Positions 1 through 64,000 of a stretch of DNA of 64,000 nt are shown in pieces. The DNA is taken from NCBI RefSeq assembly GCF_000745005.1, contig NZ_JQNB01000001.1:4209501-4273500 (forward strand). The letters are read 5' to 3'. The translations under genes were made by a program, and so were the position numbers. Under the pieces are notes generated by a model. It was given only the letters and a program-made list of their open reading frames with translations, did not search any database and had not been told where the DNA came from. Within the stretch, counting starts at the first letter, position 1; the number at the start of each line of letters is the position of its first letter. This DNA is from Luteibacter sp. 9135 (GTDB lineage: Bacteria; Pseudomonadota; Gammaproteobacteria; Xanthomonadales; Rhodanobacteraceae).

Positions 1-485
1 CCCTGTTGCCCCAGCGCACCCTGCATGCGGGCGGCGTCGGCAAGCTGCTTGGCCCGGGCCTGCGCGTCGGCTGGCTGCGACTACCGAATCCGGCGCTCCT
101 TGCGGCGTGCGTGGAGCCGCTCCGCCGCGCCACCGACGGCTTGCCGGGATGGCTGCCGGCCGTGGTCGCCGGCTGGATGCGGGATGGCACGGCGCTGGCG
201 CTGAACCAGGCCCTGCAATCGGCGATGCGGGAGCGTGCGGCCCTCGCACGCCAGGTCGTGGGGCCCGACCTGGTGACCTCCGGCGCCAGCCTGCATGCGT
301 GGCTGCCCTGCGCGGATGCGGAGGCCTTCAGCGAGCGCCTCCTGGCACGGGGGGTCAGGGTCGGTAACCCGGCCGGGTATGGCGATCCATCCACCCGTGC
401 CACGGGGGTGCGCATGTGCCTGGGGGCCGAGGAGGATATCGGCCGGCTGGAGGTGGCGTTGGGAATCGTTGGAGGGTGTCGTTAG
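1..485 (+). CDS. PLP-dependent aminotransferase-fold protein, probably MocR/PdxR-type regulator (C-terminal part, truncated by window edge)
   Basis: The reading frame is open at the left edge; the first complete codon is at base 3 and the stop is TAG at 483-485, leaving about 160 residues. Near the start is GKLLGPGLRVGW, which matches the stretch around the PLP-binding lysine of fold-type I aminotransferases, especially the SKTLxPGLRxGW motif of MocR-type GntR regulators. The rest is a typical C-terminal small domain. The DNA-binding half, if there is one, lies outside the window, so regulator versus free aminotransferase cannot be decided. It converges on tcdA, with one REP element between them. 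Confidence 0.6.
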   Translation, partial: LLPQRTLHAGGVGKLLGPGLRVGWLRLPNPALLAACVEPLRRATDGLPGWLPAVVAGWMRDGTALALNQALQSAMRERAALARQVVGPDLVTSGASLHAWLPCADAEAFSERLLARGVRVGNPAGYGDPSTRATGVRMCLGAEEDIGRLEVALGIVGGCR

Positions 486-490
486 GCCGG

Positions 491-513
491 TTTCGCACAT
501 CGTGCGCTCCTAC
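491..513 (-). repeat. REP-like palindromic repeat, overlaps the tcdA stop
   Basis: One copy of the family read on the minus strand as GTAGGAGCGCACGATGTGCG plus a short tail (here ending in AAA). The core is a GCGCAC/GTGCGC palindrome. The TAG inside GTAGG serves as the tcdA stop codon (510-512). At least fourteen further copies or variants occur in intergenic DNA of this window. Confidence 0.8.
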
Positions 514-1355
514 CCCTGCGCGGGTGAGGGCGGGCCGTTTGGGGATGGGATGGCGGTCAGCTTTTCGAGGGCCTTGCCTACGGCGGCGAAGGCGAAGGCG
601 CCGGTGACGTGCGTGGCGGCGCCCAGGCCGCCGCCGCAATCGAGCTTCACCGCGTCGCTGCCGGCGGGTCGCACACCGCAGACGCTGCCATCGGGCTGCG
701 GGTAGCGCACATTTTGCAAGGAATACACGGCGGATACGCCGAAGAAGCGATCGGGGTTGCGTGGGAAGCCGTGCTCCTGGCGGAGCTTCTTCCGGATCAT
801 GCTGAGCATGGCGTCGTGCTCGGTACGCGAAAGGTCGCGCACGCGCACCTGCGTGGGGTCGGTGCGGCCGCCCGCCGCGCCCACCGTCACCAGGGGCAGC
901 TTGCGGCGGCGGCACCAGACGATGGTCTCCAGCTTCACCTTCAGGGCGTCGCAGGCATCGATCACCACGTCGTAGTTGCGGTCCAGCAACTCGTCCAGGC
1001 TTGACGGCGTGAGGAAACGCTCCATGGCCTCGAGCCGGATCGTCGGGCTGATCGCATGCGCGCGTTCGGCGATGACGCCCACCTTGGGCCGGCCGTACTG
1101 GCCATCCAGCGCGTGCAACTGGCGGTTGGTGTTGGACAGGCAGACATCGTCGCCATCGATCAGCGTCAACCGGCCGACTCCGCTGCGCGCCAGGGCTTCA
1201 GCCGCCCACGAGCCCACACCGCCCACCCCGATGACGCATACGTGCGCCCGGGCGAGGCGGTCGAGGCTGCCGCGCCCGTACAGGCGCTCGATGCCGGCGA
1301 AGCGTTCCGCCTGTGCGGTACCCACATGATTTCCAGCAGAAAGGACTGTGCTCAT
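510..1355 (-). CDS. tcdA: tRNA threonylcarbamoyladenosine dehydratase TcdA (CsdL)
   Basis: A 281-residue member of the ThiF/MoeB/HesA E1-like family. TcdA uses ATP to cyclise t6A to ct6A at position 37 of ANN-decoding tRNAs. The nucleotide-binding glycine loop GVGGVGS is at residues 43-49, followed by an acidic strand (LIDGDDV) and NTNRQ, which is characteristic of TcdA rather than ThiF or MoeB. DACDALKVK and the C-terminal SVCGVRPAGSDAVKLDCGGG stretch also fit the family. Length is normal. It is transcribed divergently from the cytochrome c' gene at 1421. The stop codon sits inside a REP element, so the last few residues (PSPAQG) may come from repeat-flanking DNA. Confidence 0.9.
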   Translation of the reverse strand: MSTVLSAGNHVGTAQAERFAGIERLYGRGSLDRLARAHVCVIGVGGVGSWAAEALARSGVGRLTLIDGDDVCLSNTNRQLHALDGQYGRPKVGVIAERAHAISPTIRLEAMERFLTPSSLDELLDRNYDVVIDACDALKVKLETIVWCRRRKLPLVTVGAAGGRTDPTQVRVRDLSRTEHDAMLSMIRKKLRQEHGFPRNPDRFFGVSAVYSLQNVRYPQPDGSVCGVRPAGSDAVKLDCGGGLGAATHVTGAFAFAAVGKALEKLTAIPSPNGPPSPAQG

Positions 1356-1364
1356 GGTCTCATA

Positions 1365-1396
1365 TTGAAAGAACGGAGCCGTCAGCTATGCTGACG
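1365..1396 (+). promoter_or_regulatory. Putative sigma70 promoter with an overlapping palindromic operator ahead of the cytochrome c'/quorum-sensing operon
   Basis: TTGAAA at 1365-1370 and TATGCT at 1387-1392 are separated by 16 bp, a good -35/-10 pair. A perfect inverted repeat CGTCAGC-TAT-GCTGACG (1380-1396) covers the -10 box, a layout typical of repressor sites. The next in-frame ATG downstream is at 1421. The palindrome also lies upstream of divergent tcdA. The regulator is unknown; this is inference from sequence only. Confidence 0.5.
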
Positions 1397-1420
1397 ACCG
1401 TGCCAGGCCAGGGATCCCCC

Positions 1421-1810
1421 ATGCGTGCGTTGCTCCTCGTCATCCTCGGCCTCGTGGTCGGCGCGATGGGCGCGACCTTCGCGCTGTCCGCCCTGCGCCA
1501 GGGCACGCCGTTCCACAGCGGCGTCATGGCCGTGATGCAACATCGCATGGGAGTACTGCGAGCCAACGTGCGGGCGAGGCAGTGCGATGCCAAGGTGTCG
1601 GCCGGGCAACTGGCCGCCCTGCGCGTCTCCGCCAGCGATATCCGCGACGCCTTTCCCGACATGGATGCCCCCTTCTTCGCCGCCGGCGACGCCTTGGGCC
1701 AGGCCGTGGATGCGGCGCGTGCCACCGCACCGGTCAGCTGCGACGTCCTGGCCACCGTCCTCAAGCCCATCGGCGATGCCTGCCAGGCCTGCCACCGGCA
1801 GTACCGCTGA
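1421..1810 (+). CDS. Cytochrome c'-like monohaem protein, membrane-anchored or exported
   Basis: A protein of 129 residues with an N-terminal hydrophobic segment (about 3-24; signal peptide or anchor) and a single haem motif CQACH at 121-125 followed by RQYR at the very end. A lone CxxCH at the C-terminus of a roughly 130-residue helical protein is the signature of class II cytochromes (cytochrome c'/c556 family). These bind NO or CO, or carry electrons, in the periplasm. Cys55 and Cys107 are additional cysteines. An upstream in-frame ATG (1388) would start inside the promoter region, so 1421 is preferred. Only 3 bp separate its stop from the sensor kinase start, so it is probably the first gene of the quorum-sensing operon. 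Its role there is unknown. Confidence 0.75.
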   Translation: MRALLLVILGLVVGAMGATFALSALRQGTPFHSGVMAVMQHRMGVLRANVRARQCDAKVSAGQLAALRVSASDIRDAFPDMDAPFFAAGDALGQAVDAARATAPVSCDVLATVLKPIGDACQACHRQYR

Positions 1811-1813
1811 CCC

Positions 1814-3211
1814 ATGACCGACGCCGGACCCACCATGGACACGCCCACCGACAAACCAGCCGGGCCGCAGGGCTTCCTGCGCATGCGCTGGTGGCTGCTG
1901 GTACGGGCCATGGCACGTTTCGAAACCACCATGTTCCTGCGCACGCGCTACTCGCAGCCGAAGATGGTGGCGATCGGCGTCGTCGGCAGTTTCTGCCTTG
2001 CGGTCTATTACCCGGTCTGGGCCTACCTGTTTCCGCAGCCGTACGAAAACCTGCCCATGCGGCTGGCCTGCTGCGCCACGTTCATCCCGCTCGCGCTGCT
2101 GCCCTGGTGGCCACGGCGCCTGCGTACCCAGCTGCCGACCTACTGGTATTTCGCGATGACGGTCGCCATGCCGTTCTTCGTCGGCTACATGACCTTGCGT
2201 AACGCGACCCCGGCGTGGCTGATGACCCACCTGGCCTGCGTCATGCTGCTGATGATGCTGTTCGACCTGGTCAGTTTCCTGCTGGTGTTTTCCGTGGGCA
2301 GCGTGCTGGCCGGCCTGGTCTTCGTGCTGTCGCCGGAAGCCCACTTGCACACCCGCACCATGCTCGAATACATCCCCCTGTTGCTGTTCGGCATGGTCGG
2401 CGGGGCTACCTGCACCGTGTCCTCGACCATGGCGGAGCAATCGCGCATCGATGCCCTCACCGCCGCGTCCAACAACATCGCGCACGAGCTACGTACGCCG
2501 TTGGGCTCGTTGCGCATCGCGGCGCGCGCGGTGGCTCGCTACATGCCCGACCTGATCCGCAGCCACCGGCTTGCCGAGGGCGAAGGCCTGGCCGTGCCGG
2601 AAATGCGGGCGCAGAACCTGCACGCACTGGAGCGAAGCATCGGGGTGATGGAGCGCGAGGTCACCTACGCCAATACCATCATCGACATGCTGCTGCTGTC
2701 GGCAAGGCCGATCGGCGAGGTGCCCTTGTCACGCCTCCAGGCCCGCGATTGCGTGGAACAGGCCCTCCGGCGTTTTCCTTACGGGTCGCGCTCCGAGCGA
2801 GATCGCATCACCCTGTCGCCCCTGGGCGACTTCCCCCTTTACGGCGAAGAAAGCCTGGTGGTCCACGTGTTGTTCAACCTGCTGCGCAATGCACTTTTTC
2901 ATACCGATCGCGCGGGCAAGGGCGAGATCCGCGTGTTCATCGAACCCGCCGAAGGCGTCAACCGCATCCGCGTGCACGACACCGGACCGGGCATCCCTGC
3001 GGACGTGCTTCCCCGTGTTTTCAACCGGTTTTATTCCTATTCCAGCGACAGCGCCGGCACCGGCGCCATCACGGGCCTTGGAATAGGACTCGCTTTTTGC
3101 CGCGCGGCGATGGAGCATATGGGCGGTGGCATCGCATGCCGTACCGAACTGGGTGAGTTCACCGAATTCACCCTGACCTTCCCGCATTCGGAACCCGGGG
3201 ACCGGCAGTGA
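1814..3211 (+). CDS. Six-TM sensor histidine kinase, CqsS/LqsS-like (alpha-hydroxyketone receptor candidate)
   Basis: 465 residues. The N-terminal half has about six hydrophobic helices (roughly 51-72, 83-97, 110-125, 135-150, 152-174 and 186-200) with no large periplasmic loop, the architecture of CqsS and LqsS. The kinase core follows: H-box AHELRTPL with phospho-acceptor His224, N-box NLLRNA at 355-360, G1 DTGPG at 389-393 and G2 GLGIGLAF at 421-428. There is no C-terminal receiver, so it resembles Legionella LqsS more than the hybrid Vibrio CqsS. It overlaps the next gene by 4 bp (GTGA) and the synthase gene is two genes downstream. The cognate signal is therefore inferred to be an alpha-hydroxyketone made by that synthase. 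Assignment as a histidine kinase is certain; the ligand is inference. Confidence 0.85.
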   Translation: MTDAGPTMDTPTDKPAGPQGFLRMRWWLLVRAMARFETTMFLRTRYSQPKMVAIGVVGSFCLAVYYPVWAYLFPQPYENLPMRLACCATFIPLALLPWWPRRLRTQLPTYWYFAMTVAMPFFVGYMTLRNATPAWLMTHLACVMLLMMLFDLVSFLLVFSVGSVLAGLVFVLSPEAHLHTRTMLEYIPLLLFGMVGGATCTVSSTMAEQSRIDALTAASNNIAHELRTPLGSLRIAARAVARYMPDLIRSHRLAEGEGLAVPEMRAQNLHALERSIGVMEREVTYANTIIDMLLLSARPIGEVPLSRLQARDCVEQALRRFPYGSRSERDRITLSPLGDFPLYGEESLVVHVLFNLLRNALFHTDRAGKGEIRVFIEPAEGVNRIRVHDTGPGIPADVLPRVFNRFYSYSSDSAGTGAITGLGIGLAFCRAAMEHMGGGIACRTELGEFTEFTLTFPHSEPGDRQ

Positions 3212-4248
3212 CGACGTTGAACGCACAGGGCGACATCCAGCCTTTCCATTTCCCGACGACCACCGTGCTCGTCGACGACCACGAGGAATACCTCGACGTG
3301 GTCCCGCTCCTGCTCGACCCCATGGTCCGGGTGCGCACCTTCAGTTCGCCGCGCAGCGCGCTGGCCACGCTGGGCAACAACGGCAGCCGGCCGGTGCCCG
3401 GGGGCGGCTGGCTTTACCGCTGGAAGGACCGCCCCTCGGAAACCCAGGAGCTGGTAGCCCTGGACATCGACTCGATCCACCGCGTGGTCTACGACCCGGA
3501 ACGCTTCGCCGAGATCTCGGTGGTGGTGGTGGACCAGGCCATGCCCGAGATGGACGGCATCACCTTCTGCAAGCGCCTGCCCAACCCGCACATCGGCAAG
3601 ATCCTGCTCACCGGTCGTGCCGACGACGCCACGGCGATCGACGCCTTCAACTCGGGCGTGATCGACCGGTTCATCCGCAAGAACGATCCCCTGGCTATCG
3701 AAAAACTGCAGACCGCCATCGTCGAACTGCAGCGCCGCTACTTCGACCGCGCCAGCGCCTTCGTGGCCGAGACCCTCGCCCTGGGCAATTTCCGCTTCCT
3801 GCGCGACCCGGCGTTCCGCGAGGTATTGCAGAGCGTCACGGCCACGTTCCAGCCGGTGGAGTGCTACGTGCACTGCAACCCGACCGGGCTGCTGCTGGTG
3901 GACGCCTGGGGCATCGGGCGTTTTCTGCTGGTGCAAACCGACGAGGACCTGCGCACACACTATGAAATTGCGGCAGATCTGGGGGCGCCCGGCGCCGTGC
4001 TGGATGCCCTGCGCAGCGGCGACGCCCTGCCCTGGTTCAATTCGCGCGACGGGTTCTACCACAAGGGCGTGGAGCACCCGGAAAACCACATGTACGCAGC
4101 CACCGCGGTGTCCGGCGAGCAGTGGTACTACTACGCCCTGATCGACGAAGTCGAACGCTTCCGCCTGCAGCACGTCAAGTCGTACCGCACCTGGCTCCGC
4201 GAGCAGGACCTGAGCCTCGCCGCCGACAGCCGGCCCCGATTCATCTAA
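3208..4248 (+). CDS. Response regulator with atypical receiver and novel C-terminal output domain (LqsR-like by context)
   Basis: 346 residues, starting at a GTG that overlaps the kinase stop (4 bp). The receiver signature is complete but stretched: acidic pair Asp23-Asp24, phospho-acceptor Asp109 in VVVVDQAMPEMDG, Thr135 in LLTGRAD and Lys158 in IRKND. About 45 extra residues (roughly 55-100, with a Gly/Pro-rich GGGWLYRWKD stretch) separate the second and third strands. The C-terminal 170 residues show no helix-turn-helix, GGDEF, EAL or HD motif that I recognise; they are aromatic-rich (ECYVHCNPTG, GEQWYYYALID). Position between the kinase and the synthase makes it the expected partner of the upstream kinase. 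The output mode is unknown. Confidence 0.75.
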   Translation: MTTLNAQGDIQPFHFPTTTVLVDDHEEYLDVVPLLLDPMVRVRTFSSPRSALATLGNNGSRPVPGGGWLYRWKDRPSETQELVALDIDSIHRVVYDPERFAEISVVVVDQAMPEMDGITFCKRLPNPHIGKILLTGRADDATAIDAFNSGVIDRFIRKNDPLAIEKLQTAIVELQRRYFDRASAFVAETLALGNFRFLRDPAFREVLQSVTATFQPVECYVHCNPTGLLLVDAWGIGRFLLVQTDEDLRTHYEIAADLGAPGAVLDALRSGDALPWFNSRDGFYHKGVEHPENHMYAATAVSGEQWYYYALIDEVERFRLQHVKSYRTWLREQDLSLAADSRPRFI

Positions 4249-4410
4249 TCGCGTTACCGTCCCCGGTCTCTCTGGCATTGCCAGGGGCCGGAGGACTTCC
4301 CCTCCTTTGGTCTCTCTCGTATTCGCGCCCGCCTGGGCGAGGCTGGCGCGCGCGTCGTTCGTGGTGAACGACGACGCGTTCATCGCCCATGACATCACAG
4401 AGAGATGACC
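4249..4410 (+). promoter_or_regulatory. Structured leader between the response regulator and the alpha-hydroxyketone synthase
   Basis: About 160 bp of non-coding DNA inside an otherwise tight operon. It contains two copies of GGTCTCTCT (starting near 4264 and 4311) and a perfect 8-bp hairpin CGTCGTTC-gtggt-GAACGACG (4353-4373) about 40 bp before the start codon. A second short inverted repeat (cattGCCAGGGGCC region) is possible. This length and structure suggest post-transcriptional control or an internal promoter for the synthase. No T-tract follows the hairpin, so a simple intrinsic terminator is unlikely. Confidence 0.35.
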
Positions 4411-5676
4411 ATGGAAAACGTTTCCGTTCTGCACCGCGTTACCCGGGCGCCCGCGCTTCCCGCTTTCGTAGCGACGCGGGTCGCTCGATTTCACAACGAA
4501 CGTGTCGCCATCGACTGGGGCGGCCGTCACATTTTGCGAGGTCGCCGCCCCGAATCCGGCGACCTGATGCTCCAGAGCAACGATTACCTCGCCATCGCCG
4601 GCCATCCCACGATCGTCGAGGCCCAGCGCGATGCCCTGGCCGCCGGCGGTCTGGGCATGATGATGTCCGCCCTGTTCCAGCAGGATGCCGACCAGCCGTT
4701 GCACCGTGTGGAGGCGGAACTGGCCCGGGCGGTCGGCAGCGAGGACGGCATCCTCGCCCAGTCGGGCTTCGCCGCCAATGTCGGCTTGCTGCAATCCATC
4801 GCGGGCGAACGGGTGCCGGTGTACGTGGACATGCTGGCGCACGCGTCCTTGTGGGAGGGTATCCGCAGCGCGGGAGCGAAGGCGGTGCCGGTACTGCACA
4901 ACGATGTGGGCCACCTGGAGCGCCAGGTGCTGCGCCATGGGCCCGGCGTCGTCGTGGTGGATGCGGTGTACAGCACCAACGGCAGCATCGCGCCGCTGGA
5001 GGCGATCGCCAACCTGTCGCAGGCGCACGGCTGCGTGCTGGTGGTCGACGAATCACACTCGCTGGGCACCCACGGCAGCCGCGGCGAAGGACTGGTCGCC
5101 AGCCTGGGGCTCAACGACCGCGTGCATTTCATCACCGCCAGCCTGGCCAAGGCGTATTGCTCACGTGCAGGCTTCGTCGCCTGCACCTCGCGCTTCAAGG
5201 ACTACTTCGGGTGCGAGGCGTTACCAGCGATCTTCAGCTCGTCGTTGCTTACTCATGAACTGACCGGCCTGTCCGCGGCCCATCGGGTCATCCAGACCGA
5301 GGGCTGGCGGCGCCAGCGCTTGCGCCAGATCACCCGTCGCGTCCGCGCGGAACTGACCGAACTGGGTTACCCGATCGCCGACGGCACCGAGCAGATCGTG
5401 GCCTTCGAAGCCGGACAGGAATTGCTGACCGGCAAGGTCCGCGATGTCATGGAGCGCCACGGGGTGTTCGGTTCGGTCTTCAGCGCACCGGCCACCACCG
5501 TCAACCGCTCGCTGCTGCGCCTTACCCTCAACGCGGGCATGAGCGACGACGACGTCTCGCGGCTCATCGAGGTATGTCGCGTCGCCCGGGATGCCATGGA
5601 CGTGCCGGCATGGAGCGCGTCACGCCGTGCACGACGGGACGGCGAGCGGGAGGTGTCCACCTCCGAAGTGGCCTGA
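4411..5676 (+). CDS. cqsA: Alpha-hydroxyketone autoinducer synthase, CqsA/LqsA family
   Basis: About 421 residues, a fold-type I PLP enzyme of the alpha-oxoamine synthase group (BioF/Kbl/SPT relatives). CqsA condenses an acyl-CoA with S-adenosylmethionine or 2-aminobutyrate to give the precursor of a CAI-1/LAI-1-type hydroxyketone signal. Counting from the ATG at 4405, visible residues are LQSNDYLA near 56-63, DESHSLGTHG at 215-224 with Asp215 and His218, and the PLP lysine Lys249 in ASLAKAYCSRAG. The gene follows a histidine kinase and a response regulator, as in cqs/lqs loci, rather than a biotin or threonine-degradation gene. An ATG at 4405 is also possible, but GAGAG at about 4400-4404 sits at the right distance for 4411. 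The C-terminal tail is charged and probably unstructured. Biotin-synthase-like KAPA synthase is the alternative, less likely given the context. Confidence 0.85.
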   Translation: MENVSVLHRVTRAPALPAFVATRVARFHNERVAIDWGGRHILRGRRPESGDLMLQSNDYLAIAGHPTIVEAQRDALAAGGLGMMMSALFQQDADQPLHRVEAELARAVGSEDGILAQSGFAANVGLLQSIAGERVPVYVDMLAHASLWEGIRSAGAKAVPVLHNDVGHLERQVLRHGPGVVVVDAVYSTNGSIAPLEAIANLSQAHGCVLVVDESHSLGTHGSRGEGLVASLGLNDRVHFITASLAKAYCSRAGFVACTSRFKDYFGCEALPAIFSSSLLTHELTGLSAAHRVIQTEGWRRQRLRQITRRVRAELTELGYPIADGTEQIVAFEAGQELLTGKVRDVMERHGVFGSVFSAPATTVNRSLLRLTLNAGMSDDDVSRLIEVCRVARDAMDVPAWSASRRARRDGEREVSTSEVA

Positions 5677-5684
5677 CGACAGGT

Positions 5685-6542
5685 TCATAACCCCTCAGCG
5701 ATCCGGCACGCGATCGCTGAGGGCGCCTTCATCCAGGTGAAGTGATCCGCCGCCTGCCCGTCCAGGTCCACCGGGGACACCAGGTGGACCTGGCTTGGCG
5801 CATCCGGCATCTTGCCCAGCAGGAATTCCAGCGACGCCGCGGGGGCCAACCAGTCGTCGCGGAGCCGCAGGGCCAGCACGGGCGCCGACTGTCGTCGCAG
5901 TGCGGCTTCCAGATCGACGCGAAGACCCTTTGCCGAATACGTGCCTTTACGCCCGCTGCGCGACCAGTCGGCGATGACCCCGCGCGCCTCGTTGCCGCCG
6001 AAGCCGATCCGCCGACCCGGCAGTCGCCCGACCAGGTTCGCGAGGGCGGGAGCCGCGATGTAGGCAAGCACGACCCAGGATTTGAAGCGTCGCCAGTACG
6101 GCGCCCCGCTGCCGACCAGGACCACGCCCGCCGGTGGCTGGATCGCCATGGCCGCCAGGAGGCAAGCCAGCTGACCGCCGAGGCTGTGCCCGCCGACGTG
6201 GACGGGCACGTCCGGTACCGAGCGGCGCAGGGCCGCAAGGCTGGCCGGCAGGTCGTCGCCCAGCAATTCGCGGTAACCCCAGTTCGCGCGGCGCGATGCG
6301 CGTCGGTCGCTCGAGCCCAGACCGCGCCACTCATGCAAGGCGACGGCTACCCCACGTGCCGCCAGCGCACGGGCCAGGCCGTCGTAGTGACGCGCGCCGA
6401 CACCCATGGCGGGCAGCCAGAGTAGCGCCGCACGAGGCGGGGCCGAGGCCGGCCGGTAGATCAGGAGGTCCGCCGATGCGCCGTCCGTCATGCGGAGGGG
6501 CTGGGACGAGGTGACGATGTCGGGTGTGCTGTCGTCGGTCAT
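5685..6542 (-). CDS. Alpha/beta hydrolase (COG4757-like)
   Basis: 285 residues from the ATG at 6542. The nucleophile elbow GGHSLGGQ places the catalytic serine at about Ser120. An oxyanion/strand region EWRGLGSSDRR, a downstream RDDW acidic candidate and a late His in ADHFTW complete a plausible triad. The family consists of cytoplasmic serine hydrolases whose substrates are mostly unknown. A longer frame exists to 6587, but that start would lie inside the csp terminator, so 6542 is chosen; GGGAGGG of the terminator stem then acts as ribosome-binding site. It converges on the autoinducer synthase gene. Turnover of an acyl or ketone metabolite is possible but unsupported. Confidence 0.8.
   Translation of the reverse strand: MTDDSTPDIVTSSQPLRMTDGASADLLIYRPASAPPRAALLWLPAMGVGARHYDGLARALAARGVAVALHEWRGLGSSDRRASRRANWGYRELLGDDLPASLAALRRSVPDVPVHVGGHSLGGQLACLLAAMAIQPPAGVVLVGSGAPYWRRFKSWVVLAYIAAPALANLVGRLPGRRIGFGGNEARGVIADWSRSGRKGTYSAKGLRVDLEAALRRQSAPVLALRLRDDWLAPAASLEFLLGKMPDAPSQVHLVSPVDLDGQAADHFTWMKAPSAIACRIAEGL
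5692..5723. repeat. 12-bp-arm inverted repeat at the 3' end of the synthase/hydrolase convergent pair
   Basis: CCCTCAGCGATC (5692-5703) and GATCGCTGAGGG (5712-5723) form a perfect hairpin with an 8-nt loop. It lies within the last codons of the hydrolase and 15 bp after the synthase stop, so it may act as a terminator or RNA-stabilising hairpin for the synthase transcript. There is no T-run. Confidence 0.4.
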
Positions 6543-6544
6543 AC

Positions 6545-6577
6545 AAAAAACCCTCCCGGCGCGAAGCACCGGGAGGG
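6545..6577 (-). terminator. Rho-independent terminator of the first cold-shock gene
   Basis: Read on the minus strand, CCCTCCCGG and CCGGGAGGG form a 9-bp stem with a short loop, followed by six T's and then, three bases later, the ATG of the hydrolase gene. Confidence 0.85.
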
Positions 6578-6621
6578 TCAAAGTCATGCAGGAACGGGCG
6601 GCGCGAGGCAGCCCGAGGGCA

Positions 6622-6825
6622 TTACTTCGGAACGACGTTGTCAGCCTGCGGGCCCTTCTGGCCCTGGGTCACGGTGTATTCCACCTTCTGACCCTCGGCA
6701 AGCGACTTGAAGCCGTTGCCCTGGATGGAACGGAAATGCACGAACACGTCCGGACCACCCTCATCCTGAGTGATGAAGCCAAAGCCCTTGGCGTCGTTGA
6801 ACCACTTCACAGTACCAGTTGCCAT
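6622..6825 (-). CDS. Cold-shock domain protein (CspA family)
   Basis: 67 residues, the usual CspA size, beginning [21 protein letters not shown]1 (KGFGFI) and RNP2-like VFVHF motifs are present, so it binds single-stranded RNA or DNA as a chaperone or antiterminator. The frame extends upstream to 6939 but homology starts at the ATG at 6825. It has a strong terminator downstream and a long untranslated leader upstream, as is common for csp genes. A close paralogue lies at 7904-8113, across the composite repeat. Confidence 0.93.
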
Positions 6826-7097
6826 CACACACACCTCTATCCAACACACTAAAAACCCGACTCGGCGAGCCGGCGACTTACTGGGCATGCTGGACCGGGT
6901 GAGGCGATGAGCGTGGATTACGCGCTTACATCGGGTCACTCGCGTAACCGCGCAGACTCAGTGGGGTCGATCATAACCGTATTTTCGCGAAGTTCTGTAG
7001 GGGAACCCCTACATGGGACGAATTTTTGACGTCTATCACGTGATTTGGGTCGAAATCTTGGGAAAAAATGACTTTGTGAAGGGCTCTGGAGGGGGTG
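6826..7097 (-). promoter_or_regulatory. Leader and upstream region of the first cold-shock gene, with a 16-bp perfect palindrome
   Basis: Roughly 270 bp without a gene. The most striking element is GTAGGGGAACCCCTAC at 6997-7012, a perfect 16-bp palindrome. On the minus strand it is followed by AT-richer sequence with a possible -10 box (TTATGAT near 6970), so it could be an operator upstream of the csp promoter. The next 130-odd bases before the start codon would be a long 5' leader. Confidence 0.4.
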
Positions 7098-7835
7098 GGC
7101 TCGCCTTTGGCATCGCGTTGGGCCTTGGGCCGCGGAGCAAGAGCCGGCGGGTGCCACCCTCGGGGCCACGCCTGCGGCGACCCGGAGGAAAGGCCGCTAG
7201 CGCGGCCGTGTATCTGGTTCGCGCACATCGTGCGCTCCTACGCGCGGCCGTTTATGGATTGCCCTACGGGCCTGGGTCGGGCTTCGAACGGGGGTTTCCG
7301 ATTCGTGGGTAGGAACGCTCGCTTGCCTGGTGTGCACAGCATCGATCGCCTTAGGTGTGTCGAGGGTTCGCGCACGTGCGTGCGCTCCTACCCCCCAGAC
7401 AGCAGATCACGCGTTGGATATGCAACATCCGGCCCTACCCGTGGGGTAGGAGCCCACGATGTGGGCGAAAAGCCAACAAAGCGGCGACGCCCTACCCTGC
7501 ACGTCTGCGACCGCTCGCGTCACAACCTGCCTCAGTCTCGGGAAGAGCCGGCGGGTAGCCCCCTCGGGGCCGGTAGCCGCAGGCGAGGGCTTCGAACGGA
7601 CAAGGCCGCGTAGCGGGGCCGGCCAGGACGGCCGGCCATTTTCGCTGAGCCATGGATGGCGAATCGAAAATCCCCGTTCGAAGCCCGACCCGGGCCCGTA
7701 GGGCAATCAATAAACGGCCGCGCACGCGGCCCTTCATTGACGGGTCTCCGCAGGCGTGGCCCCGAGGGGGCTACCCGCCGGCTCTTGCTCCAGTGCCCAA
7801 GGCTCCAAGGCTAAACGCGATGCCGAAGGCGAGCC
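7098..7835. repeat. Composite inverted-repeat element A (about 738 bp)
   Basis: The two ends are inverted copies of each other: GGCTCGCCTTTGGCATCGCG at the left and the complementary form ending GGCGAGCC at 7835, continuing inward through a CAAGAGCCGGCGGGT block. Inside are a truncated copy of a 240-bp unit (7141 to about 7312, itself interrupted by a REP at 7218-7241), a conserved linker, a REP variant at 7367-7391, an opposite-facing variant (TAGGAGCCCACGATGTGGGC) near 7446-7469, and a full unit at 7545-7785. Element B at 33390-34224 has the same order. No transposase frame is present; open frames on both strands appear to be by-products of GC-rich repeats. Confidence 0.75.
7545..7785 (+). 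repeat. Full copy of the 240-bp nested-palindrome unit (A2)
   Basis: Bounded by inverted ends GAGCCGGCGGGTAGCCCCCT and its complement. Nested inside are TTCGAACGG with CCGTTCGAA and a central GGCCGGC/GCCGGCC hairpin. The transcript of either strand would fold into a long rod. Confidence 0.7.
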
Positions 7836-7845
7836 ATTCGCCCAC

Positions 7846-7877
7846 AAAAAAAGGCCGGGCGTCGCCGCCCGGCCTTT
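7846..7877 (-). terminator. Rho-independent terminator of the second cold-shock gene
   Basis: On the minus strand GGCCGGGCG and CGCCCGGCC form a 9-bp stem with a 4-nt loop, followed by seven T's. It immediately abuts the right end of composite element A. Confidence 0.88.
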
Positions 7878-7903
7878 CTTATGCAGCTCGGATATCCGAA
7901 GGC

Positions 7904-8113
7904 TTAGGCCTTCTGGACTTCCTCAGCCTGCAGACCCTTCTGGCCGTTGACGACCTTGAAGGAGACCTTCTCGCCTTCGGCGAGGGACTTGAAGCCGTTA
8001 CCCTGGATGGCGCGGAAGTGCACGAACACGTCCGGGCCGTTCTCACGGGAGATAAAGCCGAAGCCCTTGGCGTCGTTGAACCACTTGACGGTGCCGATTT
8101 CACGATCCGACAT
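7904..8113 (-). CDS. Cold-shock domain protein (CspA family), second copy
   Basis: 69 residues from the ATG at 8113. The core [15 protein letters not shown] and [19 protein letters not shown] is nearly identical to the 6622-6825 paralogue, while the N-terminus (MSDREI) and C-terminus (QAEEVQKA) differ. Upstream in-frame codons to 8152 carry no homology and are excluded. It has its own terminator, so the two csp genes are separate transcription units in the same direction. Confidence 0.93.
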
Positions 8114-8440
8114 AGAAACACTCCAAACAATTTTTACGAATAAAACCGGCAACTTGAAATAGCTGCCGCCTAACTGGTGTGCAAGGAAACGCGAGGAGCG
8201 AAGCGATGTTGCGGATACGTGATCAGCTGCATCGGGTCAAACTAACTCTATGACCCCGGCAAACACAGTCCGGCGACTATACAGCGCCATGTCACAAATA
8301 GCGATGCCGCTCAGGCCGCATCCGTGGTCGGCTCACTGACGTAACTTTCACGGCATCGGCGCACATGCTTGCGGGCGGTCGCAAAAGCACAGCGATCTCA
8401 CCTACCATCCGCTCACGTTCTAACCAAGGGGGACCGCTCC
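8114..8440. other. Intergenic region between the second csp gene and the lipoprotein gene
   Basis: About 327 bp, lower in GC than its surroundings, holding the csp leader (minus) and the lipoprotein promoter (plus). A TATAGT-like -10 sequence for the csp gene is seen on the minus strand near 8275-8282. A stretch resembling part of the first csp leader (CATCGGGTCA around 8231-8240) is shared. No further gene is apparent. Confidence 0.4.
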
Positions 8441-8926
8441 ATGAACCACTCCAGCATCCGACTCGTTCCGCTTCTCATCGGCGCCCTGGCGTTGGCGGCA
8501 TGCGCGGATCACAACGCCAGGACGACGTCGGGCAACACCCGCACGACCGTGTCCTCGACACCTGCGAGCAGCTCGTCCAGCAAGCCGCGTGTTACCTCCC
8601 CCACGACCAGCGGATCGACCTCCCGGACGACCAGCCGCACCGCGACCGCCACCAAGGACGCCCCGTTGCCCGACAGCACGGGTATCGCCGCCTGTGACGA
8701 ATACCTGGCCAGCTACAAGAGCTGCCACCTCGCCGCCGGCATCTTCGCGCGCGACCAGATCGACAGCCGCTACGACATGATGCGTACCAGCCTGCTGCGC
8801 CAGTCGCAGGACCCGGACATGCGCGGTCAGCTGGGTGCGCGCTGCGCGTCGCTGGCCAGCCAGTTGAAGGATGCACTGCACGGTAAGTCGTGCGCCGACA
8901 CGCCGGCTCCCGCCTCCACGCGCTGA
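8441..8926 (+). CDS. Small lipoprotein with a Ser/Thr-rich linker, function unknown
   Basis: 161 residues. The signal peptide ends in the lipobox LALAACAD, with lipidated Cys21. A long low-complexity Ser/Thr linker (about 25-75) precedes a C-terminal domain with four further cysteines (CDEY...KSCH...GARCASL...GKSC), probably disulfide-bonded. The ribosome-binding site AAGGGGGA is just upstream of the ATG at 8441; codons before it are not translated. It is likely anchored in the periplasmic face of the inner or outer membrane. I do not recognise the C-terminal domain. Confidence 0.7.
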   Translation: MNHSSIRLVPLLIGALALAACADHNARTTSGNTRTTVSSTPASSSSSKPRVTSPTTSGSTSRTTSRTATATKDAPLPDSTGIAACDEYLASYKSCHLAAGIFARDQIDSRYDMMRTSLLRQSQDPDMRGQLGARCASLASQLKDALHGKSCADTPAPASTR

Positions 8927-9022
8927 GTTCTCGGGAGTCACCCACCATCGCCGTGCACGTCCTGTCGGATAGGCGTGACGGCGCGGTGCAGGGCCTTTCG
9001 TAGTTGTGCCGCCGTTAAATCT

Positions 9023-9093
9023 CTCCTTGGTAGCGTCGGCAACGATGCTGCGGATCGACGATCCGTGGCGATCTGACCACCGTTACCAAGGAG
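9023..9093 (+). promoter_or_regulatory. Inverted repeat that would sequester the ribosome-binding site of the EF-hand gene
   Basis: CTCCTTGGTAGCG (9023-9035) pairs with CGTTACCAAGGAG (9081-9093), 13 positions with a single G-T wobble. The right arm contains the Shine-Dalgarno AAGGAG of the gene at 9100. Between the arms is a second hairpin, CGGATC-gac-GATCCG (9051-9065). In RNA this makes a closed stem holding the start region, as in thermosensors or riboswitches, provided transcription starts upstream of 9023. Confidence 0.5.
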
Positions 9094-9099
9094 GCTTAT

Positions 9100-9681
9100 A
9101 TGAAGACGCATATTCGCGCTGCCGCACTGGGCGCTTCGTTGTTGCTGGCCGGTGCCGCTTTTGCACAGGACGTTCCGCCGCCGGGCCGCGTGCCGCCTCC
9201 GCCGGCCGGTGAAGCCACGCCTCCACCGCCGCCGCCGTCCGATACCGCACCGGGCACGATGCAGCAGCAGGATCCGGCCATGCCGCCGCCCGCCGCCAAT
9301 GCGCCGCCTCCGCCGCCCCCGGGCGACATGCCGCCGCCGCGCCCCGGTGATGCTCCGCCGCCGCCCCGTCCGGGCGATGCCCCGCCCCCGCCCCCGCCCC
9401 CGCCGGGTGGCGAAGCCGGTGCGATGGAACGCTCCATGCACGCACCGCAGGGCGCTGGCCAGGTTGTGGTGAACAGCAGTCCCGCACCGGCCAAGCCGTC
9501 GGGTCCGGCACCGGATTTCGCGACGCTCTCGGGCGGCAAGAGCTCGATCAGCCCGACGCAGGCTTCGGCTTTCCCGCTGCTGGCTAACGACTTCCAGTAC
9601 GCCGATGCCAACCGCGACGGCCGCGTCTCTAAGGCCGAGTACCAGAAGTGGGTGACCAAGTCGGGCGCGAGCGGCCAGTAA
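9100..9681 (+). CDS. Secreted proline-rich protein with a C-terminal EF-hand
   Basis: 193 residues. A signal peptide is cleaved after AFA (about residue 22). Residues 24 to about 100 are proline-rich with repeated PPPRPGDAPP-type blocks, a periplasm- or wall-spanning linker. Near the C-terminus is a canonical EF-hand loop DANRDGRVSKAE, with positions 1, 3, 5, 7, 9 and 12 being Asp169, Asn171, Asp173, Arg175, Ser177 and Glu180. Calcium binding is therefore plausible, although Arg at position 7 is neutral to the backbone ligand. A very strong AAGGAGG ribosome-binding site is embedded in the upstream inverted repeat. Confidence 0.75.
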   Translation: MKTHIRAAALGASLLLAGAAFAQDVPPPGRVPPPPAGEATPPPPPPSDTAPGTMQQQDPAMPPPAANAPPPPPPGDMPPPRPGDAPPPPRPGDAPPPPPPPPGGEAGAMERSMHAPQGAGQVVVNSSPAPAKPSGPAPDFATLSGGKSSISPTQASAFPLLANDFQYADANRDGRVSKAEYQKWVTKSGASGQ

Positions 9682-9701
9682 GCACGTTCTATACCGCGCG
9701 C

Positions 9702-9732
9702 AGGAAACGGCCCGCATGTCGGGCCGTTTCCT
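9702..9732 (+). terminator. Terminator-like hairpin after the EF-hand gene
   Basis: AGGAAACGGCCCG and CGGGCCGTTTCCT form a perfect 13-bp stem with loop CATGT, 20 bp after the stop. There is no long T-run after it, but a T-rich arm is present. Confidence 0.7.
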
Positions 9733-9822
9733 TGAGTATTCGCGCACATGCACGTTTTTCACATTTGTCACGGATACACTTCCGCTTGCCGGGCAGTCAC
9801 CGGCTCAGGGAGTCTCCGTACG

Positions 9823-10893
9823 ATGAAACGAATCCACGCCGCCGCCGGCGCCTTCGGCGCTTACGCCTGTCTGCAGGCGAGCCTCGCCTTTGCGCAGAAT
9901 CCGAGCCCGATGGATATTCGCGCCTGCTCGGGTATTGAAACCGACTCGCAGCGGCTGCTCTGCTACGACAAGGCGGTGGGCCGACCGAACATGACCACGG
10001 CGGCGAAGAAGGAAGATCCCAAGGGTGAATCCCTGAGCGTCGATCTGGCCACGCGCAATTCGGGCGACGTACCGCGTCCTCTGTCGCTGCTGGACAGCCG
10101 CTGGGAGCTGTCGCCCGAGAGCAAGCTGGGCACGTTCAACCTGCGTGGTTACAAGCCGACCTATGTCCTGCCGTTCTTCGGTACGAACAAGCAGAACACC
10201 ACGCCACACACGCCCGCGCCAGACCACACCGTCACGACGCCGCAGAACCTCGACAACGTCGAGGCGAAGTTCCAGATCAGCATGAAGACCAAGGTGGCCG
10301 AGAACCTGTTCGGCGACAACGGCGACGTGTGGGTGGGTTACACGCAGTCGTCCCGCTGGCAGGTATACAACAAGGACAACTCGCGTCCGTTCCGCGAAAC
10401 CAACTACGAGCCGGAAGCGTTGCTGGTGTTCAACACCAACTACAACCTCTTCGGCTGGAACGGCCGCCTGGCCAGCATCGGCATCAACCACCAGTCCAAC
10501 GGACGCGCCGACCCGCTGTCGCGCAGCTGGAACCGCGTGGTGGCCGACATCGGCCTCGAGCGCGAGGGCTGGGTCATCATGCTGCGCCCCTGGTGGCGCA
10601 TCCCGGAAGCGCGCAAGGACGATGACAACCCGGATATCAAGGATTACATGGGCCGCGGCGAAATCACCGTCGTGCACGAGGTGGGTCGCCAGGAGTTCTC
10701 GCTGACCGGCCGCCATTCGTTCCGCACGGGCGACCGCTCACACGGCTCGCTGCGCGGCACCTGGAGCTTCCCGGTGGTGAACAACCTGCGTGGCTACGTG
10801 GAAGTGTTCAACGGGTACGGCGAAAGCATGATCGACTACAACCACCGCGCGACGTATCTGGGCGTGGGTGTGTCGTTGCTCGACTGGTATTGA
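9823..10893 (+). CDS. pldA: Outer-membrane phospholipase A1 (OMPLA)
   Basis: 356 residues; the signal peptide ends near AFA-QNPS. An N-terminal Cys-containing segment (ACSGIETDSQRLLCYD) precedes the 12-strand barrel. The catalytic triad matches E. coli OMPLA spacing exactly: His223 and Ser225 in NHQSNGR, Asn237 in SRSWNR, with Ser233 at the calcium-site position. The protein ends in an aromatic (LLDWY), as outer-membrane barrels do. It hydrolyses mislocalised phospholipids in the outer leaflet when dimerised with calcium. The frame opens at 9748 but the signal peptide begins at the ATG at 9823. Confidence 0.92.
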   Translation: MKRIHAAAGAFGAYACLQASLAFAQNPSPMDIRACSGIETDSQRLLCYDKAVGRPNMTTAAKKEDPKGESLSVDLATRNSGDVPRPLSLLDSRWELSPESKLGTFNLRGYKPTYVLPFFGTNKQNTTPHTPAPDHTVTTPQNLDNVEAKFQISMKTKVAENLFGDNGDVWVGYTQSSRWQVYNKDNSRPFRETNYEPEALLVFNTNYNLFGWNGRLASIGINHQSNGRADPLSRSWNRVVADIGLEREGWVIMLRPWWRIPEARKDDDNPDIKDYMGRGEITVVHEVGRQEFSLTGRHSFRTGDRSHGSLRGTWSFPVVNNLRGYVEVFNGYGESMIDYNHRATYLGVGVSLLDWY

Positions 10894-10910
10894 GTCTGCG
10901 GGTGGCTGAT

Positions 10911-11013
10911 TCGCGCACATCGTGCGCTCCTACCAAGCGTCGCGTGTAGGAGCGCACGATGTGCGCGATCAAATCCGCGCCACATTCGGTGTAGGAGCGC
11001 ACGACGTGCGCGA
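10911..11013. repeat. Cluster of three REP-like palindromes
   Basis: One minus-oriented copy (10911-10933) and two plus-oriented copies (10946-10968 and 10991-11013) of the GTAGGAGCGCACGATGTGCG family lie between convergent pldA and slyD. The first two form an inverted pair with a 12-bp spacer, a REPIN-like arrangement. Confidence 0.85.
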
Positions 11014-11077
11014 TCCCGACGCACGCGACCAAACCAGGCCGAGGCGCGCGATACGCGCACGCCCCGCCCCATCACCC

Positions 11078-11560
11078 TCAGTGCTGGTGGCCGCCCGCGC
11101 CGTGGACATGGCCGTGGGCCAGTTCGTCCTCGGTGGCATCGCGCACATCGGTGATCTCGACGGCGAAGTGCAGCGTCTGGCCGGCGAGCGGGTGGTTGCC
11201 GTCGACGGTGACGTTGTCGCCCTCGATCTTGCTGACCGTGACGTTGATGCTGCCCTGGTCGTTGCGACCCTGGAACTGCATGCCCGGCTGGAGGTCTTCC
11301 ACGCCCTGGAACGCCGCGCGCGGTACCACCTGGATCAGTTCCTCGTGGCGGACGCCGTAGCCTTCCTCCGGAGCGACGTCGACCTTGAACTGGTCGCCGA
11401 CCGAACGGCCTTCCAGCGCTTTCTCGAGGCCAGGCACGATATGGCCTTCGCCATGGATGTAGGCCAGCGGCTCGCGACCGTCCGAGCTGTCGACGACGTT
11501 GCCCTGGTCGTCGGTCAGCGTGTAATGGAAGGAAACGGCGTGGCGGTTGGCGATCTGCAT
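11078..11560 (-). CDS. slyD: FKBP-type peptidyl-prolyl isomerase SlyD
   Basis: 160 residues. The FKBP domain (YTLTDDQGNVVDSS, IHGEGHIVPGLEKALEG, then the inserted IF chaperone flap APEEGYGVRHEELI) has SlyD order. The tail is His-rich (ELAHGHVHGAGGHQH), shorter than in E. coli but suited to nickel or zinc binding. It assists protein folding and possibly hydrogenase or metal delivery. The longer frame to 11692 lacks homology; the ATG at 11560 starts MQIANRHAVSFHY and has GAGAGAA ahead of it. Confidence 0.9.
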   Translation of the reverse strand: MQIANRHAVSFHYTLTDDQGNVVDSSDGREPLAYIHGEGHIVPGLEKALEGRSVGDQFKVDVAPEEGYGVRHEELIQVVPRAAFQGVEDLQPGMQFQGRNDQGSINVTVSKIEGDNVTVDGNHPLAGQTLHFAVEITDVRDATEDELAHGHVHGAGGHQH

Positions 11561-11748
11561 GAAATTCTCTCGCTGGGAGGGGGAAAGGGAAGACATGAAG
11601 GCGCCTTCCCGAACCCTCAAGGCTAGGCGACCCGCCGCCCGCGTGCAAATCCACGGAATCGGAGCATGCTGCGCCGCAACCCTTCCCCGCACCGCGATCT
11701 GCTAATTTTTCCGCTTTTCCCCACCCTGTCCAGCTCGCCGGGAGCCGC

Positions 11749-13743
11749 ATGTTCGAGTGCATTCTGATCGCCAACCGCGGAGAGATCGCCTGCCGCGTGA
11801 TCCGGACCTGTCGCCGCCTCGGCATCCGTACGGTCGCGGTGTATTCCAGCGCCGACGCGGATGCCCAGCACGTACGGCTGGCCGATGAGGCCTGGCCGAT
11901 CGGGGGACCGCGGCCGGCCGAGTCCTACCTGCGTGGCGACGCGATCATCGAGGTAGCCCGGCGCAGCGGCGCCCAGGCCATCCATCCCGGCTACGGTTTC
12001 CTCTCTGAAAACACCGATTTTGCGCGTGCGTGCGCCGCCGCCGGCATCGTGTTCATCGGGCCGCGCCCGGAGAGCATCGACGCCATGGGCTCCAAGGCGG
12101 CCGCCAAGGCACTGATGGAACGTCACGCGGTGCCGCTGGTGCCCGGCTACCACGGTGCGGACCAGGCTCCCGACCATCTCGCCGACGAGGCCGCACGCAC
12201 GGGCTTCCCGCTGATGATCAAGGCCGCCTCGGGCGGCGGTGGCAAGGGCATGCGCATCGTGCACGATGCCGCCGGGTTCGCCGAGGCGCTGGCGTCCGCG
12301 CAGCGCGAGGCGGCCAACGCGTTCGGCGATACGCGGGTGATCCTGGAGCGTTACGTCGAACATCCGCGTCACATCGAGTTCCAGGTGTTCGGCGACACCC
12401 ACGGCAACATCGTCCACCTCAACGAGCGTGAGTGTTCCGCGCAGCGGCGCTACCAGAAGGTGCTGGAAGAAACACCGTCGCCCTTCCTCGACGAGGCTCG
12501 CCGTGCACGCATGGGTGCCGCCGCCGTGGCCGCCGCGCGTGCCGTGGATTACGTAGGCGCGGGCACCGTTGAATTCATCGTGGGCCAGGACGGCGAGTTC
12601 TTCTTCATGGAGATGAACACCCGCCTGCAGGTGGAACATCCGGTCACCGAAGAAACCCTCGGGCTGGACCTGGTGGAATGGCAGTTGCGAGTGGCCGCGG
12701 GCGAGCCCCTGCCGCTGGCCCAGCAGGACATCCGTGCCGAAGGCCACGCCATCGAGGTGCGGCTGTACGCGGAAGACCCCGAGGCCGGCTTCCTGCCCGG
12801 CTCGGGCAAGCTGCTTTCGCTGACCCTGCCGCAGGCGTCGCGACACGTTCGCCTCGACGGCGGCGTGATCGCAGGCGACACCGTGACCATCTTCTACGAC
12901 CCGATGATCGCCAAGCTGATCGTCCACGACCGTACCCGCGCGCAGGCGCTGGAGCGACTGCGCGAGGCACTGGCGGCCACGGACATCGTCGGCCCGAAGT
13001 CGAACGTCGCCTTCCTCGAACGCCTCGTGCGCCATCCCGTGGTGGTGGAAGGGCGGATCGACACCGGTTACCTCGACCGCCACCTCGACCAGTTCCTCGT
13101 CGGTGACGACCAGCCGGCCGACATCGAACGGTTCGCCGCCGCCACCGCGGTGCTGCTGGCCGACGAAGCCGGCGCCACCGGGGCCGCCGGCGATCCCCAC
13201 TCGCCCTGGGCACAGGCCGACGCCTGGCGCCTCGGGCATCACGGCAAGCGCGTCGTCGCGCTCATGCAGGGCGACGTACGCCACGAGATCGAGGCGCACG
13301 GCCACGACGGCGCCTATGTGCTGCGCGAAGGAGAGGCGTCATGCACGGTCGCCGGCGCACGGCGGAACCATGGCGTCTTGTCGGCCCGTTTCGACGGCGA
13401 GAGCCGTCGCGTGCCCCTGGCGGTCGACGGCGATCGCGTCCGCCTGCACGACGGACAGGGCCGCCGCTGGACGTTCAGCCGCGCACCGGCCTATGCCTGG
13501 GCCGGCGCCGCATCGGCCGGTGCGCGCCACCTCGCGGCACCGATGCCGGGCCGCGTGGTGCTGGTGCGTGTGGCCGCGGGCGACGTGGTGGAGGAAGGCC
13601 AGGAACTGATGGTGATGGAGGCGATGAAGATGGAGCTCGCCTTGAAGGCGCCGCGTGCCGGCACCATCGAAAGCGTCTCGGCGGTGCAAGGCGATTTCGT
13701 CGACGCCGATGCCGTGCTCGTCCGCTTCGCCGAACCCGCCTGA
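11749..13743 (+). CDS. liuD: Biotin-dependent acyl-CoA carboxylase alpha subunit, probably 3-methylcrotonyl-CoA carboxylase
   Basis: 664 residues: biotin carboxylase N-domain from ILIANRGEIACRVI, ATP-grasp with the SGGGGKGMR loop near 165, biotin carboxylase C-domain, and a C-terminal biotinyl carrier domain with VMEAMKMEL, biotinylated at about Lys627. Length and domain order fit MccA/LiuD. It carboxylates biotin for transfer by a separate beta subunit, which is not in this window. The HMG-CoA lyase gene follows after 13 bp, which points to leucine degradation. Propionyl- or geranyl-CoA carboxylase are the alternatives. Confidence 0.85.
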   Translation: MFECILIANRGEIACRVIRTCRRLGIRTVAVYSSADADAQHVRLADEAWPIGGPRPAESYLRGDAIIEVARRSGAQAIHPGYGFLSENTDFARACAAAGIVFIGPRPESIDAMGSKAAAKALMERHAVPLVPGYHGADQAPDHLADEAARTGFPLMIKAASGGGGKGMRIVHDAAGFAEALASAQREAANAFGDTRVILERYVEHPRHIEFQVFGDTHGNIVHLNERECSAQRRYQKVLEETPSPFLDEARRARMGAAAVAAARAVDYVGAGTVEFIVGQDGEFFFMEMNTRLQVEHPVTEETLGLDLVEWQLRVAAGEPLPLAQQDIRAEGHAIEVRLYAEDPEAGFLPGSGKLLSLTLPQASRHVRLDGGVIAGDTVTIFYDPMIAKLIVHDRTRAQALERLREALAATDIVGPKSNVAFLERLVRHPVVVEGRIDTGYLDRHLDQFLVGDDQPADIERFAAATAVLLADEAGATGAAGDPHSPWAQADAWRLGHHGKRVVALMQGDVRHEIEAHGHDGAYVLREGEASCTVAGARRNHGVLSARFDGESRRVPLAVDGDRVRLHDGQGRRWTFSRAPAYAWAGAASAGARHLAAPMPGRVVLVRVAAGDVVEEGQELMVMEAMKMELALKAPRAGTIESVSAVQGDFVDADAVLVRFAEPA

Positions 13744-13756
13744 CCGGAACCCTTCC

Positions 13757-14656
13757 ATGACCGCATCCAACCACGTCCGCATCGTCGAGGTCGGGCCACG
13801 CGACGGACTGCAGAACGAAAAAGCCATGCTGGCCGCCGAAGTGAAGATCGCGCTGATCGATCGCCTCTCCGCGACCGGACTGGTCACCATCGAAGCCACC
13901 AGCTTCGTCAGCCCGCGCTGGGTACCCCAGCTGGCCGATGCCGCAGAAGTGTTCCAGGGCATCCACAAGGTGCCCGGCGTGGTCTACCCCGTGCTGGTGC
14001 CCAACCTGCAGGGATACGAGCGCGCGCGCGCGGTCGGCGCCACGGAAGTCGCTGTGTTCACCGCCGCGTCGGAAGCGTTCAACCAGAAGAACATCAACGC
14101 CTCCATCGATGCGTCGATCGATCGCTTCGTGCCGGTGATGGAGCGGGCCCGCGCGGACGGCGTGGCCGTGCGCGGCTACGTATCCACCGTGCTCGGCTGC
14201 CCCTACCAGGGCGAGGTGCCGGTGGCCGACGTGGTCCGTGTCGCGCGTCGCCTGCACGAGCTGGGCTGCCACGAAGTATCGCTGGGCGACACCATCGGTG
14301 TCGGCACGCCCGCGAAGGCGCGCGCGATGCTTCGCGCCGTGGCGGCGGAGGTGCCCATGGCGTCGCTCGCCGTGCATTTTCACGATACGTACGGGCAGGC
14401 GCTGGCCAATATCCTCGCCTGTCTCGAGGAAGGCGTGCGCGTGGTGGACAGCGCAGTCTCGGGCACTGGCGGCTGCCCCTATGCGCGCGGCGCCACCGGC
14501 AACGTGGCCAGCGAGGACGTGATCTACATGCTGCACGGCATGGGCATGACCACGGGCGTGGACCTGGACCGCCTGGTCGAGACCGGCGCCTGGCTGGCCG
14601 GCCAGCTGGGCAAGGCAACCGCCAGCCGCGTGACCCGGGCCCGCACCGCGGTCTGA
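13757..14656 (+). CDS. liuE: Hydroxymethylglutaryl-CoA lyase
   Basis: 299 residues of the HMGL-like TIM barrel. GPRDGLQNE at the N-terminus carries the metal-binding Asp, HFHDTYGQALAN carries the two metal-binding histidines, and the mobile-loop GTGGCPYARGATGN holds the catalytic cysteine. It splits HMG-CoA into acetyl-CoA and acetoacetate, the last step of leucine catabolism. It lies 13 bp after the carboxylase alpha subunit, clearly in the same operon. Upstream in-frame codons inside the previous gene are ignored. Confidence 0.92.
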   Translation: MTASNHVRIVEVGPRDGLQNEKAMLAAEVKIALIDRLSATGLVTIEATSFVSPRWVPQLADAAEVFQGIHKVPGVVYPVLVPNLQGYERARAVGATEVAVFTAASEAFNQKNINASIDASIDRFVPVMERARADGVAVRGYVSTVLGCPYQGEVPVADVVRVARRLHELGCHEVSLGDTIGVGTPAKARAMLRAVAAEVPMASLAVHFHDTYGQALANILACLEEGVRVVDSAVSGTGGCPYARGATGNVASEDVIYMLHGMGMTTGVDLDRLVETGAWLAGQLGKATASRVTRARTAV

Positions 14657-14718
14657 TGGCCCGGCACTTGCCCACCACACGGTTGGCGCTTCCGCCGCCG
14701 TTCGGGCAGCATCGGGGG

Positions 14719-15690
14719 ATGCCTGCCGACTACCTCATCCGCCCCATCGAGCCCCGCGACGATGCCGACATCGCCGCGGTCATCCGTCATGTCATGCCGG
14801 AGTTCGGTGCCGACGGGCCGGGCTTCGCCATCCACGACGCCGAGGTGGACGCGATGACCGCCGCGTACGCGCGGCCACGCGCGGCGTACTTCGTGGTGGA
14901 CAAGGGCGGTCGCGCCATCGGCGGCGCCGGCATCGCGCCACTGGAGGGCGGTGACGACGAAACCTGCGAACTGCGCAAGATGTATTTCCTGCCCGAGGCG
15001 CGCGGCATCGGTGCCGCGTCCAACGTCATGCGCGCCTGCCTGGATGCCGCGCGGCGCGCCGGCTTCTCGCGCTGCTACCTGGAAACACTGACCGGCATGG
15101 ATGCCGCGCAGGCGGTGTATTTCCGGCACGGCTTCACGCGCATCGACGCCCCCATGGGCGGCACGGGCCATTTCAGCTGCGACCGCTTCTTCCTGCGCAG
15201 CCTCAACGACGGCGACCTGATCGTGGCGCCGAAGCCGCCGTCGCTGGTGTTCGGCATCGACGATCCGGGCAAGGACGACGTGCTGCCGCTGATTGAACAA
15301 TTGCACGGCTACCTGTCCGATCTCTATCGCCATCCCCTGCCCCAGGCGGTCGGCGTGGAAAATCTCCGTCGGCCCGACACCACCTTCATGACGGCGCGCG
15401 TGGACGGCCAGCCGCTGGCCTGCGGTGCCTGCGTAGACCAGGGCAGCTATGTCGAACTGAAATACATGTACGTGGTACCGGCCTGCCGCGGCATGGGCCT
15501 GGGCAAGCAGATGCTGGAAGCGCTGGAGAGGCAGGTGCGCGCCGGCGGCGGTACACGGGTGAAGCTGGAAACCGGCGTGGCACAGACCGAATCGATCGAA
15601 CTCTACGAGCGTTCGGGCTACCGTCGCTGCCCGCCCTTCGGCGATCATCACGCCAACCCGTCCAGCATCTTCATGGAAAAGCCCCTGTGA
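14719..15690 (+). CDS. Protein with two tandem GNAT acetyltransferase domains
   Basis: About 323 residues. The first GNAT domain (about 5-155) has LRKMYFLPEARGIGAASNV as acetyl-CoA loop; the second (about 175-320) has LKYMYVVPACRGMGLGKQM, the canonical R/Q-x-x-G-x-G/A. The duplication is unusual in that both loops look intact. Start choice is uncertain: an ATG at 14656 overlaps the lyase stop (TGATG), while the ATG at 14719 is preceded by GGGGG and starts at the domain. The substrate is unknown. Confidence 0.75.
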   Translation: MPADYLIRPIEPRDDADIAAVIRHVMPEFGADGPGFAIHDAEVDAMTAAYARPRAAYFVVDKGGRAIGGAGIAPLEGGDDETCELRKMYFLPEARGIGAASNVMRACLDAARRAGFSRCYLETLTGMDAAQAVYFRHGFTRIDAPMGGTGHFSCDRFFLRSLNDGDLIVAPKPPSLVFGIDDPGKDDVLPLIEQLHGYLSDLYRHPLPQAVGVENLRRPDTTFMTARVDGQPLACGACVDQGSYVELKYMYVVPACRGMGLGKQMLEALERQVRAGGGTRVKLETGVAQTESIELYERSGYRRCPPFGDHHANPSSIFMEKPL

Positions 15691-16256
15691 TACGTATCGC
15701 CCACGAGGCCGACGCCGCTGCCTGCCATGCCATCTACGCGCCCGTGATCGAAGGCAGCGCGATCACCTTCGAGACCGAACTGCCCGGTGTCGAGGCCATG
15801 CGCGGCCGCATCGCCGCACGCATGGCCAGCCACCCTTGGCTGGTGTGGGAGGAAAATGGCACGGTGCGGGCCTATGCGTATGCGGGACGCTTCCGCGAAC
15901 GCGCTGCTTACGACTGGGTCGCCGAAACCTCGATCTACGTGCACGAGGACGCGCGTCGCCGCGGCATCGCCCGGCGCCTGTACGGTGCACTGCTGGACGC
16001 GATGCGCCTGCAAGGCATCAATCAGGCGGTGGGCGTGATCACGCTGCCGGGCGATACCAGCGTAGCCATGCATGCGTCGATGGGCTTCACACCGGCCGGC
16101 GTCTGGCCCAGCGCCGGTTACAAGCTCGGCCGGTGGTGGGACGTCGGCGTGTGGAGCCTATTCCTCAGCGCGACGGAAAACCCGCCGTCACCCGTCATCC
16201 CGTTCGCCGCCCTGGTGGCGTCGGGTCGCATGCAGGCGTTTCTCGCCGAACGCTGA
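15687..16256 (+). CDS. GNAT acetyltransferase, phosphinothricin acetyltransferase-like
   Basis: 189 residues starting at GTG that overlaps the preceding stop by 4 bp (GTGA). IYAPVIEGSAITFETELP, ETSIYVHEDARRRGIARRLY (acetyl-CoA loop) and MGFTPAGVWPSAGYKLGRWWDVG are typical of the Pat/YncA family, which acetylates phosphinothricin, methionine sulfoximine or related amines. The C-terminal extra stretch (VIPFAALVASGRMQAFLAER) is longer than the usual family end. The biological substrate cannot be told from sequence. Confidence 0.85.
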   Translation: MIRIAHEADAAACHAIYAPVIEGSAITFETELPGVEAMRGRIAARMASHPWLVWEENGTVRAYAYAGRFRERAAYDWVAETSIYVHEDARRRGIARRLYGALLDAMRLQGINQAVGVITLPGDTSVAMHASMGFTPAGVWPSAGYKLGRWWDVGVWSLFLSATENPPSPVIPFAALVASGRMQAFLAER

Positions 16257-16350
16257 TCGCATGCACCGGGCCGTGTGCTCCCGCACAACGCCAAGCCGCG
16301 GTGCCTCGGCTAAGATGGGCCTCTTTGCCAGTCGCTTCCGCGGAGTTTCC

Positions 16351-17118
16351 ATGCAGCTCGAACAGGTCAGGGCCGTCATTACCGGCGGCGCATCCGGTCT
16401 CGGCCACGCCGTTGCCAAGCGTCTCGTCGAGGCCGGCGCGAAGGTCGCGCTTTTCGACGTCAACGAGGAAAAAGGCCAGGCCGCCGCCGCAGCGCTGGGA
16501 CCTCAGGCATCGTTCCGCCGCACCGACGTCACATCGGAAGACGGCGTGGTCGCCAACATCGCTGCCGCCAGCGAGACCATGGGCGGCCTCAACGCGGTGA
16601 TCAACTGCGCCGGCATCCTGGGCGCGGGCCGCGTGCTGGGCAAGGAAGGCGCGATGCCGTTGTCCACCTTCAGCACCACCGTCATGGTCAACCTGGTCGG
16701 CAGCTTCAACGTGGCCAAGGCGGCCGCGCAGTTGATGCAGGCCAATCCGCCCGGCGACGACGGCGAGCGCGGTGTCATCATCCACACCGCTTCGGTGGCC
16801 GCGTACGAAGGCCAGATCGGCCAGGCCGCGTATTCCGCCTCCAAGGGTGGCGTGGTCGGCATGACGCTGCCGATGGCGCGCGAGCTGGCCCGTTTCGGTA
16901 TCCGCGTGAACACCATCGCGCCCGGCATCTTCTGGACGCCGATGGTCGACGGCATGCCGCCGCAGGTGCAGGAGTCGCTGTCCGCGTCGATCCCGTTCCC
17001 GTCGCGCCTGGGCAAGCCGGAGGAATTCGCCGACACGGTGGCCTTCATCCTCGCCAGCCGTTACCTCAATGGCGAAACGATCCGGCTCGACGGCGGCGTC
17101 CGCCTCGCTCCGAAGTAA
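16351..17118 (+). CDS. Short-chain dehydrogenase, 3-hydroxyacyl-CoA dehydrogenase type II-like
   Basis: 255 residues of the classical SDR family. The cofactor motif is TGGASGLG (11-18), Asp36 after the second strand favours NAD over NADP, NCAG is at 85-88, and the catalytic Ser148, Tyr161 and Lys165 (YSASK) are in place. APGIFWTPM and the overall sequence resemble HSD17B10/FadB2x-type enzymes that oxidise 3-hydroxyacyl-CoA, including branched-chain intermediates. This suits the neighbouring leucine genes. The ATG at 16351 is used; the longer frame from 16072 overlaps the previous gene. Confidence 0.85.
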   Translation: MQLEQVRAVITGGASGLGHAVAKRLVEAGAKVALFDVNEEKGQAAAAALGPQASFRRTDVTSEDGVVANIAAASETMGGLNAVINCAGILGAGRVLGKEGAMPLSTFSTTVMVNLVGSFNVAKAAAQLMQANPPGDDGERGVIIHTASVAAYEGQIGQAAYSASKGGVVGMTLPMARELARFGIRVNTIAPGIFWTPMVDGMPPQVQESLSASIPFPSRLGKPEEFADTVAFILASRYLNGETIRLDGGVRLAPK

Positions 17119-17166
17119 TCCCCTCCCTTCACCCCACTCCATTCCACGACATCGAAGTCGAACGCC

Positions 17167-17730
17167 ATGAAAGCATCCGAAGTCAAAAAGGGTAACGTCG
17201 TCGAGAACGACGGCACCGTCTACCAGGTCCGCGACATCGAGCGCAGTGCGCCGTCGGCGCGCGGCGGCAACGTCACGTATCGCTTCACGCTGTATTCCAT
17301 TCCGGGCAACCGCAAGTTCGACCTGAGCGTTCGCGCCGACGACGAACTGAAGGAAGTCGCGCTGGAGCGCCGCCAGGCGAAGTTCTCCTACATGGATGGC
17401 GACGCGTTCGTCTTCATGGACGACGAGGACTACACCCAGTACACGCTGGACGCCGCCGTGGTCGGCGACAACGCCGGCTATGTCGTGGAAGACCTGGAGG
17501 GCTACTACATCCAGGTGATCGACGATGCGCCGGTGGGCCTGCAGGTGCCGACCTCCGTGGTGCTCACGGTTACCGGCACCGCGCCCGAGATGAAGGGCGC
17601 CAGCGCCACCAAGCGCTCCAAGCCCGCCACGCTGCAGACCGGCGTCGAGATCCAGGTGCCCGAGTACATCACCACCGGCGAGAAGGTCACGGTCAACACG
17701 CTGACCGGCGAATTCGCCGGCCGCGCCTAA
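17167..17730 (+). CDS. yeiP: Elongation factor P-like protein (YeiP/EfpL)
   Basis: 187 residues, the EF-P fold of three beta-barrel domains. [16 protein letters not shown] at the domain I tip has Arg where canonical EF-P has a modified Lys, as in YeiP/EfpL, so it would not need the EpmA/EpmB modification. [16 protein letters not shown] is the usual domain III signature. EfpL relieves ribosome stalling at a subset of motifs. The true EF-P gene is also in this window (47779-48357). Confidence 0.92.
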
Positions 17731-17752
17731 GGGTCGTCGACGCGCCCATGCC

Positions 17753-19822
17753 ATGAACGGCCGCTATTCGTTTCGTGCCAGTGTCATCGATACGCTGATC
17801 CGGACGAAGCGGCCCGACGTGCCCGTGCGCGTGGCCTTGCGCAATACCGCGGCCGTGGTGTTGCCCATGGCCCTGGGTATCCTGCTGGGGTATCCGGAGA
17901 TCGGCCTGGGCGTGGCCGCCGGCGCGCTGGACACGATGTTCTCCGACCAGCCGGGCCCCTATCAGCAACGGCTCAGCCGGTTGTTCCTCGCGGCGCTGGC
18001 CGCGGGTGCGGCCTCGCTGGTCGGTTTCCTCATCGGCGACTGGGTGGGGCCGATGTGCCTGGCCTGCCTGGTCTGCGGCTTCCTCGGCGGCATGCTGGTG
18101 GTGTTTGGCCCGGACATCGCCCGCGTGGGCATGACCAGCATGCTGCTGCTGGTCATAACCGCGGCGACGCCGAAGGACCTGATCGGCGCGCTCAGCGGCG
18201 GCGGCCTGATCTTCGCCGGCGGCATGCTGCTGGCCGCATTCTCCGTCGCCGCCTGGCCGCTACAACGCTATCGTCCCGAGCGACTGGCCCTGGCCGTGGT
18301 GTATCGCGGACTGGCCGACCTGGCCCGCAAACCGCAGAAGGATGGCGAGGCGCCGGCCCTGGCCGATGCCATGAACACGCTGCAGACCACGCTGCTGGGC
18401 CGCCACCATGCGCACGGCCGTGCCATGGAGGCCTTCCGCGTGTTGCTGGAACTGGCCGAACGCATCCGTCTCGAACTGATCGCCATGGCCGAGCTGGACG
18501 CCCGTCGCGACGGCATGGGCGACATGTTCCGTGCCGATGCCGCACGGGTGCTGGACGCCACGGCGGACGCCCTGGATGCGGCCGAGCCGCCGCAGCGTGC
18601 CGAGCGCGCCCTGGCCACGCTGCAGGCCAGCGAGCGCGCCCTGCTCGCCGGCTCGACCGGCACGGGGCTGGGCGGGCATATCCGGGCCTTGTCCGGCCAG
18701 CTGGCGGCCGCGGTGCGTAACACCAACTGGGCCGGTTCGCGCGGTGAGGAACGCGCGCAACGCGCGGAGACCGCGCTGCCGGAAACCCTGCGCAGCGGTT
18801 CGGCGCTGGCCACCCTGCGCGCCAACCTCACGCCCGGCTCCGTCGCCTTCCGCCACTCGGTGCGCTGCGCGGTGGTGCTCACCCTGGCCTTCGCCGTGTC
18901 GCGCCACTTCGCCCTGCCCCACGGCTACTGGCTGCCGATGACCGCCGCCATCGTGCTGCGCCCGGATTTTGCCGCCACCTTCAGCTTCGGGCTGCTGCGC
19001 GTGGTCGGCACGATCCTGGGCCTGCTGCTGACCACGTTCGTGCTGCGCCTGACCCCGGACGTGCCGTGGGCACACCTGGCCGTGATGGGCGTGCTGTGCG
19101 TCGGCTTCCGTTACCTCGCCGTCGCGCACTACGGCATCGCGGTGGCCGCCCTCACCGGCACCGTGGTGGTGTTGCTGTCGTTCGAGGGTGTGGACCCCAA
19201 CGCGGCCATGGCCGACCGCGTGCTCAATACCGTGCTGGGTAGCGGGCTGGCGCTGCTGGCCTACCTGCTGTGGCCGTCGTGGGAGCGCCACCAGGCACGC
19301 ACGTCGCTGTCGACCATGCTCCGCGCCTACGCCGATTACCTCGATGCCCTCGTGGCCCCGGCCGATCGGGGTGTACGCCACGAGGTGCGCACCGCCACGC
19401 GTACGGCCCGCACCAATGCCCAGGCGTCGGTCGACCGCATGCGCGCGGAGCCCGGCACGCCGGCCGTGCTGCTGGAGCTGGCGGAAACGCTGTTCGCCAA
19501 CGGCAACCGCCTGGCGCGTACCGCGATGGCGCTGGAATCCCTGATCGACGGGGACGATCTGCCGGAAGCCTGGACGCACGTGGGACCGTTCGTACACGAG
19601 GCCGCCGTCGCGCTGCGCGCGCAGGCCGAGGCGCTGACCCGCACGGAGGGCGTCGCTGTGCCGCCCCTGCTGCGCGAGCACCAGCGCCACCTGATGGCCT
19701 CGCTGGGGCGCGCCACCGATCGCGAGCTGGCGGGCGCGCTGGAGCGCCTGACCGACCGCCTCACCGACAACGTCGACACCATCGCGCACGTGGTCACCCG
19801 GCGGTCGGTCACCCCGGCCTGA
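17753..19822 (+). CDS. FUSC-family inner-membrane protein (YccS/AaeB-like)
   Basis: 689 residues. Two clusters of transmembrane helices (about 30-165 and 370-510) each resemble half of an aromatic-acid exporter; between and after them are cytoplasmic helical domains rich in Ala/Arg/Glu. The second TM block begins RHSVRCAVVLTLAF and LPHGYWLPMTAAIVLRPDF, the FUSC signature. It probably exports aromatic or other organic acids. It starts 22 bp after the EF-P-like gene. Substrate unknown; proximity to kynurenine genes is suggestive only. Confidence 0.82.
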   Translation: MNGRYSFRASVIDTLIRTKRPDVPVRVALRNTAAVVLPMALGILLGYPEIGLGVAAGALDTMFSDQPGPYQQRLSRLFLAALAAGAASLVGFLIGDWVGPMCLACLVCGFLGGMLVVFGPDIARVGMTSMLLLVITAATPKDLIGALSGGGLIFAGGMLLAAFSVAAWPLQRYRPERLALAVVYRGLADLARKPQKDGEAPALADAMNTLQTTLLGRHHAHGRAMEAFRVLLELAERIRLELIAMAELDARRDGMGDMFRADAARVLDATADALDAAEPPQRAERALATLQASERALLAGSTGTGLGGHIRALSGQLAAAVRNTNWAGSRGEERAQRAETALPETLRSGSALATLRANLTPGSVAFRHSVRCAVVLTLAFAVSRHFALPHGYWLPMTAAIVLRPDFAATFSFGLLRVVGTILGLLLTTFVLRLTPDVPWAHLAVMGVLCVGFRYLAVAHYGIAVAALTGTVVVLLSFEGVDPNAAMADRVLNTVLGSGLALLAYLLWPSWERHQARTSLSTMLRAYADYLDALVAPADRGVRHEVRTATRTARTNAQASVDRMRAEPGTPAVLLELAETLFANGNRLARTAMALESLIDGDDLPEAWTHVGPFVHEAAVALRAQAEALTRTEGVAVPPLLREHQRHLMASLGRATDRELAGALERLTDRLTDNVDTIAHVVTRRSVTPA

Positions 19823-19884
19823 GCCGCCGCGGGATTGCTGCAGCGCCAGAGGCCTTGTCCGCGGGCCGGCGCTACACTCCGGCC

Positions 19885-20910
19885 ATGCTCAAGATCGACA
19901 CGCATGCGCATATCCTGCCTCGTGACTGGCCCGATCTGGCGGCCCGCTACGGCGACGACCGCTTTCCCGTGATGACCCATGCGAGCGGCCACCATCGCAT
20001 CTACAAGGACGGGAAGTTCTTCCGCGAGGTGTGGGAGACGGCGTTCGATGCCGAGGTGCGCATCGCCGACTACGCGCGCTTCGGTGTCGACGTCCAGGTC
20101 GTCTCGACCGTGCCGGTGATGTTTTCCTACTGGGCCCGCGGCCATCACGCGCTGGAGCTGCACCGCCACCTCAACGATGCCATGGCCGAGGTCTGCCAGG
20201 CCCATCCCCGGCATTACGCCGGTATCGGCACGGTGCCGTTGCAGGCACCCGAGCTGGCCATTCGCGAACTGGAGCGCTGCATCGGCGAACTGGGCCTGCA
20301 GGGCGTGCAGATCGGTTCGCACTGCAACGCCTGGAACCTGGACGCGCCGGAGCTGTTTCCCTTCTTCGAGGCCGCCGCCGACCTCGGCGCCGCCGTGCTG
20401 GTCCACCCGTGGGACATGATGGGCAGCGAGAGCATGCCCAAGTACTGGCTGCCCTGGCTGGTGGGCATGCCGGCCGAACAGGCGCGTGCCGCGTGTGCGC
20501 TGATCTTCGGTGGCGTGCTGGAGCGCCTGCCCTCGCTGCGCGTCATGCTGGCCCACGGCGGCGGCAGTTTTCCGTATTCCATCGGCCGCATCGAACACGG
20601 CTTCCGCATGCGCCCCGACCTGGTCGCCACCGACAACCCGCGCAACCCGCGCGAGTACCTCACGCGGCTGTTCTTCGATTCCTGCGTGCACGACGCGGCC
20701 GCATTACGCTACCTGCTGGCCACCGCCGGCACTGACCGCGTCATGCTCGGCACGGATTACCCGTTCCCGCTCGGCGAGCAGGAGCCTGGGAGCGGCATCG
20801 ACGCGCTGGGCCTGGACGACACCGACCGGGCCAGCCTGTTCCACGGCACCGCGCTGGCATGGCTGGGGGTGCCGCTGTCCCGCTTCCAGACGGACCCCTT
20901 ACCCGCGTGA
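19885..20910 (+). CDS. 2-Amino-3-carboxymuconate-6-semialdehyde decarboxylase
   Basis: 341 residues of the amidohydrolase superfamily. The metal-binding motif is DTHAHI, with His7 and His9. HRIYKDGKFFREVWE, QVVSTVPVMFSYWA, HPWDMMG, LAHGGGSFPYSIGRIEHG and LGTDYPFPLGE are diagnostic of ACMSD, which removes the carboxyl group from ACMS and diverts the kynurenine pathway from NAD synthesis toward acetyl-CoA. The start is the ATG at 19885; the frame reaches upstream into the previous gene. Kynureninase follows two genes downstream; kmo and haao are absent from the window. Confidence 0.92.
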   Translation: MLKIDTHAHILPRDWPDLAARYGDDRFPVMTHASGHHRIYKDGKFFREVWETAFDAEVRIADYARFGVDVQVVSTVPVMFSYWARGHHALELHRHLNDAMAEVCQAHPRHYAGIGTVPLQAPELAIRELERCIGELGLQGVQIGSHCNAWNLDAPELFPFFEAAADLGAAVLVHPWDMMGSESMPKYWLPWLVGMPAEQARAACALIFGGVLERLPSLRVMLAHGGGSFPYSIGRIEHGFRMRPDLVATDNPRNPREYLTRLFFDSCVHDAAALRYLLATAGTDRVMLGTDYPFPLGEQEPGSGIDALGLDDTDRASLFHGTALAWLGVPLSRFQTDPLPA

Positions 20911-20979
20911 GGTGACGTGGTGCTGTGCAAGAATGCATGCATCGCGCGGCACCGCCGCTGGACCTGGGGAATCCGTACC

Positions 20980-21477
20980 GTGAACCGCTCCGTGCCTGCC
21001 CTCCTGCTCGGCCTGTTGCTGGCCAGTCCCGCCATCGGCGCCGCCGAGGTGTCGATGGCCGAGGGCGCCATCCGTTTCAGCGTGCCCGACAGCTGGATCC
21101 CGATCATGCAGTCGCAGGGCGAGACCGAGACGCAGATCTTCCAGGTACCCGGTGCCAATGCGGCCGACGCTACGGTCGCCCGTGTCTCGGTAACGCTGCA
21201 GAAGGTGCCCAACCTCAACGGGTTCCAGCAGTTCTCGGGCAACATGCGCAGCCGTGCCTCCGGCCTGAAGGACTACGCGGCGGGCAAACCCGCCGGCCCC
21301 ACCGAAAACGTCTACAAGGCCCGGGAAGGCACGGTGACACTCGAGTACTACGAGCGTTATTTCTACAGCGGCGGCTATGCCATCCAGCTGCGCTGCGCAC
21401 GCCCCGGCGGCGACGCGAAATGGAGCACCGCCTTCGACAAGGGCTGTGCCGAACTCGCCGCCCGCATGCCCTCCTGA
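20980..21477 (+). CDS. Exported protein of unknown function in the kynurenine cluster
   Basis: About 165 residues from the GTG at 20980, which begins a good signal peptide (NRSVPALLLGLLLASPAIGA). The mature part begins AEVSMAEGAIRFSVPDSWIPI, like small periplasmic stress or beta-barrel proteins, and has two cysteines near the C-terminus (LRCARPGG, KGCAELA). A GTG at 20917 would add 21 charged residues before the signal peptide and is less likely. It lies between ACMSD and kynureninase and may be co-transcribed; no function is recognised. Confidence 0.6.
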   Translation: MNRSVPALLLGLLLASPAIGAAEVSMAEGAIRFSVPDSWIPIMQSQGETETQIFQVPGANAADATVARVSVTLQKVPNLNGFQQFSGNMRSRASGLKDYAAGKPAGPTENVYKAREGTVTLEYYERYFYSGGYAIQLRCARPGGDAKWSTAFDKGCAELAARMPS

Positions 21478-21496
21478 TGTACCCGAGGCTTTTCGT

Positions 21497-22780
21497 ATGA
21501 CCGGTTTCGAAGCGACCCGCGCGTGGGCCGATGCCCAGGATGCGAACGACCCGCTGCGTGCTTACCGCAACGCGTTCCACATCCCGCCGCATGCCGGCGG
21601 GGACAGCCTGTATTTCTGCGGCAACTCGCTCGGCCTGCAACCCAAGAGCGTGCGCACGGCCATCGAGGCCGAGCTGGCCGACTGGGCCGACCTCGCCGTG
21701 GAAGCCCATTTCCGTGGCCGCTCGCCGTGGATGCATTACCACGAGTACGTACGCGACGCGATGGCGCTGGTGGTCGGTGCGCAGCCGCACGAAGTGGTGG
21801 CGATGAACACGCTCGGCGTGAACCTGCACCTGATGATGGTGAGCTTCTACCGACCGACCGCCGAGCGCCCCGCCATCCTGATGGAGGCCGGCGCCTTTCC
21901 GACGGATCGCTATGCGCTGGAATCACAGGTCCGCTTCCACGGGTTCGATCCCGCCACCGACCTGATCGAGCTCACGCCCGACGGCCCGGGCGGGACCTTG
22001 TCGGCCGAGGCGATCGAACGCGCCATCGCCGAGCACGGCCACCGCGTCGCCCTCATCATGCTGCCGGGCGTGCAGTATCGCACCGGCCAGGTGTTCGACC
22101 TGGCCGCCATCGTCCGCCTGGGCCATGCCCAGGGTTGCAAGGTAGGCTTCGACCTGGCACACGCGGTGGGCAACCTGCCGCTGGCCCTGCACGACAGCGG
22201 CGCGGACTTCGCCGTCTGGTGCACGTACAAATACCTCAACGCCGGCCCGGGCGCGGTTGCCGGTTGCTTCGTGCACGAGCGCCACGCCCACGCCGACGTG
22301 CCGCGCTTCGCCGGCTGGTGGGGACACGACAAGGGCACGCGTTTCCAGATGGGCCCGCAGTTCGTGCCCACACCGGGTGCCGATGGCTGGCAGCTGTCCA
22401 ACCCGCCGATCCTGGCGCTGGCGCCGCTACGCGCGTCGCTCGATATCTTCACCCAGGCCGGCGGCATGCCGAGGCTGGTGGAGAAGAGCCGTCGCCTGAC
22501 CGGTTACCTCGAGTGGCTGATCCGCACACGCGTGGACGACACGCTCGACGTGGTGACGCCAGCCGATCCGCTGCAGCGGGGCGCGCAGTTGTCCGTGCGT
22601 GTCCGTGCCGGGCGCGATGCCGGGCGCGACCTGTTCGGTTACCTCGAACAGCACGGCATCATCGGCGACTGGCGCGAGCCCGATGTCATCCGCCTCTCGC
22701 CCACGCCGTTGTACAACCGCTTCGCCGACTGCCTCGGTGCGGTGGAAGCCATCGAAGCCTGGCGCGGCACGCAGGCATGA
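21497..22780 (+). CDS. kynU: Kynureninase
   Basis: 427 residues, fold-type I PLP enzyme. Visible are CGNSLGLQPK, PGVQYRTGQVFDL, GFDLAHAVGNLPL and WCTYKYLNAGPG, with the PLP lysine at Lys245. It cleaves kynurenine or 3-hydroxykynurenine to anthranilate or 3-hydroxyanthranilate plus alanine. Length is normal. The stop overlaps the next gene by 4 bp (ATGA), so they are translationally coupled. Confidence 0.95.
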   Translation: MTGFEATRAWADAQDANDPLRAYRNAFHIPPHAGGDSLYFCGNSLGLQPKSVRTAIEAELADWADLAVEAHFRGRSPWMHYHEYVRDAMALVVGAQPHEVVAMNTLGVNLHLMMVSFYRPTAERPAILMEAGAFPTDRYALESQVRFHGFDPATDLIELTPDGPGGTLSAEAIERAIAEHGHRVALIMLPGVQYRTGQVFDLAAIVRLGHAQGCKVGFDLAHAVGNLPLALHDSGADFAVWCTYKYLNAGPGAVAGCFVHERHAHADVPRFAGWWGHDKGTRFQMGPQFVPTPGADGWQLSNPPILALAPLRASLDIFTQAGGMPRLVEKSRRLTGYLEWLIRTRVDDTLDVVTPADPLQRGAQLSVRVRAGRDAGRDLFGYLEQHGIIGDWREPDVIRLSPTPLYNRFADCLGAVEAIEAWRGTQA

Positions 22781-23478
22781 GCGAGCAGGAGCTGTTCCCG
22801 GCACCGTACAGCGAACGCGGCGAAGGGTTTGCCGTGCAGGCGGTGACCCATTGGTTGCGGACGGCGCCTGGGCGGGTGATGTTCGGGCTTCGCGCGGGCG
22901 GTCTTCCGGTGGCCCTACCCGACCGTCCGGCCACCGTCTCGCATCGTGGCGTCGAGGCACGCGTGAACGGCCATATCACGGCGATCGAAGACGTCAGCAG
23001 TGTGTGGCTGCGTGAACATCCAGAGGCGACGACACGCTATGTGGATGCCTTGCGCCGTGTGCTGATGGACAAGCGTACCCGCCTCGATGGGTATGCCACG
23101 CAGGCGATCTTCGTCGGCAGCGTGGAACTGTATGCCGGTTCAGCCATGGACAGCATCGATATCGAGCTGGACGACGACGACGGCTCCTACGCGCGCGCGA
23201 TCGACCTGCTGCGTCGCGCCCCCCACGACGGTCGAACCGCTTTCGCGATGCCGCCCGAACCCGGCACCGGCAGCTTCGAGGATCCGATTTTCCTGGCCGG
23301 CGACCAGGCGTGGATCGACGGTCGGCGCGTGCTGATCGAATACATGCCCGACGAGGGCAGCCGCGCCGAGACGGTCGCCCTGGATCGCGAGGCGCTTGCC
23401 GATGCACTGGAACGCGCCTGGTCGGCCATGTGCGATGTATCGGAACGCATTCGCGCGGAACTGGGTCGACTGGTCTGA
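22777..23478 (+). CDS. Unknown 233-residue protein coupled to kynureninase
   Basis: The ATG overlaps the kynU stop (ATGA). No signal peptide, membrane segment or known motif is seen. It has an acidic patch IDIELDDDDGSY around 125-137 and a regular alternation of charged helices at the C-terminus (DREALADALERAWSAMCDVSERIRAEL is split here as DREALADALERA plus WSAMCDVSERIRAEL). It ends 16 bp before convergent proA. Tight coupling to kynU suggests a partner role in tryptophan breakdown, but nothing in the sequence confirms it. Confidence 0.65.
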   Translation: MSEQELFPAPYSERGEGFAVQAVTHWLRTAPGRVMFGLRAGGLPVALPDRPATVSHRGVEARVNGHITAIEDVSSVWLREHPEATTRYVDALRRVLMDKRTRLDGYATQAIFVGSVELYAGSAMDSIDIELDDDDGSYARAIDLLRRAPHDGRTAFAMPPEPGTGSFEDPIFLAGDQAWIDGRRVLIEYMPDEGSRAETVALDREALADALERAWSAMCDVSERIRAELGRLV

Positions 23479-23494
23479 GCGTCTAGCTCCCGAC

Positions 23495-24778
23495 TCAGCC
23501 CGCCGTGCTTTCCTCATGGCGGACCTGCCCCGCCCCGCGCACCACGAACCGCTCCACCGTTAACGACTCCGCGCCCATCGGGCCATAGGCGTGCAGGCGC
23601 GTGGTCGAGATGCCGATTTCCGTGCCCAGCCCCAGCTCACCGCCATCGCTGAAGCGCGACGACGCGTTGACCATGACCACCGCCGAGCGGATGGCACGAA
23701 TGAATTGCGCGGCCGCCGCGTCGTCGCGCGTGGCGATCACTTCGGTGTGGTCGGAGCCATAGCGACGGATGTGTGCGATGGCATCGTCGAGCGTCGGAAC
23801 GACCCGCACGGCGATGACGAGGTCCAGGAACTCGGCGGCGTAGTCGTCCTCCGAAGCTGACACCACGCCCTCTGCCAGAGCGCGCGTCGCATCGTCGCCG
23901 CGCACCTGCACGCCCAGTTCGCGCAAGCGCGCGATGGTGCGTGGCAGGAATGCGGCGGCCGCCTCCTCGTGGACCAGCAACGTCTCCAGTGCATTGCACA
24001 CGCCGGGACGGCTCGTCTTGCCGTCGACCAGCAGGCGCAGGGCCAGGTCGTGATCCACGTCGCGATCGACGTAGAGGTGACAGACGCCCTTGTAGTGCTT
24101 GATGACCGGCACGCGCGCGTGTTCCGCCACGAAGCGGATCAGGCCTTCACCGCCTCGCGGAATCGCCAGGTCGACGATGTCCACCAGCTGCAGCAGTTCG
24201 ATCATCGTTTCGCGGCGCGGATCGTCGATCAGCGTGAGCGCGGCCTCCGGCAGGCCCGCATCGCGCAGGGCGCCGCGCAGCACGTCGGCGATGGCGATAT
24301 TGGACTGCATGGCGTCGGAGCCGCCGCGCAGGATCACCGCGTTGCCAGCCATCAGGCACAGCGCTGCCGCATCGGCGGTGACGTTGGGCCGAGCCTCGTA
24401 GATCATCGCGATGACGCCGAGCGGGATACGCACGCGCTGCACCTCGATGCCGTTGGGCCGTGTTTCGCGACGGGTGACCAGGCCGACCGGGTCCGGTAGC
24501 GTGGCCACGTCGCGCATGGCCCGCGCGATGGCGAGCACCCGTTCGTCGTCCAGACGCAGGCGGTCGAGCATGGCCGTCGCAGTGCCGCTCGCGCGCGCCG
24601 CGGCCATGTCGATCGCATTGGCCACGAGGATGGCGGGAGCGGCCGCTTCGAGCGCCTTCGCCATGGCGGTCAGCACATGGCGCTTGGCCGCCGTGTCGAG
24701 GGACGCGATGGAGGACGCCGCATCGCGACAGGCAAGCGCACGATCTCGCAGGGTAAGCGTCATGGTGGCCTCGTTCAT
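23495..24778 (-). CDS. proA: Gamma-glutamyl phosphate reductase
   Basis: 427 residues, aldehyde-dehydrogenase fold. [45 protein letters not shown] and the catalytic cysteine in [15 protein letters not shown] identify ProA. It reduces glutamyl-5-phosphate to the semialdehyde for proline synthesis. The start at 24778 overlaps the proB stop by 4 bp (ATGA); a start at 24763 is also possible. The longer frame to 24982 is inside proB. Confidence 0.95.
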
Positions 24779-25896
24779 GCGGGAAGGACGACCAGGTCGT
24801 CGCGGTGGACGACGTTCTCGCCGTAACTGTAGCCGAGCGATACCTCGATATCTCGCGTGTGGCGGCGCGCGATACGCCGGATATCGACGGCGGCATACTG
24901 CGCAATGCCGCACGCGAACACGGTTTCGCCCTCGGCGATCTCGACCACGTCGCCGCGCGCGAAATCGCCGGTCGCGGCGCATACGCCACCGGGCAGCAGC
25001 GAGGCGCCACGCTCGCGCACCGCTCGCGCGGCGCCTTCGTCGACCACGATGCGGCCTGCCGTAGGCGCGTGACGCAGCCAGTACTTGCGCGCTGCGAGCG
25101 GCATACCGGGGGCGTGCAGCCGCGTGCCGGTGAGCAGGCCATCGGACAGCCGCGCGACGCAGACGGCGTCGCGGCCGTTGAACAGCACGGTCTCGATGCC
25201 TGCCGCCGCGGCCTTGCCGGCGGCTTCCAGCTTGGTCCGCATGCCACCCGTGCCGGCCGCCGTGCCCGCTCCCCCCGCGCTGGCGAGATGCGCCGGCGTG
25301 ACCGCCGCAACGCTGTCGATGGGTTGCGCGCCAGCATCGGTGCGCGGGTCGGCCGTGTACAGGCCGCCGATGTCCGACGCGATGAACAGCACGTCGGCAT
25401 CGACCAGCGCCGCCACGATGGCGGCGAGATTGTCGTTGTCGCCCAGTTTCAGCTCGTCCACCGCCACCGTGTCGTTTTCGTTGATGACGGGGATGGCGCC
25501 CAGCGCGAGTAGTTCACGCAGGGTGGAACGCGCGTTGACGTAGCGGCGGCGGTTGCGCAGGTCGTCGTGGGTGAGCAGCACCTGCGCCACCGGCGCATCG
25601 AAAAACCCTTGCCACAATGCGATCAGCCGTGTCTGGCCCAGCGCGGCCAGCGCCTGGCGACCGGTCAGCCCCGCGGCGCGCTCCGGCGCGGCAAAACCCC
25701 GCCCGGCCGCGACCGCACCCGACGACACGATGACCACCTCGCGACCGGCGCTACGGCTGGCGCGCACGAAGGCCGCCAAGCCTTCCGCATGCTCGTCGCT
25801 GAGCGCACCGGCTGGCGTCGTCAGCAGGCTGCTGCCCACCTTGAGCACGGCGCGTTGCCACGTCGGCAACGGTTGCTCGTTGAAGCCGCCAGCCAT
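24775..25896 (-). CDS. proB: Glutamate 5-kinase
   Basis: 373 residues: an amino-acid-kinase domain ([53 protein letters not shown]) followed by a C-terminal PUA domain ([25 protein letters not shown]). It phosphorylates glutamate for proline synthesis and is usually feedback-inhibited by proline. It sits 183 bp after argH in the same direction, with an inverted REP pair between, so it may be a separate transcription unit. Confidence 0.95.
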
Positions 25897-25922
25897 GAGG
25901 CCTCCAGGGTGATATGGGCTGT

Positions 25923-26078
25923 GTAGGAGCGCACGATGTGCGCGATGAGATAGCGTTATTGCTTGAGGTTGCGTTGTCGTTCGGGATAGGGGACGTGCTT
26001 AACCGCCTTTGATGTTTAGATTTACGGCCTCATTCGCGAGATGCAGCATGAGGGTTCGCGCACATCGTGCGCTCCTAC
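25923..26078. repeat. Inverted REP pair (REPIN-like) between proB and argH
   Basis: A plus-oriented copy (25923-25945) and a minus-oriented copy (26056-26078) face each other across 110 bp of relatively AT-rich sequence. The right copy starts one base after the argH stop. Confidence 0.8.
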
Positions 26079-26079
26079 A

Positions 26080-27396
26080 TCAGGGTGACGAGTCGCGAGG
26101 TCGCGAGCCCAGGGTGGCGAGCCTTTGGTGGAGGGTGGTCAGCATCAGGTAGTGGCCGGCGCCGGGGGAGGTGCGGGCGGCGAGGCTGGATTCGGGCGTG
26201 CGGCCGTCGCCGGCCGAGGCGGCGGTTTCGGCGGCGGCGCGGTACGCGTCGCGGAACGGCACACCCGCCACGGCCTGCTCGATCGCGACGTCGGTGGCGT
26301 ACATCGCCGGCTCGATCGCGGCGCGCATCTTGTCCGCTTTCCACTCGAAACGCGCCAGCATGTCCGGCAGCAGGTCGAGGGCGCCCAGGCCCATCGAGAA
26401 ACCGTGGAACAGCGAGCCCTTCGAGAACTGCAGGTCACGCTGATAGCCCGAGGGCAGCGACAGCAGCTGCTCGATCTCGGTGCGCGCGGCGGCCACGCTG
26501 GCATAGCTGGCGCGCAGCAGTTCGACGACATCCGGGTTGCGCTTGTTCGGCATGATCGACGAACCCGTGGTGTACTCGGGCGGCAGCGCCACGAAGTCGA
26601 ACTCCGCCGTGGTGAACAGCGACAGGTCCCAGGCCAAGCGGCGCGTGTCGAGCAACGCCGTGCCCACCGCGTCCAGCGCGGCCATCTCGAACTTGCCGCG
26701 CGAGAGTTGCGCGTAGATCGGCGAGACCTGCATGCGGGCGAAGCCGAGGGCTGCCGTGGTATGGGCGCGATCCAGCGGCACGTTGACGCCATACCCCGCA
26801 GCGGTGCCCAGTGGGTTGGCGTCGATCAGCGCCAGCGCCTGCTTCGCGCGCAGGGTGTTGTCGATGAACGCCTCGGCGAACGCCGCGAACCACATACCGG
26901 TGGAAGACACCACCGCCCGTTGGATATGCGTGTACCCGGGCATTGGCAGCGCATCGCCCGCTGCGCGCTCCAGGCAGACCTCGGCGATACGGCGGCACAG
27001 CGCTTCCAGCGTCGAGAGTTTCTCTTTCAACCACAGGCGCGTCGCCACCAGCACCTGGTCGTTGCGACTGCGCCCCGTATGCACGCGGCGGCCGGCATCG
27101 CCCAGGCGTTCGGTCAGGCGTGCCTCGATGGCAGAATGACCATCCTCGAAACGGTCGTCGAGCACGAACGTGCCGGCCGAGAAGTCGGCCGCCAGCGTGT
27201 CCAGTTCACGCAGCAGGGCATCGCGCTCGTCGTGCGACACCACGCGGATATTGGCCAAGCCCTCGACGTGCGCCTTGCTCGCGGTAATGTCGTGCAGGAA
27301 GAACTCGCGATCGAGCACCACGTCGTTGCCGGCGAGGAAACGCATGATCTTCGCGTCCACCTGGATGCCGGATTTCTGCCAGAGCGGCTGGGTCAT
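26080..27396 (-). CDS. argH: Argininosuccinate lyase
   Basis: 438 residues of the fumarase/aspartase superfamily. [31 protein letters not shown] and the mobile-loop [19 protein letters not shown] are all present; the last carries the catalytic serine. It splits argininosuccinate into arginine and fumarate. The ATG at 27396 is 10 bp after argC; the frame to 27480 overlaps argC. The extreme C-terminus (RPRDSSP) runs into a REP element. Confidence 0.95.
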
Positions 27397-27406
27397 CTTA
27401 AGGTCC

Positions 27407-28354
27407 TTAAAGCGGGATAGCGGTGAGCTCGTCGAAGCCGAGCGCACGGTTGACGTTCTGCAGGGCCTGCGTGGCCGCACCCTTCAGGAGGTTGTCCAGC
27501 GTGGCGACGACGACCACGCGACGGCCGTCGACGGACAGCGCGAAACCACCCACGTCGAGATGGTGCCGGTTGGCGACCTGGCTGACCCACGGCGCCTCGT
27601 CGACGACGTGGATGAGCTTTTCCTTCTCGTAGCGCGCCTCGAAGCGACGGACGATATCCTCGCGTTTGGCCTGCTTGGCCAGGTAGAGGTTGGTCGTTAC
27701 TGTCAGGCCACGGAAATGCGGCGCGACGTGCGGCATGAATTCCACCGGCATGCCGAGGTGGCGGCTGGCTTCCTTCTCATGCATGTGCCCGGTGAGCGCG
27801 TACGGCATGAGGTTGTCGCGCAGCTTTTCCGGATCGTTACGGTCCGAGGGCGTGGTGCCCGCACCGGAATAGCCGGATACACCGAACGACACCGGGGGCG
27901 CCGCCAGCAGGTCCTTGATCGGGGCGATGGATGCCTGGATCGCGGTGGCATAGCAACCGGGGTTGCTGATCCGCTTCTCGCCGCGCCAGCGGTCACGGTA
28001 GAGTTCGGGCAGGCCGTAGTACCAGCGCTCGTCGAAGCGATAATCCGCCGACAGGTCGACGATCACCGTCGAACCACCGGCCTTGTCGATCGCCTCGACA
28101 TACGGTGCCGCCTTGCCGTTGGGCAAGGCCAGGATGACCACATCCACGCCCTGCTCTGCCACCGCGGCGGGATCGAGATTCCCGAATGCCAGGCTTCCCT
28201 TGTAGGCCGCGTTGTGGTCGGCGAGCGGCTGCCCTGCCAGTTCGCGCGACGAGACGAAGGCCAGCTCGAGGCCGGGATGGTTCGCGACGAGTGTGATCAG
28301 TTCGGCGCCCGTGTGGCCGCGCGCGCCGACGATACCGATGGTCTTGCTTGCCAT
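27407..28354 (-). CDS. argC: N-acetyl-gamma-glutamyl-phosphate reductase
   Basis: 315 residues. The N-terminal NADP motif is [13 protein letters not shown] and the catalytic cysteine lies in [19 protein letters not shown] and [13 protein letters not shown] follow. It reduces N-acetylglutamyl phosphate, the third arginine step. It starts 6 bp after argBA in the minus-strand operon. Confidence 0.95.
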
Positions 28355-28360
28355 GACCGC

Positions 28361-29677
28361 TCAGTCCTGAAGGGTGGGGACGCGCGTGGCGCAATGCGCG
28401 ACGCAACGTTCGATATCCGCGAAGTTGTCCAGGCCGTACCAGAACACCTTCCAGCGCGACTGCTTGAAGCAGCCGTCGGACTCCGCGTAATAGAAATGAT
28501 TGATGACGTTGCCGTGGCGCGAGCGCCAGAACAGCTTCGGGTTCTCGTCGCGCATCACCTGCCACACGGCACGCCCCAGGCCTTCGCCCTGTGCGTCGTC
28601 CAGCACCGCGAACTTGTCGAGGTACGCGAAGCCTTCGTCCTGGGTGAGCACCATCGCCGCGCGATAGTTCTCGGATACATAGAGTCGATACAGGTCGGTG
28701 CGTTCGAAGTAATCCGGCACCACCTTGCGACCGAAGCTGGATTCGATCAGCTCGCGCAACCGGGCCTTGTCCACGCCGTCCCACGACTCGAAACGCAGCA
28801 CACGCTCGCCACGGCGCACCAGGGTGCCCGAACCCTTGTGCGTGAACAGTTCCTTGGCCAGCTCGGCCGGGCGCGTGATGGACACCGACGAGGTGAGCGG
28901 CAGGTCGTCCAGCAGGTCCTTGATCTGCTCGATCTTCAGGCGCATGCCCGAGTGCAGCCAGGGCTGCTTGAGCAACTGGTCGTATTCGGTCGACAGGTTG
29001 ATCGAATCGATCACCGTGCCCTCGCCGTCCAGCAGGCCACCGGTGCCCGTCAGGAACACGATCTTGTAGGGCTGCAACACGCGCACCAGTTCGTTGGCGG
29101 CGAAGTCGGCGTTGATGTTGAGTATCTGTCCCGCGTCGGTTTCACCCAGGCTGGCGATCACCGGGATTGACCCGGCACGCAGGCTGGCCTCGATCGGCGC
29201 GAGGTTGATCTCGCGCACGCGCCCCACCAGGCCGAAGGTGGCCTGGTCGAGGAACTCGGCGGCGAACACGCCCGACGGCACCGAGGTGGCGCGCGTATCC
29301 GCTTCCTGCAGCGACTCGACCAGGCGCAGGTTCTGCGCCTGGAACACGCGGCGCACGATGGCCAGTGCCTCGGGCGACGTCACCCGCAGGCCATTCACCG
29401 TTTTCTTCTCGATCCCGGCAGCGGCCAGTTCCTCGTCCAGCTGAGGACCCGCGCCATGCAGCACGATGGGCGTCAGGCCCACCTGCTGCAGGAAGGACAG
29501 CGAGGACGTCAGTGCCGGCAGGTCGTCGCGCAGCACCGCGCCGCCCACCTTGACCACGGCGAAACGCGCGGCGTCCAGCTGGGAGAAACGCTTGAGGTAT
29601 TGCTGGATCTCACGCGCGCTGCCCATGGAGGACAGCAGGCGCACGATGGTCTTGCGGGTATGTTGGTTAGATTCCAC
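28361..29677 (-). CDS. argBA: Bifunctional N-acetylglutamate kinase / N-acetylglutamate synthase
   Basis: 438 residues, with an amino-acid-kinase domain ([46 protein letters not shown]) followed by a GNAT domain from about 290 ([40 protein letters not shown]). This is the NAGS-K arrangement of Xanthomonas. The start is GTG at 29677, overlapping the argE' stop by 11 bp and giving the conserved [13 protein letters not shown] opening. It makes N-acetylglutamate from acetyl-CoA and phosphorylates it; the kinase domain carries feedback control by arginine. Confidence 0.93.
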
Positions 29678-30764
29678 TGTCGACGATCCGATGGATGGTC
29701 CTGGCATAGGCAGCCAGTTGTTCGAGGAGGACCCACTCGTCGGCCGTATGCGCCTGGGCGATATCGCCAGGGCCGTAGACGAAGGTGGTGTAGCCGGCCT
29801 TGGAGAACAGCGCCGCTTCCGTCCAGAAGTCCACGGCGTTGCCCACCGGGATGCCCAGCTCATCGGCGACATCGCGCGCCGCCAGACGGCGAGTCTCGGC
29901 CGTGGCGATGTCGCCCGCCGGCAACGAATCGCCGCGGAAGGTTTCGCCGTATTCCACGGGTACCGGATCGACCAGCGTGCGGAAGGTCTCCAGCAGGGCG
30001 TCGGCATCCATCGAGGGCAACGGCCGGAAGCCGAAACGCACATCCGCCGTGGGGGCGATGACGTTCGCCTTGATGCCGCCCTCGACCTTGCCGATGTTGA
30101 AGCGCAGACCGGTCAGGCCACCGAAGCGTTCGTGCGACAGCGCCTGTACGTGGTCCAGCGCCGCGGCGCCCCAGCGGGTAGCCTGGTGCAATGCGCTGTC
30201 GGACGGCTTCTGGTCGCCCGAGGCATGCCCTGCCCGCCCCTGGAAACGCATCTGCACCGACAGGATGCCCCGGTGCGCCAGCACCGCTTCACCCTGGGTC
30301 GGCTCGGCGACGATGATCGCCTCGTAGTCGCGCGGCGTCTTCAGGAAGCCGTCGATGCAGCGCGCATCGTTGGCTTCCTCGTCCGTGGACAGCAGCAGGG
30401 CCATGTCGCCCTGCGTGGCGTTGGCCACGGCGACCAGCGCCGCGGCGGCGCCCTTGATGTCGCACGCGCCCAGGCCGATCGCGCGGTCCCCGGTCACCCG
30501 GAGCTCGTGCGGACTCGCCGTCCAGTGCGGCGAATCCGGCACGGTGTCCAGGTGCACGTTGAACAGGTACTTCGGCGTACCGCGCACGGCGTAAAGGTTG
30601 ACGGCGCCGGCACCGAAGTCGGTGACCTGCACATCGAACCCCGGAAGGTTGGCGCGCAGGTAGTCGAAGATGCCTTCGGTGCCGATCTCACGCGGCGGGT
30701 TGCGCGTGTCGAAACCGACCAGCGCACGCAGATGGGTCAGGGTGTCGTCGAGTAGCTTGTCCAT
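29667..30764 (-). CDS. argE: N-acetyl-L-citrulline deacetylase (ArgE-like M20 peptidase)
   Basis: 365 residues. M20 metal motifs: [32 protein letters not shown] and AEPTQGE. In Xanthomonas the pathway goes via acetylcitrulline, and the neighbouring argF' implies this enzyme acts on acetylcitrulline rather than acetylornithine. That is inference from context. It begins 9 bp after argG and overlaps argBA. Confidence 0.88.
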
Positions 30765-30773
30765 GGTCGTGGA

Positions 30774-31979
30774 TCAGTTCCCGTTGGCGCGGTCGACTTC
30801 CGCCCAGATCGTCGAGCTCATGCCGTAGAGCTTGATGAAGCCCTCGGCCTCGGCCACGCCCCAGTCGGCCGCCTGTGCATAGGTCGCCTTGGACGAGTGC
30901 AGCAGGTTCTTCGATTCGACCTTCACCGCGTAGATGGAACCGCCGCGGGTCTCGACGATGACCTTACCGTCGACCTTGCGCTGCGTGGACACCAGGTAGG
31001 CTTCCAGGTCGGCCTTGATCGGATCGTTGAAGAAGCCCTCATAGGCCACTTCCGTCCACTTGCGGCCGATTTCCGGTTTGAAGCGGTTCTGCTGCTTGGA
31101 GAGCACGGTTTCTTCCAGCGCGCGGTGCGCGGTCAGCAGCGCGGTCAGTGCCGGCGCCTCGAACACGATACGGCCCTTCAGGCCGATGTTGGTGTCGCCT
31201 GTGTACAGGCTGCGACCCACGCCGTACCTCGCCAGTTCGCGGTTGAGGAAAGCGAGGATCTCCGGACCCGTCGCCGCCTTGCCATTGAGCGAGACGGCCA
31301 CGCCCTGCTCGAAGCCCAGCTCGACACGCAGCGGTTCGGACGGCCATTCGGCGCGCGGCGCGCACCAGCCGACTGCGCCCTCGCCCGGGATTTCCCACGC
31401 GTCGATTTCGCCACCGGAGATGGTCACGCCCAGCACGTTCTCGTTGATCGTGTAGTGCTTGGTCTTGGCGCGGACTTCGAAGCCCTTTTCTTCGAGGTAG
31501 GCCTGCTCGTAGGCACGCACCTGCGTGTGCTCGCGCTGGATCTCGCGGATCGGCGCCACGATGGTGTAATCGCCCAGCGCACGCACGGTCAGGTCGAAGC
31601 GCACCTGGTCGTTGCCCATACCGGTGCAGCCGTGCGCGAACAGCTTGGTGCCCAGTTCGTCGCAACGCTCCAGCGATGCCTTCACGATGAGGTAGCGATC
31701 CGACACCAGCAGCGGATACTGGCCCTGGTAGAACTCGCCCGCCCAGATCAGCGGCGTGACGAAGCTGTCCCAGATCGCCTGCGACGCGTCGACGGTGCGA
31801 TGCGAGGCCGCACCCAGTTCGGTCGCGCGCTGCTCGATGTATTCGCGCTCTTCCGCCGACACGCCGCCGGTGTCGACGAACACGGTGTGCACGGCGTAGC
31901 CGCGCTGCATCAGGTAAGGGACGCAGAAGCTGGTGTCGAGGCCGCCCGAGAAGGCGAGGACGATATCTTTACTGGACAT
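30774..31979 (-). CDS. argG: Argininosuccinate synthase
   Basis: 401 residues. The N-type ATP motif [29 protein letters not shown] and [16 protein letters not shown] are diagnostic. It joins citrulline and aspartate using ATP. Ahead of the ATG is an A/G-rich stretch with several ribosome-binding candidates. It is 42 bp after argF'. Confidence 0.95.
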
Positions 31980-32021
31980 GCTGGCTCCGGGAAAAGGAAT
32001 AGGGAAAAGAGGAAGGACGAA

Positions 32022-33056
32022 TCAGAAACCGAGGCCGGACCTGGCGCCCGACGCGTGCGAAATGAGCGAGGCCATGACGGCCTTCTGGACGTGCAGACGG
32101 TTTTCCGCCTCGTCGATGGCGATGCAGGCGGGCGAATCCATCACCGCGTCGGTCGCCTTGATGTTCCGGCGCAACGGGAGGCAGTGACTGAACAGCCCAC
32201 GGTCGGTGAGCGCCATCTTGGCCTCGTCGACGATGAAATGCTTGTTCGCCTCGCGGATGGCCTTCTCTTCATCCCAGCGGCCGAAGTACGGAATGGCACC
32301 CCAGCTCTTGGCGTAGATCACGTGCGCCCCGCTGTATGCCGATTCGATATCGTGCGACACCTGCAGCGACCCACCGTTTTCGGCGGCATTCTGCTTGGCG
32401 AAGTCCATGTAGCGCTGGTCGAGGATGTACTCGGGCGTGGGACACAGCAGGGTCACGTCCATGCCCATCTTCGTCGCGATCATCAGCGCAGAATTCGCCA
32501 CCGCCGTGTTGAGCGGCTTCGGATGGTAGGTCCAGGTCAGTACGTATTTCTTGTTCTGCAGATCGCCCAGGTGCTCTTTCAGGGCCATGGCATGGGCCAG
32601 CTCCTGGCAGGGATGGGTGATCGTCTCCATGTTGATCACCGGCACGGTGGCGTAGCGGGCGAACGCTTTCAGCACGATGTCCTGGCGATCCACCTGCCAG
32701 TCGACGAACTTCGGGAAGGCGCGCACGGCGATGATGTCGGCATAGCGCGACAGCACCTGGGCCACCTCGGCGATGTGCTCCTCCGTATCGCCGTCCATCA
32801 CCGTACCGACCTCGAACTCGATCGGCCACGCGTCCTTGCCCGGCGCCAGCACCACCGCGTGCCCGCCCAGCTGGAAGGCACCCAGTTCGAAGCTGGTGCG
32901 CGTGCGCATGGACGGGTTGAAGAACAGCAGCGCGATCGACTTGCCAGCCAGCTGCTGGCCCTGCGGCGACCGCTTGAACTCGGCGGCCTGCGTGAGCAGG
33001 GCGTCGATCTCGGCGCGGCTGTAATCCTGGGTGTTGAGGAAATGGCGAACGGTCAT
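32022..33056 (-). CDS. argF': N-acetylornithine carbamoyltransferase (ArgF')
   Basis: 344 residues. The carbamoyl-phosphate loop is SMRTRTSFELGAF, and the acetyl-specific features FEVGTVMDGDTEEHIAEVAQ, METITHPCQELAHAMAL and TWTYHPKPLNTAVANSAL match the Xanthomonas enzyme rather than ordinary OTCase. The C-terminal HCLPLRRNIKATDAVMDSP closes the site. It carbamoylates N-acetylornithine to acetylcitrulline. It is the first gene of the arginine operon and its leader carries an attenuator-like structure. Confidence 0.95.
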   Translation of the reverse strand: MTVRHFLNTQDYSRAEIDALLTQAAEFKRSPQGQQLAGKSIALLFFNPSMRTRTSFELGAFQLGGHAVVLAPGKDAWPIEFEVGTVMDGDTEEHIAEVAQVLSRYADIIAVRAFPKFVDWQVDRQDIVLKAFARYATVPVINMETITHPCQELAHAMALKEHLGDLQNKKYVLTWTYHPKPLNTAVANSALMIATKMGMDVTLLCPTPEYILDQRYMDFAKQNAAENGGSLQVSHDIESAYSGAHVIYAKSWGAIPYFGRWDEEKAIREANKHFIVDEAKMALTDRGLFSHCLPLRRNIKATDAVMDSPACIAIDEAENRLHVQKAVMASLISHASGARSGLGF

Positions 33057-33116
33057 GGCAATCCAGATCGGTCGGTGGCCCGGGGGCCGTGGGTGGAATG
33101 GCAGGAATTGGAAACG

Positions 33117-33145
33117 AAAAAACCCGGCACGGGGCCGGGTTTTTT
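33117..33145 (-). terminator. Intrinsic terminator inside the argF' leader (attenuator candidate)
   Basis: On the minus strand A6-CCCGGC-cccgt-GCCGGG-T6 folds into a 12-bp stem ending in a T-run, 60 bp upstream of the argF' start codon and 31 bp after the stop of a short Arg-rich reading frame. Its left half can instead pair with GGCCGGGT at 33178-33185. Confidence 0.8.
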
Positions 33146-33185
33146 AGTCGATGCAGATGAAATGCGCGCGACAGCCTACCCGGCC
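33133..33185 (-). promoter_or_regulatory. Alternative antiterminator pairing in the argF' leader
   Basis: GGCCGGGT (33185 down to 33178) is fully complementary, 8 bp, to ACCCGGCC (33140 down to 33133), which is the left arm of the terminator. The two structures are mutually exclusive. GGCCG near the leader start (33228-33232) could in turn pair with CGGCC of the first arm. Confidence 0.6.
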
Positions 33186-33235
33186 GAATGTCCGATGTAC
33201 GGTCGACGAGCACGCGAGGTCATTCCTGCGGCCAT
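33176..33235 (-). CDS. Putative arginine leader peptide of the arg operon
   Basis: A 19-codon frame reading MAAGMTSRARRPYIGHSAG, with an internal ATG at 33223. Three arginine codons fall in four positions (CGT GCT CGT CGA, 33203-33214), including the rare CGA. A ribosome stalled there would leave the antiterminator arm 33178-33185 free, while one reaching the stop (33176) would cover it and let the terminator form. The ribosome-binding site is weak (GCAGGA directly before the internal ATG). This is inferred from the layout, not proven. Confidence 0.5.
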   Translation of the reverse strand: MAAGMTSRARRPYIGHSAG

Positions 33236-33389
33236 GCGGGCGCTGGTAAAGACGACGGCGGTGTAGACGGTATGGGACACGGCAGGGTCACGAAACATGG
33301 AAGTCCGATCATGCCGGGATTTGTTGCGTCGCGCAACTTGGGTGGGTTCGCGGATCCTGTTGGGGATGTTGGTGGTTGTTTCGGGGGTG
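33236..33389 (-). other. Upstream region of the arg leader
   Basis: No gene is seen. It contains GTTGCG-tcg-CGCAAC (33323-33337), a 15-bp dyad that could be an operator. No strong -35/-10 pair stands out on the minus strand. The left end of composite element B begins at 33390. Confidence 0.3.
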
Positions 33390-33432
33390 GGCTCGCCTTT
33401 GGCGTCGCGTTGGGCCTTGGGCCGTGGAGCAA

Positions 33433-33667
33433 GAGCCGGCGGGTGCCACCCTCGTGGCCACGCCTGCGGCGACCCGCTAAGGAAGGGCCGCGTCCGCGGC
33501 CGTTTATTGATTGCCCTTCGGGCCGGGTCGGGCTTCGAACGGGGGTTTTCGACTCGACTTCCTGTCTCGCGAAAACGGCCGGCCGTCCTGGCCGGCCCCC
33601 TTCGGGCCTTGTCCGTTCGAATCCCTTGCCTGCGGCTACCGGCCACGAGGGTGGCACCCGCCGGCTC
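33433..33667 (-). repeat. Full copy of the nested-palindrome unit (B1)
   Basis: Bounded by GAGCCGGCGGGTGCCACCCT and its complement. The ends carry GTGCCACC rather than the GTAGCCCC of A2 and B2, with the matching change in the opposite arm, a covariation that favours a conserved fold. Confidence 0.7.
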
Positions 33668-33981
33668 TTTCCAAGACTGAGGTTGCGTGTGGGGAGAGCG
33701 CAGAGCCAGGTTTCGCTTCGTTGCTGGGAACGCTCGCCTGCCTGGTGTGCATGGCATCGGGCGCCTTAGATACGTTGAGGGCTCGCGCACGTGCGTGCGC
33801 TCCTACCCCCCCACCCGCCGATCATCCGCGACAGATGCGCCGTGCGTGGAATCAACGCACAACCCACATTTAGGAGCCCACGATGTGGGCGAAAAGCCAA
33901 TAACGCGGTGATGCCGTACCCTCGCATCCACTCACTACCACCGCGCGCTGCTCGCCCAACACCCCACCTCAGTCTGGGAAA

Positions 33982-34217
33982 GAGCCGGCGGGTAGCCCCC
34001 TCGGGGCCGGTAGCCGCAGGCGAGGGATTCGCACAGATCAGGCCCGAAGGGGGCCGGCCTGGACGGCCGGCCGTTCTCGCGAGACAGGATGTCGAGTCGA
34101 GAACCCCTGTGCGAAGCCCGACCCGGGCCCGAAGGGCCATAAGGATACGGCCGCGCCAGCGGCCCTTCCTTAGCGGGTCGCCGTAGGCGTGGCACCGAGG
34201 GGGCTACCCGCCGGCTC
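33982..34217 (+). repeat. Full copy of the nested-palindrome unit (B2)
   Basis: Ends GAGCCGGCGGGTAGCCCCCT and complement. The inner arms TTCGCACAG and CTGTGCGAA replace TTCGAACGG and CCGTTCGAA of A2: sequence differs, pairing is kept. The centre is GGCCGGCC-tggac-GGCCGGCC-like. Confidence 0.7.
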
Positions 34218-34263
34218 TTGCTCGAGGAGTTCGGCTTTACCGCTTTACCGCTTCGTTGGCTTT

Positions 34264-34286
34264 TCGCGCACATCGTGCGCTCCTAC
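34264..34286 (-). repeat. REP-like palindrome
   Basis: A standard copy of the family (GCGCACATCGTGCGC core) downstream of composite element B. Confidence 0.8.
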
Positions 34287-34299
34287 GCGGTTACGAATG

Positions 34300-34335
34300 G
34301 CGCGGGTGGCGCGGGTGGCGCGGATGGCGCGGATG
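34300..34335. repeat. Short tandem repeat, four 9-bp units
   Basis: GCGCGGGTG twice then GCGCGGATG twice, followed by a partial unit. Non-coding, between the REP and the terminator of the glycine-zipper gene. Copy number may vary between strains. Confidence 0.8.
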
Positions 34336-34360
34336 GCGGAAACGGGCGCATGGTGGCAAC

Positions 34361-34390
34361 AAAAAAGGCCACGATCGCTCGTGGCCTTTT
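34361..34390 (-). terminator. Rho-independent terminator of the glycine-zipper gene
   Basis: On the minus strand GGCCACGA-gcga-TCGTGGCC forms an 8-bp stem followed by six T's; T's on the other side make it potentially bidirectional. Confidence 0.85.
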
Positions 34391-34415
34391 CGTCGCTGCC
34401 GTGCACTTAGGCCGG

Positions 34416-34973
34416 TCAGTCTGCCGGCGCCACGCTCACCCGTACACGCAGGCGCTCGCCCGGGTCGTAGTTGAGGCGCGACACATACACCTCGCCCCGG
34501 TAGCGGTACTCGACATCGTAGCCCGCGATGCGACGCTGCTCCGAGACCGAGCTGGCGTCGCGGCAACGGGTTTCCGTGCCTTCGTAGGTGCGGTCGCCGT
34601 TGCGGGCGATGCCGTTGCCGACCGCGCCGCCGGCGACCGCGCCGACGACCGTGGCGGCCTTGCGGCCATCACCATGGCCCACGGTATTGCCCAGCACGCC
34701 ACCGACCACGGCGCCCAGGATGGTGCCGGCGGTGCTGTTACCGCTGGATTCGCGACGCACGACCGGCTGGTCGTAGCATTCCTGACGCGGCGTTTCGACC
34801 CGCGCGACGCCGTAGACCGGGTCCACGCGCAGGACATCGGCCCAACCGAAATGGGTGTTGTCGTCCGGGCCGGCCGGACCCGGAGGGGGCGGAGGCGCAT
34901 AGCGCCCGTCCTGGGCGCTGACGCCAGAGGCGAAAACGGCGAGGATAAGGGCAGGGATAAGCAGGCGAGACAT
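34416..34973 (-). CDS. Glycine-zipper 2TM domain protein (outer-membrane/periplasmic)
   Basis: 185 residues with a signal peptide ending ASGVSA-QDG. A proline-rich stretch (PPPPPGPAG) follows. The central GTILGAVVGGVLGNTVGHGDGRKAATVVGAVAGGAVGN (about 85-123) is two Gly-zipper helices joined by a short charged turn, like SlyB/RcnB-type proteins. There is no lipobox cysteine. The C-terminal domain is a small beta-rich domain (YDVEYRYRGEVYVSRL). It probably inserts in, or stabilises, the outer membrane; the exact role is unknown. Confidence 0.75.
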   Translation of the reverse strand: MSRLLIPALILAVFASGVSAQDGRYAPPPPPGPAGPDDNTHFGWADVLRVDPVYGVARVETPRQECYDQPVVRRESSGNSTAGTILGAVVGGVLGNTVGHGDGRKAATVVGAVAGGAVGNGIARNGDRTYEGTETRCRDASSVSEQRRIAGYDVEYRYRGEVYVSRLNYDPGERLRVRVSVAPAD

Positions 34974-35178
34974 GTAGGAAAACCTCCAGCCAGGCGCACA
35001 GGCGCGCCTACTGGTGTGTATTTCAACAAGTTAACGCTGAATCCACGCTTAGAACCTTGCGTCCGCGTCGTCACATTCGCTGTCAACCGAACGCGCCACC
35101 GTGCGTGTGCCCGCCGAGGCGCTCGCCTTGCTAGTATTCACGGTCGGTCGCCCACCGCGCACGTTCATGGATTCCCGC

Positions 35179-36558
35179 ATGCCGATCACGCTCTACAACA
35201 CCCTGACGCGCCGCACGGAAGCGTTCATCCCGCTCGATCCGGACCGGGTGACCATGTATGTATGCGGGCCGACCGTGTACAGCTACATCCATATCGGCAA
35301 TGCCCGGCCGCCGGTGGTGTTCGACGTTCTTGCACGTTTGATCCGCCGCCATTACCCGACGCTGGTGTACGCGCGGAACATCACCGACGTGGACGACAAG
35401 ATCAATGCCGCCGCGGGCGCGGCGGGCGTGCCCATCGGCCAGATCACCGCGCGTTACACCGAGGCCTTCCGTCAGGACATGGCCCGCCTGGGCGTGGCGC
35501 CGCCGGATGTCGAGCCCCATGCCACGGACCACATCCCGCAGATCATCGGGATGATCGAGCGACTGGTCGCGTCCGGGCACGCCTACGCCGCCGCAGGCCA
35601 CGTGCTCTTTCATGTGGAGTCGTATGCCGAGTACGGCGCGCTCTCCGGTCGCGATCCGGACGACCTGATCGCGGGCGCCCGGGTCGAGGTGGCTCCGTAC
35701 AAGAAGAGCCCCGGCGACTTCGTGCTGTGGAAGCCGTCCGATGCCTCCCTCCCTGGCTGGGACAGCCCCTGGGGTCGTGGCCGTCCCGGCTGGCATATCG
35801 AGTGCTCGGCCATGATCGAGACGCACCTGGGCGAGACCATCGATATCCATGCCGGTGGCGTGGATCTCACCTTCCCGCACCATGAGAACGAGATCGCCCA
35901 GAGCGTCTGCGCCCATGGCGGCAAGACCTACGCCCGCTACTGGCTGCACAACGGCATGCTGACGTTCGACGGCCGGAAGATGTCCAAGTCGATCGGCAAT
36001 GTCCTGCAGCTGCACGAGCTGCTGGCGCGGCACCCGGGCGAGGCCCTCCGCCTGATGCTGCTGCGCGGCCACTACCGCCAGCCGCTCGACTGGTCCGACA
36101 GCGCGCTGACGCAGTCGGTGCGCACGCTGGACGGCTGGTATGGCGCGCTGCGCGATATGGCCGACGTGGATGCCGGGGCGCCAACGGTGCCGACCGCCGT
36201 CGAGGCGGCGCTGTGCGACGATCTCAACACCCCGCAGGCGCTGGCCGAGATATCCCAGCTGGTGGACACGGCGCGGCGCGCCAGCGGTGCGGAGCGCGGC
36301 CCGGCCAAGGCGGCCCTGCTCGGCGGCGCAGCCCTGCTCGGCCTGCTCCAGGACGATCCGGAAGCCTGGTTCCGTCAGGGCAACCCGGGCGATGCCGTGG
36401 ACGAAGCGGCCGTCGAGGCCCTGCTGGAAGAGCGCCGGGCCGCACGAGCGGCGAAGGATTTCGCGCGCTCGGACGCCATTCGCGACCAGCTCAAGGCGCT
36501 GGGCATCGCTATCGAGGACAGCGCCCAGGGCACGCGCTGGAGCGTGGTGAAGGCATGA
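35179..36558 (+). CDS. cysS: Cysteinyl-tRNA synthetase
   Basis: 459 residues of class I synthetase. The HIGH-type motif is [17 protein letters not shown] is the second signature, and the zinc-site residues lie in [15 protein letters not shown] and HHENE. The DALR anticodon domain follows to the end. The ATG at 35179 gives [12 protein letters not shown] as in the family; the ATG at 35167 is the alternative. sufE overlaps the stop by 4 bp. Confidence 0.95.
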
Positions 36559-36989
36559 GCACACCGATCGAAGCCACGGCCGCGGAGGCCCAGACCGCCA
36601 TTGCGGAAGAATTCGCTTTCTTCAGCGACTGGACGGAACGTTACCAGTACCTCATCGACCTCGGCCGTCAGCTGGCGGCGTTTCCCGACGAGTGGAAGAC
36701 GGAAGCGCACCGCGTGCATGGCTGCCAGTCGATGGTCTGGCTGATTCCGTCGGGCGACGCCTCGCGCATGCACTTCGACGCCGCCAGCGATTCCGCCATC
36801 GTGTCAGGGCTGATCGCACTGGTGCTGCGCGTGTATTCCGACCGCTCCGCACGGGAGATCGTGGAGACCGAGCCCACCTTCATCCAGGACATCGGCCTGG
36901 CCAAGCACCTTTCGCCCACCCGCTCCAACGGTCTGGCCGCCATGCTGGTGAAGCTCAAGGCCCAGGCCGCCCAGGCACTGGGGACGTAA
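36555..36989 (+). CDS. sufE: SufE-family cysteine desulfurase accessory protein
   Basis: 144 residues. The sulfur-accepting cysteine lies in [12 protein letters not shown], and [20 protein letters not shown] is the family's C-terminal signature. SufE stimulates SufS and accepts persulfide for Fe-S assembly. Its ATG overlaps the cysS stop (ATGA), so translation is coupled with a cysteine-using enzyme. The rest of suf is not in the window. Confidence 0.93.
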
Positions 36990-37001
36990 AAACGTTTCCT
37001 C

Positions 37002-38285
37002 TCACGCGTGCCCCGGAAGGCGTTCGGCACGCGGCACCAGCAATGGCATCGCTACCAGCGCACAGGCGCTTGCGGCGAGCCACACCACCGGCCAGCCCTG
37101 ACATGCGAGCAGGTACGGGATCGAGAAAGGCGTGACAAAGCACACGAGGAACACGCTGGTGTTCGCCATGCCAAAGGCGGTGCCCGCACGCGCCGCACCG
37201 GCCAGCGTGGCGAGCTCCGTGTAGGCGACGCCGTGCCATGCCGAGACGCAAACGCCGCTCAAACCCAGCAATACAACCAGTGCGACGCGCAGCGCCCCTG
37301 AGTCGGCAGCATGCGTGCCCCCGGCCATCACCAGCACCGCAAGTCCCGCGAACAGCAGCACGCTGAGTACGCTGCACGCGCGCAGGTAGGCGGGTCGGTT
37401 GCGACGACGGTCGGTCCAACGGCCGCTCCACACGCGCATCACCATCGCGCCTACCTGCGTGAACACCATGGTGGCGGTAACCGTCGCAAGACCTGCATGG
37501 CCGAAGTCGTGCAGAAAGACGGTGCCGAAGGACAGCACGGCGAACTGTGGCGCACAGAGGCTGCCGATGCCCAGCACGATGCGCCACACGCGCGGATCTC
37601 GCAGCGGGCCTTTTTTCGATGCGCTCGACGCGAAGGCCGCGTCGGCCGCGCTCGCCCTGGTGCCCGGCACGATGGGCGGCTCATGCACCCAGGCCCAGCT
37701 CGTCACCGCGCCCAGCCCACACAGCACGGCCAACAGGCCGTAGAGCGCGGCAAAGCAGAAATGCAGCGCCACATACGGCAGCACCAGCGCGCCGATGCCG
37801 CCGCCCAACGGCACGGCGGTCTGGCGGATGCTCATCGCGAGCCCGCGCTCGCTGGCGTCGAACCAGGTCATCACCGCACGCCCGCTCGCACCGTTCACGC
37901 TGCCGCCCAGCAGGCCGACCAGCAACAGTCCCGCCCCCAGCACGCCGAGGCCGGGGATGTGCTGCGCAGTCGGCGCGGCCCACAGCGCCATCGCCACGAG
38001 TGCGAGTGCGGTACTGCCCAGCCCGGTCAGCAGCACGGGCCTGTCTCCCCAGCGGTCGGTCAACAGGCCCCACGGCAGTTCGCTCACCGCAATCCCCAGG
38101 CCCATGAGGCCGAGCACCAGACCGAGGGTGGCGTTGTCAAGCCGGTAGCCGGTACGCATGAGCACCGCCGTCATGGGAATGCCGCTGAAGGCCACGGAAA
38201 ACGCCGCGTTGGCGGCCACCCCAGCGGCCAGCACCTTCCAGCGATGGCGCAGTGGATACGTCGAAGAACACGTCGATAAGGTCAT
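37002..38285 (-). CDS. Major facilitator superfamily transporter
   Basis: About 427 residues with twelve hydrophobic segments. After the second helix comes GLTDRWGDRPVLLTG-like LLTDRWGDRPVL, the MFS loop 2-3 motif; a second such motif, RWTDRRRNRPAYL, occurs in the second half. The start is the ATG at 38285; an in-frame TTG at 38312 would add nine basic residues. It is divergent from a LysR regulator whose control region contains a perfect dyad, so that regulator probably controls it. Substrate unknown. Confidence 0.85.
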   Translation of the reverse strand: MTLSTCSSTYPLRHRWKVLAAGVAANAAFSVAFSGIPMTAVLMRTGYRLDNATLGLVLGLMGLGIAVSELPWGLLTDRWGDRPVLLTGLGSTALALVAMALWAAPTAQHIPGLGVLGAGLLLVGLLGGSVNGASGRAVMTWFDASERGLAMSIRQTAVPLGGGIGALVLPYVALHFCFAALYGLLAVLCGLGAVTSWAWVHEPPIVPGTRASAADAAFASSASKKGPLRDPRVWRIVLGIGSLCAPQFAVLSFGTVFLHDFGHAGLATVTATMVFTQVGAMVMRVWSGRWTDRRRNRPAYLRACSVLSVLLFAGLAVLVMAGGTHAADSGALRVALVVLLGLSGVCVSAWHGVAYTELATLAGAARAGTAFGMANTSVFLVCFVTPFSIPYLLACQGWPVVWLAASACALVAMPLLVPRAERLPGHA

Positions 38286-38343
38286 GATGCGACGCAGTCT
38301 CCACCGCTTCAAAGGTTTTGAAAATCAGAAAATAATGCGATAT

Positions 38344-38364
38344 TCGTCCTGAAAAACAGGACGA
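38344..38364. promoter_or_regulatory. Palindromic operator between the MFS and LysR genes
   Basis: TCGTCCTG-aaaaa-CAGGACGA, an 8-bp-arm perfect dyad ending five bases before the LysR start codon. Position and symmetry fit an autoregulatory LysR-type site for the divergent pair. Confidence 0.6.
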
Positions 38365-38369
38365 TAAAC

Positions 38370-39329
38370 ATGACGCTGCCTACGGGCCAGGTGATGCTCG
38401 ATCTCGATGTGCTGCGCACGTTCTCTACCGGCATCGCTCTTGGCAGCTACGCGCGCGCGGCCGACAAGCTTGGGCGTTCGACCTCTGCCGTGAGCGCGCA
38501 GCTGAAGAAGCTGGAGTCACAGGCCGGCACGGTGCTGTTCCGCAAGAAGGGGCGTGGCCTGGCACTGACAGACGCTGGCGAGACACTCCTGGCCTACGCG
38601 CACCGCATGCTTGAACTCAACGACGAAGCCGGCGCCGCCATGCGCGGCGCCGGCTTGCAGGGCTGGGTGCGGCTGGGCCTGCAGGAAGACTTCGGCGAGA
38701 CGTTGCTGCCAGCCGTGCTGGGGCGCTTCGCGCGCGCGCACCCCAAGGTGCGCATCGAAGCCTGCGTGGCGCGCAGCGGCGAGTTACGCGAGCGCCTCGA
38801 ACTGGGGCAGCTCGACCTGGCGCTGGCGTGGGACGCGGGCGACCAGCCCCTGTCTCCGTACGCCGAGCGCGTGGCGCGGCTCCCCTTGTTATGGATCGGC
38901 CCGACGGCGGCTGAGCGGGTCGATGCCCCCTGGTGGACGGAACGCGAACACGGCGGCCCCGGCCCACGCCGGCCCAAGAGCAAAGAGCCGTTACCCCTGA
39001 TCATGCTTGACGCGCCGTGCCCGTTGCGGGAGATCGTCATCACCGCGCTCGACCGTGCCGGCCTGCCCTGGCGCCGGGCCTTCGGCAGTGCCAGCCTGGC
39101 CGCGCTGTGGGCTGCCACGTCGGCAGGGCTCGGCCTCACGGTGCGCACGCCATTCGGGCTGCCCTCGCATGTGCGCGCGCTTGACCGCGCCGTGCTGTCG
39201 TTGCCGGCGCTGCCGAAGATCTCACTCGTGCTGTATCGCGCGCAGGCCCACGCCGAGGCCCCGGCGAGCCGCCTGGCGACGCTGTTGCTGGAAGCGGTGC
39301 GCCAGCAGGTGCAGCCCATGGCTGAGTGA
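38370..39329 (+). CDS. LysR-family transcriptional regulator
   Basis: 319 residues. The N-terminal winged helix-turn-helix (DVLRTFSTGIALGSYARAADKLGRSTSAVSAQLKKLE is the region, residues about 13-48) is typical; the effector domain follows with VRLGLQEDFGETLLPAVL. It is divergent from the MFS gene. The coinducer is unknown. An insertion-like charged loop (HGGPGPRRPKSKEP) is present in the effector domain. Confidence 0.9.
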   Translation: MTLPTGQVMLDLDVLRTFSTGIALGSYARAADKLGRSTSAVSAQLKKLESQAGTVLFRKKGRGLALTDAGETLLAYAHRMLELNDEAGAAMRGAGLQGWVRLGLQEDFGETLLPAVLGRFARAHPKVRIEACVARSGELRERLELGQLDLALAWDAGDQPLSPYAERVARLPLLWIGPTAAERVDAPWWTEREHGGPGPRRPKSKEPLPLIMLDAPCPLREIVITALDRAGLPWRRAFGSASLAALWAATSAGLGLTVRTPFGLPSHVRALDRAVLSLPALPKISLVLYRAQAHAEAPASRLATLLLEAVRQQVQPMAE

Positions 39330-39333
39330 CATA

Positions 39334-39362
39334 AAAAACCCGCGATCACTCGCGGGTCTTTC
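39334..39362 (-). terminator. Bidirectional terminator between the LysR and DksA-like genes
   Basis: ACCCGCGA-tcac-TCGCGGGT, an 8-bp stem with six A's on the left (T-run for the minus-strand DksA-like gene) and CTTTC on the right. Confidence 0.82.
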
Positions 39363-39386
39363 ATGCCGAAGCGGAACGGATGACGG

Positions 39387-40433
39387 TCAGTCGCCCATCT
39401 GCTTCTGCAGGTGCTCGCGGCGCTCCTGCGCATCGAGGGTGAGCGTGGCGATCGGGCGGGCGTCGAGACGCTCCACGCCGATTTCCTCGTCGGTCTCTTC
39501 GCAGAAGCCGTAACGGCCTTCCTCGATCCGGCGCAGGGCCTTGTCGATCTTGGAGATGAGCTTGCGATAGCGGTCGCGGGTGCGCAGTTCGAGCGAGTTC
39601 TCGGTTTCACGCGTAGCGCGCTCGGCCTCGTCGCCCACGTCGCGCACTTCCTCACGGAGGTTGTCCATGGTCTGGCGGGATTCTTCGACCAGCTGGTCGC
39701 GCCAGTCCTTCAGCTTGTTACGGAAATAAGCCAGGTGACGAGGATTCATGTACTCCTCGTCCGGGCCGGGCTTGTAGCCCTTGGGCAGGTCGATGAGAGT
39801 CGAAGCCGGCAGTGCGTAACGGCCGTCCTCGCGCGTGATGCCATTGTCGGGGGATTGGGGAGCGGTGCTGTTCATGCTGGGGTGCGTGGACTTCTCGTTA
39901 CTGGATGAGGTGGCGCTGCCGACCGCGGAGGCGGTCCTGCCCTTCACGGGCGTCGGTGCGTCATGGACCGGGGCGGAGGGTTTCGCCACCGGCGGGGAAG
40001 CGGGTGCGGGCCCGGCCTTGGCCGGCGCCCTGGATTTCGTCGCGGCCGCCGTGACGGCCGGTTTGGCGGCGGCAGCGGCCGGCTTCGACGGCGCCTTGGC
40101 AGCGGCCGGAGCCGACTTGCCGGCGGCGGGCTTGCCGACGGCAGCGTGGGTGGATGCCGCCTTGGTGGCTGCCGCCTTGGCCGGGGCCTTCGCGGTGGCG
40201 GCCTTGGCAGGAGCGCCCTTGCTCGCGGCGGCCTTGGCGGTGGGCGCCGCCGGCTTGCCCACGGGCTTCGTGGCCGGCGCGGGCGCAGCCTTCTTCGCCG
40301 CGGGCGCGGTCGTCTTCGTTGCGGCCTTGGCCACCGTCTTGCTGGCCGGCGTCCTGGCCGACGTCACATCGCCTGACCCGCCCTTCTTGGCGGCGCCCTT
40401 GGCGGCTGCGGAACTGCTAGCGTTTTTCGCCAT
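39387..40433 (-). CDS. dksA: DksA/TraR-family protein with long histone H1-like N-terminal extension
   Basis: About 348 residues. Residues 1 to about 185 are low complexity, rich in Ala, Lys and Pro (PAAKKAAP and AKAPAKAAATKA-type repeats), like bacterial histone H1-like tails that bind nucleic acid. From about 215 the DksA coiled coil begins (YMNPRHLAYFRNKLKDWRDQL), then the globular end YGFCEETDEEIGVERLDARPIATLTLDAQER. Only the first of the four zinc cysteines of E. coli DksA remains. DksA binds RNA polymerase with ppGpp. The ATG at 40433 is used, with AAGGAT in front. Confidence 0.88.
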   Translation of the reverse strand: MAKNASSSAAAKGAAKKGGSGDVTSARTPASKTVAKAATKTTAPAAKKAAPAPATKPVGKPAAPTAKAAASKGAPAKAATAKAPAKAAATKAASTHAAVGKPAAGKSAPAAAKAPSKPAAAAAKPAVTAAATKSRAPAKAGPAPASPPVAKPSAPVHDAPTPVKGRTASAVGSATSSSNEKSTHPSMNSTAPQSPDNGITREDGRYALPASTLIDLPKGYKPGPDEEYMNPRHLAYFRNKLKDWRDQLVEESRQTMDNLREEVRDVGDEAERATRETENSLELRTRDRYRKLISKIDKALRRIEEGRYGFCEETDEEIGVERLDARPIATLTLDAQERREHLQKQMGD

Positions 40434-40548
40434 ATCCTTCACCTCGGTGGCCGTGGCGGCGGGGTGTTATAGCCCAGATGCGTTACCCCAGCAACCTCTC
40501 TTCTGGGATACTGTGCCCTGGCTTACGCCGGTAGGCACCGGACTGATT

Positions 40549-40809
40549 GTGACCCGCCTTCTCCTGATACTGCTTTCCTTCTACAAACGGTGGCTCAGTC
40601 CCCTCCTCGGGGCCCGATGCCGCTTCCATCCATCCTGTTCCGATTACACCCGCGTCGCCATCGCCCGGTTCGGGCCACTGCGCGGCTCGATCCTGGGACT
40701 ATGGCGCATCCTGCGCTGCCAGCCGCTGTGTGAAGGCGGCCACGACCCCGTCCCCGAACAATTCGTCCTGCGCCGCTGCGGCGCCCAAGGAGTGCATACC
40801 CATGACTGA
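40549..40809 (+). CDS. yidD: Membrane protein insertion efficiency factor YidD
   Basis: 86 residues from GTG at 40549. LLILLSFYKRWLSPLLGARCRFHPSCSDY is the YidD hallmark region (residues 4-33), with three conserved cysteines and a Leu-rich amphipathic N-terminus; RCQPLCEGGHDPVPE follows. It is usually next to rnpA and yidC; here it precedes pyrC and overlaps its start by 8 bp. The function is thought to be helping Sec/YidC insertion. Confidence 0.9.
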   Translation: MTRLLLILLSFYKRWLSPLLGARCRFHPSCSDYTRVAIARFGPLRGSILGLWRILRCQPLCEGGHDPVPEQFVLRRCGAQGVHTHD

Positions 40810-42142
40810 TGCCTGGCTCATCAAGAACGCCGAACTGATCAACGAAGGCCGCCGGTTCAAGGCCGACGTGCGCGTACGTGGCGGAAAAATCGCGACCATT
40901 GCGCAGGACTTGGCAACGGAGCGTGACGAACAGGTCATCGACGCCACCGGCCTTTGGCTGCTGCCCGGCATGATCGACGACCAGGTGCACTTCCGCGAGC
41001 CGGGGCTCACCCAGAAAGCCGACCTGGCCAGTGAATCGCGCGCCTGTGCCGCCGGCGGCATCACCAGTTTCATGGAAATGCCCAACACCAAGCCGCCCGC
41101 GCTGGGTCGCGACTCCCTGGAACACAAATACGACCTGGCCGCCAAATCGTCGGTCGTCAATTACGCCTTCTACATGGGGGCGAGCAACGACAACCTCGAG
41201 GCCATCCGCGCACTGGACCCCAAGGCCGCGCCGGGCATCAAGGTGTTCATGGGCGCGTCCACCGGCAACATGCTGGTCGACAACCCGGAAACCCTCGATC
41301 ACATCTTCCGCGACGCACCCACGCCGATCATCACCCACTGCGAGGACACGCCGATGATCGACGTGAACCTCGCCAAGGCCCATGAGAAGTACGGCGACGA
41401 CATCCCGATGTGGGAACACCCGCACATCCGTTCGCGCGAGGCGTGCATCAAGTCCACCCGGCTGGCCATCTCGCTCGCGAAGAAGCACAACACCCGCCTG
41501 CACGTGCTGCACATCTCCACCGCCGACGAACTGGCCCTGTTCGAGCCCGGTCCGATCGAAGGCAAGCGGATCACCGCGGAAACCTGCGTGCACTTCCTGC
41601 ATTTCGGCGGCAGGGCCGACTATGAGGCAAAGGGCTCGTTCATCAAGTGCAACCCGGCGATCAAGGACGAGTCCGATCGCGAGGCCATCATCAGGGCGTT
41701 GGCCGAAGGCCGCCTGGACGTGCTCGCCACCGACCACGCCCCGCACCTGCTGGAAGAAAAGGAACAGAAGTACGACAAGGCGCCGTCCGGTCTGCCGCTG
41801 GTCCAGTTCGCCCTGCAGGCGGCGCTCCAGCGCGTGACCGAAGGCAAACTGACCCTTGAGCGAGTAGTCGAGGCCGTATGCCACGCCCCCGCCAAACTGT
41901 TCGACGTGGAGAACCGCGGCTTCCTGCGCGAGGGCTACGCGGCCGACCTGGTCCTTGTCGACCCGAACAAACCGCACACGGTCACCCGCGAGGAAGTCCT
42001 CTCCAAGTGCGGCTGGTCGCCGTTCGAAGGCGAAACCTTCTCCAGCAGCATCGTCTCGACCTTCGTCAACGGCCAGCGCGTGTGGAACGGCAAAACCGTC
42101 GATGGCACGGTCCGTGGCCAGCGCCTGACCTTCGACCGATGA
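40802..42142 (+). CDS. pyrC: Dihydroorotase (class I-like)
   Basis: 446 residues of the amidohydrolase fold. DDQVHFREPGLTQKAD, MEMPNTKPPA, KVFMGASTGNML, HCEDTPMI and TDHAPHLLEEK define a dihydroorotase. The first metal motif reads Q-V-H rather than H-x-H, as in a known subgroup of these enzymes. It closes carbamoyl-aspartate to dihydroorotate in pyrimidine synthesis. The start overlaps yidD; the ATGA overlap with the next gene indicates one transcript. Confidence 0.9.
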   Translation: MTDAWLIKNAELINEGRRFKADVRVRGGKIATIAQDLATERDEQVIDATGLWLLPGMIDDQVHFREPGLTQKADLASESRACAAGGITSFMEMPNTKPPALGRDSLEHKYDLAAKSSVVNYAFYMGASNDNLEAIRALDPKAAPGIKVFMGASTGNMLVDNPETLDHIFRDAPTPIITHCEDTPMIDVNLAKAHEKYGDDIPMWEHPHIRSREACIKSTRLAISLAKKHNTRLHVLHISTADELALFEPGPIEGKRITAETCVHFLHFGGRADYEAKGSFIKCNPAIKDESDREAIIRALAEGRLDVLATDHAPHLLEEKEQKYDKAPSGLPLVQFALQAALQRVTEGKLTLERVVEAVCHAPAKLFDVENRGFLREGYAADLVLVDPNKPHTVTREEVLSKCGWSPFEGETFSSSIVSTFVNGQRVWNGKTVDGTVRGQRLTFDR

Positions 42143-42930
42143 GAAGGATCGTAAGCACCGCCCTCGCCCTGCTCGCGGTCACGGTGGCATCGGCCGCCGT
42201 GACCGACCTGCCCGCCAGCGTGTCGCAGGGCGGCCTGGTGATCGCCCACGCCCCCCCGGGCGCGCGGGTCACCGTCGCCGGCAAACCGGTGCACGTGGGC
42301 GACGACGGCGTATTCGTGTTCGGTGCCGGGCGCGACGAGAAAGGCCCGTTGGTCGTGGTCGTGGACGGGACGAAGCGCCAGGTCGATGTCACCCCGCGCG
42401 ACTGGCCGATCGAGCGCGTGGAGGGCGTGCCGCCGGCCACCGTGAATCCGCCGCCGGAGATCGCCGCACGGATCGAGCGCGAGCAGGCCGAGGTGGTCGC
42501 CGCACGCAACCGCGACGATGCCCGCGAGGACTTCACCCACGGCTTCATCTGGCCCGTGAAGGGAAGGATCAGTGGCCGCTTCGGCAACCAGCGTATCTAC
42601 AACGGCGATCCCAAGGCCCCGCATTCGGGTATGGATATCGCCGTCCCCGAGGGCACGCCGGTGAAGGCACCGGCTGATGGCGTCATCACCTTCGCCAAGC
42701 CCGACCTGTACCTCACGGGCGGCACAGTGTTGCTCGACCATGGCTTCGGACTGTCGTCCAACTTCCTGCACCTGTCGCGCATCGACGTGACCGTGGGCGA
42801 GCACGTGAAGCAGGGCCAGGTGATCGGCGCGGCCGGCAAGACGGGACGCGCCACCGGGCCGCACGTGCACTGGGGCTTCAACTGGTTCGGCACGCGGCTA
42901 GATCCGCTGTTGCTGCCGGGGATTCATTGA
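42139..42930 (+). CDS. Secreted M23-family (LytM) peptidase
   Basis: 263 residues; signal peptide MRRIVSTALALLAVTVASA, a small beta domain (about 25-85), then the LytM domain with HSGMDIA (H-x-x-x-D zinc ligands), LHLSRIDVTVGEHVKQGQ and HVHWGF. All catalytic residues are in place, so it probably cleaves peptidoglycan cross-links in the periplasm. ATGA overlap with pyrC. Confidence 0.9.
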   Translation: MRRIVSTALALLAVTVASAAVTDLPASVSQGGLVIAHAPPGARVTVAGKPVHVGDDGVFVFGAGRDEKGPLVVVVDGTKRQVDVTPRDWPIERVEGVPPATVNPPPEIAARIEREQAEVVAARNRDDAREDFTHGFIWPVKGRISGRFGNQRIYNGDPKAPHSGMDIAVPEGTPVKAPADGVITFAKPDLYLTGGTVLLDHGFGLSSNFLHLSRIDVTVGEHVKQGQVIGAAGKTGRATGPHVHWGFNWFGTRLDPLLLPGIH

Positions 42931-42970
42931 GGAGAGGTTGGACCGGCCGAAACATCGTAAATCACGGGGA

Positions 42971-42994
42971 TCGCGCACGTGCGTGCGCTCCTAC
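42971..42994 (-). repeat. REP-like palindrome, GTGCGTGC variant
   Basis: GCGCACGTGCGTGCGC core in place of GCGCACATCGTGCGC; the same variant lies within both composite elements. Confidence 0.75.
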
Positions 42995-43025
42995 GGCCGG
43001 TCGGCCGCCGTCGCGGGGCGGCGCC

Positions 43026-43949
43026 TTACCGCGCCTTGCGGGCGAACGCGACGGCGTCGTGGGGGTGCAGGCTTTCGTGGTGGGCAACGCGGATGTGGTA
43101 GTCGGCCACGTCGGGGGCGGCTTCCAGGGTCTTCTGGATGCGGCGGGCGGCGTCTTCGCAGAACATCAGGTTCTGTCCGTTGGCCAGGGCGAAGGCCTGT
43201 TCGTCGGCGCGCTTGACCGCCGTCTGCACGGGCGTGCCCAGGGCGTTCTCGACCTGGTCGATAAGGCCGATCAGGGGGAACACGCCCTCACCGACGGGGC
43301 ACAGGCGGAGGGTGGCGGTGCTGCGCTGCGCGTGCGGCGTGGCCAGCACGCCTTTCTCCGTGCCCAGCCAGGCGAGCACGGTGTCGCGGTCCAGCGGCTG
43401 GCCGGACGAGAACGCGCTGGCGAAGTTGTCCTGGATCAGCTGGCGGGACAGGGCCGCGGAGGCTGGGCATGTCGAGGAATACACCACGTCCGTGGTGATC
43501 TCCAGACGGAACGCACCCTGGCTCAGCGTAGCCTCGACGGTAATCGGATACGCGCGCCAGCCGCTGTTCTCGCTGCGCAGGGCCGGCCGCCGCACCAGGT
43601 GCTCGAAGCCGATGGTGATGCGCGCATGGTCCGACAAGCCCTCGTGCGAAGCGAGGAAGGCCTCCAGCAGCGTCCGGACACCGGCGATCGTCAGCGGGCG
43701 GGCGCCCAGCGCCTCGGAGACCAGCAGGTACAGCCGCGACATGTGGATGCCACGAGCCTCGGCCTTGACCAGGTTGACGAAGGCGCCCACGCGGGCCCCC
43801 GTGGAGCGGACATCACCGTCGCCCGCATCGAACGCCACCGGCATTTCCATGCCATCCATGCCCACCCATTCGAGCGTGCCGAGGGCGAGGGCATGGTCCT
43901 GCGACGCGACGTCGGGCAGCAGGCGGGTGGGAGACTCGTGGATGTACAT
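43026..43949 (-). CDS. folE2: GTP cyclohydrolase IB
   Basis: 307 residues. The COG1469 family lacks similarity to FolE; DVVYSSTCPASAALSRQL carries the catalytic cysteine and QRSTATLRLCP and FCEDAARRIQ fit the family. It makes dihydroneopterin triphosphate for folate, using metals other than zinc, and is often expressed under zinc limitation. No obvious Zur site is seen upstream. A REP lies 31 bp after the stop. Confidence 0.92.
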   Translation of the reverse strand: MYIHESPTRLLPDVASQDHALALGTLEWVGMDGMEMPVAFDAGDGDVRSTGARVGAFVNLVKAEARGIHMSRLYLLVSEALGARPLTIAGVRTLLEAFLASHEGLSDHARITIGFEHLVRRPALRSENSGWRAYPITVEATLSQGAFRLEITTDVVYSSTCPASAALSRQLIQDNFASAFSSGQPLDRDTVLAWLGTEKGVLATPHAQRSTATLRLCPVGEGVFPLIGLIDQVENALGTPVQTAVKRADEQAFALANGQNLMFCEDAARRIQKTLEAAPDVADYHIRVAHHESLHPHDAVAFARKAR

Positions 43950-44044
43950 CGTGGATATCCTGGGGGCCGGGGTGTCCGGCCTGACCGTGCCGAAATGGGG
44001 GCCCTGCGCTTGGGCTCAATGGTGAGTGCCGGGAAACGGTGTGT

Positions 44045-44881
44045 TCAGCCCAATCGACCGGCGCGACGTGCGGCCAGCCAGGCGCGGATCGCCGTGGCCG
44101 GGCCCGTGCGCGACTGCCGCCGATGCAGCTCGGTGAACGGCTCGGGGGCCCGCGCGGCGCCACGCGCGGTGGCCAGCGCGGTGCGGCCCTCCAGGCCACG
44201 GAACGTGCTCAGCGGGGCGTCGAGCGCCAGCGCGGCGCGCAGGCCGGTGGCCAGTTCCTGCAACTGGGCACGAATGGCGTCGCGGCGCGCCGGCGCATCC
44301 GTTTTCAGCTGGCCGCGCGACAACCCGTGACGCGCCAGTCGCGACATGGGCAAGGGCAGCCGTTCGCGCTCGGCGTCCAGTTCCAGCCGCGACAGCGCGA
44401 AGACCAGGTGCGACAGGGTTGCCACGCGGGTCGCGGCCTCGGCGGACGCCTCGGGGCCGAACCACCATGCGGTTTCGAGCGCGGCCAGGGCGCCGTGCAG
44501 CCCGCGTGCCGCCGCGAACTGGGCCGCGAAGTCGGACGAGGTGCCCTGCTCCAGCTGCGCCATGGCGGCCAGCACCGGCGCCAGCCACAGCGCCGCCGGG
44601 ACCCGGCGCGCCCGCTCGCTGGCGAACAGCTGTTTGGTCAGCGGATGGCGGCCGCCACCGGCCGCTGCGCCGGATAGTTCTTCCGCCCACCATTGCAGCT
44701 TGGCGGCGGCCACCTGCGGCTCACGGATACCGTAGGCCGAGGCGATCAGTTCCTGCTCGAAGGCGGCAAGCGCCACATGCTCGTCGCGAACGGCCGGATC
44801 GACGAAACCCAGCGCGATCCGCTGCTGCGGCTGCACCGCCAGCCACTTGTCGATGTAGCTCTGGGTTGCGCCGTCGCTCAC
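44045..44881 (-). CDS. Squalene/phytoene synthase-family protein (NDUFAF6-like)
   Basis: 278 residues, starting GTG at 44881 with a 4-bp overlap of the gph stop. AAFEQELIASAYGIREPQVAAAKLQWWAEEL matches the first helices of the family in the region residues 37-67, but the aspartate-rich DxxxD motifs of real prenyl synthases are weak or missing. This resembles the NDUFAF6/complex I assembly branch found next to ubiG and gph. A catalytic role is doubtful. Confidence 0.72.
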   Translation of the reverse strand: MSDGATQSYIDKWLAVQPQQRIALGFVDPAVRDEHVALAAFEQELIASAYGIREPQVAAAKLQWWAEELSGAAAGGGRHPLTKQLFASERARRVPAALWLAPVLAAMAQLEQGTSSDFAAQFAAARGLHGALAALETAWWFGPEASAEAATRVATLSHLVFALSRLELDAERERLPLPMSRLARHGLSRGQLKTDAPARRDAIRAQLQELATGLRAALALDAPLSTFRGLEGRTALATARGAARAPEPFTELHRRQSRTGPATAIRAWLAARRAGRLG

Positions 44882-45558
44882 GCCACCGCCTCCCCTACGC
44901 CCAGCAAGGTAGCGAGGTCGCTTACGCGATCGACGACCGTGTCGGCCTCCCAGGTGTCCGGGTCGCCGCCGTCGAGGTAGCCCCAGCGCACGGCGACGGT
45001 GTAGCACCCCGCAGCGGCGCCGGCGGCGATATCGCGGCGATCGTCGCCGACGAACACGGCGCGGGACGGCGCGCAGCCGGCCAGGGCGCAGGCGTGCACC
45101 ACGGGCGCCGGATCGGGCTTCTTCACCGGCAACGTGTCGCCGGAGACCACGACGGCGGGCTTCCAATGCGGCACGGCCTGCGGCAGCAGCGCGTCGGTGA
45201 GGAAACCGGGCTTGTTGGTCACCACGCCCCAACGCATGCCGGCGGCCTCGATGCCGGCCAGCAGCGACTCGATGCCCTCGAAGGGCACCGTGTGGCGGGC
45301 CAGGCCGCTTTCGTAGATCTCCAGGTAACGAGGGACGAGCGCCAGGATCGCCTCCGCATCGAGTCCCGGCATGGCCGTCGCGATGATCGCGCGCGATCCG
45401 CGCGACACCACCGGACGTACCGCGTCGTACGACGGGGGCATGACGCCCTGTTCGGCGCAGAGATCGACCACGGCCGCATGCAGGTCGAGGGCGCTGTCCA
45501 GCAGCGTGCCGTCGAGGTCGAAGAACACGCCTTCCGGCTTGAACGACAGCACGCTCAC
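44878..45558 (-). CDS. gph: Phosphoglycolate phosphatase (HAD family)
   Basis: 226 residues. HAD motifs: FFDLDGTLLDS (nucleophile Asp), VVTNKP (motif II), K in PVKKPDPAP (motif III) and VGDDRRDIAAG (motif IV). It dephosphorylates 2-phosphoglycolate from DNA repair. GTG start overlapping the ubiG stop by 3 bases. The longer frame from 46089 lies antisense to no gene but within ubiG and is ignored. Confidence 0.9.
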   Translation of the reverse strand: MSVLSFKPEGVFFDLDGTLLDSALDLHAAVVDLCAEQGVMPPSYDAVRPVVSRGSRAIIATAMPGLDAEAILALVPRYLEIYESGLARHTVPFEGIESLLAGIEAAGMRWGVVTNKPGFLTDALLPQAVPHWKPAVVVSGDTLPVKKPDPAPVVHACALAGCAPSRAVFVGDDRRDIAAGAAAGCYTVAVRWGYLDGGDPDTWEADTVVDRVSDLATLLGVGEAVA

Positions 45559-46268
45559 GCGACCTTCCGGGCCGCCAGCACGTAGTTCACCGACGTGTTG
45601 GACGACAGCGCGGCATTGCGCGTCAGCGGGTTGTAGGCGAGCCCGCGGAGGTCTTCGATCTCGAGATCGAAACGGCGCAGCATGGCGGCCACTTCCGAGG
45701 GCTTGAGGAACTGCGCGTAGTGGTGCGTGCCGCGCGGCAGCAGGCGCATGAGGTATTCCGCACCCACGATGGCCGCACCGAACGCGAGTGGCGTGCGGTT
45801 GAGCGTGGAAAGGAACAGCTGGCCACCCGGCTTGAGCATGGCCGACAGGTCGCGGATCAGCACCAGCGGATCGGGTACGTGCTCGATCATTTCCATGCAG
45901 CACACCGCATCGAACGACGCGGGCTCGGCAGCGGCCAATGCGTCCGACGACTGCACGCGGTAATCCACCTGCAGGTTGGACTCGAACAGGTGCAGTTTCG
46001 CGATCTCGATCAGCTTGGCGCCGAGGTCGATCGCCGTCACCTGCGCGCCGGCACGGGCCAGTGCCTCGCTGAGCAGGCCGCCGCCGCAACCGACATCGAC
46101 CACCCTGGCGCCACGCAGGTTGGCGCGCGCGCCCACGTAGGCGGCGCGCACGGGGTTCAGGTCGTGCAGCGGACGCGATTCACCGTCCGGGTCCCACCAG
46201 CGTGCGGCGAGCTTTTCGAAGCGGGCGATCTCGTCCGGGCTGACGTTCGATGGGTTCTGGGTTTGCAT
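45555..46268 (-). CDS. ubiG: Ubiquinone biosynthesis O-methyltransferase
   Basis: 237 residues. SAM-binding VVDVGCGGGLLSEALARAG, CMEMIEHVPDP and GTHHYAQFLKPSEV are specific to UbiG, which does both O-methylations in ubiquinone synthesis. The first gene of the ubiG-gph-Sqs/PSY transcript, each overlapping the next. Confidence 0.95.
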   Translation of the reverse strand: MQTQNPSNVSPDEIARFEKLAARWWDPDGESRPLHDLNPVRAAYVGARANLRGARVVDVGCGGGLLSEALARAGAQVTAIDLGAKLIEIAKLHLFESNLQVDYRVQSSDALAAAEPASFDAVCCMEMIEHVPDPLVLIRDLSAMLKPGGQLFLSTLNRTPLAFGAAIVGAEYLMRLLPRGTHHYAQFLKPSEVAAMLRRFDLEIEDLRGLAYNPLTRNAALSSNTSVNYVLAARKVA

Positions 46269-46335
46269 GGTTCAGGCCTCCGGGGCGCTGCGGGCGCGCC
46301 ACGCTTGGGCGGCAGGAAAATGACGAGGATTCGGG

Positions 46336-47682
46336 TCACGCATCGGTGGCATCGTCGCCGGCGGCGATGCGCTGGCGCCAGCCGCGTGCCTTCTCGCGGA
46401 TGCCGGCGACATCGACGTCGACCAGCTCGCCGCCGGACAGCTTGCGCTGGCCGTCGATCCACACGTCGCTGACCTGGTGCCGACCGGCGGCATACACCAG
46501 CTGCGACGCGACGTGGTACAGCGGCTGGGTTTCGAGCGCGTCCAGGCGTACGGCGGCGAAGTCGGCGCGCTTGCCCGGCTCGATGGAACCGACGCGATCA
46601 CCCAGGCCGATGGCCTTCGCACCGTTGAGCGTGGCGGCACGCAGCGCATAAGCCGCGTCGAACGCGGCGGCATCCTGCGCCACGGCCTTCGCCAGCAGGG
46701 CGGCCGTGCGCATCTCGCTGAACATGTCCAGGTCGTTGTTGGAGGCGCAACCGTCGGTGCCGATGCAGACATTGACGCCCGCGGCGCGCAGCTTCTCGGC
46801 GGGACAGAAACCGGAAGCCAGCTTGAGGTTGGACTCCGGGCAATGCGCCACCGACACGCCGGCGGCGGCACAGGCGGCGATTTCGCCATCGGTCAGCTGG
46901 GTCATGTGCACGGCGAGCAGGCGCTCGTTGACGATGCCGAGCTTCTGCAGGCGCGCGAACGGACGCATGCCGTCCTTCGCCACGGCCTCTTCCACTTCCT
47001 GCGCAGTCTCGTGGGTATGCAGGTGCACGGGAATGTCGAGCTGATCGGAGAGTACGCGGATGCGCTCGAAGTTCTCGTCGGACACGGTATACGGGGCGTG
47101 CGGCACGAACGCCGTGGTCAGCAGCGGCTCGCCCTGGAGCGATTCGTGCACTTCCAGCGCGCGGCTGAAGTATTCGTCGGAGGTCTTCGCCCAGGGCGTG
47201 GGGAAGTCGATCACCGGCAGGCCGATCACGGCGCGAAAGCCCATCTTGCGATAGGTGGCCGCGATGACATCGGGGAAGAAGTAGTTCTCGTTGGCGCAGG
47301 TGGTACCGCCACGGATCATCTCCGCCACCGCCAGTTCCACGCCGTCGCGGATGAAGTCGTGGCCCATCACGCGGGCTTCGGCCGGCCAGATGTGCTCCTG
47401 CAGCCAGGTCATCAGCGGCAGGTCGTCCGCCAGACCCCGCAGCAACGTCATGGGGTTGTGCGTGTGGGCATTGATCAGCCCGGGGATCAGCGCGTGCTCG
47501 TCGAGGATCACGCGCTCCTTCGGCGCGTAGGCAGCGCGTGCCTGGTCCGCCGGCAGGATGGCGAGGATCTCGCCGCCGTGCACGGCCACCGCGTGGTCGT
47601 CCAGGACCACCGCGTGGGGCTCGACGGGCACGACCCAGCGCGCCTCGATCAGCAGGTCGATCTCAATGGGGCTGTTGCTCAT
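46336..47682 (-). CDS. mtaD: 5'-Methylthioadenosine/S-adenosylhomocysteine deaminase
   Basis: 448 residues of the TRZ/ATZ amidohydrolase group. Zinc ligands His73 and His75 in NAHTHN, a later HLHTHET, HMTQL and TDGCASNNDLDMFSEM are diagnostic. It deaminates MTA or SAH in purine and methionine salvage. 67 bp from ubiG in the same direction; efp lies 96 bp upstream. Confidence 0.9.
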   Translation of the reverse strand: MSNSPIEIDLLIEARWVVPVEPHAVVLDDHAVAVHGGEILAILPADQARAAYAPKERVILDEHALIPGLINAHTHNPMTLLRGLADDLPLMTWLQEHIWPAEARVMGHDFIRDGVELAVAEMIRGGTTCANENYFFPDVIAATYRKMGFRAVIGLPVIDFPTPWAKTSDEYFSRALEVHESLQGEPLLTTAFVPHAPYTVSDENFERIRVLSDQLDIPVHLHTHETAQEVEEAVAKDGMRPFARLQKLGIVNERLLAVHMTQLTDGEIAACAAAGVSVAHCPESNLKLASGFCPAEKLRAAGVNVCIGTDGCASNNDLDMFSEMRTAALLAKAVAQDAAAFDAAYALRAATLNGAKAIGLGDRVGSIEPGKRADFAAVRLDALETQPLYHVASQLVYAAGRHQVSDVWIDGQRKLSGGELVDVDVAGIREKARGWRQRIAAGDDATDA

Positions 47683-47778
47683 GCGGGGGCCTCGATGGGG
47701 AAACGGGAGCCTCGAAACAAAAGCGGCACGGTGCCCTGGAGGCCACCGTGCCGATCGGCCGAACGGGGATGGACGGCC

Positions 47779-48357
47779 TTACTTGACGCGGCTGTCGTAC
47801 TCGCCGGTGCGGGTATCGACCTTGATGACTTCGTCCTGGTTGACGAACAGGGGCACGCGGACCACGGCGCCGGTTTCCAGCGTGGCCGGCTTGCCGCCGC
47901 CGCCCGAGGTGTCGCCACGGACGCCGGGGTCGGTCTCGACGATCTTCAGTTCGACGAACTTCGGCGCCTGCACGGCGATGATGTTGCCGTTGAAGAGGGT
48001 GATGACGCATTCCTCGTCACCCTTGAGCCACTTCCAGGCGTCGCCCATGGCAGCCAGGCTGGCACGGTGCTGGTCGTAGGTTTCGCTCTGCATGAAGATC
48101 CACTCGCGGTCGTTGCCGGTGCCCTCGACGTACGAGAAGCTGGCATCGGTATCGACGGCATCGGCCTCTTCGTAGGAATCGCTGGACTTCAGCGTCTGCT
48201 CGGTGGTGCGGCCGTCCTTGAGGTTGCGGATGCGGATACGGGTGAAGGCCTGGCCCTTGCCAGGCTTGACGAAGTCCGCTTCGGTGATGATCCAGGGATC
48301 GCCGTTGTGGATGATCTTCTTGCCCGTTTTGACGTCGTTGAGGCCAAGCATGCCCAT
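47779..48357 (-). CDS. efp: Elongation factor P
   Basis: 192 residues, three-domain EF-P. The tip loop [10 protein letters not shown] carries Lys34, the residue normally beta-lysylated by EpmA/EpmB, and epmB is divergently placed. It relieves ribosome stalling at polyproline. The C-terminus [20 protein letters not shown] is typical in the region residues 165-190. Compare the Arg-tipped paralogue at 17167. Confidence 0.95.
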
Positions 48358-48444
48358 CTGTATCTGCTCCGGAGTGATATCCGCCCCGCTGGGCGGTTAA
48401 AATGGGGTCTGTGATGGGCTGCAAGGCCCGACCCAAGGTCCGCA

Positions 48445-49470
48445 ATGATAACCGCAAGCCCCATGTCACGCCTATCGCCGCCCGCCAGGGCTTGGCGCGA
48501 GCTATGGCGCGAAGCCATCACCGACGCGGGCGAACTCCTCGGCGCGGTGGGGCTCGCCGGCCGGCCGGACCTCCTGCCGCCCGACGATGCGGGCTTTCCC
48601 CTGCGCGTGCCCCGCGGCTTCGTGGCCCGCATGCGTCCCGGCGATCCTAACGACCCCCTGCTGCTGCAGGTGCTGCCCCGCCGCGCCGAGCACGACACCG
48701 CCGAGGGTTTCACCGTCGACGCCGTGGGCGACATGGCGGCGAAGGCTGGGCAGGGCCTCCTGCACAAGTACGATGGCCGGGCGCTGCTCATCGCCAGTGG
48801 CAGCTGCGCGGTCAACTGCCGCTACTGCTTCCGCCGCCACTTTCCCTATGGCGAGGAAATCGCCGCCGCCGCGCAGTGGCGCGACGCCCTGGCCCATGTC
48901 CGGGCGGATAGTTCCATCCGTGAAATCATCCTGTCCGGAGGCGATCCGCTGGCGCTGGCCACGCACAAGCTCGCGGAGCTGACCCGGGGCCTGGCCGCCC
49001 TGCCCCACGTCATACGGCTGCGCATCCACACCCGCCTGCCCGTCGTGCTGCCCGAGCGGGTGGACGCCGAGTTCACCGACTGGCTGGGGGCCCTGCCCCT
49101 GCAGAAGGTGGTGGTGCTGCACGCCAACCACGCCAACGAGTTCGACGACACGGTGGATGCCGCGTGCGGGCGCCTGCGCGACGCCGGGGCCACCCTGCTC
49201 AACCAGTCCGTGCTGCTGCGCGGCGTGAACGACAACGCCGACGCGCTGGCCAGCCTGAGCGAGCGCTCGTTCGCGGCCGGGGTGCTGCCCTATTACCTGC
49301 ACCAGCTCGACAAGGTGGCGGGCGCCACCCACTTCGAGGTGGACGACGCGCACGCCCTGCGCCTCATCGACAGCCTGCGCAGGCGACTGCCGGGCTACCT
49401 CGTTCCGAAACTGGTGCGTGAACTGCCGGGCGATCCCGCCAAGCGCCCTATTGCCGATTTCGCGCGCTAG
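48445..49470 (+). CDS. epmB: EF-P beta-lysylation protein EpmB (lysine 2,3-aminomutase-like)
   Basis: 341 residues, radical SAM. The cluster motif CAVNCRYC has Cys121, Cys125 and Cys128; SGGDPLALATHKLAEL and YYLHQLDKVAGATHFEV complete the aminomutase core. It isomerises lysine to beta-lysine for EpmA to attach to EF-P Lys34. It is divergent from efp with 87 bp between. EpmA is not in the window. Confidence 0.93.
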   Translation: MITASPMSRLSPPARAWRELWREAITDAGELLGAVGLAGRPDLLPPDDAGFPLRVPRGFVARMRPGDPNDPLLLQVLPRRAEHDTAEGFTVDAVGDMAAKAGQGLLHKYDGRALLIASGSCAVNCRYCFRRHFPYGEEIAAAAQWRDALAHVRADSSIREIILSGGDPLALATHKLAELTRGLAALPHVIRLRIHTRLPVVLPERVDAEFTDWLGALPLQKVVVLHANHANEFDDTVDAACGRLRDAGATLLNQSVLLRGVNDNADALASLSERSFAAGVLPYYLHQLDKVAGATHFEVDDAHALRLIDSLRRRLPGYLVPKLVRELPGDPAKRPIADFAR

Positions 49471-49568
49471 TATGTCCCTTGCCCGGCCCTGAAAAGCCGG
49501 GCCGCGACACGGGGGGGAGCGGGCCGGGGCACGGGCTCGTCGGGTAGGCCAGCGGCAACCGGAACGGC

Positions 49569-51631
49569 ATGAAACAAGACAACGTCATCAGGATCCTCTT
49601 CATCGAAGACTCGGTGGAAGACGCCGAGCTTTTGATCAACGTGCTGCGCAATGGCGGCGTGGCGGTCAGGCCGGCCCGGGCGACGGACGCCGAGGGCATC
49701 CAGGCGTCCCTCGACGAGCTGGTCCCCGATCTGGTGCTGATGAATCCCGACGTCGCCGGCGTCGAGCCCACGGCGGTCATGCGCCAGTTGAATGCCAGCG
49801 GCCGCGACCTCGCCCTGATCGCCATCGTGGACACCCTGCGCGACGACGCCGTGGCCGAGCTTATCGCCGCCGGCTGCCGGGGCGTGGCCCCCGCGGGCGC
49901 CCGGACCAGATCCTGGCCATCACCGAGCGCGAGTTCGAATCCCTCTCCACGCGCCGCCAGGTGCGCCGCCTGGAAACCTCCCTGCGCGAGACGGAGCGCC
50001 GCTGCGACTCGCTGCTGGATTCCTCGCGCGACGCCATCGCCTATGTGCACGAGGGCATGCATGTCCGTGTCAACCAGGCCTACCTGGAAGCCTTCGGCTT
50101 TGCCGAGCTGGACGACATCCTCGGCCTGCCCATCCTCGACCTGATCGCCGGCACCCACGCCGACGCCTTCAAGGCCACGCTGCGCAGCCTGTCCAAGGGG
50201 GACAAGTCGCCACCCCCGGTCGAACTGCTGGCCCGCCGCGACGACGGCAGCACATTCACCTCCCTGGTCGAGTTCGCCCACGCCACGTTCGAAGGCGAGA
50301 CCTGCCTGCAGATCGTCTTCCGCCAGCAGGTCGTCGATGCCGCGCTGGTCGCGCAGTTGCAGCGCGACCCGGTCACCGGCCTGTTCAACCGGGCGCGCAC
50401 GCTGGAGCACGTCGACGAGGCCGTGGCCGCCGCCGCGGCCGGTCGCGAGGGCCAGGCCGTACTGCTGATCGAGCCCGACAACTGGAAAGACATCGTCACC
50501 AGCGCCGGCATCGGCAACGCCGACCCGCTGCTGGCAGCCATCGCCGCGCGTATCGCCGAGTCCATCGACGAGGACGACGTGGCCGGCGTGCTCGGCGACC
50601 ACACGCTGGGCCTCGTGCTGTCCCCGCGCGGCGACCTGGAACACGCCGCGCTGACCGAGCGGCTGCGCACCGCCATTTCCGAACATATCTTCGACGCCGG
50701 CTCGCGCTCGCTGACCGTTACGATCACCATCGGCGGCACCCTGCTGGCCGAGAAGAACGCCAACAGCGACACGGTGCTGCACCAGGCCAGCGCGGCACTG
50801 CGCAACGCCCAGAACCAGGGCGGCAACCGCGTCGAGTTGCACGACCCGAGCGCTCGCGAAAAAGCGGACGCGGAGCGCGAGCAATACTGGCTCGACCTCG
50901 TGCGCGACGCGTTGTCCACGGATGGCCTTCGCCTCTACCACCAGCAGATCATCAGCCTGCAGGATGCCGCGGGCGAGTTCTACGAGATCCTGGTCCGCAT
51001 GCGCGGGCCCAAGGGCGACGTGCTGCCCTCCTATTTCTTCGCGGTAGCCGAGCGCAACGGCCTGCTACCGGCGATCGACCGCTGGGTGCTCGGCCACGCC
51101 ATCGACGCGCTGGTGCACCGCGAGAACGACGGCATGACCACCACGTATTTCGTGAAGGTGACCCAGCAGTCGCTGGAAGACCGTGACCTGCTGCCCTGGC
51201 TTTGCCGTCGCCTGGAAGCCGCCCAGCTGCGACGGAGCACCCTGGTCATCGAGATGCCGGAATCGAAGGTGCTGACCAGCCTGCGTCCCACGCAGGAGTT
51301 CGTGTCGGGATGGCGCAAGGCCGGCGGCAAGTTCGGCATCGAGCAGTTCGGCTCAGGCCTCAATTCGTTCCAGATCCTCAGCCACATCGAAGCCGATTAC
51401 CTGAAGATCGACCGCAACTTCATGACCGACCTTCCGCAGCATCCGGAAAACCAGAAAAAAATCGCCGAGATATGCAAGGAAGGCCACGCCTCGGGCAAGC
51501 AGACGATTGCCGAATGGGTGGAAGACGCCGTCAGCACGTCGCTGTTGTTCGCCTGCGGCGTCGACTTCGTGCAGGGCAACTTCCTGCAGGAACCGGCCAA
51601 GGTGCTGGCCGAGGAATACATGCCGGTGTAA
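49569..51631 (+). CDS. fimX: FimX-like REC-PAS-GGDEF-EAL regulator, with an apparent frameshift
   Basis: The gene runs in one frame from 49569 (MKQDNVIRILFIEDSVEDAELL, a receiver whose phospho-Asp is Asn in VLMNPDVAG) to about 49900 and resumes in another frame (PDQILAITEREFESLSTRRQ). A single missing C near 49896-49905 (GCGCCCGG for GCGCCCCGG) would join them. Downstream are a PAS domain, a degenerate GGDEF (GDHTLGLVL) and an EAL domain with EIL in place of EAL. FimX binds c-di-GMP and controls type IV pili in Xanthomonas and Pseudomonas. The intact part from 49961 is 556 residues. It could be a pseudogene, an assembly error or a recoded gene. Confidence 0.8.
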
Positions 51632-51695
51632 TGCGCGCGGCACGCACGCCGTACGCACGTCGCACGCACGCGGCATAAATGCACACACGGCATGC

Positions 51696-51802
51696 GTAGG
51701 AGCGCACGATGTGCGCGACATGTTTTGTGGCCGTGACATGAAGCTGGCGCGCCAGCACGATGGTTTCCGCGAAAAGATGTCGCGCACAGCGTGCGCTCCT
51801 AC
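51696..51802. repeat. Inverted REP pair (REPIN-like) downstream of the fimX-like gene
   Basis: A plus copy at 51696-51718 and a minus copy at 51780-51802 (with CACAGC for CACATC) face each other across about 60 bp that includes GCTGGCGCGCCAGC, itself a palindrome. The whole can fold into one large hairpin. Confidence 0.8.
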
Positions 51803-51839
51803 ACCAGACACGTAGGGCACGGCGCAACCGGCCAAAGCA

Positions 51840-51868
51840 AAAAGCCCGCGATCGCTCGCGGGCTTTTT
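51840..51868 (-). terminator. Bidirectional terminator after rplS
   Basis: GCCCGCGA-tcgc-TCGCGGGC with A's before and five T's after; serves rplS on the minus strand. Confidence 0.85.
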
Positions 51869-51889
51869 GTTGCGCCTTGCGGCAGCCGA

Positions 51890-52303
51890 TTACTCGGCGG
51901 CAGCAGCGGCGGCGGATGCTGCGGCGGCCTTCTTGGCGACCTTGGCAGCGGCGGCGGCGGCGATGTCTTCCTTGATGCGGGCAGCCTTGCCTTCCAGACC
52001 GCGCAGGTAGTACAGCTTGGCGCCGCGGACCTTGCCCTTACGCTTGACTTCGACCGAGTCGATGGCGCGGCTGTGCGACTGGAACACGCGCTCGACGCCG
52101 GTGCCGTGCGAAATCTTGCGCACGGTGAAAGCGGAGTGCAGGCCGCGGCTGCGCTTGGCGATGACGATACCTTCGAACGCCTGGACGCGCTCGCGGTTAC
52201 CTTCCTTCACCTTGACGTTGACGATCACGGTGTCGCCAGGACCGAAATCCGGCAGCTGGCGGGTGATCTGCTCGGCTTCGAACTGTTGGAGGAGTTTGTT
52301 CAT
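51890..52303 (-). CDS. rplS: Ribosomal protein L19
   Basis: 137 residues from the ATG at 52303. [27 protein letters not shown] and [42 protein letters not shown] match L19 in the region residues 19-115. The C-terminal Ala/Lys tail ([14 protein letters not shown]) is a lineage extension. Last gene of rpsP-rimM-trmD-rplS. Confidence 0.95.
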
Positions 52304-52313
52304 GGCACACCTG

Positions 52314-53096
52314 TCAATTTTTATTACGGCGGTCGTTTCCGGCCGCACCGTTTGGCCGTGCGTATTCACGGCGGAATTCATCCAGCAATGTCCTCGATTC
52401 ATCATCGAGCGCACGCTGCGTTAGCAGATCCGGCCGGCGCAGCCAGGTACGACCCAGCGACTGTTTCCGACGCCAGCGGCGAATAGCCGCGTGATCGCCG
52501 GAAAGCAGCACCTCCGGCACGCCGCCCCAGGCATCGTGATGCTCGGGACGGGTGTAATGCGGGCAATCCAGCAGGCCATCCGAGAAGGAGTCCTGCTGGG
52601 CGGATTGCGCGTCGTTCAACGCGCCCTCCTGAAGACGACCCACCGCATCGATGACAACTGCTGCGGCAAGCTCCCCACCGGACAGCACATAATCGCCGAT
52701 CGAGAGCTCCTCGTCGACCTCGTGCTCCAGCAGGCGTTCGTCCACGCCCTCGTAACGTCCGCAGACCAGGGCGATTCGCGGCAGTCTCGCCAGCGCTTCG
52801 GTCCTCTTCTGCGTCAGCCGCGCACCTTGCGGGCTGAGGTAGATCACATGCACCGGCTCCGGTGCGGCCTGGCGAACCGCGGCAAGCGCCGCCCGCAAGG
52901 GATCGATCAACATGACCATGCCCGGTCCACCGCCAAAAGGGCGACCGTCCACGGTGCGATGCCTGTCAGGGGCGAAATCGCGGGGGTTCCAGGTTTCCAC
53001 CTGTAACAACTCGCGCTGTTGCGCCCTGCCGACCACCCCGACCGCCGCCGACTGGCGGATGAAGTCGGGAAACAACGAGACCACATCGATGCGCAT
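52314..53096 (-). CDS. trmD: tRNA (guanine-N1)-methyltransferase
   Basis: 260 residues, SPOUT fold. [32 protein letters not shown] and [14 protein letters not shown] are the trefoil-knot SAM site. It methylates G37 of tRNAs to prevent frameshifting. 16 bp after rimM. Confidence 0.95.
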
Positions 53097-53112
53097 GACC
53101 TGGTGTCGCTGC

Positions 53113-53628
53113 CTAGAACTCGGGGTCCCAGTCCACCACGATGCGCCCCGCGTCGAAATCGACGGAATGCACGTAGGGGCCCTGGACGAATGGAATCAAC
53201 CGCTCCCTCTCGCCATCCTTCACCACCATGACATCGTTGGCACCGGTGGCGAATAGATGGTTGACCCGACCCAGCATGACGTTTTCCGTGGTAACGACCT
53301 CGAGGCCTTCGAGATCGGTCCAGTAGAACTCGCCAGGAGCGGGAGGCGGCAGCGCATCGCGGGAGACCGTGATCTCACACCCGATGAGCGCTGTCGCCTG
53401 GTCGCGATCCTCGATACCCGGCAGGGTGGCCACGAGGCCTTTGCCCTGCGCGCGCCCGCGGATTCCGTCGATCTCCTTTTCCACGCCCGGCGCGGTCAGC
53501 AGCCATGGCTGGTAACGGAAGATCTGGATGCGGGGGTCGGTCCAGCTTTCGAGCTTGACCTGCCCCTGCACGCCGTAGAGCCCGACAATGCGCCCGAGAC
53601 GGACGCGCTTACCGGACTCCAGCGACAT
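53113..53628 (-). CDS. rimM: Ribosome maturation factor RimM
   Basis: 171 residues: N-terminal barrel ([20 protein letters not shown]) and C-terminal PRC barrel ([31 protein letters not shown]). It acts in 30S head assembly with S19. It overlaps the rpsP stop (TGATG). Confidence 0.93.
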
Positions 53629-53879
53629 CAGGCAGCCAGCTTGCCGGCTTCCTTCACGAGCGCACGGACCTTGTCGGTCAGCTGTGCACCCTTGGCCACC
53701 CAGGCCTGGACCTTGGCCACATCGAGCTCGAGGCGCTTGTCGGCGCCCGAAGCGACCGGGTTGTAATAGCCGACACGCTCGATGTTGCGACCGTCGCGCG
53801 GGCTGCGCTGGTCGGTCACGACGACGTGATAAAACGGACGGCCCTTGGCGCCACCGCGCGAAAGACGAATCTTAACCAT
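53628..53879 (-). CDS. rpsP: Ribosomal protein S16
   Basis: 83 residues beginning [20 protein letters not shown]. First gene of the rpsP-rimM-trmD-rplS operon; about 110 bp separate it from ffh upstream. Confidence 0.96.
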
Positions 53880-53986
53880 ATTACGAGCTCCAGAGTGCCG
53901 TATGCCGGCAAAGCGCGCGCGAGAAGCGGGCGCGGTAAACCCGGCATTTTAACGAAAGTTACGAAAAAGGGAAGGGCTTTGCGCGA

Positions 53987-55378
53987 TCAGCGCATCGGCG
54001 GCATGCCGCCGCCCATGCCACCCATACCGCCCATGCCCTTCATGGCGCCGCGCATCTGGCGCATGAGGCCCTTGCTGCCGCCTTTGGACAGCTTGGACAT
54101 CATCTTCTCCATCTGCATGAACTGCTTCAGCAGGCGGTTGACGTCGGCCGGCTGCGTGCCGGAACCACGCGCCACGCGCGCCTTGCGCGATCCGTTGAGC
54201 AGATCGGGGTGGCGGCGTTCTTTCTTGGTCATGGAGCCGATGATGGCCACCATGCGCTTGAGTTCGTTGTCGTTGACCTTGGACTTGACGCTGTCGGGCA
54301 GGTTGCCCATGCCCGGCAGCTTGTCCATCAGGCCGGCCAGGCCGCCCATATTGGACATCTGTTCCAGTTGGTCGCGCATATCGTTCAGGTCGAAGCGCTT
54401 GCCCTTCATGACCTTCTCGGCCAGCTTCTGGGCTTTCTGCTGGTCGACCTTGCGCTCGACTTCCTCGACCAGCGACAGCACGTCGCCCATGCCGAGGATG
54501 CGCTGGGCCAGACGATCCGGATGGAACGGCTCCAGTGCGTCGGACTTCTCACCCGCACCCAGGAACTTGATCGGCCGACCGGTGATGTAGCGCACGGACA
54601 GGGCAGCACCGCCGCGGGCGTCGCCGTCCGTCTTGGTCAGCACCACGCCGGTGAGCGGAAGCGCATCGGCGAAGGCCTTGGCCACGTTGGCCGCATCCTG
54701 GCCGGTCATGGAATCGACGACGAACAGGGTTTCGATCGGATCGAGGGCGCTGTGCAGCGCCTTGATCTCGTCCATCATGGCTTCGTCGATATGCAGGCGA
54801 CCTGCGGTATCGACGAGCAGCACGTCCATGACCTCGCGCCGGGCGGCGGCCACGGCGGCACGGGCGATGTCGACGGGGTTCTGCCCGGCTTCCGACGGGA
54901 AGAAGGTGACCTCGACCTGCTCGGCCAGCGTGCGCAACTGCTCGATGGCGGCGGGGCGGTAGACGTCGCAGCTGACCACCATGACGCGCTTTTTCTTGCG
55001 CTCGCGCAGGAACCGCGCCAGCTTGCCGACGGTGGTGGTCTTGCCCGCGCCCTGCAGGCCGGCCATGAGCACGACCGCCGGCGGGGTAGCCGCCAGGTTC
55101 AGCTCGGTATTGGCCTGGCCCATGACGGCGGTGAGCTCGTCGCTGACCACCTTGACCAGCGCCTGGCCCGGCGACAGGCTTTTGAGGACTTCCTGGCCGA
55201 CCGCGCGCACCTTGACGCGTTCGATCAGGGCCTTGACCACCGGCAGCGCCACGTCGGCCTCGAGCAGCGCGATGCGCACCTCGCGCAACGTCTCGCGAAT
55301 GTTTTCCTCGGTCAGCCGGCCGCGACCACGCAGGCGATTGACGGTATCGGAGAGGCGATTGCTGAGCGATTCGAACAT
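53987..55378 (-). CDS. ffh: Signal recognition particle protein Ffh
   Basis: 463 residues: N domain, GTPase G domain with GLQGAGKTTTVGKLA, VDTAGRLH and TKTDGDARGG, then a Met-rich M domain ending MRGAMKGMGGMGGMGGGMPP. It brings inner-membrane proteins to the translocon. Divergent from the cytochrome-assembly-like gene. Confidence 0.96.
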   Translation of the reverse strand: MFESLSNRLSDTVNRLRGRGRLTEENIRETLREVRIALLEADVALPVVKALIERVKVRAVGQEVLKSLSPGQALVKVVSDELTAVMGQANTELNLAATPPAVVLMAGLQGAGKTTTVGKLARFLRERKKKRVMVVSCDVYRPAAIEQLRTLAEQVEVTFFPSEAGQNPVDIARAAVAAARREVMDVLLVDTAGRLHIDEAMMDEIKALHSALDPIETLFVVDSMTGQDAANVAKAFADALPLTGVVLTKTDGDARGGAALSVRYITGRPIKFLGAGEKSDALEPFHPDRLAQRILGMGDVLSLVEEVERKVDQQKAQKLAEKVMKGKRFDLNDMRDQLEQMSNMGGLAGLMDKLPGMGNLPDSVKSKVNDNELKRMVAIIGSMTKKERRHPDLLNGSRKARVARGSGTQPADVNRLLKQFMQMEKMMSKLSKGGSKGLMRQMRGAMKGMGGMGGMGGGMPPMR

Positions 55379-55508
55379 GGCGAGTTCGTGTCTGGGCTGC
55401 TGTAAACGACGGATTATAGCCCACTATCGCTGCCGGACGCTCCGCGATGCCGCAAATGACAGCGTGTCGCATTCACGGCGCAAAGCGGCTATGCCACACT
55501 GCGTCGCC

Positions 55509-56306
55509 ATGATCGTCACCACTTTCTCGCTGGTCGCCGTCGTCCTCTACCTGTCCGCCGCCGGTGCGCTCGCGCGGCCGCTGGTGACGGGCGGGCAGCC
55601 CCTTGCGCGCCTGGGGGCATCGCTGGCCGCCGTGGCTGCACTGGCCCATGGCGCAGTCCTGCTCAGCGCCCATCGCGGCACGCTGGACCTGCATTTCTTT
55701 GCCGCCCTGTCGCTGGTGGCCTGGATTGCCTCCGTGCTGACCTTGCTGGTCAACCTGTCACGGCCCGTCGCGGGACTGGGCATCATCGTCTTCCCGCTGG
55801 CGGCGATCTTCGTGGCCGTGGACGCGTTCCTCGCGCCGAAGACCGCACCGGACAGCATGACCTGGCAGATCGAGCTGCACGTGACCATCGCCGTGCTGGC
55901 GTTCGGGCTGCTTTCGATCGCCGCCGCGCTGGCCATCCTGCTGGCGATCCAGGAACGGGCCCTGCGCCGCAGCCGGTTCGGGCACTGGCTGCGTGCCCTG
56001 CCCCCGCTCACCCTCACCGAGGTCCTGCTGTTCCGGTTGATCGCCGCGGGCTTCGTGCTGCTGACGCTCACCCTGGTGACCGGCGCGCTGTTCGTCGGCG
56101 ACCTGTTTGGCCAGCACCTGGTCCACAAGACGGTGCTGTCGATCGTCGCCTGGGTGGTGTTCGGCGTGTTGTTGTGGGGACGCTGGCGCCACGGGTGGCG
56201 GGGTATCCGCGCCGTCTACCTGACGCTGGCGGGCATGGGCATCCTGCTGCTGGCGTTCTTCGGGACCAAGGCGGTCCTGGAGCTGGTGCTGCACCGGGTG
56301 GCGTGA
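55509..56306 (+). CDS. CcsA/HemX-like inner-membrane protein (YpjD family)
   Basis: 265 residues with about eight TM segments. The C-terminal half (WQIELHVTIAVLAFGLLSIAA, LTEVLLFRLIAAGFVLLTLTLVTGALF, LVHKTVLSIVAWVVFGVLLWGRW read as three regions) resembles the CcsA/CcmC core with conserved His. The family is a frequent neighbour of ffh. A role in haem or cytochrome handling is inferred. An ATG at 55491 would add six residues. Confidence 0.8.
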   Translation: MIVTTFSLVAVVLYLSAAGALARPLVTGGQPLARLGASLAAVAALAHGAVLLSAHRGTLDLHFFAALSLVAWIASVLTLLVNLSRPVAGLGIIVFPLAAIFVAVDAFLAPKTAPDSMTWQIELHVTIAVLAFGLLSIAAALAILLAIQERALRRSRFGHWLRALPPLTLTEVLLFRLIAAGFVLLTLTLVTGALFVGDLFGQHLVHKTVLSIVAWVVFGVLLWGRWRHGWRGIRAVYLTLAGMGILLLAFFGTKAVLELVLHRVA

Positions 56307-56308
56307 GC

Positions 56309-57700
56309 TCAGTCGCGGCTGGCGTCCAGCGCCTGCGAAAGCCGCTCCACACCGATCACCTCCATCTCACCGACACGGCCGCGCTTGGGCGCATTGGCCG
56401 CGGGGACGACCGCGCGGCGGAAACCGTGGGTGGCCGCCTCCTTCAGGCGCTCCTCGCCATTGGGCACGGGGCGGATCTCGCCGGATAGCCCCACTTCGCC
56501 AAAGGCGATGGTTTTTTCGGGCAGCGGACGATCACGCAGGCTGGACAGCACGGCCATGATCACCGGTACGTCGGACGCCGTTTCCTGCACACGGATACCA
56601 CCGACCACGTTGACGAAGACGTCCTGGTCGTAGGCGGCCACGCCGCCGTGGCGATGCAGCACGGCCAGCAGCATGGCCAGCCGGTTCTGCTCCAGGCCCA
56701 GCACCACGCGGCGGGGATTGCCCAGCGACGATTGGTCGACCAGCGCCTGCACCTCGACCAGCAACGGACGCGTGCCCTCACGGGTGACCATGACCGCACT
56801 GCCCGGCGTGGGCCCGGCGTGCGAGGACAGGAAGATGGCCGAGGGGTTGGCGACTTCCCGCAGGCCTTTCTCGGACATGGCGAACACGCCCAGTTCGTTG
56901 ACCGCGCCGAAGCGGTTCTTGAAGGCGCGCAGCACACGGAAGCGGCTGCCGGACTCGCCCTCGAAGTAGAGCACCGCATCGACCATGTGCTCGAGCACGC
57001 GCGGGCCGGCGATACCACCCTCCTTCGTCACGTGGCCGACCAGGAACACCGAGGTACCGGTTTCCTTGGCGAAGCGGGTGAGCTTGGCGGCGGACTCGCG
57101 TACCTGGCTCACCGAACCCGGTGCCGCCGTGAGCATTTCCGTCCAGATGGTCTGGATCGAGTCGATGACCAGGACGCGCGGACGCGCCGTCGCCACCTGC
57201 TCGAGTATCCGTTCGATGCAGGTTTCCGCCAGCGCGTGCAGCGGCGCCAGCGGAAGGTCGAGGCGCTGCGCGCGGCCGGCCACCTGGCTGAGCGATTCCT
57301 CGCCGGTGACGTAAAGGCTGGGCAGCACCGCGCCCAGGGTGCCGAGCATCTGCAGCAGCAGCGTGGACTTGCCGATACCCGGATCGCCACCGATCAGCAC
57401 GACGGAGCCGTCGACCAGGCCACCGCCGAGGACGCGGTCGAGCTCACCGATGCCCGTGTGGGTGCGCGCCTCGGCGGTCAGCAGTACCTCGGCGAGCGCC
57501 GTAATGCGAGGCGCGCCGGCCGCGTCGCCCGCATAGCCGCCGCGGCGTGCACCGGGCGACGATACGGCAGCGGGCTTGGCCGGCTGCACGACAAACTCGG
57601 TCAGCACGTTCCACTCGTTGCATTCGGCACACTGCCCTTGCCACTTGCTGTGCTCGGCGCCGCACTGGGTGCATACGTAGGCGGTCTTGGCCTTGGCCAT
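56309..57700 (-). CDS. radA: DNA repair protein RadA
   Basis: 463 residues. N-terminal zinc finger CTQCGAEHSKWQGQCAEC, Walker A GDPGIGKST, the RadA motif KNRFGAVNE and a Lon-like C-terminal domain (GEVGLSGEIRPVP). It promotes branch migration in recombination. The ATG at 57700 gives MAKAKTAYVC; one at 57712 is possible. Confidence 0.95.
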   Translation of the reverse strand: MAKAKTAYVCTQCGAEHSKWQGQCAECNEWNVLTEFVVQPAKPAAVSSPGARRGGYAGDAAGAPRITALAEVLLTAEARTHTGIGELDRVLGGGLVDGSVVLIGGDPGIGKSTLLLQMLGTLGAVLPSLYVTGEESLSQVAGRAQRLDLPLAPLHALAETCIERILEQVATARPRVLVIDSIQTIWTEMLTAAPGSVSQVRESAAKLTRFAKETGTSVFLVGHVTKEGGIAGPRVLEHMVDAVLYFEGESGSRFRVLRAFKNRFGAVNELGVFAMSEKGLREVANPSAIFLSSHAGPTPGSAVMVTREGTRPLLVEVQALVDQSSLGNPRRVVLGLEQNRLAMLLAVLHRHGGVAAYDQDVFVNVVGGIRVQETASDVPVIMAVLSSLRDRPLPEKTIAFGEVGLSGEIRPVPNGEERLKEAATHGFRRAVVPAANAPKRGRVGEMEVIGVERLSQALDASRD

Positions 57701-57782
57701 GGTCGGGGGCATTCCGTAAAAGGTAGGGAGCTGTATCGCACAGACGCGTCGCAGGGATCGATACGCCGACGCGGGCGGCCCT

Positions 57783-58871
57783 TCAGGTCTCGTCTTCGAC
57801 GAACAGCACGCGGCGCGTCATGCCGCAGGTGAGGTCGTAGGAAATCGTACCCGCCGCGGCCGCGACCGTTTCCACGGGGAGGCCATCGCCCCATAGCGTG
57901 ACGCGATCGCCGGTGCGGGCCGTGGGCACGCCACGCAGGTCGATCGTGATGAGATCCATCGACACGCGCCCGACCAGCGGCGCCGTGCAGCCGTTGATCC
58001 GCACCGGCGTACCGGCCGCGGCACTGCGCGGGTAACCGTCGCCGTAGCCGACGGCCGCCACGCCGATGTCCATGTCTTCCGGGCAGGTGTAGGTACCGTT
58101 GTAACCGACCCGCTCGCCCTTGCCGACACGGTTGATGGCGACCAGCCGCGTGGCCAGCGTCATGACCGGCCGGAAGCCGAAGTCGTCACCCGTCTTGCCC
58201 TCGACGACGGACAGCCCGTAAAGCAGACCGCCGGTACGCACCCAGTCGCCACGCGCATCCGGCCAGCCCAGCACCGCCGCGGAATTGGACAGTGCCCGTG
58301 GTCCGGCCAGGCCTTCCGTGCTTTGCCTGAACAAGGCGATCTGCCGCGCGGTATCCTCGTCGTCGAACGCCTCCGACGAGGCGAAATGCGTCATCAGCCC
58401 CAGCTCCGGATCGATCGCCGGCATGGCGGACAGGGCCGCGTGAATATCCCTGATCCGTGCGGGGTCGAAACCGAGCCGGTGCATTCCCGTGTCGACCTTG
58501 ATCCATACGCGCAGGGAGCCGCGTGCCGGATCGGCCCGGGCCAGCCAGGGCAGTTGCGCGTCGTGATGGATCAGCGCGTCGAGGCCCAGCCGCTGCATTT
58601 CGGCGATGTCGGAGGGCGTATCGGGACCGGACAGCACCACGATGCGTTGACGATGGCCGGCGGCGCGCAGCCGGAGGCCATCGGCGATGGCCGCCACGGC
58701 GAAGGCCTCGGCGTTGTCGCCCAGCGCACGGGCGACACGCTCCAGGCCGTGACCGTACGCATCGGCCTTGACCACGGCCATGACCCTTGCGCTGCCGGCC
58801 AGCGACCGGACACGTGCGAGGTTGTGGCGCAGCGCGCCCAGATGGATGGTGGCGACGGTGGTACGGCTCAT
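57783..58871 (-). CDS. alr: Alanine racemase
   Basis: 362 residues. PLP lysine Lys35 in VVKADAYGHG, catalytic Tyr in RVGYNGTYTC, and GRVSMDLITIDL and WGDGLPVETVA. It makes D-alanine for peptidoglycan. The frame extends to 59021 but the ATG at 58871 opens the conserved region. radA follows after 82 bp. Confidence 0.94.
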   Translation of the reverse strand: MSRTTVATIHLGALRHNLARVRSLAGSARVMAVVKADAYGHGLERVARALGDNAEAFAVAAIADGLRLRAAGHRQRIVVLSGPDTPSDIAEMQRLGLDALIHHDAQLPWLARADPARGSLRVWIKVDTGMHRLGFDPARIRDIHAALSAMPAIDPELGLMTHFASSEAFDDEDTARQIALFRQSTEGLAGPRALSNSAAVLGWPDARGDWVRTGGLLYGLSVVEGKTGDDFGFRPVMTLATRLVAINRVGKGERVGYNGTYTCPEDMDIGVAAVGYGDGYPRSAAAGTPVRINGCTAPLVGRVSMDLITIDLRGVPTARTGDRVTLWGDGLPVETVAAAAGTISYDLTCGMTRRVLFVEDET

Positions 58872-58980
58872 GGCTCGACGGCGGCATGCCTGGCGGAAGT
58901 GACCGCCCAGTCTAGTCGCATCGACCGGGCAACCGTAGGGCACGGGGATGGCGACCCCGGGACAGGGCCGCCATCCGGCG

Positions 58981-59949
58981 TTACTTGGCCAGGTCGAAAT
59001 GTTCCGACGAGACCCAGCCACGGTTGCCGTGCTCGTCCTCCACCTCCCAGACCAGGCCGACCTTGTCGCCCGTCGGGTAGACCACCATGCCGGGATCGAG
59101 CGAGCGCACCGCCTTGCCCTTCATCGCGGACGTGGCGAACAGGCGCGTCGCGACACGCACCGTGCCGGACTGCCGCGCGTTGGCCGCCGACGCATTGCCC
59201 GGCATGCCGCCCATTTCGTTGACGAGCTTGGTGTACGCATCGAGGTAGGCCATGGTGATGACCTGACCGATGGTGGTGTTGGCATAACCGCCGATACCGG
59301 CACTGCCGAGGCTCTGGCTACCGAACAGCGAACCGCGGGCGCCAAGGCCGATGTCGTTCTTCTCGCCGTGGCCTTCGGTCATGGCGACCTGCTCGGACGA
59401 GCGGACATCCGTAACGGTGAGCACGACGTCGGATGTCTTGGAACTGATGTTGATCGCGCCGACCAAGCGACCGGTGCTGCCACCGATCAGACCGCTGGCT
59501 AACGCGCTGAGCGCGCTGCCGCCGGCATCGGCGTTGGCGGAGATGAGGTCGGGCACCATCACATAGTCCGCGGCCTTGACCTGCCCCTTGCCGACGTTGG
59601 CGCCGCCGCGCAGTTCGCCGCCCGCTGCCAGCGCCCGCTCGCGCATGGCTGCGCCCATGCCCATGCCGCGGTCGAGCAGCGTGAAGCAGCCGGACTTGTT
59701 GATGAACACCTTGATCAGCTTGGTGGGCGAAGGCAACTGCTGCTGGGTCCACCAGTGGACGTCGCCCTCCGGCTCGATCACCGAGATAGTGCCGAGCTTG
59801 CGAGCGCAATGGGGAATGGCGGCGACTTTTTCCTCGTGCTGCTTCTGCGTTTTTGCCACGAGCGGATTGGCCGCCGTGCACGCGGAAAGCGAAAGAGTAA
59901 GTCCAAGCGCAAGCGACGCCACGCCCGCGTGCCTGATCGAAATGTCCAT
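58981..59949 (-). CDS. CsgG-like lipoprotein with C-terminal SH3-like domain
   Basis: 322 residues. Signal peptide and lipobox LSLSACTA. The core IDVRS-type pattern KLIKVFINKSGCFTLLDRG, AADYVMVPDLISAN and VVLTVTDVRSSEQV follows the CsgG/HfaB fold of outer-membrane secretion or assembly lipoproteins. The C-terminus (PTGDKVGLVWEVEDEHGNRGWVSSEHF) reads as a bacterial SH3-like domain, not part of classical CsgG. No curli genes are near. Export of an unknown substrate or envelope assembly is possible. Confidence 0.7.
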   Translation of the reverse strand: MDISIRHAGVASLALGLTLSLSACTAANPLVAKTQKQHEEKVAAIPHCARKLGTISVIEPEGDVHWWTQQQLPSPTKLIKVFINKSGCFTLLDRGMGMGAAMRERALAAGGELRGGANVGKGQVKAADYVMVPDLISANADAGGSALSALASGLIGGSTGRLVGAINISSKTSDVVLTVTDVRSSEQVAMTEGHGEKNDIGLGARGSLFGSQSLGSAGIGGYANTTIGQVITMAYLDAYTKLVNEMGGMPGNASAANARQSGTVRVATRLFATSAMKGKAVRSLDPGMVVYPTGDKVGLVWEVEDEHGNRGWVSSEHFDLAK

Positions 59950-60251
59950 AGGTGATCCTGTTTTATGCCGTCAAACCAGGGCACGATGCTAGAGAACCGA
60001 CGGGACGCAGTAAGTCAGTCGATACCCAGAAACAAAGCAAGGTGCTGGCGCGTCTGATGTACGCATGCTTCGGAGGAAAACGCGTCCGCATGCGACGGGA
60101 TGAAACCTGTCACGGCACGGAAGCGATCGCCGATATTCCATCAGCGCGGCATACCCGAATCCATTGGGCGATGTCTTAAAACAACGTGTCAGGCCGCGAG
60201 CCACGCGCACCTTCGTTGAGGCGGCACGAATACCCGGAATCACGGAGCGGG
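59950..60251. other. Intergenic region between the SGNH hydrolase and CsgG-like genes
   Basis: About 300 bp. It holds a hairpin with arms CGCATG (60062-60067) and CATGCG (60089-60094), plus an inner CGGA/TCCG pairing. No gene is seen. The promoter of the CsgG-like gene must lie near 59960-60020 on the minus strand. Confidence 0.35.
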
Positions 60252-61064
60252 CTACCGTCCGTCACGCACCCCGCTATCGGCCAGCGCCTTCTCGACAGCA
60301 CGCTCCGCCAGCGGCGACATGACCGCGTATCCCTGTGCATTGGGATGCAGGCCGTCGTCGCTGAGTTCGCGACTGAGTGCGGCGTGGCCGTCGGTCATGG
60401 CCGGCGCGTAGTCGAGCAAAACGAGGTGCTGGCTGGCGCAGTACTGGCGAATCCACGCATTCAACGCACGGATGGTCGATGGCGGCCGGCGCAACGACTG
60501 ATCCGTCACCACCGCATCGTGCACGGGAAGCAACGTCGACAGCACCACGCGGATACCGTGGGCGCGTGCCAGTTCGGTCATCGACGACAGGTTGTCTTCG
60601 ATCATTCCCAGCGAGGACGCACCGGTGTTGCCGGCGATGTCGTTGGTGCCGGCGAGGATGACCACCACCGCCGGCTTCAGAGCGATCACGTCCGCGCGAA
60701 AGCGCACCAGCATCTGCGGCGTGGTCTGCCCGCTGACACCGCGATTGATATAGCCGTGCCCGGGGAAGAATTCGCCCACCGGGCGCCCCCAGAAATCGGT
60801 GATGGAGTCGCCGAAGAAGACCACGCGCTTCTCGCCCGGCTTCGGTGGCGGGTAGGTCGCGTTGTCCCGGGCGAAACGCGCCAGCAACGGCCAGTCGTTG
60901 AGGCGCTGCTCGATGTCCGCGCGCTGGTCGACGGTGGGATGCTCGGGCAGTGCGATCTGTCCGGCGGCGGCCGACACGCCGGCATACAGGCACATCGACA
61001 GCCACGCCGCGGCCGCGATGGCCCGGCGTGGCGCCGGATCAGTCGAACGAGCCCACATACGCAT
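60252..61064 (-). CDS. Exported SGNH/GDSL hydrolase
   Basis: About 270 residues. Signal peptide-like start (AIAAAAWLSMCLYAGVSAAA), block I FFGDSITDFW (nucleophile Ser), block II GVSGQTT, block III LAGTNDIAGN and block V DGLHPNAQGY. All four SGNH blocks are intact, so it should be an active esterase or lipase in the periplasm or outside. The start at 61064 overlaps dnaB by 26 bp; an ATG at 61058 is possible. Confidence 0.85.
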   Translation of the reverse strand: MRMWARSTDPAPRRAIAAAAWLSMCLYAGVSAAAGQIALPEHPTVDQRADIEQRLNDWPLLARFARDNATYPPPKPGEKRVVFFGDSITDFWGRPVGEFFPGHGYINRGVSGQTTPQMLVRFRADVIALKPAVVVILAGTNDIAGNTGASSLGMIEDNLSSMTELARAHGIRVVLSTLLPVHDAVVTDQSLRRPPSTIRALNAWIRQYCASQHLVLLDYAPAMTDGHAALSRELSDDGLHPNAQGYAVMSPLAERAVEKALADSGVRDGR

Positions 61065-62460
61065 CCGGCGCCCAGTTCTCGAACTTGGTGTAGTGCCCGA
61101 GGAAGGCCAGCTTGATCGTGTCCGTCGGACCGTTACGCTGCTTGCCGATGATGATCTCGGCCAGTCCCTTGTCGGGCGATTCCTTGTTGTAGTACTCGTC
61201 GCGGTAGATGAACATGATGACGTCGGCATCCTGCTCGATAGCGCCGGACTCGCGCAGGTCGGACATCATCGGGCGCTTGTCGGCGCGCTGCTCCAGCGAG
61301 CGGTTCAACTGCGACAGCGCGATCACCGGCACGTTGAGCTCCTTCGCCAGCGCTTTCAGCCCGCGGGAGATTTCCGAGATTTCCGTGGCGCGGTTTTCGC
61401 TGTTGCCCGGTACCTGCATCAGCTGCAGGTAGTCGATGACGATCAGGCCCAGGCCATGCTCGCGCTGCAGGCGGCGCGAGCGCGAGCGCATTTCCACCGG
61501 CGACATGGCCGGCGTGTCGTCGATGAAGATCTTCGCATCCGACAGCATGGTGATGGCGGAGGTGACGCGCGGCCAGTCTTCCTCGGCCAGGTCGCCGTTA
61601 CGCAGGTGCTGTGCGTGCACGCGGCCGAGCGACGAGATCAGACGGAAGGCCAGCTGCGACGCCGACATTTCCATCGAGAACACCGCCACCGCTTTCTTGC
61701 CGCGCAGGGCGGCGGCTTCGGCGAGGTTGAGCGCGAACGCCGTCTTGCCCATCGAGGGGCGCGCCGCGATGATCACCAGATCGGACGGCTGCAGGCCGGA
61801 GGTGAGTTCGTCCAGGTCGGTGAAGCCGGTGGAAAGACCGGTCAGCTGGCCGCGCTTCTCGTATCGCTCGGTCAGCATGCGGAAGGCCTCGCCCACGGCC
61901 TCGCGCACCGACACGATGTCCTTCTTGCCGCGCGCGCCGGATTCCGCGATGCGGAACACGCGCTGCTCGGCCAGCTCCATCACTTCCTGGACGCTCTTTC
62001 CCTCGGGGCGGAAGCCGTCCTCGGTGATCGACGTGCCGGCGTCGATCAGCATGCGCAGCACGGATTTCTCGCGCACGATGTCGCCATAGGCGCCGATGTT
62101 GGCCGCGCTGGGCGTGGAGTTGGCCAGTTCCATCAAATAACTGGCGCCGCCGACCATCTCGACCATGTCGTTGGCGGCGAACCAGTCGCCCAGCGTCACG
62201 GCGTCGCACGGCATGCCCTTGTTGGCCAGCTCGTTGATGGCGCGCCAGATCAGGCGGTGATCCTTGCGGTAGAAATCGTCGTCGGTGAGCTTGTCGGCCA
62301 CCTTGTCCAGGGAATCCGGCGACAGCATCAGGCCGCCCAGCACGGCCTGCTCGGCCTCGATGGAGTTCGGCGGGATGCGCAGGGACTCGAACGCCGTGGG
62401 CTCGCGCTCGCGGCGGCGCTTGCGATCGCCGCGATCGCCGCGTTCTGGATTGAAAGACAT
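61039..62460 (-). CDS. dnaB: Replicative DNA helicase DnaB
   Basis: 473 residues. N-terminal DnaG-binding domain (SIEAEQAVLGGLML), linker and RecA-like motor with ARPSMGKTAFALN (Walker A), VIDYLQLM (Walker B) and DLRESGAIEQDADVIMFIYR. It unwinds DNA at the fork. GAGG precedes the ATG. A consensus DnaA box lies 95 bp upstream. The SGNH gene overlaps its 3' end. Confidence 0.96.
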   Translation of the reverse strand: MSFNPERGDRGDRKRRREREPTAFESLRIPPNSIEAEQAVLGGLMLSPDSLDKVADKLTDDDFYRKDHRLIWRAINELANKGMPCDAVTLGDWFAANDMVEMVGGASYLMELANSTPSAANIGAYGDIVREKSVLRMLIDAGTSITEDGFRPEGKSVQEVMELAEQRVFRIAESGARGKKDIVSVREAVGEAFRMLTERYEKRGQLTGLSTGFTDLDELTSGLQPSDLVIIAARPSMGKTAFALNLAEAAALRGKKAVAVFSMEMSASQLAFRLISSLGRVHAQHLRNGDLAEEDWPRVTSAITMLSDAKIFIDDTPAMSPVEMRSRSRRLQREHGLGLIVIDYLQLMQVPGNSENRATEISEISRGLKALAKELNVPVIALSQLNRSLEQRADKRPMMSDLRESGAIEQDADVIMFIYRDEYYNKESPDKGLAEIIIGKQRNGPTDTIKLAFLGHYTKFENWAPDAYVGSFD

Positions 62461-62541
62461 GGTTTACCTCGTCATGCGTCGGCGCGTGACCCGGGCCCGG
62501 GTCGCCGTTCCACCATGATACGCGCCCCGGTCCAGGGCGTT

Positions 62542-62563
62542 GAGGGGATAAGTCTGTGGATAA
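62542..62563. promoter_or_regulatory. Consensus DnaA box upstream of dnaB
   Basis: TGTGGATAA at 62555-62563 is the exact complement of TTATCCACA. A second weaker match (AGGGGATAA, ending 62551) lies directly beside it. These are between dnaB and the porin gene, so DnaA could influence dnaB transcription. This is not an origin: no array and no AT-rich unwinding region. Confidence 0.5.
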
Positions 62564-62579
62564 CCTGTGGGCGAATCCG

Positions 62580-63800
62580 TCAGCGCGGCGCTTCACCGAA
62601 GCGGTACTGCCCGATCAGCCAGAGCTTGCGCTCGTCCACGCCATGGCCCGCGGCCCGGTAATCGCCGAACTGCACCTCCGCCGAGAAACCGTGGCCCAGG
62701 TCGGTCAGCACGCCGGCATCCAGTTCGCGGCCCAGCGCCGCGCCGCCCTCGTCCGCGACGAAGTGCCGCAAAGTGACCTGCCAGCTGACCTTTCGGCCGG
62801 CATCGACGGAGCCCAGCAATCCGACGTAGCGCTCGCGCAGGCCGCTGCGCGGGATGCGGAAGGCCACCACCCAGCCGTTGAAGGCACGTGCCGCGCCATA
62901 GGCGACGTTGATGGCGTTGCGGCCGTTACCGTCCAGCCGTTCCTCACCCACCCGCAGCGACAGCTCGGGCACGCCCCAGGTGGCGTCGATGAGGTGGTAG
63001 CCGAGACTGAACCGCGCGGGGTTGTTCGCATAGGCATGCTGCCGCGCCGCGTCCGCCGTCCAGCCCAGGGTGGCGCCTGCGGGCCCCACGGCCGCACTGC
63101 CCGTCCAGCGCACGCCGACCGTCTTCACCGACTGGGCTGCCACGGTGTCGTTGCGGACAAAATAGCCGTAGGCGGAGAGCTTGCCGAGGGCCAAGGCCTG
63201 GTCGACGTGGAGCAGGTGGGCATCCAGCGTCCATCGGAGCTGGTCACGGTCGTGAAAATCGTAGCCGAGCGTGCGATTGACCCGGCCGAGCCAGTAATAG
63301 CGAAGCTCCGCGCCCTGCCAGGCCTTCCAAGTGACGCCGACGCCGTCGAACGACTGCAGGCTTTGCCGCCACGGGTTGTTGCTGACGAAGCGCCCCCCGT
63401 CCAGGCGGATGTACTGCCTGCCCGCGCGTACGGCCACATCGTCGTTGCGCCAGGACACCCAGGCGTTGCTGATACCGGTGGAGGACGGGTCCGCCTCGGC
63501 CGGATACGGTGTGCGGCGCCCGGAGCCGTCGTCGTACTGCTGGCCGAACAATGACCAGGTGCGACTGGCTTCGCCGTAGGCGCTCCATCCGTTGCCGATC
63601 CGCCAGTGATAACCGACCCGCGTGCGCAGGGTGTTGGCATGGCCGCGCTTCGGCGCCCCGTCGGAATGCAGGTTGCTGTAGCGATACCGCGCGTCGATAT
63701 TGAACGGGCTTTCGACCGGCGCATCCGCGGCCCACGCCGACGCCCCACCCATCCAGCTACCGGCCATGCCGAGGCACGACCGCCACCACCACTTACGCAT
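62580..63800 (-). CDS. Outer-membrane porin, alginate-export (AlgE)-like
   Basis: About 406 residues from the ATG at 63800, signal peptide ending ASAWA-ADAP. The mature protein starts with an amphipathic strand (FNIDARYRYSNLHSDG) and continues in alternating hydrophobic strands (VGYHWRIGNGWSAYGEASRTW, LRYYWLGRVNRTLGYDFHDRD) to a C-terminal aromatic region (LWLIGQYRFGEAPR). The pattern fits the alginate export/porin family of beta-barrels. No alginate genes are near, so the solute is unknown. Confidence 0.75.
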   Translation of the reverse strand: MRKWWWRSCLGMAGSWMGGASAWAADAPVESPFNIDARYRYSNLHSDGAPKRGHANTLRTRVGYHWRIGNGWSAYGEASRTWSLFGQQYDDGSGRRTPYPAEADPSSTGISNAWVSWRNDDVAVRAGRQYIRLDGGRFVSNNPWRQSLQSFDGVGVTWKAWQGAELRYYWLGRVNRTLGYDFHDRDQLRWTLDAHLLHVDQALALGKLSAYGYFVRNDTVAAQSVKTVGVRWTGSAAVGPAGATLGWTADAARQHAYANNPARFSLGYHLIDATWGVPELSLRVGEERLDGNGRNAINVAYGAARAFNGWVVAFRIPRSGLRERYVGLLGSVDAGRKVSWQVTLRHFVADEGGAALGRELDAGVLTDLGHGFSAEVQFGDYRAAGHGVDERKLWLIGQYRFGEAPR

Positions 63801-64000
63801 CCGACGCCTTCCATCCACCCGCGGGACACCCGACTCTAGGTGGCGGCACGAGGCCGGCCAAGGCGGAGCGGATGGTTTACGCGCAAAACGGCGTCGCTAC
63901 GCCGGTCGCCCTCGGCGAACGGCCGCGACGGCGTGCGTCGGGGCGAGGCGGAAGCCTGAGACATTACGCAATGCCGCACGCCGACGCCTGCCGCGGAAAG
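63801..64000. other. Right edge of window, upstream of the porin gene
   Basis: 200 bp with no recognisable gene in either direction. It should contain the porin promoter on the minus strand; no clear -10/-35 pair stands out. Confidence 0.3.

What the first reader, a model, noticed from the sequence alone, without database searches (positions are those of the whole stretch)
1421..5676. Complete alpha-hydroxyketone quorum-sensing module with a cytochrome c' as lead gene
A CqsA/LqsA-type synthase, a six-TM histidine kinase without receiver and a response regulator sit in one operon, the arrangement of Vibrio cqs and Legionella lqs. I know of no described alpha-hydroxyketone system in this family of bacteria. 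The first gene, 3 bp before the kinase, is a class II cytochrome c. That neighbour is unexpected and could tie signalling to NO or redox state.
Basis: partly seen in the sequence, partly recalled or inferred. Interest (0 to 1): 0.82.

Follow-up and report, generated by a model that had tools for sequence, protein, structure and literature searches.

The report
Lqs-type hydroxyketone quorum-sensing operon in Luteibacter
These bacteria carry a complete set of genes for making and sensing a Legionella/Vibrio-type chemical signal; the haem-protein gene in front of it looks like an ordinary old neighbour, while the stretch of RNA in front of the signal-making gene may be a control switch.

Summary
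The module is real. Window 1814-5676 encodes an LqsS/CqsS-type kinase, a full-length LqsR-type regulator and a CqsA/LqsA-type synthase (534.8 bits, equivalog cut-off 428) that groups with CqsA, away from the genome's own Kbl and BioF. The genus is Luteibacter: the synthase is in 19 of 19 genus genomes and 30 of 197 family genomes searched. Databases already name such proteins; my paper searches found no study in this family.

The cytochrome reading is not supported. It is a core gene (172 of 197 family genomes) beside tcdA with or without the module, and an invariant Met at the distal haem position argues against an open NO-binding haem.

Two new leads. (1) The synthase leader (4302-4416) is a candidate regulatory RNA: a covarying hairpin and loop-to-3' pseudoknot, with a helix that may mask the ribosome-binding site (mixed support). 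(2) Two unnamed genera keep kinase and regulator at this site but have no synthase; a tree test favours loss, and 10 of 10 of these receptors lack a Phe found in 107 of 107 synthase-paired receptors.

Product, ligand and RNA function were not tested experimentally.

The parts
510..1355 (-). tcdA (tRNA cyclic t6A37 synthase family), divergent neighbour; marks the ancestral chromosomal site
   Evidence: NF011696 294.1 bits, just under its cut-off of 304; neighbour of the cytochrome with and without the signalling genes
1421..1810 (+). class II cytochrome c (c'/c-556 type), N-terminal membrane helix, CxxCH at the C-terminus; resident core gene, not part of the module
   Evidence: PF01322; profile A1 to cytochrome c' structures; AlphaFold model pLDDT 86; distribution
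1814..3211 (+). LqsS/CqsS-type membrane sensor histidine kinase, H224, no receiver
   Evidence: HATPase_c, HisKA; alignment to V. campbellii CqsS
3208..4248 (+). LqsR-type response regulator, receiver Asp109, unknown output half
   Evidence: full-length match to PDB 6sy9, E 3e-50 with the window protein alone; alignment A3
4309..4320 (+). leader helix P1, 5' arm (GGUCUCUCUCGU), complementary to the ribosome-binding site
   Evidence: fold of 4249-4440, z -4.44; arms co-adapted between genera; mixed controls
4324..4350 (+). leader hairpin P2 with loop GGGCGA at 4335-4340
   Evidence: covariation in 19 Luteibacter leaders
4353..4377 (+). leader hairpin P3, variable in sequence (approximate limits)
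   Evidence: fold; consensus
4383..4388 (+). UCGCCC, pairs with the P2 loop (pseudoknot)
   Evidence: 98.2% of cells paired, one compensatory change
4397..4410 (+). ribosome-binding site AGAGAGA and P1 3' arm
4302..4416 (+). whole candidate regulatory leader (model R1)
   Evidence: R1 92.7 bits; next best place in the genome 24.4 bits
4411..5676 (+). CqsA/LqsA-type alpha-hydroxyketone synthase (residue numbers here count from the in-frame ATG at 4405; PLP Lys249)
   Evidence: NF005526 534.8 bits > 428; PDB CqsA 3hqt E 1e-103; tree
5685..6587 (-). alpha/beta hydrolase, convergent neighbour; a homologue is near the site in 11 of the 17 fetched loci without kinase, regulator and synthase
   Evidence: PF12146

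Best explanation
A working Lqs-type quorum-sensing system inherited within Luteibacter and some relatives. Inferred mechanism: the PLP enzyme (4411-5676) joins an acyl-CoA to an amino-acid-like donor (SAM in Vibrio) to give an aminoketone that becomes an alpha-hydroxyketone; the signal leaves the cell and binds the membrane domain of the kinase (1814-3211), shutting off its autokinase; the phosphate state of the LqsR-type regulator (3208-4248, Asp109) carries the message on. The module lies between a resident tcdA-cytochrome pair and a hydrolase gene; the cytochrome is a bystander that probably shares the transcript in Luteibacter. A structured leader probably masks the synthase ribosome-binding site, so signal output may also be set at translation. 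Shown by computation: gene identities, conserved residues, synteny, distribution, tree place, RNA covariation. Inferred: product, ligand, phosphoflow, co-transcription, and that the leader regulates.
For: Synthase: equivalog cut-off passed, 534.8 bits against 226.1 for BioF; best solved relatives are V. cholerae CqsA, 171 of 381 aligned columns identical and 6 of 9 acyl-pocket residues named in PMC3285556 identical; tree. Kinase: aligned to CqsS with H224 and the FPQPYENLP motif. Regulator: full-length LqsR match. Conservation: synthase in 19 of 19 genus genomes, regulator 91-98% identical to the window's in the 18 others. Bystander cytochrome. Leader: z -4.44; P2 plus pseudoknot 97.2% of cells paired, 4 pairs changed on both sides (shuffled mean 1.2; 2 of 500 shuffles as high), above the slid versions on each measure; masking arms of 29 leaders pair better with their own partner than with exchanged ones (0 of 5000 permutations as good, relatedness not removed).
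Against: No product was measured and three pocket residues differ (V32 to L44, F257 to C270, C346 to S360), so the exact signal is open. The regulator's targets are unknown. Masking of the ribosome-binding site is not rare by itself: 8 of 43 start regions scanned in the window are as closed and 6 of 43 as stable, the synthase's own included. Against shuffles of the upstream part the masking pairing stands out (10 or fewer of 200 as strong) in 8 of 21 family leaders and 3 of 15 control leaders; fold stability is not notable (z above -2) in 7 of 21, Pinirhizobacter among them. Within Luteibacter alone the arms are only marginally co-adapted (234 of 5000) and weak in L049, L057 and L061. The pseudoknot rests on one compensatory change and two G-U changes, and breaks in one row.
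Confidence: 0.82

Rival explanations
1. The cytochrome is a working part of the module: a periplasmic haem sensor that gates the kinase by NO or redox state.
For: It lies 3 bp upstream and co-directional here; within 66 bp or overlapping (by automatic choice of starts) in the 18 Luteibacter loci that have it; upstream of 26 of 28 complete modules and of 10 of 10 synthase-less kinase-regulator pairs at this site. In L. pneumophila Lqs is linked to NO through Hnox1 (PMC11237717, passages; a different protein).
Against: 172 of 197 family genomes have it, most without the module; same place beside tcdA in 17 of 19 synthase-negative loci; absent from two complete modules; Met36, invariant in 27 module-bearing and 19 synthase-negative loci, aligns with Leu16, the distal residue (role recalled) of A. 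xylosoxidans cytochrome c', suggesting a six-coordinate c-556-like haem. The Met, the Cys pair and CxxCH do not differ between the two sets.
Confidence: 0.06
2. The enzyme is another member of the alpha-oxoamine synthase family (BioF, Kbl, serine palmitoyltransferase or a secondary-metabolite enzyme) and the kinase-regulator pair senses something else.
For: Fold and motifs are shared; BioF profile gives 226.1 bits.
Against: Equivalog and tree results; a separate Kbl (721.5 bits) and BioF (383.1 bits, under the cut-off of 426 on a cut piece) in the same genome; fixed link with LqsS/LqsR genes.
Confidence: 0.04
3. The leader conservation is DNA-level: an operator with dyad symmetry or plain slow evolution, not an RNA switch.
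For: Hairpin DNA can bind regulators; the 19 leaders of A4 are from one genus; the opposite strand scores 19.5 bits with the model; stability and masking alone are not exceptional.
Against: The loop pairs with a site 43 nt downstream with a compensatory change; the masking arms differ together between genera whose leaders are otherwise unlike.
Confidence: 0.25

Closest known systems
Legionella pneumophila Lqs (LqsA, LqsS, LqsR)
   Same: Synthase, sensor kinase without receiver, and the special LqsR-type regulator (full-length match to 6sy9)
   Different: Co-directional here, regulator overlaps the kinase gene; in L. pneumophila lqsA-lqsR-hdeD-lqsS with individual promoters and an extra kinase LqsT (PMC5289986 passages)
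Vibrio Cqs (CqsA, CqsS)
   Same: CqsA family, PLP Lys and most of the acyl pocket; CqsS membrane domain motif
   Different: In the V. campbellii locus read, CqsS is longer (681 aa), no LqsR homologue was found in the 11 kb, and the genes converge
Janthinobacterium Jqs (JqsA/S/R)
   Same: Synthase, kinase and regulator in one cluster; the synthase affects violacein (PMC3566124, passages)
   Different: Different family (Oxalobacteraceae); no masking leader in the passages read; signal structure not known there either
Cytochrome c' and c-556 (class II cytochromes c)

Membership tests
CqsA/LqsA alpha-hydroxyketone synthase | Score above the curated equivalog cut-off | tested here: met
   NF005526 534.8 vs 428 bits
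CqsA/LqsA alpha-hydroxyketone synthase | Groups with CqsA, outside BioF/Kbl | tested here: met
   64-row tree with V. campbellii CqsA inside and own Kbl/BioF outside; quick tree, long outgroup branches
CqsA/LqsA alpha-hydroxyketone synthase | PLP lysine and acyl pocket of CqsA | tested here: met
   K236 of CqsA (role recalled) is K249; 6 of 9 pocket residues identical, 3 changed
CqsA/LqsA alpha-hydroxyketone synthase | Makes an alpha-hydroxyketone or aminoketone | not testable with these tools
   needs LC-MS
LqsS/CqsS sensor kinase | CqsS-type membrane domain plus His kinase, no receiver (LqsS type) | tested here: met
   hydropathy alone resolves five of six helices
LqsS/CqsS sensor kinase | Head-group Phe (V. 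cholerae F162; mapping inferred) | tested here: met
   F192; F in 107 of 107 synthase-paired kinases compared, some genomes counted twice
LqsR response regulator | Full-length LqsR match with receiver Asp | tested here: met
   6sy9, residues 9-334 of 345, E 3e-50; D109
LqsR response regulator | Phosphorylated by the cognate kinase | not testable with these tools
   biochemistry
Cytochrome c' (class IIa) | Class II c-type sequence with C-terminal CxxCH | tested here: met
   PF01322, profile match to c' chains
Cytochrome c' (class IIa) | Open distal haem side that binds NO | tested here: inconclusive
   invariant Met36 at the Leu16 position suggests a sixth ligand; no spectra
Known Rfam riboswitch or leader | Match above the gathering score | tested here: not met
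   4200-4480 against 4227 families: 6 matches up to E 5, none near its gathering score; lowest E 0.28 (Streptomyces-metH, 19.1 of 50 bits)

The most novel reading that the evidence does not exclude
The synthase leader is a new family of regulatory RNA. In Luteibacter a hairpin loop pairs with a site just before a masked ribosome-binding site; Tahibacter, Oleiagrimonas and Mizugakiibacter keep the masking design with other sequences. It gates how much signal is made in response to a small molecule (possibly the substrate SAM or the product), an RNA or a protein. In two sister genera the synthase was lost while the receptor kept evolving with a changed head-group residue, so the old signal receptor has been retuned to another input.
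Probability: 0.28. Interest if true: 0.75.

Novelty: new member of a known kind. Interest (0 to 1): 0.55.

Why it matters
It adds a genus-wide alpha-hydroxyketone circuit in environmental bacteria, so the poorly known LqsR branch could be studied outside Legionella. The synthase-less relatives make a clear test of how a receptor evolves after its signal is lost. If the leader is a switch, it would be a new way of setting signal output.

Tried and rejected
Cytochrome as a module part: rejected by distribution and position.

Co-evolution of the synthase pocket (C270) with the receptor tail residue (C200): Luteibacter C/C, Mizugakiibacter S/S, Tahibacter F/F looked striking, but over 107 pairs it does not hold (F with A 24, C with A 13), so I dropped it.

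Ribosome-binding-site masking as exceptional by itself: not so in this window. The site core was mostly closed (unpaired probability 0.22 or less) in 17 of 21 family leaders against 2 of 15 control leaders from other bacteria, but the controls differ in base composition and the family leaders are related, so I give this little weight; the same call's shuffle tests are mixed (see the Against line).

SAM/SAH riboswitch: no Rfam match. Model R1 over 41 sources found the 7 Luteibacter sources given and a weak place (17.6 bits, E 0.04) that is the Oleiagrimonas synthase leader on the right strand; it did not find the leaders of the Pinirhizobacter, Tahibacter, Mizugakiibacter or betaproteobacterial loci given. 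A search for cqsA with riboswitch and autoinducer synthase gave 2 papers, seen as a listing only, neither by its title about this.

AHL synthase (PF00765) in the genome: no hit, but no control genome rang either, so absence is not shown. The scan's promoter-like and terminator-like sites are at chance level. The own Kbl and BioF and a 240-bit enzyme of G112 (L214, no kinase or regulator in its 12 kb) served as outgroups.

Names of the two synthase-less genera: not found; the nearest named regulator is from a Dyella sp. (79% identical to that of G003).
Full report
What is there. The cytochrome passes the Pfam class II model (30.1 bits, cut-off 26.5). The kinase has HisKA and HATPase domains and no receiver; its membrane part aligns to a Vibrio campbellii CqsS almost without gaps and keeps FPQPYENLP. 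The regulator matches the solved LqsR-type protein 6sy9 over residues 9-334 (E 3e-50 with the window protein alone) and has the receiver Asp at 109. The synthase scores 534.8 bits to NCBI's alpha-hydroxyketone synthase equivalog (cut-off 428) and 226.1 to BioF; its closest solved relatives are V. cholerae CqsA. Six of the nine acyl-pocket residues listed in PMC3285556 (passage) are identical; V32, F257 and C346 are L44, C270 and S360.

Is it BioF or Kbl? No. In a 64-row tree (thinned from 99 sequences) it sits with family synthases inside a clade that holds V. campbellii CqsA, and the genome's own Kbl and BioF lie outside (families named). The tree is a quick one with long outgroup branches.

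Who has it. The synthase is over the cut-off in 30 of 197 family genomes, among them 19 of 19 of the genus; in 19 of 299 of the order, the 19 in this family; and in 8 of 369 of the class. Public databases already name many of these proteins as alpha-hydroxyketone or CAI-1 synthases (120 best of 2309 listed). In print I found nothing for this family: Rhodanobacter with hydroxyketone, 0 papers; cqsA with Luteibacter, 0; Luteibacter with quorum sensing, 36 papers, of which I saw a list of 25 with abstract starts; a six-term search, 18 papers, 15 listed. Most papers of subscription journals are not held. A review (passages) names Ralstonia, Nitrococcus, Burkholderia and Polaromonas; the Janthinobacterium paper was seen as passages.

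Arrangement. I fetched 31 loci. In 28 the order is tcdA (reversed; not found in L039), cytochrome (26 of 28), kinase, regulator, synthase, those after tcdA in one direction. L040 (broken), L064 (a second synthase alone) and L065 (contig end) are the other three. In betaproteobacteria the kinase-regulator pair mostly faces the synthase; Cupriavidus has no LqsR hit.

The cytochrome is a resident. Its profile finds 172 of 197 family genomes at E 1e-10 and 63 of 151 order genomes, 39 of them outside the family. I fetched 19 synthase-negative loci from 17 genera, out of some 140 such genomes with the cytochrome: tcdA is 73-786 bp away in 17, and 17 of the 19 have no kinase, regulator or synthase there. 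Two complete modules lack it. So the module was inserted beside it, or lost from beside it. Met36, C55, C107 and CxxCH are invariant in 27 loci with the module and in the 19 synthase-negative ones, two of which keep kinase and regulator. Met36 aligns to Leu16 of A. xylosoxidans cytochrome c', the residue over the haem (recalled); a Met there suggests a c-556-like, closed haem (inference). The model is good (pLDDT 86) but matches c' and b562 equally.

Synthase-less relatives. The regulator is in 43 of 197 family genomes: 30 with the synthase; one more with a synthase fragment at a contig end; 10 in two genera (4 of 4 and 6 of 6 genomes) with cytochrome-kinase-regulator at the tcdA site and no synthase over the cut-off in the genome; and 2 with a distant pair elsewhere. 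In the kinase-regulator tree the 10 form one clade inside the complete systems. Holding the complete systems together is rejected (p-AU 0.0012; 41 rows after dropping 13 of 54; the test came after a first tree had been seen). So loss of the synthase is the better reading; the tcdA tree is too poorly resolved to count the losses. In V. cholerae CqsS, F162 and F166 set the head group and C170 the tail (PMC5467912, passage). I mapped these by the F-x3-F-x3-F spacing of V. campbellii, an inference, since V. cholerae CqsS was not fetched. The first is Phe in 107 of 107 kinases paired with a synthase (some genomes counted twice), but Leu or Met in 10 of 10 synthase-less ones at this site, where the membrane part has also diverged more, relative to the kinase part, in most comparisons. 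This is one clade, so at most a few events. The two distant pairs keep Phe.

The leader. Between regulator and synthase, 4249-4440 folds 4.4 sd below shuffles. In 19 Luteibacter leaders (A4) hairpin P2 and the pairing of its loop GGGCGA with UCGCCC before the ribosome-binding site have 97.2% of cells paired, 4 pairs with changes on both sides (shuffled mean 1.2) and exceed the slid versions. A model finds it once strongly in the genome (92.7 bits; next 24.4, not examined). Upstream pyrimidine runs can mask the purine ribosome-binding site: AAACCUCUC with GAGAGGUUU in Tahibacter, GACUCUUUCG with CGAGAGAGUC in Oleiagrimonas. Across 29 leaders own arms pair better than exchanged ones (-14.89 vs -12.76 kcal/mol, 0 of 5000), which mostly reflects differences between genera; within Luteibacter it is marginal (234 of 5000). 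Against: masking as such is common in the window, 8 of 43 start regions including this one; the masking pairing beats shuffles clearly in only 8 of 21 family leaders, and 7 of 21 are not notably stable. No Rfam family fits. A precedent for control of signal production after transcription: in V. cholerae CAI-1 production is thought to be held down at low density, presumably through Qrr RNAs (PMC5467912, passage).

Verdict. A real, database-named member of the Lqs/Cqs kind, not found in print for this family. The cytochrome link is not supported. The leader and the changed receptors are the new leads.

Noticed in passing
L064 / L216 (another contig of G010, Luteibacter): A second synthase, 53% identical to the window's and over the cut-off (470 bits), with no kinase or regulator in 12-13 kb.
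   Followed up: partly
L217 and L218 (G094, G194): Distant LqsS-LqsR pairs (about 36% identical) without a synthase, beside similar unrelated genes in both genomes; they keep the head-group Phe, so they could listen to others' signals.
   Followed up: partly
L164 (Lysobacteraceae bacterium PS02065): The same co-directional kinase-regulator-synthase order with no cytochrome or tcdA found; its kinase-regulator groups with L217/L218.
   Followed up: partly
window 6622-6939 and 7904-8152, minus strand; inverted repeats 7242-7305/7660-7723 and 7122-7184/7741-7803: Two cold-shock-like genes (named by eye, not searched) about 1.28 kb apart, 77% alike over 130 nt, with two nested pairs of about 64-nt inverted repeats, 94% and 89% complementary, between them.
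   Followed up: no
window cytochrome residue 42: The window has Arg where the other 26 module-bearing loci and 18 of 19 synthase-negative loci have His, in the helix of the distal Met.
   Followed up: no
G000:C1:2671703-2671806: Second-best match of the leader model in the genome (24.4 bits, E about 0.005, rough).
   Followed up: no
L040 (G036, Tahibacter): The cluster is broken inside the regulator gene; the other part and the cytochrome lie on another contig: an insertion or an assembly break.
   Followed up: no
proteins P0035, P0073, P0101: Family-type synthases carry the names Bacillus sp. NP157, Paenarthrobacter and Microbacterium in public records; the first lies on a contig of the same length as that of G033, a Luteibacter, so these look like mislabelled or contaminated records.
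   Followed up: no
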